Source: Gammaproteobacteria bacterium
Lineage (GTDB): Bacteria; Pseudomonadota; Gammaproteobacteria; Steroidobacterales; Steroidobacteraceae
Assembly: GCA_024642505.1 (NCBI GenBank)
Contig: JAHEAZ010000027.1
Coordinates: 1-33,364, forward strand
Direction of reading: 5' to 3'
Length of the DNA: 33,364 bases
Below are positions 1 to 33,364 of this stretch, piece after piece. The translations under genes were made by a program, and so were the position numbers. The notes under the pieces are model-generated. The model was not told the DNA's origin, did no database searches, and saw only the letters and a program-made list of their open reading frames with translations. The stretch's first letter is position 1. Every line of letters starts with the position of its first letter.

Positions 1-137
1 GGCCCTTCCCGCAGTACCGGCCGTACTGCGCGGGCTGCCATGCCAACGACTACAAGGCCAGCGTGGATAAACACAATGGCCTCAGCCAGGACCGCAATTG
101 CGGGGCCTGCCACCGGGTCAATTCCGGCGACTGGTGA
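1..137 (+). CDS. Multihaem c-type cytochrome, C-terminal end (partial)
   Basis: The reading frame is open from the window edge to a TGA at 135-137 and encodes about 44 residues. It contains two haem-binding motifs, CAGCH near base 27 and CGACH near base 99, spaced 24 residues apart. Two CxxCH motifs so close together at the end of a protein are typical of periplasmic multihaem cytochromes or related cytochrome c3/NrfB-like electron carriers. Haem would be attached covalently in the periplasm. The N-terminus lies outside the window, so total haem number, signal peptide and partner are unknown. The gene converges on the homospermidine synthase gene about 250 bases away. The motifs are seen directly; the cytochrome call follows from them and the exact family is not recognised. 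Confidence 0.72.
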   Translation, partial: PFPQYRPYCAGCHANDYKASVDKHNGLSQDRNCGACHRVNSGDW

Positions 138-384
138 TGTCAAATATCCTCTGGGATTACGGCTCTCACGAAAAGCAACTGGAGCCGGACGCGAGGTACT
201 CGGTCGGCAATCCTCGTGACTGCCGAGTCGCCCGCCGCCGGATGTATTGTCGCCGGCGCAATGACCAGCCCAGTGGACATCGCGCGACTGCCGCTGCTGG
301 CCGACCTGGTCGAGTTCCGCTTCGAATCAGACATCGGCGAGTGCCGCTAGGTACCTGCGGTGAGGGCTGGCCCATTGGGTCGCT

Positions 385-1830
385 TTACGCCCGCCACTGG
401 CGCGCCCTGACATTCCTGAGTTCCCAGGGATGGTCGGGCTCGAGGTCCTCGTCGAACAACTGGCCACGACCCTGCAATGGTGTCCAGTCCGTATAGGCAC
501 CAGTCATTGGCCCGAGATAGGGGCGCGCCGCGTCCAGGCATTGATCGTAGTCGAGGTCGTCCGCCTCGACGACGCCGCGTCGTGGATTCCGGATCGCCCA
601 CACGGCTGCCGCGAGGGCGCCGGCCGCAACCTGCAGACTGGTAGCATTGGCGTGCGGCACGTGCCGCCGTGCCTCATCGATGTGCAGCTGCGAACCGTAC
701 CAGTAGGCATTCCTGGTATGGCCCGCGAGCAGCACGCCGAGCTCGTCGATGCCGGTGACCAGTTCGGCAGTCAGCACGCGCTTGGTCGGTTGCATCTGCC
801 AGCCGCGGCCCTCCAGTTCCAGTGCCGAGAGCATGGCGTCATCGCAAGGGTGATACACGAACATCACCGTCGGCCGGTAGGCGAAGCCCCGCTCGTTGCG
901 CAGTGAAAGGTGATCGGCAATAGAAAACACTTCGTCGTGGGTCATCAGCAACCCCTGGAAGCCGCCGAGTGACGGCAGCCAGCTGCGCGCGTAGGTGCCT
1001 CCTCCCGGCCGCCGCAGGTAGATGGACCCCGAGCCGTCACGATGCCAGTGCGATCCAGCGGGGCGGCCCGGCTCGGCGGTTCCAAGCGAAAGCTCAGACG
1101 GCTGCATCAGCTCGTCGACGAAGCCATCGATCGACCAGGTATTGACGAATTCGCCGGGACGCTTGGGACGGTCGGCCGCCTGTGTATCGCGCTCCGATAC
1201 CTGTATCAGCGTGATGCCAAGGTCTCGTGCGAGTGTTGCCCACTCAGTCGCGGATTGCGGTACGGCACGGTCCGGCAGCAAGTCGGCCCGGAGGTTCAAT
1301 AGTGCCTGCTTGACGAGATGCGAGACCAGGCCCGGGTTCGCACCGTGGTCCACGACCGCCGTGGGCGAGTCGCGGCCGAGGCGGCGGCCCAGCCGCAGCA
1401 TGCGTTCGCGTGTCACGAAGTTGGTCCGCTCGCGCATCGACAGCATCGGGTTGTCGAACACCCCGGGCCAGGGCTCGATCGAAGTATCGACGTACAGCGT
1501 GCCGCGGTCGGCACACCATTCAACGAGGTCAAGGCTCGATACGTCTACCGACAGGTTGAGCACCATGTCGCCGGCGTTCACGTACTTGGCCAACTGGCGG
1601 TGGTAGTCACCCGGCTTCAAATAGCAATGGACGAATCGCGCTCCCGCGTCGCGCGCAATGCCGCGGCCGCGCTCGTCCGCGGACAGCACGGTGATTCCTT
1701 CGGTGGGTAGCAGGATGTGCCTGCGCAGCAGTGGCAGCACGGCCTGGCCAATGCTGCCACAGCCGATCATGACGAGGCGGCCGGACAGCTCCGCCGTTTC
1801 GATCGAAGTCTCAACACCGCTGTCGGTCAT
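385..1830 (-). CDS. hss: Homospermidine synthase
   Basis: This 481-residue protein resembles bacterial homospermidine synthase, which uses NAD+ to join aminobutyl groups from putrescine or spermidine into the polyamine sym-homospermidine in the cytoplasm. A Rossmann dinucleotide motif, VMIGCGSIGQAVLPLL, sits near the N-terminus. It is followed by family-like segments such as DTSIEPWPGVFDN and VVDHGANPGLVSHLVKQAL. The length matches the roughly 480 residues usual for the family. An upstream in-frame start at 1890 would add 20 residues, but the ATG at 1830 places the Rossmann strand as in relatives and is preferred. No strong ribosome site is visible. No other polyamine gene is in the window, so the gene appears to stand alone. 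The related saccharopine dehydrogenase fold is the main alternative, but the length and motifs favour homospermidine synthase. Confidence 0.85.
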   Translation of the reverse strand: MTDSGVETSIETAELSGRLVMIGCGSIGQAVLPLLRRHILLPTEGITVLSADERGRGIARDAGARFVHCYLKPGDYHRQLAKYVNAGDMVLNLSVDVSSLDLVEWCADRGTLYVDTSIEPWPGVFDNPMLSMRERTNFVTRERMLRLGRRLGRDSPTAVVDHGANPGLVSHLVKQALLNLRADLLPDRAVPQSATEWATLARDLGITLIQVSERDTQAADRPKRPGEFVNTWSIDGFVDELMQPSELSLGTAEPGRPAGSHWHRDGSGSIYLRRPGGGTYARSWLPSLGGFQGLLMTHDEVFSIADHLSLRNERGFAYRPTVMFVYHPCDDAMLSALELEGRGWQMQPTKRVLTAELVTGIDELGVLLAGHTRNAYWYGSQLHIDEARRHVPHANATSLQVAAGALAAAVWAIRNPRRGVVEADDLDYDQCLDAARPYLGPMTGAYTDWTPLQGRGQLFDEDLEPDHPWELRNVRARQWRA

Positions 1831-2302
1831 GTGCAGACCGTAACAGACATGAGGCAGGTCGGTGCGCAACGGAAATATTTCCTGGACCATCCGGCGGCGC
1901 TGAGGCCCGCCGATGTCAGGCGCTCCGTACCATAAAGGTGCGGACCTGGGGCCGACAGGTCACATCCAGACCCGAAGGGCTTCGCCCGGGTTATGGTCTC
2001 GCCTTGCCGCGTGGGAGGCTCTTGAACGACGGATTGATAGCTCTGAGAGGTCAAAATAAAAATATTAAAAATTAAGTAGTTATAGAATATTAATAAACTA
2101 GTTTAGAGAACGTGGTTTTGCGCTGGTCGCATCCACTTTGTGCAACCCGCAGCGGCGACGCCTGCGGTACTGCGGGCGCCGCTCGAATGAGCGAGAGTCC
2201 CGTCTGATTGCCGGTATCGACAACAATATTGTCCCGTCACATCCGCGTTGACGCGATGATGTAGGCCTTGGACACTGTGATCACACCGGGGGGGATCGCT
2301 GA
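1831..2302. other. Divergent intergenic region with palindromes and an AT-rich island
   Basis: This 472-base stretch separates the divergent hss and histidine kinase genes and holds no convincing ORF. It contains a nested hairpin at about 1970-1991 (ACCC/GGGT enclosing GGG-CTTCG-CCC) and an AT-rich island at 2052-2108. A 6-bp inverted repeat follows (GCGGCG 2152-2157, CGCCGC 2177-2182). Two perfect 10-bp palindromes complete it: ACAATATTGT at 2223-2232 and TGTGATCACA at 2276-2285. No good sigma-70 promoter with correct spacing was found. Promoters for both genes must lie here, but I cannot place them. Confidence 0.6.
2052..2108. other. AT-rich island (about 10% GC)
   Basis: Roughly 55 bases contain only a handful of G or C bases, while the surrounding DNA is about 65% GC. 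It consists of A- and T-tracts such as AAAATAAAAATATTAAAAATT. It may act as an UP element, a binding site for a nucleoid protein, or an intrinsically bent promoter region for either divergent gene. No clean -35/-10 pair is seen inside it. Confidence 0.6.
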
Positions 2303-7969
<5,667 letters not shown>

Positions 7970-7970
7970 C

Positions 7971-8318
7971 GTGGCTGCCAATACCATCGACATGAAGGTC
8001 TTTACCGAGCTGCAGGCGGCCGCCGGCGCCGACTTCGTGAAAGAGCTGGTCGAGACCTTTCTCGAAGAGGTTCCGGTGATGCTGGAGACCTTGAGGACCG
8101 CGCTGGCCGCCGGCGACGCGAATGGTTTCCGGCGCAGTGCACACTCGCTCAAGACCAACGGGCTCACTTTCGGCGCAGTGGCGCTGGGTGCCCAGGCACG
8201 TGAACTGGAACTGACCGGGCTCGAACAATTGGGTGCCGGGGCCGCAGCGGCGATCGATCGCCTGCAGCAAAGCTGTGAGCAGGCAGCCGTCGATCTGCGG
8301 GAACTCTGCCATGAATGA
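7971..8318 (+). CDS. Free-standing HPt phosphotransfer protein
   Basis: This 115-residue protein is a single histidine phosphotransfer domain. The motif SAHSLKTN places the phosphorylated histidine at residue 58, followed by the usual helical pattern (GLTFGAVALGAQARELE). HPt domains of this size shuttle phosphate from a hybrid kinase receiver to a second response regulator. The gene begins two bases after the kinase stop codon and overlaps the next gene by eight bases, so the three are almost certainly co-translated. The GTG at 7971 is chosen because AAGGAG lies seven bases upstream. An ATG at 7992 would remove seven residues without touching the domain. The partners are inferred from position: the kinase receiver domains upstream and the receiver-cyclase downstream. 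Confidence 0.87.
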   Translation: MAANTIDMKVFTELQAAAGADFVKELVETFLEEVPVMLETLRTALAAGDANGFRRSAHSLKTNGLTFGAVALGAQARELELTGLEQLGAGAAAAIDRLQQSCEQAAVDLRELCHE

Positions 8319-9363
8319 ACGCGGTGCCGCCCGGGTACTGCTGATCGAGGACAACCGTGTCAATCGGCTGCTGCTGGCCCGGCATGTCGGGCAGCTGGGC
8401 TATGTCGTCGATGCGGTCGAGAACGGTCTGCAGGCGCTTGAACACCTGCGGCGCGGGTCTTGCGATCTGCTGTTGCTGGACATCGAGATGCCCGAGATGG
8501 ATGGCTACCAGTTGCTCGAACAGCTCAGGCTCGACCCGAATCTGCGTGACTTGCCAGTGATCGTGACCTCGGGCCTGGATGGGGTGGCGAATGTGGTGCG
8601 CTGCATCGAGCTCGGTGCCGAAGATTACCTGAGCAAACCGGTCAATCCGGTGCTGCTCAAGGCGCGGCTCACCGCAAGCCTCGAGAAGAAGCGGTTGCGT
8701 GATGAACTGCGCGAGATGGTGCGGCGCTTCGCCACATCCGAAGTGGCACAGGACCTGGAGACCTCAGGCTTTGCACTCGGCGGACATCATGTGGGCGGCA
8801 CGGTGCTGTTCTGCGACATCCGCGGTTTCACCAGCCTGGTCGAGTCGCAGCCGCCGGAGGAGACGATCGAGCTGCTGAACACCTACTACACGCTGATGTT
8901 CGATGCGATCAGCGGCCACGGCGGCGTGGTGAACCAGATGATCGGCGACGGGCTGATGGCGATCTTCGGCGCCCCAAATCCGCTCCCGGGTCATCAGAAC
9001 TGCGCCGTGCAGGCGGCAATCGACATGGTCGACATGGTGGCCCAGTTCAGCCTGGAGCAACAGGCCGCCGGCAGGCCGGCGATCCGCATCGGCATCGGCA
9101 TTGCGTCGGGCGAAATGGTGGCGGGCTACACCGGGACCCAGGCGAGGGCCACCTACACCTGCATCGGCGACACCGTGAACCTGGCCGCGAGAATGGAGGC
9201 CCATACCAAGCAGGCCCGGCGCACGATCCTGATCGATGCCGCAACCCGTGCCGAGCTGGACCAGGATTGCGCTACCGAGTCGCTTGGCCCGGTGCAATTC
9301 AAGGGTAAGTCGGCGCCGGTCGAAGTGTTCGCCGTGGTCTGTGAAGCGGGACAGCTGGATTGA
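8311..9363 (+). CDS. Response regulator with class III nucleotide cyclase domain
   Basis: This 350-residue protein has an N-terminal receiver domain (phospho-acceptor Asp57, Lys109), a short helical linker at about 120-155, and a class III cyclase domain at about 160-345. Both metal-binding aspartates are present: Asp169 in FCDIRGFT and Asp213 in IGDGLMAIFG. The transition-state pair Asn290 and Arg294 in DTVNLAAR is also kept. The residues that read the purine base differ from the textbook pair. The usual lysine four before Asp213 is Gln209, and the usual aspartate seven before Asn290 is Thr283, which is typical of class IIIb enzymes. The cyclase is therefore probably active, but ATP versus GTP use is uncertain. 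The gene overlaps the HPt gene by eight bases, so phosphorylation from that relay is the likely switch. Confidence 0.88.
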   Translation: MNERGAARVLLIEDNRVNRLLLARHVGQLGYVVDAVENGLQALEHLRRGSCDLLLLDIEMPEMDGYQLLEQLRLDPNLRDLPVIVTSGLDGVANVVRCIELGAEDYLSKPVNPVLLKARLTASLEKKRLRDELREMVRRFATSEVAQDLETSGFALGGHHVGGTVLFCDIRGFTSLVESQPPEETIELLNTYYTLMFDAISGHGGVVNQMIGDGLMAIFGAPNPLPGHQNCAVQAAIDMVDMVAQFSLEQQAAGRPAIRIGIGIASGEMVAGYTGTQARATYTCIGDTVNLAARMEAHTKQARRTILIDAATRAELDQDCATESLGPVQFKGKSAPVEVFAVVCEAGQLD

Positions 9364-9430
9364 TGAACGGCATGCGCATGAGCTGGGGCGACGCCGTCGC
9401 CGACCGTGGCCGCAATGTCCTGCTCTGAAT

Positions 9431-9507
<77 letters not shown>

Positions 9508-9529
9508 AGGTGGCGGGAAGGGGAAACGG

Positions 9530-10501
9530 TCAGGAGTTGCGTGCCACCGCAAACTCCGCCAGGGCCGCGAGCGCCTCGCGGCAGGCCGACTCGGGAATGT
9601 CAGCCAGCGCCTGGATTGCCAGATCCGCCTCGCTTCGAGCGAGTCGGGCAGTGTAGTCGAGCCCCCCGGTGCTTTCAATCGCGGCCCGGATCGGCCCGAA
9701 GTCCTGGGTGCCGCCTTCCTCGATGGCCCGGCGGATCATCGCGGCCTGTTCCGAACCGGCCTCCCGAAGGGCGTGGATCAGGGGCAGGGTCGGCTTCCCT
9801 TCGGCGAGGTCATCGCCGAGGTTCTTGCCCAGCGCAGCCGAGTCGCCCCGGTAGTCGAGCGCATCGTCGACCAGCTGGAAGGCGATGCCGAGATGGCGGC
9901 CATAGTCGGTCAGGGCGCGCTCCACGCCCTGCGGAGCGCCGGCCACGATGGCGGCAACCTGGGCGCCGGCTTCGAACAGTCGGGCCGTCTTGCGGTAGAT
10001 CACGTCGAGGTAGCGGTGCTCGGTGGTGTCGGGGTCGCCCGCGTTCATCAGCTGCAGGACTTCGCCGGCGGCGATCGTATTGGTTGCGTTGGCCATGACC
10101 TCCATCACCCGCGGCAGGCCGATGTCCACCATCATCTGGAAAGAGCGCGAGTAGAGAAAATCGCCCACCAGCACGCTGGCGGCGCTGCCGAACATGTCGT
10201 TGGCGGTGTTACGGCCGCGGCGCTGGTGCGACTCGTCCACGACGTCGTCATGCAGCAGGGTCGCGGTGTGGATGAACTCGATGATGGCGGCCGCCTTGAC
10301 GTGGTCGCTGCCAGCCGACGCGCCGGCCGTCCGGGCGGCCAGCAGTACGGTGAGCGGCCGGAGGCGCTTGCCGCCGCCACCGACGATGTACTGGGCGACC
10401 TGGCTCACCAGGGCCACGTCGCTTTCGAGCTGGTCGCGGATCTCGGCGTCGACCTTCTTGAGGTCGTCGGCGACGAGCGCGCGTATGTCATTGAGTTGCA
10501 T
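9530..10501 (-). CDS. ispB: Polyprenyl (octaprenyl-type) diphosphate synthase
   Basis: This 323-residue trans-prenyltransferase extends farnesyl diphosphate with isopentenyl diphosphate units to make the side chain of ubiquinone. Both aspartate-rich motifs are intact: [10 protein letters not shown] (first) and QLVDDALDY (second). GGGGKRLRP, which binds the homoallylic substrate, lies near residue 42. The small residues before the first motif (IHTAT) fit a long-chain product, but the exact length cannot be read from sequence. The ATG at 10501 is chosen over an overlapping TTG one codon upstream. The gene diverges from rplU, the conserved ispB/rplU arrangement of gammaproteobacteria. Confidence 0.93.
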
Positions 10502-10581
10502 CAAGGTCTTGGTTCCCCCGGGGCCCGCGAATCCTACCGGGAATCGACCGCCGGGGGAAATCGGCCGGAGCCGCGAAACGT

Positions 10582-10610
10582 TTGACCCCGGGCGGCCCGC
10601 TCACTACAAT
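10582..10610 (+). promoter_or_regulatory. Sigma-70 promoter of rplU-rpmA
   Basis: A -35 TTGACC (10582-10587) and a -10 TACAAT (10605-10610) are separated by exactly 17 bases, matching the consensus at ten of twelve positions. The predicted start falls about 50 bases before rplU, followed by TTGGAG as ribosome site. Confidence 0.8.
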
Positions 10611-10667
10611 TGCGGGCTCTTTTCCGGCCGGTCACCTGGCCCGCCGGGCTTTTGGAGTCAGACAGTT

Positions 10668-10982
10668 ATGTACGCCGTGATTGCCACGGGTGGCAAGCAG
10701 TACCGGGTCAGCGAAGGCACCGTCGTGCGCGTCGAGAAGCTCGATGCAGAGGCCGGCGCCAGCGTGGAATTCGACAAGGTCCTCGTCGTCGGCGAGGGCG
10801 CAGAAGTTGCCGTTGGCGCGCCCTATGTGGACGGCGCCAGGGTGACCGCCACCGTGCAGTCGCACGGCAAGGCCGACAAAGTCCGCATCGTCAAGTTCCG
10901 GCGCCGCAAGCACTACCTGCGCCAGAAGGGTCATCGCCAGCCGTACACCGAGATCAAGGTGACCGGCATTTCGGCGGCCTGA
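10668..10982 (+). CDS. rplU: 50S ribosomal protein L21
   Basis: This 104-residue protein starts [17 protein letters not shown] and ends with the basic [16 protein letters not shown] segment, both hallmarks of L21. L21 binds 23S rRNA in the large subunit next to L20. The length equals the usual 103-105 residues. The ATG is preceded by TTGGAG at a good distance and by a strong promoter. rpmA follows 23 bases after the stop codon, and the two form the conserved L21-L27 operon. Confidence 0.98.
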
Positions 10983-11005
10983 CACAGGAATCGGAGGAGA
11001 CAGCA

Positions 11006-11263
11006 ATGGCTCACAAGAAGGCTGGCGGCAGTACCAAGAACGGCCGCGAATCACAAAGCAAGCGACTCGGCGTCAAGAAGTTCGGCGGCGAGCAGGTGCT
11101 CGCGGGCAACATCCTGGTTCGCCAGCGCGGTACGCTGTACAAGCCCGGCACCAACGTTGGGGTCGGCACCGACCACACCCTGTTCGCGCTGATCACCGGA
11201 AAGGTGAAATTCCAGAAGAAGGGTGCTGAAAAGCGCACCTTCGTCAGCGTCCTGCCGGAGTAA
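11006..11263 (+). CDS. rpmA: 50S ribosomal protein L27
   Basis: This 85-residue protein begins [16 protein letters not shown], the flexible L27 N-terminus that reaches the peptidyl transferase centre. It contains the conserved [16 protein letters not shown] and DHTLFAL segments. GGAGGA lies eight bases before the ATG. It is the second gene of the rplU operon and is followed by a strong intrinsic terminator, which should uncouple it from obgE. Confidence 0.98.
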
Positions 11264-12433
<1,170 letters not shown>

Positions 12434-12456
12434 GCAGCGGTACGGGCCGGGCAACA

Positions 12457-12485
12457 AAAAAGGCCGATCAGTGACCGGCCTTTTT
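12457..12485. terminator. Bidirectional terminator between obgE and rpsT
   Basis: AAAAAGGCCG pairs with CGGCCTTTTT across a 9-base loop in the gap between the convergent obgE and rpsT genes. The A- and T-tracts on either side give a U-run on both strands, so one hairpin can stop both transcripts. Confidence 0.85.
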
Positions 12486-12504
12486 ATTACCGCCAAGGCG
12501 GGCG

Positions 12505-12774
12505 TTACTTGGCTGCCAGCGCCTTGATGCGCTTGTTCAGGCGGCTCTTGTGCCGCGCAGCCTTGTTCTTGTGGATGATTCCCTTACGGGCCATCGCGTC
12601 GATGACCGGCGTGGCCTGCTTGAGCGCGGCGGCAGCCTGATCCTTCTGGCCACTTTCGACGGCGGTGACGACCCGCTTGATCGAGGTGCGGGCCTGGGAT
12701 CGCTGGTTCACGTTGCGCGCGCGGCGTGCCGTCGCCTGGCGGGCGCGCTTTTCAGCTGACTTCGAGTTGGCCAA
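12505..12774 (-). CDS. rpsT: 30S ribosomal protein S20
   Basis: This 89-residue basic protein (MANSKSAEKRARQATARRARN) is S20, which binds 16S rRNA in the body of the small subunit. The start codon is TTG with GGAG seven bases upstream. The E. coli rpsT gene also uses UUG, where weak initiation is tied to autoregulation, so the rare start is probably functional. The gene is read opposite to murJ and ends at the shared terminator with obgE. A consensus promoter lies upstream. Confidence 0.97.
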   Translation of the reverse strand: MANSKSAEKRARQATARRARNVNQRSQARTSIKRVVTAVESGQKDQAAAALKQATPVIDAMARKGIIHKNKAARHKSRLNKRIKALAAK

Positions 12775-13079
12775 GGAATCGCTCCGGTTTGAAGGTGCTC
12801 AACAGAGCCCAACATTTTCCTTGTAGAACGGGGGGTTGTCAACGTCCGCGAGGGAAAGGGGGCATTCCTGTTTTCATTCGGGACCGGGCCCACGGGGGGC
12901 AGGCCGGCGTGGTGCGACTCGCATTGGGTCGCGGAAAGGAAGACAGCATTGTCCTTTCATCTGACCAGGGAGAACGGGAAGGTCCTGACTTTCAGAGTGG
13001 GGTCGGGCCCGTCTTAACGGTATAGTCCCCCGCGCATGGACCTGTCCTGCCCTCCACGCCACTTGAGCCACGCCTTGTC
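12775..13079. other. Divergent rpsT/murJ intergenic region
   Basis: These 305 bases hold the rpsT promoter near the left end and several degenerate palindromes. The clearest is GAAAGGA (12934-12940) pairing with TCCTTTC across AGACAGCATTG. Others lie near 12853-12875 and 12970-12995. No ORF is credible. A TATAGT at 13021-13026 might be a murJ -10 box, but no -35 at proper spacing accompanies it. Confidence 0.5.
12814..12842 (-). promoter_or_regulatory. Sigma-70 promoter of rpsT
   Basis: Read on the minus strand, a perfect -35 TTGACA (12837-12842) and a -10-like GAAAAT (12814-12819) are 17 bases apart. The predicted start is about 30 bases upstream of the TTG start codon, as expected for rpsT. 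Confidence 0.65.
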
Positions 13080-14645
13080 ATGAGCCGGGGTTTCCTCCGC
13101 AGCACCTCGGTAGTCGGCGGTCTGACCCTCCTGTCGCGGGTCTCGGGCCTGGTCCGCGACATGGTCTATTCGCAGGCCTTTGGCGCCGGGACCTTGATGG
13201 ACGCATTCCTGGTGGCGTTCAAGATCCCGAACTTCCTGCGCCGGCTGACCGCAGAGGGGGCGTTCTCCCAGGCGTTCGTCCCGGTCGTGTCCGAGTACAA
13301 GGTCCGGCGCAGCACCGAGGAGGTGCGCCACCTGGTCGGCGGCGTGTCCGGCACGATCGGATTGCTGCTGTTCGCGGTCACCCTCGTTGGTGTCGTGGCC
13401 GCTCCGGTGCTGGTGCTGGTCTTCGCGCCTGGGTTCCACGATGATGGCGTGCGCTTCGACCTCACGGTCGCGATGCTGCGCCTGACCTTCCCCTACATCC
13501 TGTTCATGTCCCTGGTGGCGCTCGCCAGCGGGGTACTGAACAGCTACGGGCGCTTCGCGGTCCCGGCGTTCACGCCCGTGTTGCTGAACCTGGTGATGAT
13601 TGTCTTCGCCAGCCTGATCGCGCCGCACTTCGATCAGCCGGGCCTGGTATTGGCAGCCGGCGTGTTCGTCGCAGGCCTATTGCAGCTGCTGGTGCAGCTG
13701 CCGGCGCTGAAGTCCATCGGCATGCTTTCCTGGCCGCGCTGGGACCGTGCGCACGAAGGCGTCAGGCAGATTGGTCGACTCATGCTGCCAGGTATCTTCG
13801 GCTCCTCCGTGGCGCAGGTCTCGCTGCTGCTGGATACGCTGATTGCGTCCTTCCTGATGACCGGCTCGATCGCCTGGATGTATTACGCCGACCGGCTGGT
13901 CGAATTTCCGCTCGGCGTGTTCTCCATCGCGCTGGCGACAGTCATCCTGCCGGGGCTGTCTTCGCACCATGCCAGCGACAGCAAGGCCGAATTTGCCGCG
14001 ACGCTCGATTGGGCGCTGAGGATGACCATCGTCATCGTCACGCCGGCGGCCGTCGGCCTGCTGATGCTCGCCGGGCCGCTGACGGCAACCATTTTTGGCT
14101 ACGGTGAATTCGACGCACGCGACGTGAAAATGTCTTCCTACGCGTTGATGGCGTATTCGGTCGGCCTGATCGGCTTCTCCATGGTCAAGGTGCTTGCGCC
14201 CGGCTATTTCGCGCGCCAGGACACCCGCACGCCAGTCAAGGTCGGCATCATTGCGCTCGGCATCAATATGGGATTCAACCTGGCGGTGGTTGTACCGGCC
14301 TACCTGGCCGGCTTTCCGGCTCCGCATGCACTGCTGGCGTTCTCGACTGGCATGTCGGCCTTCGTCAACAGCGCGCTGCTGTACCGGGGCCTCAGGCGTA
14401 CCGGTGTATACGCGCCTTCGCAGCGCTGGCGGCGGCTGGCGCCACAGGTGCTCGGGGCCAACGTTGCCATGGCAGCCTTCCTCTGGTGGGCGGCGGGTGA
14501 CTGGGCGGCCTGGTCCGGGATGGCGGCGCTCCAACGGATCCTGATGACGGTTGCTTGTGTCGCCGGAGGCGGTACGGTCTATTTCGTCACGCTTTGGGTC
14601 CTGGGCGCACGGCCGGGAGACTTCCGCGGTGCCAGCTCCCGCTAA
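13080..14645 (+). CDS. murJ: Lipid II flippase MurJ
   Basis: This 521-residue integral membrane protein is the MurJ/MviN flippase, which moves lipid-linked peptidoglycan precursors across the inner membrane. The N-terminus shows the family signature (TSVVGGLTLLSRVSGLVRDMVYSQAFG, in part), followed by FLVAFKIPNFLRRLTAEGAFSQAFVPV (in part) with basic residues lining the cavity. About 14 hydrophobic segments fit the usual topology and length. The ATG has no strong ribosome site. The stop codon lies inside a long inverted repeat. Position between rpsT and ribF is conserved in gammaproteobacteria. Confidence 0.96.
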   Translation: MSRGFLRSTSVVGGLTLLSRVSGLVRDMVYSQAFGAGTLMDAFLVAFKIPNFLRRLTAEGAFSQAFVPVVSEYKVRRSTEEVRHLVGGVSGTIGLLLFAVTLVGVVAAPVLVLVFAPGFHDDGVRFDLTVAMLRLTFPYILFMSLVALASGVLNSYGRFAVPAFTPVLLNLVMIVFASLIAPHFDQPGLVLAAGVFVAGLLQLLVQLPALKSIGMLSWPRWDRAHEGVRQIGRLMLPGIFGSSVAQVSLLLDTLIASFLMTGSIAWMYYADRLVEFPLGVFSIALATVILPGLSSHHASDSKAEFAATLDWALRMTIVIVTPAAVGLLMLAGPLTATIFGYGEFDARDVKMSSYALMAYSVGLIGFSMVKVLAPGYFARQDTRTPVKVGIIALGINMGFNLAVVVPAYLAGFPAPHALLAFSTGMSAFVNSALLYRGLRRTGVYAPSQRWRRLAPQVLGANVAMAAFLWWAAGDWAAWSGMAALQRILMTVACVAGGGTVYFVTLWVLGARPGDFRGASSR

Positions 14646-14703
14646 TGCGGGGACAGTTTACCTATATTGCGCCGCCATATAGGTAAACTGTCCCCGCATT
14701 AGC
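14641..14703. repeat. 27-bp perfect inverted repeat overlapping the murJ stop
   Basis: The left arm (14641-14667) and right arm (14677-14703) are exact reverse complements across the 9-base loop TGCGCCGCC. The arms contain GCGGGGACAGTTTACC. The murJ TAA (14643-14645) lies inside the left arm. No T-run follows, so it is not a standard intrinsic terminator, though such a hairpin could protect the murJ mRNA end. The GGGGACAGT core is shared with the rpmA-obgE palindromes. Confidence 0.9.
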
Positions 14704-14712
14704 GTCGGGATG

Positions 14713-14742
14713 TTGCGGCGCGAAAACCCCTATACTTACAAT
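14713..14742 (+). promoter_or_regulatory. Probable sigma-70 promoter of ribF operon
   Basis: TTGCGG (14713-14718) and TACAAT (14737-14742) are 18 bases apart, just after the inverted repeat and 37 bases before ribF. A second -10-like hexamer, TATACT, overlaps at 14731-14736. The -10 is good and the -35 is partial. Confidence 0.5.
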
Positions 14743-14779
14743 CCTTTGGCAGCTATTCCGCCTCCACAGGCGCAGGTTC

Positions 14780-15709
14780 ATGAAGATTGTCCGCGGCCTG
14801 ACCAATGCCCGTCCGTCCGATCGAGGCTGCGTGCTGACGATCGGTAATTTCGATGGGCTGCACCTTGGCCACGAGGCGATCGTCGGTCACCTTGCCGCGC
14901 GCGGCCGCGAGCACGGCTTGCCGACCGCGCTGCTCACCTTTGAGCCGAATCCGCGCGAGTACTTCGATCCGGCCAACGCGCCGGCGCGGCTGATGCGCCT
15001 GCGGGACAAGGCGGCGCGCCTCGCCGAGCTGGGCCTCGACCGCCTGATCCTGCTCAAGTTCGACCAGCGCCTGCGGGCATGGAATGGCCAGGAGTTCATC
15101 GAGCGCGTCCTGGTCGAGGCGCTGGGCGCGCGGCATGTCGTGATCGGCAGCGCGTTTCGTTTCGGCAAGGGACGCAGCGGCACGGTCGAGCTGCTCAGGC
15201 AGGCGGGCCGGCAACTCGGATACAACGTTGACGAGGTCGGCGCCGTCATCATTGACGGCGAGCGCGTCAGCTCGACGCGCGTCCGCGCCGCACTGGCACG
15301 CGGCGACCTGGTAACGGTCCGGCGCCTGCTCGGGCGCGACTACCGCATGACCGGGAGGGTCATGGAGGGCCGTCGCCTCGGGCGCACGCTCGGCTATGCG
15401 ACCGCCAACCTCCGCCTGCACCGGCGGGTGTCGCCGGTGGCCGGCGTTTTTGCGGTGCGCGTGCACGGCGTGGACGGCAGAACCCGGCCGGGTGTCGCCT
15501 CGGTGGGTTCGCGCCCGACCGTCGGCGGCGGCGAGATCCTGCTCGAGGCGCACGTGTTCGACTGGCAGGGCGACCTCTACGGGCGTTACCTTGGTGTGGA
15601 CTTCGTCGCCAAGCTGCGTGAGGAATCGAAGTTTCCGGATCTCAACTCGCTGGTCGAGCGGATGCACGTGGACGCGCGCGAGGCGCGGCAGGTACTCGCC
15701 ACCGGCTGA
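14780..15709 (+). CDS. ribF: Bifunctional riboflavin kinase / FAD synthetase
   Basis: This 309-residue enzyme phosphorylates riboflavin to FMN and then adenylates FMN to FAD. The N-terminal adenylyltransferase domain has the nucleotide motif [10 protein letters not shown] and the SSTRVR motif. The C-terminal kinase domain starts at about 190. Its ATP/metal motif reads GYATAN where most relatives have G-F/Y-PTAN, so the proline is alanine while Thr and Asn are kept. The FMN-binding GxDFxFG segment reads GSAFRFG, with alanine for the usual aspartate. Both changes are modest and the enzyme is probably active. The stop overlaps the ATG of the next frame by one base (TGATG), placing it in an operon with ileS, lspA and ispH. 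Confidence 0.94.
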
Positions 15710-15738
15710 TGCCGGACGTGGCCCAGACAGGAGCAAAG

Positions 15739-18558
15739 GTGGACTACAAGCAGACAGTAAACCTGCCAAAAACCGACTTCCCCATGAAGGCGGACCTGGC
15801 GCGCCGCGAGCCGGCAATGCGGGAATGGTGGGACACCGAAGACATCTACGGAAAGCTACGCAAGGCAGCCGCGGGCCGGCCCAGGTTCGTGCTCGTCGAC
15901 GGGCCGCCCTACGCGAACGCGGCAATCCACATTGGTCATGCCGTCAACAAGATCCTCAAGGACATCATCGTCAAGTCGCACACGCTGGACGGCTGCGATT
16001 CCCCCTACGTTCCCGGCTGGGACTGCCATGGTCTGCCGATCGAGCAACAGGTCGAAAAGAAGCACGGCCGCATCGGCCAGAAGCTCGACGCCAAGGCCTT
16101 CAGGCAGGCCTGCCGCGAGTACGCTGCAAGCCAGGTCGACGGCCAGCGCGAGGACTTCAAGCGTCTTGGCGTCCTGGGCGACTGGGACCGTCCGTACCTG
16201 ACGATGCTGCCGCAATACGAGGCCGAGCAGTTGCGCGCCTTCGCCGGGATCATCAGGAACGGTCACCTGCTGCGCGGCTTCAAGCCGGTGCACTGGTGCC
16301 TCGACTGCAGATCTTCGCTGGCCGAGGCCGAGGTTGAATACGAGGAGCGCAGCTCGCCTTCGATCGATGTGCGGTTTGCGGTGACCGACGCGGCGGACCT
16401 GGCTCGCCGGTTCGGCGTGACTCCGGATCTCGCGATCAACACCTCGGTCGTCATCTGGACGACCACGCCCTGGACGCTGCCGGCCAATCAGGCGGTCTGC
16501 CTCCATCCGGAACTCGATTACCTGCTGGCCGAGGTTGACGCCGGCAGCGGCCGCGAGCACATCGTCGTGGCCGCAGCGCTGCTCGAGAGCGTGGCCAAAC
16601 GTGCGGGGCTCGGGCACGTCCGCAACGTGGCCCATGCGGCAGGCGGTGCGCTCGAGGGCCTGCGGCTCAGGCATCCCTTCTACGATCGTGTCGTGCCCGT
16701 CATTCTGGGCGAGCACGTGACGCTCGATTCCGGCACCGGGGCCGTGCACACCGCCCCCGGACACGGCGTCGAGGACTACGTGGTTGGCCGCCGCTACGAC
16801 CTGGCCGTGGACAATCCGGTCGGATCCGACGGGCGCTTCGTCGAGGGAACGCCGCTGTTCGAAGGGCAACAGGTCTTCAAGGCGAACGAGGCGGTGGTGG
16901 CGGCGCTGGCCGAGCGTGGCCGGCTGCTCCATCACGAGTCCTACGTGCATAGCTACCCGCACTGCTGGCGGCACAAGACGCCGGTCATCTTCCGCGCGAC
17001 CCCGCAATGGTTCATCGGCATGGACCAGCAGGGCCTGCGTCCGGCGGCGCTGGAGGAAATCCGCAAGGTACGCTGGGTACCCGGCTGGGGCGAGCAGCGT
17101 ATCGCCGGCATGGTCGAGGGGAGGCCGGACTGGTGCATTTCCCGCCAGCGCGCCTGGGGAGTGCCGCTGGCGCTGTTCGTGCACAGGAGAACCGGCGAGC
17201 CACATCCGCGCTCGGCCGACCTGCTCGAGCAGGTCGCCGGGCGCGTCGCACAGTCGGGGCTCGAGGCGTGGTTCGACCTGGATCCGCGCGAGATCCTAGG
17301 TGACGAGGCCGGCGACTACGAGAAGACCGACGACGTCATGGACGTATGGTTGGACTCCGGCGTGGTGCATCACTGCCTGCCGGCACTGCGGCCCGACGCC
17401 ATCCCGTTTCCGGCGGACGTCTACCTCGAGGGGTCGGACCAGCACCGTGGCTGGTTCCAGAGTTCACTGCTGGCGGCGGTGGCGGGCAAGGGCCAGGCGC
17501 CTTACCGCGAGGTCGTCACGCATGGATTCGTGGTCGACGACAAGGGCCGCAAGATGTCCAAGTCGCTGGGCAACGTGGTCGCGCCGCAGAAGGTCATGAG
17601 CACGCTTGGCGCCGACGTCCTGCGCCTGTGGGTCGCGGCCACCGACTACAGTGCCGAGATGAACGTCTCCGACGAGATTCTCAAGCGTACGTCTGACAGT
17701 TACCGACGCATGCGCAACACCATTCGCTTCCTGCTGGGAAACCTGCATGACTTCGAGCCGTTGCGGGACTCGCTGCCGGCCCGCGAGCTGATCGCCCTGG
17801 ACCGCTGGGCCATTGAGCGTGCGCGCAAGCTGCAGGGCGAGGTCATCGAGGCCTACCGCGACTACGAGTACCACCTGATCTATCAGAAGGTTCACAACTT
17901 CTGCGTGGTGGACCTGGGTGCCTACTGGCTCGATATCCTCAAGGACCGGCTGTACACGACGCCGGCCAGCGGGCGGGCACGGCGCTCCGCGCAGACGGCG
18001 ATGTATCACGTAGCGGAGGCAATGGTCCGCTGGCTGGCGCCGATCCTCTCGTTTACCGCGGAGGAGGTCTGGAAATTCCTGCCGGGCGATCGCGAGGAAT
18101 CTGTCTTCCTGGCTACCTGGTGGGAGCTGCCCGACGCGCACCCCAGCCCGGGAATTGACTGGGATGCGGTACTGGCGCTCAAGTCAGACGTGTCCCGCGA
18201 ACTGGAGCGGCTGCGAACCGCCGGCTCGATCGGCGCGCCGCTGGAGGCCGAAGTCGACGTGTACGTCGATGCGGCGCAGCGGGCGCGTCTCGAGGGTCTC
18301 GGCGAGGAACTGCGCTTCGTGCTGATCACCTCCGACGCGCGGCTGCTCGACGCCAGCGAAAGGCCCGCCGACGCGGTGCCGGCGGGCGACGTCGCCAAGG
18401 ACGGCGTATGGATCGCGGTACGAGCGCTCGACCATGCCAAGTGTGCACGCTGCTGGCACAGGCGTCCGGATATTGGCCAGGATCCCGGGCACCCGGAACT
18501 CTGCAGCCGTTGCGTGTCGAACCTCGAGGGTCCGGGCGAGACGAGGAGCTTCGCGTGA
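15739..18558 (+). CDS. ileS: Isoleucyl-tRNA synthetase
   Basis: This class I synthetase charges tRNA-Ile. It shows HIGH (in [11 protein letters not shown]), KMSKS ([10 protein letters not shown]), the editing-domain segment [10 protein letters not shown], and a C-terminal zinc knuckle CARCW...CSRC. The frame is open from an ATG at 15709 overlapping the ribF stop. The GTG at 15739 is preferred because AGGAG lies five bases before it and the resulting 939-residue protein begins DYKQTVNLP, close to the 938-residue E. coli enzyme. Using the ATG would add ten residues. The stop overlaps the lspA GTG. This is the eubacterial IleS1 type with zinc finger rather than the mupirocin-resistant type. Confidence 0.96.
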
Positions 18559-19073
18559 GCGAAACCAACGGAACGAATACCAGCGCGTTGCGCTGGCTGT
18601 GGCTCGCGCTGGCGGTCATCGTCGCCGACCAGCTGACCAAGGGCATGATCATCCGCAGCTTCGAGTTGTACGAGGTGGTCGACATCCTGCCGGTGCTGGA
18701 GATCACGCGGTTGCACAACACCGGCGCGGCCTTCAGCCTGCTGGCTGGAGCCTCTGGCTGGCAGCGCTGGTTCTTCGTCGGACTGGCCGCCGTCGTCAGC
18801 GTCGGCATCATCTACTGGCTGAAGCACCTGCCGAAGCACAGCGCGCCGTTCCTGCCAGCGGCGCTGGCGCTGGTGCTTGGCGGGGCGCTGGGCAACGTCA
18901 TAGACCGGCTTTGGCATGGGCACGTCGTCGATTTCCTGCATTTCCACTGGAAGCTCGCTTACTTCCCCGCCTTCAACCTGGCCGATACGGCGATCACCAT
19001 CGGCGCAGGCCTGCTGATCCTGGACGCCGTGATCGAGGGTCGCCGGGCGCGGTCCCGGGAGGGAGGTTCGTGA
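18555..19073 (+). CDS. lspA: Lipoprotein signal peptidase (signal peptidase II)
   Basis: This 172-residue inner-membrane aspartyl protease cleaves signal peptides from prolipoproteins after lipid attachment. Four hydrophobic segments are visible. The conserved boxes [33 protein letters not shown] and FNLADTAI are present, with the two catalytic aspartates in the last two boxes. The start is GTG in a GTGA overlap with the ileS stop, with GAGGAG upstream. The ileS-lspA-ispH order is the classic gammaproteobacterial operon; fkpB, found between lspA and ispH in E. coli, is absent. Confidence 0.96.
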
Positions 19074-20038
19074 AGATCCTGCTGGCCAACCCGCGCGGTT
19101 TCTGTGCCGGCGTGGATCGCGCCATCGACATCGTCGAGCGCGCACTGGGGCTGTTCGGCGCACCGATCTACGTGCGCCACGAGGTCGTGCACAACCGCTA
19201 CGTGGTGGACCGGCTGCGCTCGATGGGCGCTATCTTCGTCGATGAACTCGACCGGGTTCCCGACGGTTCGACCGTGATCTTCAGCGCGCACGGCGTGTCG
19301 CGCGCGGTGCAGGAGGAGGCGGCACGCCGCGAGCTCAGCGTGTTCGACGCTACCTGTCCGTTGGTGACCAAGGTGCACATGGAGGTCAAGCGCTACGCCC
19401 AGGAAGGGCGCGACGTCATCCTCATCGGTCACGCAGGGCATCCCGAGGTCGAGGGCACCATGGGCCAGTTCGATAAAGGCGGCGGAGGGCATATTCACCT
19501 GGTCGAGTCAGCCGAGGACGTCGCGGGACTGGAGATCGGCGATGCCGGCCAGCTTGCCTTCGTCACGCAAACGACACTGTCGGTGGACGATACCGCGCGT
19601 GTCGTCGCCGCGCTGCGCGAGCGGTTTCCGGAGCTGGTGACCCCACGCAAGGAAGATATCTGCTACGCCACGCAGAACCGCCAGGATGCAGTCAAGAAAC
19701 TGACCGAATCCTGCGACGTGCTGATCGTAGTGGGCTCGCCGTCGAGCTCAAACTCAAACCGACTGCGGGAGATCGCCGAGACCCGCGGCATCCCCGGCTA
19801 CCTTGTCGATGGGCCGGAGGACCTGCGCCCCGAGTGGTTTGAGACCGCGGGCGCGGTGGGCGTGACCGCGGGTGCCTCGGCGCCAGAGTTGCTGGTCCGT
19901 AGCGTGGTCGGGAGGCTGCAGGAGTGGGGCGGCCAGGCGCCGACGGAGGTGATCGGTCGCGCGGAGAACGTTGTCTTCGGACTTCCCGCTGAACTGCGCA
20001 AGGCGCCGCGTGCCGGCGCGCCTGCCGTCGAACGCTGA
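19070..20038 (+). CDS. ispH: 4-hydroxy-3-methylbut-2-enyl diphosphate reductase
   Basis: This 322-residue enzyme performs the last step of the MEP isoprenoid pathway, making isopentenyl and dimethylallyl diphosphate with a [4Fe-4S] cluster. The three cluster cysteines appear in [24 protein letters not shown] and [17 protein letters not shown]. Conserved substrate residues include the HEVVHN, GHAGHPE and TQTTLS segments. The start is GTG in a GTGA overlap with lspA, with GGGAGG upstream. It ends 13 bases from the convergent pilin operon, with no terminator between them. Its product feeds IspB, encoded earlier in the window. Confidence 0.97.
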
Positions 20039-20051
20039 ACTGGCGCCGAGA

Positions 20052-20501
20052 TCAACCCCAGCAGGGCCACGTCGTGTCGGTGCCGTGGCGATCCGCTGCG
20101 CTGCGCCGTCCGTTCGCGTGGATCGAGAACCGGCTGCAGCGCTCATCGGCTTCCTGCCCGGAGCCCGCCCGCGGCGTGGCGGTAGCGACGAAATCTGCGG
20201 GCGTAGCGTCTGCCAGTCGCAGCTGGTAGTGGCCACCGATCGTGACCGCCGCGATGTTCAGCCCCTGCTCCGGCGAGTCGGTGCCATCGTCCAGGCGCCA
20301 CGCGTAGCGCCCATGCTGTACATGGAACCGTTCCTGCGCGGCAGCGACGGCCAACAGCGCGTCGATCGCCTCGATGCGGTGAGCCCGCAGCAGCGTGCCG
20401 CGGTAGGACGGATAGGCCAGCGCCGCAAGGATTCCGACCAGCGCGAGTGTCACCAGTAATTCCAGTAACGTTACTCCGACGTGATGTCGAGCTGGCGCCA
20501 T
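20052..20501 (-). CDS. pilE: PilE-like type IV minor pilin
   Basis: This 149-residue protein has a short basic leader followed by GVTLLELLVTLALVGILAALAYPSY, in part the class III prepilin motif with Glu+5 conserved. Position +1 is valine rather than the usual phenylalanine or methionine. The hydrophobic helix continues into a pilin-like region (FHVQHGRYAWRLDDGTD). One cysteine pair near the C-terminus (ERCSRF, WPCWG) could form the D-region loop. The start overlaps the end of pilX by 31 bases and GAGGA lies four bases before the ATG. It is the last gene of a five-gene minor pilin operon that probably primes pilus assembly at the inner membrane. Whether it is a minor or major pilin cannot be decided. 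Confidence 0.8.
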   Translation of the reverse strand: MAPARHHVGVTLLELLVTLALVGILAALAYPSYRGTLLRAHRIEAIDALLAVAAAQERFHVQHGRYAWRLDDGTDSPEQGLNIAAVTIGGHYQLRLADATPADFVATATPRAGSGQEADERCSRFSIHANGRRSAADRHGTDTTWPCWG

Positions 20502-21034
20502 GACGTCCTCACCGGGTCGCTGCGAAGGGCGTCGGGAGTATCCGGACTGACCACGAACGGGGAAGAAGCTGCCGCGCAGTCCTCGCCGGCGCAGTCGATA
20601 GCCCATAAGCCATCCTCGCGCCCAATGATCTTGAAACCCTGCTCGATTCGTACCACTGCTCCGTGGCCCGCGCGACCTTCGGCACGAATGGTGAAATACC
20701 GGGCCGGCAGCATGTCACCGCCGTCGCTCAGGTTGGATCCGTCCAGCAACGGCTGACTCGGTGCGGGCGGGTCGAATTGAATCTTGCTGCTCAAGGTCAG
20801 GCCCGGGAACAGATCAGGCCAGGCTGGCGTAGCAGCCGGAATCGGTACGCCGGTGCGTAGCGTTCGCGCGACGCCGGCTTCGGCGGCCTCCATCGCCAGC
20901 GCAGCCTGTTCGTCGAGCGCGGCGACAGCCAGGTCCGCAACGGCGCCGCCCAGTCCGCCGAGGGCGATGACAACCAATCCCAGCAGCAACACCAGCACAA
21001 TCGCCAGCGCCATGCCTTGTTCCCGGTCACTCAC
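20471..21034 (-). CDS. pilX: PilX-like pilus assembly protein
   Basis: This 187-residue protein has the PilX N-terminal pattern: a short leader ending EQGMALAIVLVLLLGLVVIALGG, in part, lacking the glutamate at +5 as is usual for PilX/GspK relatives. Then a helical stalk with QAALAMEAAEAGVARTLR follows. The C-terminal half has two cysteines in AIDCAGEDCAAA. The start is GTG overlapping the pilW stop by four bases (GTGA). PilX sits at the pilus tip complex with PilV and PilW and normally recruits PilY1, but no pilY1 gene follows here; pilE comes next. Confidence 0.78.
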   Translation of the reverse strand: MSDREQGMALAIVLVLLLGLVVIALGGLGGAVADLAVAALDEQAALAMEAAEAGVARTLRTGVPIPAATPAWPDLFPGLTLSSKIQFDPPAPSQPLLDGSNLSDGGDMLPARYFTIRAEGRAGHGAVVRIEQGFKIIGREDGLWAIDCAGEDCAAASSPFVVSPDTPDALRSDPVRTSWRQLDITSE

Positions 21035-21984
21035 GGGCGCGACCGGGAATTGCGAACGTCGACCGTCCTGTAGGCAAGCAGGCGCGGGTGACGCGAGAGT
21101 TCTTCCCCCAATTGCCGGTTCGCGTAGGCAAGTGCCGGCAGGCGCTGTGCCGCCGCTTCCCCGGTGTCGTCTCGCACCAGTACCCACAGGCGCACCGATT
21201 GGACCGGTGCGCCGTCGGGGAACGCGTCGATCGGCAGGTATCCGCTGCCTTCGCGTGAGCCATCCGTCGAGGCGGCACGACCGAATTCGACCTGCAGGTC
21301 TTCGATGCCGGGAACGAGTTCCTCGTCCTGGAAGGCGGGCACGGAACCGCCCACCAGGCGCTTGCGCCTCAGCGCCGGTCGGCCAATCGCGCCGGTCGCA
21401 TCGCCGCTGACATAGAAGACGCTGGCTTCGAGGTCATGAACCAGCGAGTTGCCCCCCAGTTCGCGACTCCCGTCCGACATCAATCGACCCGCCTCGCGCG
21501 TCGATTCCAGCTGTATCCGGCCGGCATCAGGACCGGCGGCGCTGACTGCTGCGCGGCGGATGACCAGCGTGTCGGATCCGGGGACGACACGCCCATGCGG
21601 TGAGGGAGGACAGCCTAGTGGCACACCAGGCGCAGCTTCGTACGCACCATCGGCGCCGGCGAGCGGCGTGCCTGTATCGACGGCGAGCGAGTCGACGCAG
21701 CCGCCGGTCACCGACAGATCCGGTGACGGAGCCGAGCCGAGAGCGCGCGACCCCTGGACGGTGTAACCGGGCACCAGCTGGCCGAGGTAACCGGCGAGGC
21801 GGACCTCGTAGGCCAGCATGTCAAGCGCAGCTCGTGCGGTCTCCTCGAGCCGTGCGCGAGTCTCGACGCTTCGATAGGCGCCACGGCCTCGCGCAACGAG
21901 CGACATGGCGCTGGCCACGGCAAGCAAAATGAGCGTGGTCGCGACCAGGACTTCCACCAGCGAAACGCCCCCTGAGGTTCTCAT
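21031..21984 (-). CDS. pilW: PilW-like minor pilin / pilus assembly protein
   Basis: This 317-residue protein begins MRTSGGVSLVEVLVATTLILL, in part a prepilin motif with Glu+5 (GVSLVE). It continues with SVETRARLEETARAALDMLAYEVRLAGYLG in part, matching the PilW family. The length is typical. ATG overlaps the pilV stop by four bases (ATGA). The longer open frame upstream runs inside pilV in another frame and is not used. PilW is a structural component of the minor pilin tip complex of type IVa pili. Confidence 0.85.
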   Translation of the reverse strand: MRTSGGVSLVEVLVATTLILLAVASAMSLVARGRGAYRSVETRARLEETARAALDMLAYEVRLAGYLGQLVPGYTVQGSRALGSAPSPDLSVTGGCVDSLAVDTGTPLAGADGAYEAAPGVPLGCPPSPHGRVVPGSDTLVIRRAAVSAAGPDAGRIQLESTREAGRLMSDGSRELGGNSLVHDLEASVFYVSGDATGAIGRPALRRKRLVGGSVPAFQDEELVPGIEDLQVEFGRAASTDGSREGSGYLPIDAFPDGAPVQSVRLWVLVRDDTGEAAAQRLPALAYANRQLGEELSRHPRLLAYRTVDVRNSRSRP

Positions 21985-22445
21985 AGCTCTACTGCCAGCC
22001 GCACGCTGGACTCTTCCTCCGGGCCGAGTGCAGGCCAGGCGACCTGGATCAGATAACTCGGTGCGGCTGTGTCCAGCACCTCGACCCGCGACCAACTGCC
22101 TTCGGGCAGGCTCGCTGACACCCGAGCCCGCCACGTCATCAGTGCCTGCGCCGCGGCGAGCTCGGTCGCGCAATCGCCGATTTCGTCGCTGCACGAGGGC
22201 GCTACGCTCGAACTGGTTACTGCAAGCAGCGGCTGGCGGTCGGTCCGCTGCAGCAGGCGCAGTTCGTCTGCGAGTGAACTGGCGAGACGAGTTGCCGCGA
22301 CTCGGACCGCCGCCTCGCGTTCCTGGCGCAATGCCTGGACCAGCAAGCCAGCCGTAGCACCCAGGCTCGCCGCCAATAGCGTCAGCGCGACCAGCGCCTC
22401 GATGAGTGCGAAACCGCCTGGCATGCCTTTCGGAATCATGGGCAT
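21981..22445 (-). CDS. pilV: PilV-like minor pilin
   Basis: This 154-residue protein has the prepilin cleavage pattern GGFALIEALVALTLLAASLG, with Phe+1 (after the second glycine) and Glu+5. Downstream, QALRQEREAAVRVAATRLASSLADELR, in part, matches the PilV region following the helix. Two cysteines (SCSDEIGDC) could form a disulphide. The start at 22445 overlaps the fimT end by ten bases. Internal ATGs at 22439 and 22424 are also possible and none has a strong ribosome site, so initiation may depend on coupling. Its place in the operon supports the assignment. Confidence 0.82.
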   Translation of the reverse strand: MPMIPKGMPGGFALIEALVALTLLAASLGATAGLLVQALRQEREAAVRVAATRLASSLADELRLLQRTDRQPLLAVTSSSVAPSCSDEIGDCATELAAAQALMTWRARVSASLPEGSWSRVEVLDTAAPSYLIQVAWPALGPEEESSVRLAVEL

Positions 22446-22957
22446 ACCAGTGCGTGGCCGCTGGCGTCGCGGTCGCTGATACGTGGGCGTCCGGTCCGGC
22501 TGACGATCACCGCTCGTGCGGCGCGGGAACCGCGATCATCGCAGACCGTGATCGTGCCGGTCGTCGCCGACGAGACCAGCGGGGTGAAGCGGAAGTAATC
22601 CCGATTGGACCGGACCGTTTGCCGGCTTCTTTCAGCCGCGAGTTGGATGACCCGCAGGGATGAGCGATCCACTTCGGCACCATCGGGTGCGTCGGGTTCG
22701 ATCAATAGTGACGCGCTCCAGTCCCGCGTTGCGTTACATGCATTGGAGCCGGTCGACGTGCACAGCCTCACTGGGTGTCCGCGTGCGGCGGCCAGCGTCC
22801 GGGCAGCATGAACGGCGTGGGACAGCGCGTTGACGGTGACGGCACGGCGGCAGTTCCGTAGGTATTCGCCGAAGCCCGGCGCCGCCAGCGTGGCGAGGAT
22901 CGCCAGCAGTGCCATGGCCACCAGCAACTCGACCAGCGTGAAGCCCCGTGCCGCCAC
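22436..22957 (-). CDS. fimT: GspH/FimT-type minor pilin
   Basis: This 173-residue pseudopilin starts with a GTG and MAARGFTLVELLVAMALLA, a textbook prepilin motif cut between Gly and Phe, with Glu+5. The following NALSHAVHAARTLAAARGHPVRLC resembles the GspH/FimT family region, and a C-terminal VCDDRGSRAARAVIVSRTGRPR, in part, is the usual beta strand with Arg. GGAGG lies nine bases upstream. It is the first gene of the minus-strand minor pilin operon; the promoter should be in the 139 bases shared with the divergent Fur-family gene. Confidence 0.88.
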   Translation of the reverse strand: MAARGFTLVELLVAMALLAILATLAAPGFGEYLRNCRRAVTVNALSHAVHAARTLAAARGHPVRLCTSTGSNACNATRDWSASLLIEPDAPDGAEVDRSSLRVIQLAAERSRQTVRSNRDYFRFTPLVSSATTGTITVCDDRGSRAARAVIVSRTGRPRISDRDASGHALVCP

Positions 22958-23079
22958 CGTTCGCGTCCTCCCTGAGGTGAGTCAAGGATGTCCCCGTTGA
23001 CTGAATTTGGGTCAGTGGATTCCTGGCGCAGTCCTGCAGAAACAGCCGGACAGCGATACTGGAACGCGCCTGCGCCGGC

Positions 23080-23088
23080 TGGTATATT
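23080..23088 (+). promoter_or_regulatory. Extended -10 promoter of the Fur-family gene
   Basis: TGGTATATT forms an extended -10 element (TGN plus TATATT at 23083-23088) eight bases before the ATG at 23097. No good -35 is seen at 17 bases (TGGAAC), as is common for extended -10 promoters. The start of transcription would fall almost at the ATG, suggesting a leaderless message. Confidence 0.45.
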
Positions 23089-23096
23089 GCAAAAAC

Positions 23097-23537
23097 ATGA
23101 ATTCCGACGGTGACATGGCCGCGCCGGTGCTGATGGACAAGAAACAGGTCGCCGGCTTGTTGCGTGCCAATGGCATCATCCCGACAGCGCAGCGCGTGCG
23201 CGTCGGTCAGATCCTGTTTGCTCGCGACCAGCACCTCTCGGCGGACGAGGTGCTTCGGCAACTTCGGGCAGAGGGCGCGCGGGTGTCAAAGGCCACCGTC
23301 TACAACACGTTGAACCTGTTTTCGTCCAAGGGTTTGTTACGTGCACTTAACCTCGACGCGGATCGCGGCTCTTTCGACTCCAACACCACGCCGCATTTCC
23401 ATTTCCATGTGGAGAATACCGGCGAGCTGATCGACGTCGCGCCGGGCGACATCGAGTTCGCCCGCCTTCCGCCGCTGCCGCCGGGCACTGAGTCCCTCGG
23501 TGTCGAGGTGGTGATTAGACTGCGACGTCGCGGCTGA
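23097..23537 (+). CDS. Fur-family transcriptional regulator lacking cysteines
   Basis: This 146-residue protein has a Fur-type winged helix: LRANGIIPTAQRVRVGQIL, then SADEVLRQLRAEGARVSKATVYNTLN, in part. It then has a short dimerisation domain with PHFHFHVENTGELIDV. The HxHxH element that binds the regulatory metal is present, but there is not one cysteine, so the two CxxC structural zinc sites of Fur, Zur and PerR are missing. That pattern resembles Irr-like and other atypical members. The regulated metal or signal is not known. The start at 23097 has no ribosome site but follows an extended -10 closely. Internal ATGs at 23115 and 23133 are alternatives. It diverges from the pilin operon. 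Confidence 0.8.
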   Translation: MNSDGDMAAPVLMDKKQVAGLLRANGIIPTAQRVRVGQILFARDQHLSADEVLRQLRAEGARVSKATVYNTLNLFSSKGLLRALNLDADRGSFDSNTTPHFHFHVENTGELIDVAPGDIEFARLPPLPPGTESLGVEVVIRLRRRG

Positions 23538-23548
23538 ACTTGGCGGCA

Positions 23549-23577
23549 TTGCCGCGAAGGTCCGGGTTTCCTATACT
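23549..23577 (+). promoter_or_regulatory. Sigma-70 promoter of tRNA-Thr
   Basis: TTGCCG (23549-23554) and TATACT (23572-23577) are exactly 17 bases apart and end 12 bases before the tRNA. A GC-rich discriminator (TCGCGCC) follows, typical of stringently controlled stable-RNA promoters. Confidence 0.78.
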
Positions 23578-23589
23578 TCGCGCCCCCAT

Positions 23590-23665
23590 GCCGGTGTAGC
23601 TCAGCTGGTAGAGCAGTCGCTTCGTAAGCGAGAGGTCGGGGGTTCGATTCCCTCCACCGGCACCA
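23590..23665 (+). tRNA. tRNA-Thr (anticodon CGT)
   Basis: The 76-nt cloverleaf has acceptor stem GCCGGTG/CACCGGC, discriminator A and an encoded CCA. The D arm is AGCTCAGCTGGTAGAGC. The anticodon loop TTCGTAA gives CGT (threonine, codon ACG) and the T loop is GTTCGATTC. The mismatch at the outer anticodon-stem pair (27-43) also occurs in the E. coli homologue. It has its own promoter and terminator. Confidence 0.97.
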
Positions 23666-23673
23666 GAGATGCC

Positions 23674-23700
23674 AAGAGCCCGGCGCGAAGCCGGGCTCTT
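23674..23700 (+). terminator. Intrinsic terminator of tRNA-Thr
   Basis: A perfect 11-bp stem AAGAGCCCGGC/GCCGGGCTCTT with loop GCGAA begins eight bases after the tRNA and is followed by GTTTT. Confidence 0.9.
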
Positions 23701-23997
23701 GTTTTCCTGATGCTGTTCCGCACCGCTCTCTTCGCGAGAGGTCCGGTTTACTGACCGCGCCGCAATGACCCCCGAAACACCCGACGCGGCACCATTGTGT
23801 GCCGACTTGTAAGCTTTATGTAACTTTACGTGCTATTAGCGGCAAGGCTGTGAGAGAGTGACCTCAAGGCGCCACGGATTTTCCGACCACGGCCCGTCCG
23901 ACACGCTGTCGCTTTCAACCATCACGGTTTCCTTGCGGCGCGTGTCGAGCGGTGCCGACCATCGAGGCTGAAGGCGAGCGTCTGTTTCGAGTCCTTG
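23701..23997. other. Intergenic region without a recognised gene
   Basis: About 300 bases lie between the tRNA terminator and the minus-strand exported protein gene. The only structure noted is a small hairpin CTCTC-TTCGC-GAGAG at 23726-23740. A moderately AT-rich patch lies near 23808-23840. No ORF, promoter or terminator for the neighbouring minus-strand gene is convincing. Confidence 0.5.
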
Positions 23998-25227
23998 CTA
24001 CTGCCCGATGTTGGGCGCGGCGACCTTGGTAAACCCGGCGGGAACCTCGAACTGATCCGCAGGCACCGCATCCTGGCTCACGGAAGTCGTCTCACTAAAA
24101 AAGCGAAATATCCGTACCGACCCGCCCGGCGGGGTGGTCTGATCGGGAGCCGGTGGCGGAGATTCCTGTTTCTTCTTTTTGGAGAACATTCCCGACACCA
24201 TCTTCGATGCGGCGGCTGCTGCCGCTGAACCCGCGATGGCGCCGGCGATCCCACCACCGACCGATCCTGCTGCGGTGCGGGCGGTTTCCTGGGCGGCTAC
24301 GCTGGCGGCCGTCGCGGTTCCTGCCTCCAGGCCCGCCTGAGCCGCATCAGCGAAGGCTGCATCCTGGGATATCTGTGTACCTTCCGCGGTCTTGCAGTCT
24401 GGTCCGCCGATGTCGAGTTGCATGATCGTCCGGGTGGGCAGCCCCTCGAACTCGGCGGAGTGCTTGCTGATCTCGGCCCATCCACTGCCGAACCGATCCG
24501 CCATGTGCGTTGCCTGGCCCCGGACCGCCGGGCCGAATACTTCGGTCAGTCCCAGCTTGCCGGCATAGGCTTTCCAGAATTCCGTCAGCTGGTCGCCGCC
24601 GACCTGGTCATTGGCCAGCCACTGCTCCATGTACCAGGTCATCTCGCAGGCATTGCCGGTCTTCCGGTCCCGGCAGGTGCTCTTGACCGAAATGACCGCC
24701 TGTTCACTGTCGAGTCCGGCGATGGTCGAGTGCTCGCCGGTCCGCCTGCTTTCGACCCGTGGTTCGTCCCATTCGCAGGATTCGTCATCCACCGGCAGCG
24801 CGGCACCGTTACCAGGAGCGCCGCTGTTCTCGACCTCGTTCATCGCCGATTCGACTTGCTCGGCCACAGCCTGCATCTGTGCCCGCATTTCGGCGAAGGT
24901 CATCTCCGTGTACTTCTTTCCCGCCATGTCGATGTTGTAGATTTTCTCTTCGTCCAGACGAATGACCTCGGCGGACTCGTTGTCGCCCCGCGCGAGCATG
25001 CGCATCATCTTGGACTTGAACTTGAGCGTCGAATTGGTGCGAGCTTTCTGGCCGGCGATCATCGTGCTGTTCTGGCCCTCAACGGCCGCGACACTCAGCC
25101 CGCCGAGCGCGTCCACTGTGTAACGTTCGTCAATCCTGATGTCGGCACGAGCGGTTGTGCCCAGCATCGACACGAGAACCAGTCCTGCGACAAGTATTGA
25201 TCTGTCGCGCACCAAGCACAGTTTCAT
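23998..25227 (-). CDS. Exported protein of unknown function with glycine-zipper segment
   Basis: This 409-residue protein starts with a clear Sec signal peptide (MKLCLVRDRS, hydrophobic LVAGLVLVSMLG, cleavage after ARA near residue 28). The mature N-terminal half is beta-rich with repeated lines such as VIRLDEEKIYNIDMAGKKY, reminiscent of DUF4412-type periplasmic proteins, a resemblance from memory only. Four cysteines (ESCEW, STCRD, NACEM, PDCKT) may form disulphides. Residues about 321-346 form a glycine/alanine zipper (GSVGGGIAGAIAGSA), then a lysine run KKKK and a proline-rich stretch. This suggests membrane insertion or oligomerisation, with a soluble C-terminal tail. The ATG at 25227 is chosen since the signal peptide begins there; longer frames are not supported. 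Function is not known. Confidence 0.7.
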   Translation of the reverse strand: MKLCLVRDRSILVAGLVLVSMLGTTARADIRIDERYTVDALGGLSVAAVEGQNSTMIAGQKARTNSTLKFKSKMMRMLARGDNESAEVIRLDEEKIYNIDMAGKKYTEMTFAEMRAQMQAVAEQVESAMNEVENSGAPGNGAALPVDDESCEWDEPRVESRRTGEHSTIAGLDSEQAVISVKSTCRDRKTGNACEMTWYMEQWLANDQVGGDQLTEFWKAYAGKLGLTEVFGPAVRGQATHMADRFGSGWAEISKHSAEFEGLPTRTIMQLDIGGPDCKTAEGTQISQDAAFADAAQAGLEAGTATAASVAAQETARTAAGSVGGGIAGAIAGSAAAAAASKMVSGMFSKKKKQESPPPAPDQTTPPGGSVRIFRFFSETTSVSQDAVPADQFEVPAGFTKVAAPNIGQ

Positions 25228-25408
25228 GGCTGTTTTCCCCACTGATGGTCGGTATTTACCATATTCCGACTTGCAGAACGTATTGTGAATGACGGGTCGG
25301 ATCCCAGGCATCGGGAGTGTTGGCAATGTGCGGGTTCTCAGCCGGACGCGTTTGGGAGTAGCCTGAGGTAGTAACCCGCGCCAGGTGGGGTACCGGGGGA
25401 GGGAGCAG

Positions 25409-25960
25409 TTGCCTACCAGGAAGGAGCCAGTCGAATGCGGCGCATGCCGGGGCACGGGCCTGCGACGAGGCAGGTTGTGTGAGGCATGTGGCGGATACGG
25501 CCGGCTGCCGGCGGCGAAGTCTCCAACACCGACTGGCGCGAAAGCGGCCAGGAAGCGGCAGTTCCGCGCAGCGCAAGAGAAACCACGCGTCGTTTCCCGC
25601 CGGGTTTCGCCAGCTTCCTCGCGGAAGGCCGAAAGCGCGTGGTTCCAGGCCATCGCTGACACCGACAGGATGACGTTCGAGCAGTGGCTGCAGGCGCATG
25701 AGAAGGAATGTCGCCTGGCAGTTTCCTACGAGAAGGCGAAGCAGCAATGGCTGCAGCGAGCCTACGACCTGTTCGTTTCGGATGTCGCGGCGCGGGGAGG
25801 CAAGCCCTGGTCCTTTGGATCTTTTCAAACCAGGCTGCAGGTCGGCTATCCAAGCTATCGCAGCTGGTGCCAGGACGAGTACCTGGGATACAGGGCAGGG
25901 TGGCGAGGACTCTATGGAAGTACGGCGCGTCGCAAGACCGTGCCCCGTCGGAAGAAGTAG
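25409..25960 (+). CDS. Small protein with DnaJ-type CxxCxGxG zinc-finger pair
   Basis: This 183-residue basic protein is not a family I recognise. The N-terminus has two CxxCxGxG motifs, CGACRGTG (residues 10-17) and CEACGGYG (24-31), the pattern of the DnaJ cysteine-rich region. Two such motifs could hold one zinc ion. A lysine/arginine-rich linker follows, then a C-terminal domain of about 95 residues rich in Trp, Tyr and Phe (TFEQWLQAHEKECRLAVSYE, SFGSFQTRLQVGYPSYRSW). There is no J-domain. The TTG at 25409 is chosen because GGGGGAGGGAG lies just upstream. A GTG at 25385 would add eight residues. It diverges from the exported protein gene. A nucleic-acid- or chaperone-related role is only a guess. 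Confidence 0.6.
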   Translation: MPTRKEPVECGACRGTGLRRGRLCEACGGYGRLPAAKSPTPTGAKAARKRQFRAAQEKPRVVSRRVSPASSRKAESAWFQAIADTDRMTFEQWLQAHEKECRLAVSYEKAKQQWLQRAYDLFVSDVAARGGKPWSFGSFQTRLQVGYPSYRSWCQDEYLGYRAGWRGLYGSTARRKTVPRRKK

Positions 25961-26016
25961 CGAATGCGCTGGCGTCGTCCCCGCGCCCGGTGCAGGACGC
26001 TAAGCTCCCCCGATCG

Positions 26017-26078
26017 ATTTATGGAAATAACATTAATATAATACGATAAATATTTGATATTAAATATTTTTATTATCA
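26017..26078. other. AT-rich island upstream of the acetyltransferase
   Basis: About 60 bases with very low GC lie in the gap before the acetyltransferase gene. They include an imperfect inverted repeat built on AAATATTT (about 26048-26069). It resembles the island at 2052-2108 in composition, not in sequence. Confidence 0.55.
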
Positions 26079-26082
26079 GAAT
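26054..26082 (+). promoter_or_regulatory. Possible sigma-70 promoter of the acetyltransferase
   Basis: TTGATA (26054-26059) and CAGAAT (26077-26082) are 17 bases apart at the right edge of the AT-rich island, about 40 bases before the start codon. The -35 matches five of six and the -10 four of six. Confidence 0.4.
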
Positions 26083-26121
26083 CTGTGAAGTCCAAGTGCC
26101 GTTAGCGAGGAGACGCGTTCG

Positions 26122-26574
26122 ATGAGTGCCTTGGCCACCAGGCTTGCAACTGCGCATGACGCTGCCGCGGTCGCAATGCTCTTCGATGCCTATCGCCAGT
26201 TCTATGGGAAGGCGCCGGATCTCGCGTTGGCCCGGGAGTTCATCCGCGACCGGATCGCCATGACTGAGTCTGTGGTAATCGTCGCGGAAAACGGGCAGCA
26301 AGGGATCGTAGGTTTCTGTCAGTTGTACCCCACGTTTTGCTCAGTGGCAGCGGCGCGGATTTGCGTCCTATATGACCTGTTCGTGAAGCGAGAGGCGCGA
26401 CACGCGGGTGCAGGTCGCGCATTGATGCTGGCGGCAGAGGCCCATGCTGCAGAAAACGGATTCGTGCGCATGGACCTGTCGACAGCCAAAACCAATCTTG
26501 AGGCGCAGGCGCTGTACGAGTCGCTCGGCTGGATTCGCGACGAGGCCTTCTACGTGTACAGCAGGGCCTTGTAG
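26122..26574 (+). CDS. GNAT-family N-acetyltransferase
   Basis: This 150-residue protein is a single GNAT domain, transferring an acetyl group from acetyl-CoA to an unknown amine. Motif A is seen in LFVKREARHAGAGRALMLAA, in part, where RHAGAG fits the (Q/R)xxGx(G/A) CoA pyrophosphate loop. The C-terminal NLEAQALYESLGW segment is the usual motif B. Length is normal. AGGAGA lies about eight bases before the ATG. The gene converges on the acyl-CoA synthetase gene with 28 bases between their stops. Substrate cannot be inferred. Confidence 0.88.
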   Translation: MSALATRLATAHDAAAVAMLFDAYRQFYGKAPDLALAREFIRDRIAMTESVVIVAENGQQGIVGFCQLYPTFCSVAAARICVLYDLFVKREARHAGAGRALMLAAEAHAAENGFVRMDLSTAKTNLEAQALYESLGWIRDEAFYVYSRAL

Positions 26575-26602
26575 CGCTAGCCGATCTTCCCGCTACCGCA
26601 CC

Positions 26603-28240
26603 CTATTCCGCACCGGGCCACACGTAATCCGCGAACTGCTTGCGCAGCTCGAGTTTCGAGATCTTGCCGGTAGCTGTCAGGGGAATACTCTCGACGAAGG
26701 CCACGTCGTCGGGAGTCCACCACCTGGCGATGCGCCCCTGCAGCCAGCCGAGGATCTCCTCGCGCGTCGGCTGCTCACCGGGGCGCGGTACGACGATCAG
26801 CAATGGCCGCTCGTCCCACTTCGAATGTTTGATGCCAATTACTGCCGCCTGCAGGACCTTGGGGTGGCCGCTCGCGATGTTCTCCAGGTCGATCGAGCTG
26901 ATCCACTCACCACCCGACTTGATCACGTCTTTGGCGCGGTCGGTGATCTGCATCACGCCATCGGGGTCCATGGTCGCGACGTCGCCAGTGGCGAACCAGC
27001 CGGTTTCCGAGTGCGCCTCGCTTGGATGGCCGAGTTTGAAGTAGTCGCTGCAGACAAAGGGCCCGCGGACCTTGACCACGCCTGCCGACTTGCCGTCCCA
27101 GGGCAGTTCCCTGCCGAAATCGTCGACGATCTTCATCTGCACACCGAGGACGGGCTGGCCCTGCTTGACGCGCAGCGCATCCTGTTCGGCCTCGGGCCAC
27201 TCCTCGAACCCGTGCGGGAAGGCATTCAGGGTGCCGATCGGACTCATCTCGGTCATGCCCCAGGCATGCAGGACCTCGCAGTCGTGTTTCTCCACGAACT
27301 CTTTCATGATCGCAAGCGGGCAGGCTGAACCGCCGACGGACACGCGCCGCAAGGGTGCCAGCTTGATGCCCGCCTCGCGAGCATGGTTGAGCAGCAGCTG
27401 CCAGACCGTTGGCACGCCCGCGGCAAGGGTGATGCTTTCCTCCTTGATCAATGCGGCCAGCGTCGCGCCGTCACCCATCTTCGGGCCCGGGAAGACCATC
27501 TTGGTACCAATCGAGGGCGCGGCGTAGGCCAATCCCCAGGAGTTGGCATGAAACATCGGCACCACGACCAGCGCCACGTCCCGGCGCGTACAGCCGAGGC
27601 TGTCGCCCATCAGGGCGACAAAGTTGTGCAGGACCGTCGAACGGTGGCTGAACAGCACGCCCTTGGGGTTGCCGGTCGTGCCCGACGTGTAGCAAAGGGA
27701 ACTGGCGGCTCGCTCGTCGAGGTCGGGCCAGTCGAAGCTGTCGGCCTCGTCGGCGATGAAGGATTCATATGACACAAGGTCCGACAACGCACTACTTGGC
27801 ATGTGCGCGTCGTCGGTCAGGACCACGACCTGCTCGAGCGACTCGAGTGCCGGCCACAGCTTCTCGACCAGCGGCAGGACCATCGGGTCGACGAATAGCA
27901 GCCGGTCCTCGGCATGGTTGACGATATAGGCGACCTGCTCGGGAAACAGCCTCGGGTTGATCGTATGCAGGACCGCACCCATGCAGGACACCGCGTAATA
28001 CAGTTCCAGATGCCGGTAATCGTTCCAGGCCAGCGTCGCGACGCGATCGCCGGGCTTGATGCCGGCGCGCGTCAGGGCGTTGGCCAGCTTGCGGGCACGA
28101 TGGAAGATTTCTCGCAGCGTCGTGCGATGGCGTGGCGTGTCGACCGTGACCGACACCACCTCCGTGTCGCCATGGCAGCGATCCGCGTGCCGCATGATGT
28201 CGGTGATCACAAGCGGCGTGTCCATCATCAGGCCGTGCAT
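26603..28240 (-). CDS. AlkK-like medium/long-chain acyl-CoA synthetase
   Basis: This 545-residue AMP-forming ligase activates fatty acids to acyl-CoA with ATP. The phosphate-binding loop reads YTSGTTGNPKGV. The aromatic-gate/adenine region appears as HAWGMTEMSP, and the hinge region as GWFATGDVATMDPDG followed by DRAKDVIKSGGEWIS. Lys in TGKISK near the C-terminus is the adenylation lysine. The N-terminus (MDTPLVITDIMRHADRCHGD) resembles Pseudomonas AlkK, a medium-chain ligase, so medium- to long-chain acids are the likely substrates. The ATG at 28240 follows a G-rich ribosome site; a start six codons upstream is less likely. It is the last gene of the beta-oxidation cluster, separated by 116 bases from the dehydrogenase gene, so it may have its own promoter. 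Confidence 0.9.
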   Translation of the reverse strand: MHGLMMDTPLVITDIMRHADRCHGDTEVVSVTVDTPRHRTTLREIFHRARKLANALTRAGIKPGDRVATLAWNDYRHLELYYAVSCMGAVLHTINPRLFPEQVAYIVNHAEDRLLFVDPMVLPLVEKLWPALESLEQVVVLTDDAHMPSSALSDLVSYESFIADEADSFDWPDLDERAASSLCYTSGTTGNPKGVLFSHRSTVLHNFVALMGDSLGCTRRDVALVVVPMFHANSWGLAYAAPSIGTKMVFPGPKMGDGATLAALIKEESITLAAGVPTVWQLLLNHAREAGIKLAPLRRVSVGGSACPLAIMKEFVEKHDCEVLHAWGMTEMSPIGTLNAFPHGFEEWPEAEQDALRVKQGQPVLGVQMKIVDDFGRELPWDGKSAGVVKVRGPFVCSDYFKLGHPSEAHSETGWFATGDVATMDPDGVMQITDRAKDVIKSGGEWISSIDLENIASGHPKVLQAAVIGIKHSKWDERPLLIVVPRPGEQPTREEILGWLQGRIARWWTPDDVAFVESIPLTATGKISKLELRKQFADYVWPGAE

Positions 28241-28356
28241 GGTGCCCCCCTTAACCACAGGTACCGAGCTTGGCCCAAGGATAACGGCGCCAGGCGGCTC
28301 ATGCCACGTGTCGGTCGGCCCGTAGCACGAGCGGGGTGGCCGGAAGAACTGGACCG

Positions 28357-29511
28357 CTACAATTTCCGCTCGTCGAGCCCGAGCGAACGGCCGATGATTT
28401 CCTTCATGATCTCGGAGGTACCGGCATAGATCCGCGAGACGCGGGCGTCGGTGTACATGCGGCAGATGCGGTAGTCGTCCATGTAGCCGGCGCCGCCATG
28501 TAGCTGGACGCAGTCGTCCATGACGCGATTCTCGAGCTCGCTGGTGAGCAGCTTGGCCTCGGCAGCAACCTCAACGGTAAGCCTGCCTGCGTTGTGCTCC
28601 ATCACGCAGTGGTCCAGGAAGATCTGCACGGCATCGAGCTGCGCCCGCATTTCGGCCATCTTGAACCGGGAATTCTGGAAGGTGCCGATAGGCCGGCCAA
28701 AGGCCTTGCGTTCCTTGATGTACTCGAGCGTGATGTCGAAAGCAACCTGGGCGTGAGAGATGTTGCCGCAGGCATTCATCAACCTCTCCTCGGCGAGAAA
28801 CCTCGTCAGGTACTTGAAGCCCTGGGTCGCGTCGCCGAGTACATGGGATTTAGGCACCTTGATGTCGTCGAAGAACAGTTCCGAGGTGTCCTGCGCCTTC
28901 AGTCCCATCTTGGAAAGGTTCTGGCCGCGACGGAAGCCCTCCATGTCGGCCTCCACCAGGAACAGTCCAAGCCCGCTGCGCTTGTCCGGGACGGTTCGCG
29001 CCGCGACCACGAACAGGTTGCCGATCTGGCCGTTGGATATGAAAGTCTTGGAGCCGTTCAGGATCCAGTGGTCGCCTTTTTCTTCGGCCCTGCTCTTGAT
29101 CCCGGCGAGATCGCTGCCCGTGCCGGGTTCGGTCATGGCGATGCCGAGTATGCGGTCGCCTGTCACGCAGCCTGGCAGGAACAGGTCCTTCTGCGCCTCG
29201 GTGCCGAGGTGCCCAATGTAGGGCGCCACCAGAACCGAATGCAGCGACAGGAAGAAGCTGATATCGCCGTGCCTGAGGCCTTCCTCGATGAGGATCTGTT
29301 CATAGCGGAAGTCGGCGATGCCGGCGCCGCCGTACTTCTCGTCTGCCCACATCAGCAGGTAACCCTGCTCGCCCGCCTTGCGGAACCATTCGGGGTCGAC
29401 GAAGCCCTGCTGCCGCCAACGCTCGGTGTGGGGTTCCACCTCGCTCTGGAACCAACGGCGAGCGCCGTCGCGGAACATCTCGTGGTCTTCGGTAAAGATC
29501 GTTCTGTTCAT
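28357..29511 (-). CDS. Acyl-CoA dehydrogenase (LCAD/IVD-type active site)
   Basis: This 384-residue flavoenzyme oxidises acyl-CoA to trans-2-enoyl-CoA using FAD. Family signatures include AMTEPGTGSDLAGIKSRA, GSKTFISNGQ and the C-terminal RIYAGTSEIMKEIIGRSLG. In short- and medium-chain enzymes the catalytic glutamate is in this last motif (YEGT), but here it is alanine. A glutamate in FLAEERLMNA falls where long-chain and isovaleryl-CoA dehydrogenases carry the base, so activity is expected to be retained. The start at 29511 (MNRTIFTEDHEMF) is chosen since the upstream extension is not conserved-looking. It lies 19 bases after the hydratase/dehydrogenase gene in the same operon. Confidence 0.92.
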   Translation of the reverse strand: MNRTIFTEDHEMFRDGARRWFQSEVEPHTERWRQQGFVDPEWFRKAGEQGYLLMWADEKYGGAGIADFRYEQILIEEGLRHGDISFFLSLHSVLVAPYIGHLGTEAQKDLFLPGCVTGDRILGIAMTEPGTGSDLAGIKSRAEEKGDHWILNGSKTFISNGQIGNLFVVAARTVPDKRSGLGLFLVEADMEGFRRGQNLSKMGLKAQDTSELFFDDIKVPKSHVLGDATQGFKYLTRFLAEERLMNACGNISHAQVAFDITLEYIKERKAFGRPIGTFQNSRFKMAEMRAQLDAVQIFLDHCVMEHNAGRLTVEVAAEAKLLTSELENRVMDDCVQLHGGAGYMDDYRICRMYTDARVSRIYAGTSEIMKEIIGRSLGLDERKL

Positions 29512-29530
29512 GGCTCTAACTCGCTTTGGG

Positions 29531-31696
29531 TCAGGCGCTCTTGCCGGCACCTGGCAACGGGTAAAAACCTTCCCCGGCCGCAGCCATCTTCTTCAGTGAG
29601 CGCGTGGGCTTGAAGCGCGGACCGTAGCGCTTGGCGAGCCGCTGGCACTCTGCCACGAACTCGGGCACGCCCAAGGTCTCTATGTAGGACAGGGCGCCTC
29701 CGGTCCACGCCGGGTAGCCGATGCCCAGGATCGATCCCAGGTCGGCGTCGGCGGGATGAGCAATGACGCCTTCCTCGAAACAACGCACGCTTTCCAGCGA
29801 CTCGATGAACAGAAAGCGCTTCATGACTTCCTCGACCGGCGGTTGCTCGGCGCTCACCGGCCAATGGTCCTTTAGACCGGGCCACAGCCGCTTTGGTCCA
29901 TCCGCCGGGTAGTCGTAGTAGCCGCCGCCCTGGCGCCTGCCCAACCGGCCAAGCTGGATCATCTTCTCGAGTCCGTCGTAGCCGACCGGCTTGATGAAAC
30001 GGGCACCCAGGTCCTGCTCAGTCTGCCGGGTGATCTTCCATTGCAGCTCGAGCGTCACTTCGTCGGATACGGCGAGCGGTCCAACGGGAAACCCGGCCAT
30101 CTTCGCGGCGTTCTCGATCAGCGCCGGCGCGATGCCCTCCGCGAGCATGGCCTGGCCTTCGTTGCTGATCGTGCCGATGACGCGGCTGGTATAGAAGCCG
30201 CGGCTGTCGTTGACGACGATGGGCGTCTTCTTCAGCTGGCCAACGTAGTCGAGCGCACGGGCCAGCGTCGCTTCAGAGGTCCGCCTGCCTACGATGATCT
30301 CCACCAGCGGCATCTTGTCGACCGGCGAGAAGAAGTGGATACCGATGAAATTGGCGGGCCGCTTCGAGGCCTGCGCCAGTCCGGTGATAGGCAATGTCGA
30401 AGTGTTGCTGGCCAACACCGTGCCCTTGCCGATGACAGCTTCTGCCTTGGCGGTCACGTCGGCCTTGATGTCGCGCTGCTCGAACACCGCTTCGACGACG
30501 AGCTCGCAGCCGGCGAGGTCGGCGTAGTCGGACGTAGCCTTTATTCTTGACAGCAGGGCGTCCGCCTGGTCTTGCGTTACCTTGCCGCGCTGTATGCCCT
30601 TGGCAAGCAGCTTGCTGGAGTAGCCCCGGCCTTTCTCGGCCGCCTCGCGGCTCGTGTCGAGCAGCACGACCTCGATACCGGCCTGGGCGGAAACGTATGC
30701 GATTCCCGCACCCATCATTCCCGCGCCAAGGATGCCAAGTTTCCCGACTTGGCTCTTGGCGATGCCCGCCGGCCGGCGGGCGAGAGCGTCGGCCAACCCC
30801 TTGTTCACGAACAGGGTGCGCATCAGGTTGCGGGCGACGGGACCGGCCAGCAACTTGCCGAAGTACTTGGACTCCACCGCCAGGCCGCGGTCGAACGGCA
30901 GCTGGCAACCTTCGTAGACGGCGGACATGATTGCATTGGGCGCGGGGAAATTGTGCCAGGTGTTCTTGGCGACCAGCGAATTTCCAACCAGGAAGGCCTG
31001 TACCAGGCCCGGGTTCTGCATGCCAACGCCGCCCGGAACCTTGAAGCCCTTGCGGTCCCAGGGCGCCAGCGGTTCGGGATCCGTGGCGAGCCAGACGCGC
31101 GCTCGCGAAACCACTTCCCCGGGCGGAGCGACTTCATTGACGATGCCGAGCTTGAGGGCCTCGGCCGGCTTGACGTGCTTGCCTTCCACGATCAGCGGCA
31201 GGGCGCTGGCGATGCCAATGAGGCGTGCGAGCCGCTGCGTACCGCCTGCGCCGGGCAGCAGGCCGACCTTCACTTCGGGCAGCCCGACCACCACCTTCGG
31301 CGCGTCGGCCAGTACCCGATAGTGGCAGGCGAGGGCGAGTTCCAGTCCGCCGCCCAGCGCCAGTCCATTGATCGCTGCGGCCACCGGCTTGCCGCAGGTC
31401 TCCAGCCGTCGGTAGAGCTTGTTCAGTGCTCCGCTGAAGTCGGCGGCCTCGGCCGCGCTGATGCCGCGATCGTAGGCCGTGACCAGGTGCTTGAGGTCGG
31501 CACCGGCCATGAAATCGCGCTTGGCAGAGGTGATGACGACGCCCTTGATGGCGGTGTCGGCCGCGATGTGCTCGACAGCTTGTGCCAGGTCCGCCTGGAA
31601 CTCGGGGGTGATGACGTTGACCGGCTTGCCGGGAATATCGAGGGTGAGGGTAGCGATGCCGCCAGCGTCAACCTCGAATCGGATGGTGTTACTCAT
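29531..31696 (-). CDS. fadJ: Fused enoyl-CoA hydratase / 3-hydroxyacyl-CoA dehydrogenase
   Basis: This 721-residue multifunctional protein carries out the second and third steps of beta-oxidation. The N-terminal crotonase domain (about 1-190) has both catalytic glutamates, in GGGLELALACHYR and GLPEVKVGLLPGAGGTQRL, in part. The dehydrogenase domain begins near 310 with the NAD motif LGILGAGMMGAGIAY and has the IGIHFFSPVDKMPLVEI segment with the catalytic histidine. The C-terminal dehydrogenase repeat follows (DSRGFYTSRV, GFPVGPLAVSDE). The length fits FadB/FadJ alpha subunits. GAGGAAG lies before the ATG at 31696. FadB and FadJ cannot be separated by motif alone; the symbol is tentative. It should form a complex with the adjacent thiolase. 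Confidence 0.92.
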   Translation of the reverse strand: MSNTIRFEVDAGGIATLTLDIPGKPVNVITPEFQADLAQAVEHIAADTAIKGVVITSAKRDFMAGADLKHLVTAYDRGISAAEAADFSGALNKLYRRLETCGKPVAAAINGLALGGGLELALACHYRVLADAPKVVVGLPEVKVGLLPGAGGTQRLARLIGIASALPLIVEGKHVKPAEALKLGIVNEVAPPGEVVSRARVWLATDPEPLAPWDRKGFKVPGGVGMQNPGLVQAFLVGNSLVAKNTWHNFPAPNAIMSAVYEGCQLPFDRGLAVESKYFGKLLAGPVARNLMRTLFVNKGLADALARRPAGIAKSQVGKLGILGAGMMGAGIAYVSAQAGIEVVLLDTSREAAEKGRGYSSKLLAKGIQRGKVTQDQADALLSRIKATSDYADLAGCELVVEAVFEQRDIKADVTAKAEAVIGKGTVLASNTSTLPITGLAQASKRPANFIGIHFFSPVDKMPLVEIIVGRRTSEATLARALDYVGQLKKTPIVVNDSRGFYTSRVIGTISNEGQAMLAEGIAPALIENAAKMAGFPVGPLAVSDEVTLELQWKITRQTEQDLGARFIKPVGYDGLEKMIQLGRLGRRQGGGYYDYPADGPKRLWPGLKDHWPVSAEQPPVEEVMKRFLFIESLESVRCFEEGVIAHPADADLGSILGIGYPAWTGGALSYIETLGVPEFVAECQRLAKRYGPRFKPTRSLKKMAAAGEGFYPLPGAGKSA

Positions 31697-31725
31697 GTCT
31701 AGCTTCCTCGCGTGCCGAGCCGTGC

Positions 31726-32934
31726 TCAGACTCGCTCGATGATGGTGGCGGTGCCCATGCCGGCGCCGATGCAAAGGGTGACCAGGCCGGTGCTGGCGTC
31801 GCGCCGCTCCATCTCGTCGAGCAGAGTGCCGAGCACGATCGCGCCGGTGGCGCCGAGTGGATGACCCATGGCGATTGCGCCGCCCGCGACGTTCACCTTG
31901 TCAGGCGCGAGACCCATGTCGCGCATGTAGCGCATCACCACCGAGGCAAAGGCTTCGTTGATTTCCCACAGGTCGATGTCGGCCTCGGACATGCGCGCGC
32001 GCCTGAGCGCCTTGCGGCTCGCTGCCGCGGGACCGGTCAGCATGATCGTCGGTTCACTGCCGATCGAGGCGAAGGCACGGATGCGGGCCCGCGGCTTCAT
32101 GCCCAGCTTGCGCAGCATCTTCTTGTTGCCGACCAGCACCGCCGCGGCGCCGTCGACGATGCCGCTTGAGTTGCCGCCCGTGTGAACGTGCTGGATGGAC
32201 TCGACCCCGGGGTACTTCTGCAGTGCCACCGCGTCGAAGCCTGCCTGCTGGCCGGGCACCGCGAAGGCGGGCTTCAGGGCGGCGAGGTCGGCCAGGGTCG
32301 TTCCCGGGCGCATGTGCTCGTCGCGCTCCAGCACGACCTGGCCGATGACGTCACGGATCGGTGTGATTGAACGGGCGAACCAGCCGTTGCTCCAGGCCGC
32401 CGCGGCGCGCCGCTGGCTCTCGACGGCGTAGGCGTCCACCTGCTCGCGGGTGTAACCATCGAGCGTCGCGATCAGGTCGGCGCTGATGCCCTGGGGCACG
32501 AAGTACTGGGGATAGGCTACGGCCGGGTCAATCGGCCAGGCGCCGCCGTCCGAGCCCATCGGCACGCGCGACATCGATTCGACGCCGCCGCCAATCACGA
32601 GGTCGGACTGGCCGGACATGACCTGCGCGGCAGCGGCGTTGACTGCTTCCAGGCCGGACGCGCAGAAACGGTTGACCTGCTTGCCGGGCACGGATTCGGC
32701 ATAGCCGGCATGCAGTGCCGCTATGCGCGCAATATCCGCACCCTGCTCGCCAATCGGCGTGACGCAGCCGAGTATCACGTCGTCCAGCAACGCGGTGTCG
32801 AGGCCACTGCGGTCTCGCAGCGCAGCGAGCACCTGACTCGCCAGCGATATCGGCGTGATCTCGTGCAGCGAACCATCGGGCCGGCCCTTGCCGCGGGGGG
32901 AACGCACGTGGTCGAAGATGAATGCGTCGGTCAT
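31726..32934 (-). CDS. fadI: Acetyl-CoA C-acyltransferase (thiolase)
   Basis: This 402-residue thiolase cleaves 3-ketoacyl-CoA with CoA to give acetyl-CoA and a shortened acyl-CoA. The nucleophile Cys91 is in [12 protein letters not shown], the catalytic histidine in [15 protein letters not shown], and the second cysteine in [15 protein letters not shown] near the C-terminus. AGAGG lies eight bases before the ATG. It precedes the fused hydratase/dehydrogenase by 29 bases, the usual arrangement of the beta and alpha subunits of the trifunctional complex. The symbol is tentative, as fadA and fadI are not separable here. Confidence 0.93.
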
Positions 32935-32959
32935 ATAGCAAGCCTCTACGGTAAAAACT

Positions 32960-33364
32960 TCAGTCCAGAGTCGGGGAGACAGCAGTCCCGCCTGCCGCCG
33001 GGTGCAGCCGAGCGGCGAGTTCCGCCTTCATTTCGTTCATCGCGTTGGTTACCGGGAATTCCGGGTTGACCAGCCAATGGAAGACCAGGCCACCAACCCC
33101 GGCGCAGAAGTACTCCGCCACGTGACGCGGATCGACAGTCGCCGTCACCAGGCCCCGCAATTGTCCTGCGGCCAGCCAGCCGGCCACCGTCTCGCGTTGC
33201 TGGCGATGAACCTCCGCTACGTTCGGGCGGTATTCGGCGCCCGGGTCGATGCTCTGGAACCAGAGCAGGTACATCGCACGAACGTCGTTGGGCGCATCGC
33301 GGATGAAGCCCAGCTGGGTATCGATGGCGGCCTCGAGGGCGGGGAGGCCGACCTTGTCACCGAC
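32960..33364 (-). CDS. TetR-family regulator, C-terminal part (partial)
   Basis: The reading frame is open from the window edge and encodes about 134 residues with the feel of a TetR ligand-binding domain: helical, with [20 protein letters not shown], then [19 protein letters not shown] and a final [17 protein letters not shown]. The DNA-binding N-terminus is outside the window. It ends 25 bases before the thiolase gene on the same strand, so it is probably the first gene of the beta-oxidation operon. An acyl-CoA-responsive repressor of that operon is the natural inference from position. Confidence 0.7.

Follow-up and report, generated by a model that had tools for sequence, protein, structure and literature searches.

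A palindrome spanning the murJ stop codon in a gammaproteobacterial genome is probably one copy of a transposase-linked, TIR/TIRYT-type repeat family

Several families of short bacterial repeats have been linked to tyrosine transposases. REPs, of which the classic kind carries a GTAG end, show a preference for gene ends, where the GTAG often supplies the TAG stop codon, according to Di Nocera et al. (2013; PMC3733652). The same authors describe a second kind, the TIRs, whose GGGGWSAS inverted repeats flank a RAYT-like tyrosine transposase gene (TIRYT) to form TIRtrons, and which are moderately abundant in some genomes, many of them in dimers or clusters. In the classification of TnpA-Y1 proteins by Quentin et al. 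(2018; PMC6006769), subclass 2.1 comprises tyrosine transposases associated with GGGG[AT][CG]A[CG] inverted repeats, is described with a C-terminal HTH domain, and is stated to cover 291 of the 292 sequences in RAYT group 1 of Bertels et al. A literature search on RAYT group 1 returned nothing new. Here we compare a palindrome at the end of murJ with these systems and conclude that it probably belongs to a known but little studied kind of repeat family.

The window, i.e., the whole stretch of 33,364 nucleotides that was analysed, carries murJ (13080–14645, forward strand; 521 amino acids; TIGR01695, 461 bits), which is followed in the same direction by ribF (14780–15709, forward strand; NF004159, TIGR00083). 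A perfect inverted repeat lies across the murJ stop codon, with a left arm at 14640–14667 (forward), a loop of 9 nt at 14668–14676 and a right arm at 14677–14704 (reverse), and extends to 32 nt per arm at 97% when the stringency is lowered. The original prediction had correctly described the arms as exact and the loop as 9 bases, although the arms measure 28 bp rather than 27, and it had rightly placed the stop codon (TAA, 14643–14645) inside one of them, the left. Each arm contains a conserved terminal inverted repeat (TIR) core, GGGGACAGTTTAC (14649–14661, forward; 14683–14695, reverse). Taking the end of the family consensus (AAWNC, position -5) as the boundary, the inserted element would be 57 bp long (14644–14700), with the ends AATGC and GCATT. 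This palindrome is far above chance: once the element is removed from the window, the arms of the longest remaining perfect inverted repeat (loops of 3–60) measure 12 bp, and in 20 base-shuffled windows the longest arms were 9–14 bp. As RNA the hairpin folds at -59.5 kcal/mol (z -11.9). With DNA parameters the arm pair folds at -33.9 kcal/mol (z -12.4), whereas the single arms alone reach -2.3 and -2.5 kcal/mol (z -0.7 and -1.4), little better than shuffled sequences. No U-run follows the stem, as had been predicted, since the 8 nt beyond CCCC read GCATTAGC in both directions. An intrinsic terminator scan, which accepts only loops of 3–8, gave no match at the hairpin, and at Rfam gathering thresholds the window yielded only two tRNAs, neither of them the hairpin. 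The predicted recurrence of the core GGGGACAGT elsewhere in the window did not hold up: as an exact 9-mer it is confined to the two arms, and when one mismatch is allowed there are five matches in all against 7.0 expected, which is chance level. Between the hairpin and ribF lies a -10-like box, TATACT (14731–14736, forward strand), that may have a promoter role; a promoter scan of the window reported nothing at this position. In 18 of 29 relatives (L058–L086) a TATAAT or TATACT is found, by raw count, no more than 130 nt from where murJ ends, and in several relatives (e.g., L068, L075, and L080) the murJ stop TAA is itself part of a TATAAT.

On the scale of the genome (3.1 Mb in 156 contigs, with 4.2% estimated contamination), the arm is multicopy, as the original prediction had proposed to check. 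The sequence GGGGACAGTTTACC occurs 22 times, mostly in inverted pairs, and the pattern GGGGACAG-N(4-90)-CTGTCCCC retrieves 28 inverted pairs compared with none for the reversed control. Twenty-five of these pairs share a GGGGACAGT[T/G]TAC arm and constitute one family, to which the analyses of the family are restricted; the other three have a different sequence after GGGGACAGT. The consensus arm of the 25 copies is AAWNC-GGGGACAGTTTAC-Y-T-A-W-W-T-S. Flanks and loops differ from copy to copy, and the flanks are symmetric and, as far as the occupied sites alone show, have no direct repeat of the kind that the target-site duplication of a MITE would leave. The start of one contig (C87:1-34) repeats, in reverse, the sequence at one such element in another (C136:352-425), where the assembly seems to break.

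The original prediction had pointed to a REP-associated tyrosine transposase gene, and a profile search with PF01797 found three Y1 genes in this genome. One of them, on contig C44, encodes a protein of 219 amino acids and is framed by this arm in inverted orientation (GGGGACAGTTTACTTATATG), 810 bp from end to end, with its own stop codon inside one arm. Neither of the other two qualified as the source of the arm: the second (C111, L054) has a single GGGACAG, unpaired and more than 1 kb away, and the third (C112, L053) has no GGGACAG. The C44 protein matches Y1_Tnp above the cut-off, scores 75.1 bits against the NCBI model for REP-associated tyrosine transposases (NF047646), under the cut-off of 80, and matches E. 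coli TnpA-REP (PDB 4er8) at E=4.5e-8. Its translation contains HVH and YTELNP, corresponding to the HUH and Y---NP motifs, and it resembles the TnpA-Y1 proteins of subclass 2.1 in this respect. However, Pfam at E<=10 finds only Y1_Tnp, at residues 15–121 of 219, and leaves the C-terminal part, where an HTH domain would be expected from the description of the subclass, without any model.

These features fit the published TIR/TIRYT repeats and not the classic GTAG REPs. The likeness to TIRs lies in the GGGGWSAS motif, represented by GGGGACAG in both murJ arms, in the inverted copies of the same repeat around a Y1 tyrosine transposase gene, and in a genomic family often arranged as dimers. GTAG REPs, BIMEs/REPINs and RAYTs likewise involve short palindromes at gene ends and a related transposase. 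However, neither GTAG nor CTAC is present at 14640–14704, and in REPs and REPINs a single repeat is itself a hairpin, whereas here only the pair of arms folds. The mobile REP-like element of the original prediction stands insofar as the repeat is multicopy and accompanied by a tyrosine transposase gene, while its assignment shifts from REP to TIR/TIRYT.

The correspondence between arms and transposases extends beyond this genome. Relatives of the C44 protein were retrieved from genome_contigs, where the best 80 of 221 matches were kept and 77 were analysed after three with short flanks were dropped; they share 53–67% identity, and their titles are mostly gamma- or deltaproteobacterial. Within this best-80 set, a flanking inverted repeat scoring at least 14 was found at 47 of 77 relatives compared with 0 of 77 with shuffled flanks, and the best flanking inverted repeat consisted of GGGGWSAS arms in 42 of 77, with arms such as GGGGACAGTTTACTTAATT and GGGGACAGTATACTTAATT recurring. 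In a search of close relatives (30 loci, including our own), manual reading identified GGGGWSAS arms as the best inverted repeat in six; the remaining loci, many of which are partial or distant matches, have other arms or none. Across 59 genomes, at least three GGGGACAG pairs were present in 7 of 16 with a transposase match (E<=1e-20) compared with 1 of 43 without (Fisher p=0.0002; both thresholds were set by the analyst), and in 6 of 15 compared with 1 of 43 when our own genome was excluded (p=0.0007). There are exceptions in both directions, since 9 of the 16 genomes with a match have fewer than three pairs, and one genome (G050) has three pairs but no transposase match at E<=1e-20. The single-contig genome G015 has two transposases with different arms, GGGGACAGATCTATTT and GGGGACATGCCTATTT; one gene has AAAAAGGGGACAGATCTATTTT on both sides and the other AAAGGGGACATGCCTATTT. 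This genome contains 35 GGGGACAG pairs, with the first arm in 33 of the 34 listed, and 55 GGGGACATGCC pairs, some of these counts being overlapping spans. The second arm, GGGGACAT (the GGGGACATGCC arm), deviates from GGGGWSAS at its last base, and the ATCTATTT arm occurs in none of the 28 GGGGACAG pairs of our own genome. Dimers of another arm type, GGGGACAGGCACC, were seen in G052 (C5, C217), and in G057 murJ is preceded, at a distance of about 120 bp, by a GGGGACAGATTTATTTTT dimer (C52:15567-15639).

MurJ was found in 58 of the 59 genomes, our own included, and the murJ 3' ends of 49 relatives were scanned, 29 with GGGGACAG/CTGTCCCC and 20 more with GGGACAG/CTGTCCC; another eight, whose MurJ matches are distant or partial, are not included. 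None of the 49 examined murJ ends carries the element, which argues that the murJ copy is a lineage-specific insertion; a sequence conserved as a single copy in all relatives, which would have spoken against mobility, is not what was found. The original prediction went on to suggest that the element had supplied the end of the gene. This is excluded for the protein, because MurJ stops at the same aligned residue (...SR) in the congeners G001 and G005, both without the element (PGDFRGASSR here, PGDFRGARSR in G001, and PGEFRGAGSR in G005), and its C-terminus is thus native. Placing the ends of the element at the consensus boundary (-5) leaves flanks of CGC T | AG CG, i.e., CGC TAG, and the murJ stop codon of G001 is TAG. 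The element probably changed the murJ stop from TAG to TAA and left MurJ unaltered, in which case no more than the second and third bases of this codon would have come from it; the exact insertion point is inferred, because the symmetry of the palindrome permits other cut points. MurJ identity to the nearest genomes is about 80%, their murJ-end spacers have diverged, and a base-exact empty site was resolved at none of murJ, two sites on C94 and the C151 site. At a further site, on C16, the flanks gave separate matches. At the G005 junction that matches C151:51576 of our genome (L251), two GGGGACTGTCCCC palindromes lie between convergent genes where our genome has a GGGGACAGTTTACC element.

Such an element may nevertheless be thought of as the host's own transcription terminator or mRNA-stabilizing hairpin at the end of murJ, rather than as a mobile sequence, and its stability and its place at a gene end would agree with this. 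The genomic distribution adds to the likeness, because the copies cluster at 3' ends: in our genome 24 of 25 copies, or 39 of 50 sides, have a facing stop codon no more than 60 nt away (taken as the end of an open frame of 120 codons or more), and a copy is often faced by stops on either side, compared with 17% (any side) and 9% (per side) for random positions in the same loci. In G015, where 20 copies from 20 regions were picked by the analyst among the listed pairs, the same holds for 16 of 20 copies and 23 of 40 sides, compared with 11% and 6% of 207 control positions. Further, at least four T in the 8 nt beyond the arm end are found on 39 of 40 sides in G015. However, this is so on only 11 of 50 sides in our own genome and not at murJ, whose GC-rich hairpin at a gene end resembles an intrinsic terminator but lacks the U-run. 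A host-owned hairpin would also have to be reconciled with the lack of any Rfam match at gathering thresholds, with its absence from all examined murJ ends of relatives and with the same arm flanking a transposase gene. Therefore, as the origin of the murJ palindrome, a host hairpin is disfavoured and in our judgement unlikely.

A second possibility, which we regard as similarly improbable, is that two single terminal repeats were inserted independently and in opposite orientation, one at each end of a piece of host DNA. In its favour, the loops of our genome are mutually unrelated (253 pairs among 21 loops, all from copies at least 64 bp long, and both inner ends of the transposase element; mean score 7.0 compared with a null of 6.8), while the total length from GGGG to CCCC falls within 70–91 bp in 20 of 25 copies. 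Yet the two arms covary: positions -6, -3, -2, 14, 15, 17, 18, and 20 vary across copies but are matched within a copy (uncorrected p of 0.004 or less each against shuffled pairings, with about 35 positions compared). Three G015 copies have a loop in common, and the murJ loop is only 9 nt long. Where a loop could be compared with the spacer of a congener, at C151 and in G001, the sequences showed no likeness (p=0.53), though the lengths are similar (88 and 86 nt), and the loop was accordingly rejected as a native host spacer at this site.

The perfection of the arms could instead suggest that the palindrome was formed in place during replication, by template switching or quasipalindrome correction. 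The symmetry indeed exceeds the family consensus with copy-specific bases, since positions -6, -7, and -9 are matched in 72, 56, and 44% of the copies in our genome compared with 26, 33, and 26% in shuffled pairings, although this extension is short and position -8 is not clearly above the shuffled level. However, such a process alone cannot account for a shared 13-bp core that is present at about 25 sites and also on both sides of a transposase gene, and we consider it very improbable as the origin, while it may secondarily keep the arms perfect. An assembly artefact, which a draft of 156 contigs with some estimated contamination might bring to mind, is hardly credible given 25 copies with differing flanks and loops and like structures in other genomes, including the single-contig assembly G015.

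Taken together, we hypothesize, with a probability of roughly 85%, that the murJ hairpin represents a mobile palindrome of the TIR/TIRYT type, non-autonomous and linked to a transposase, of which one copy entered the murJ stop codon after the split from the congeners. The arm belongs to a multicopy family, matches the arms of the C44 transposase gene, covaries within copies, lies at gene ends and is absent at this place from the examined relatives. The element would consist of two inverted terminal repeats, AAWNC-GGGGACAGTTTAC-YTAWWT, around a short loop, and would presumably be mobilized by the HUH/Y1 tyrosine transposase (TIRYT) encoded on C44 in the same genome. Most likely this enzyme, of a single-strand-processing kind, would recognize the folded arm pair and move it. 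Simple copying of the whole element would not predict the unrelated loops of our genome; moreover, movement is suggested only by presence and absence between species, and no base-exact empty site was found for murJ. Copies behind stop codons would survive as nothing is broken there, and the A-rich ends of the element could complete a stop codon that was cut, the change from TAG to TAA at murJ being a probable case. The effect at murJ would probably go no further than a stable 3' hairpin in the murJ-ribF transcript, just upstream of TATACT. A ribosome terminating on murJ would sit over the foot of the stem. Competition between ribosomes and hairpin formation, as originally predicted, is plausible.

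How the palindrome might choose its sites is suggested by G015, where copies are nested. Fourteen of the 20 copies are centred in a longer palindrome, with an outer symmetry of 21–50 bp on both sides and a few mismatches in some. In nine of these 14 the outer palindrome is a GGGGACATGCC pair, so that GGGGACAGATCTATTT dimers are centred in GGGGACATGCCTATTT dimers in 9 of the 20 copies (L265–L284; e.g., L283, approximately 512–666). By hand count, 11 of the 50 listed GGGGACATGCC pairs (55 in all) contain an inner GGGGACAGATC element. At the junction corresponding to L283, no such element occurs in the short spacer of the congener G035, and G060 (L301) has another palindrome, of the GGGGTCAG type (GGGGTCAGACCTATTTTCC); for a second G015 site the flanks are kilobases apart in both G035 and G060, and the ends read there show no element. 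Nesting, unrelated loops and arm covariation are additions to the TIR/TIRYT features described in the consulted passages of the two source papers (PMC3733652; PMC6006769), and a literature search on nested or convergent-gene palindromes returned nothing new. The position at the exact centres of other palindromes favours site choice (a hairpin tip) over selection (a gene end), and insertion of the palindrome at hairpin tips is perhaps what occurs. More tentatively, and with less than even odds, GGGGWSAS/TIRYT palindromes might insert at the centres of hairpins, chiefly terminators behind stop codons and one another, and thereby build nested stacks, while their own ends (AAAAA-GGGG...CCCC-TTTTT in G015) would replace the disrupted terminator and complete the cut stop codon.

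Rather than a regulatory device of the host, the murJ hairpin is thus most likely an insertion, specific to this lineage, from a class of repeats that has been little studied; the term TIRYT turned up in only two papers of the literature searched. Arms that are particular to each transposase, copies adjacent to stop codons or at the centres of palindromes, and T-runs on both sides of the copies in one genome together lead to a testable idea of site choice and host tolerance. If copies act as terminators, the family would provide genes with ready-made ends; and if the hairpin-tip reading is true, the palindrome would be mobile DNA that seeks out hairpin tips and mends the gene end where it inserts.
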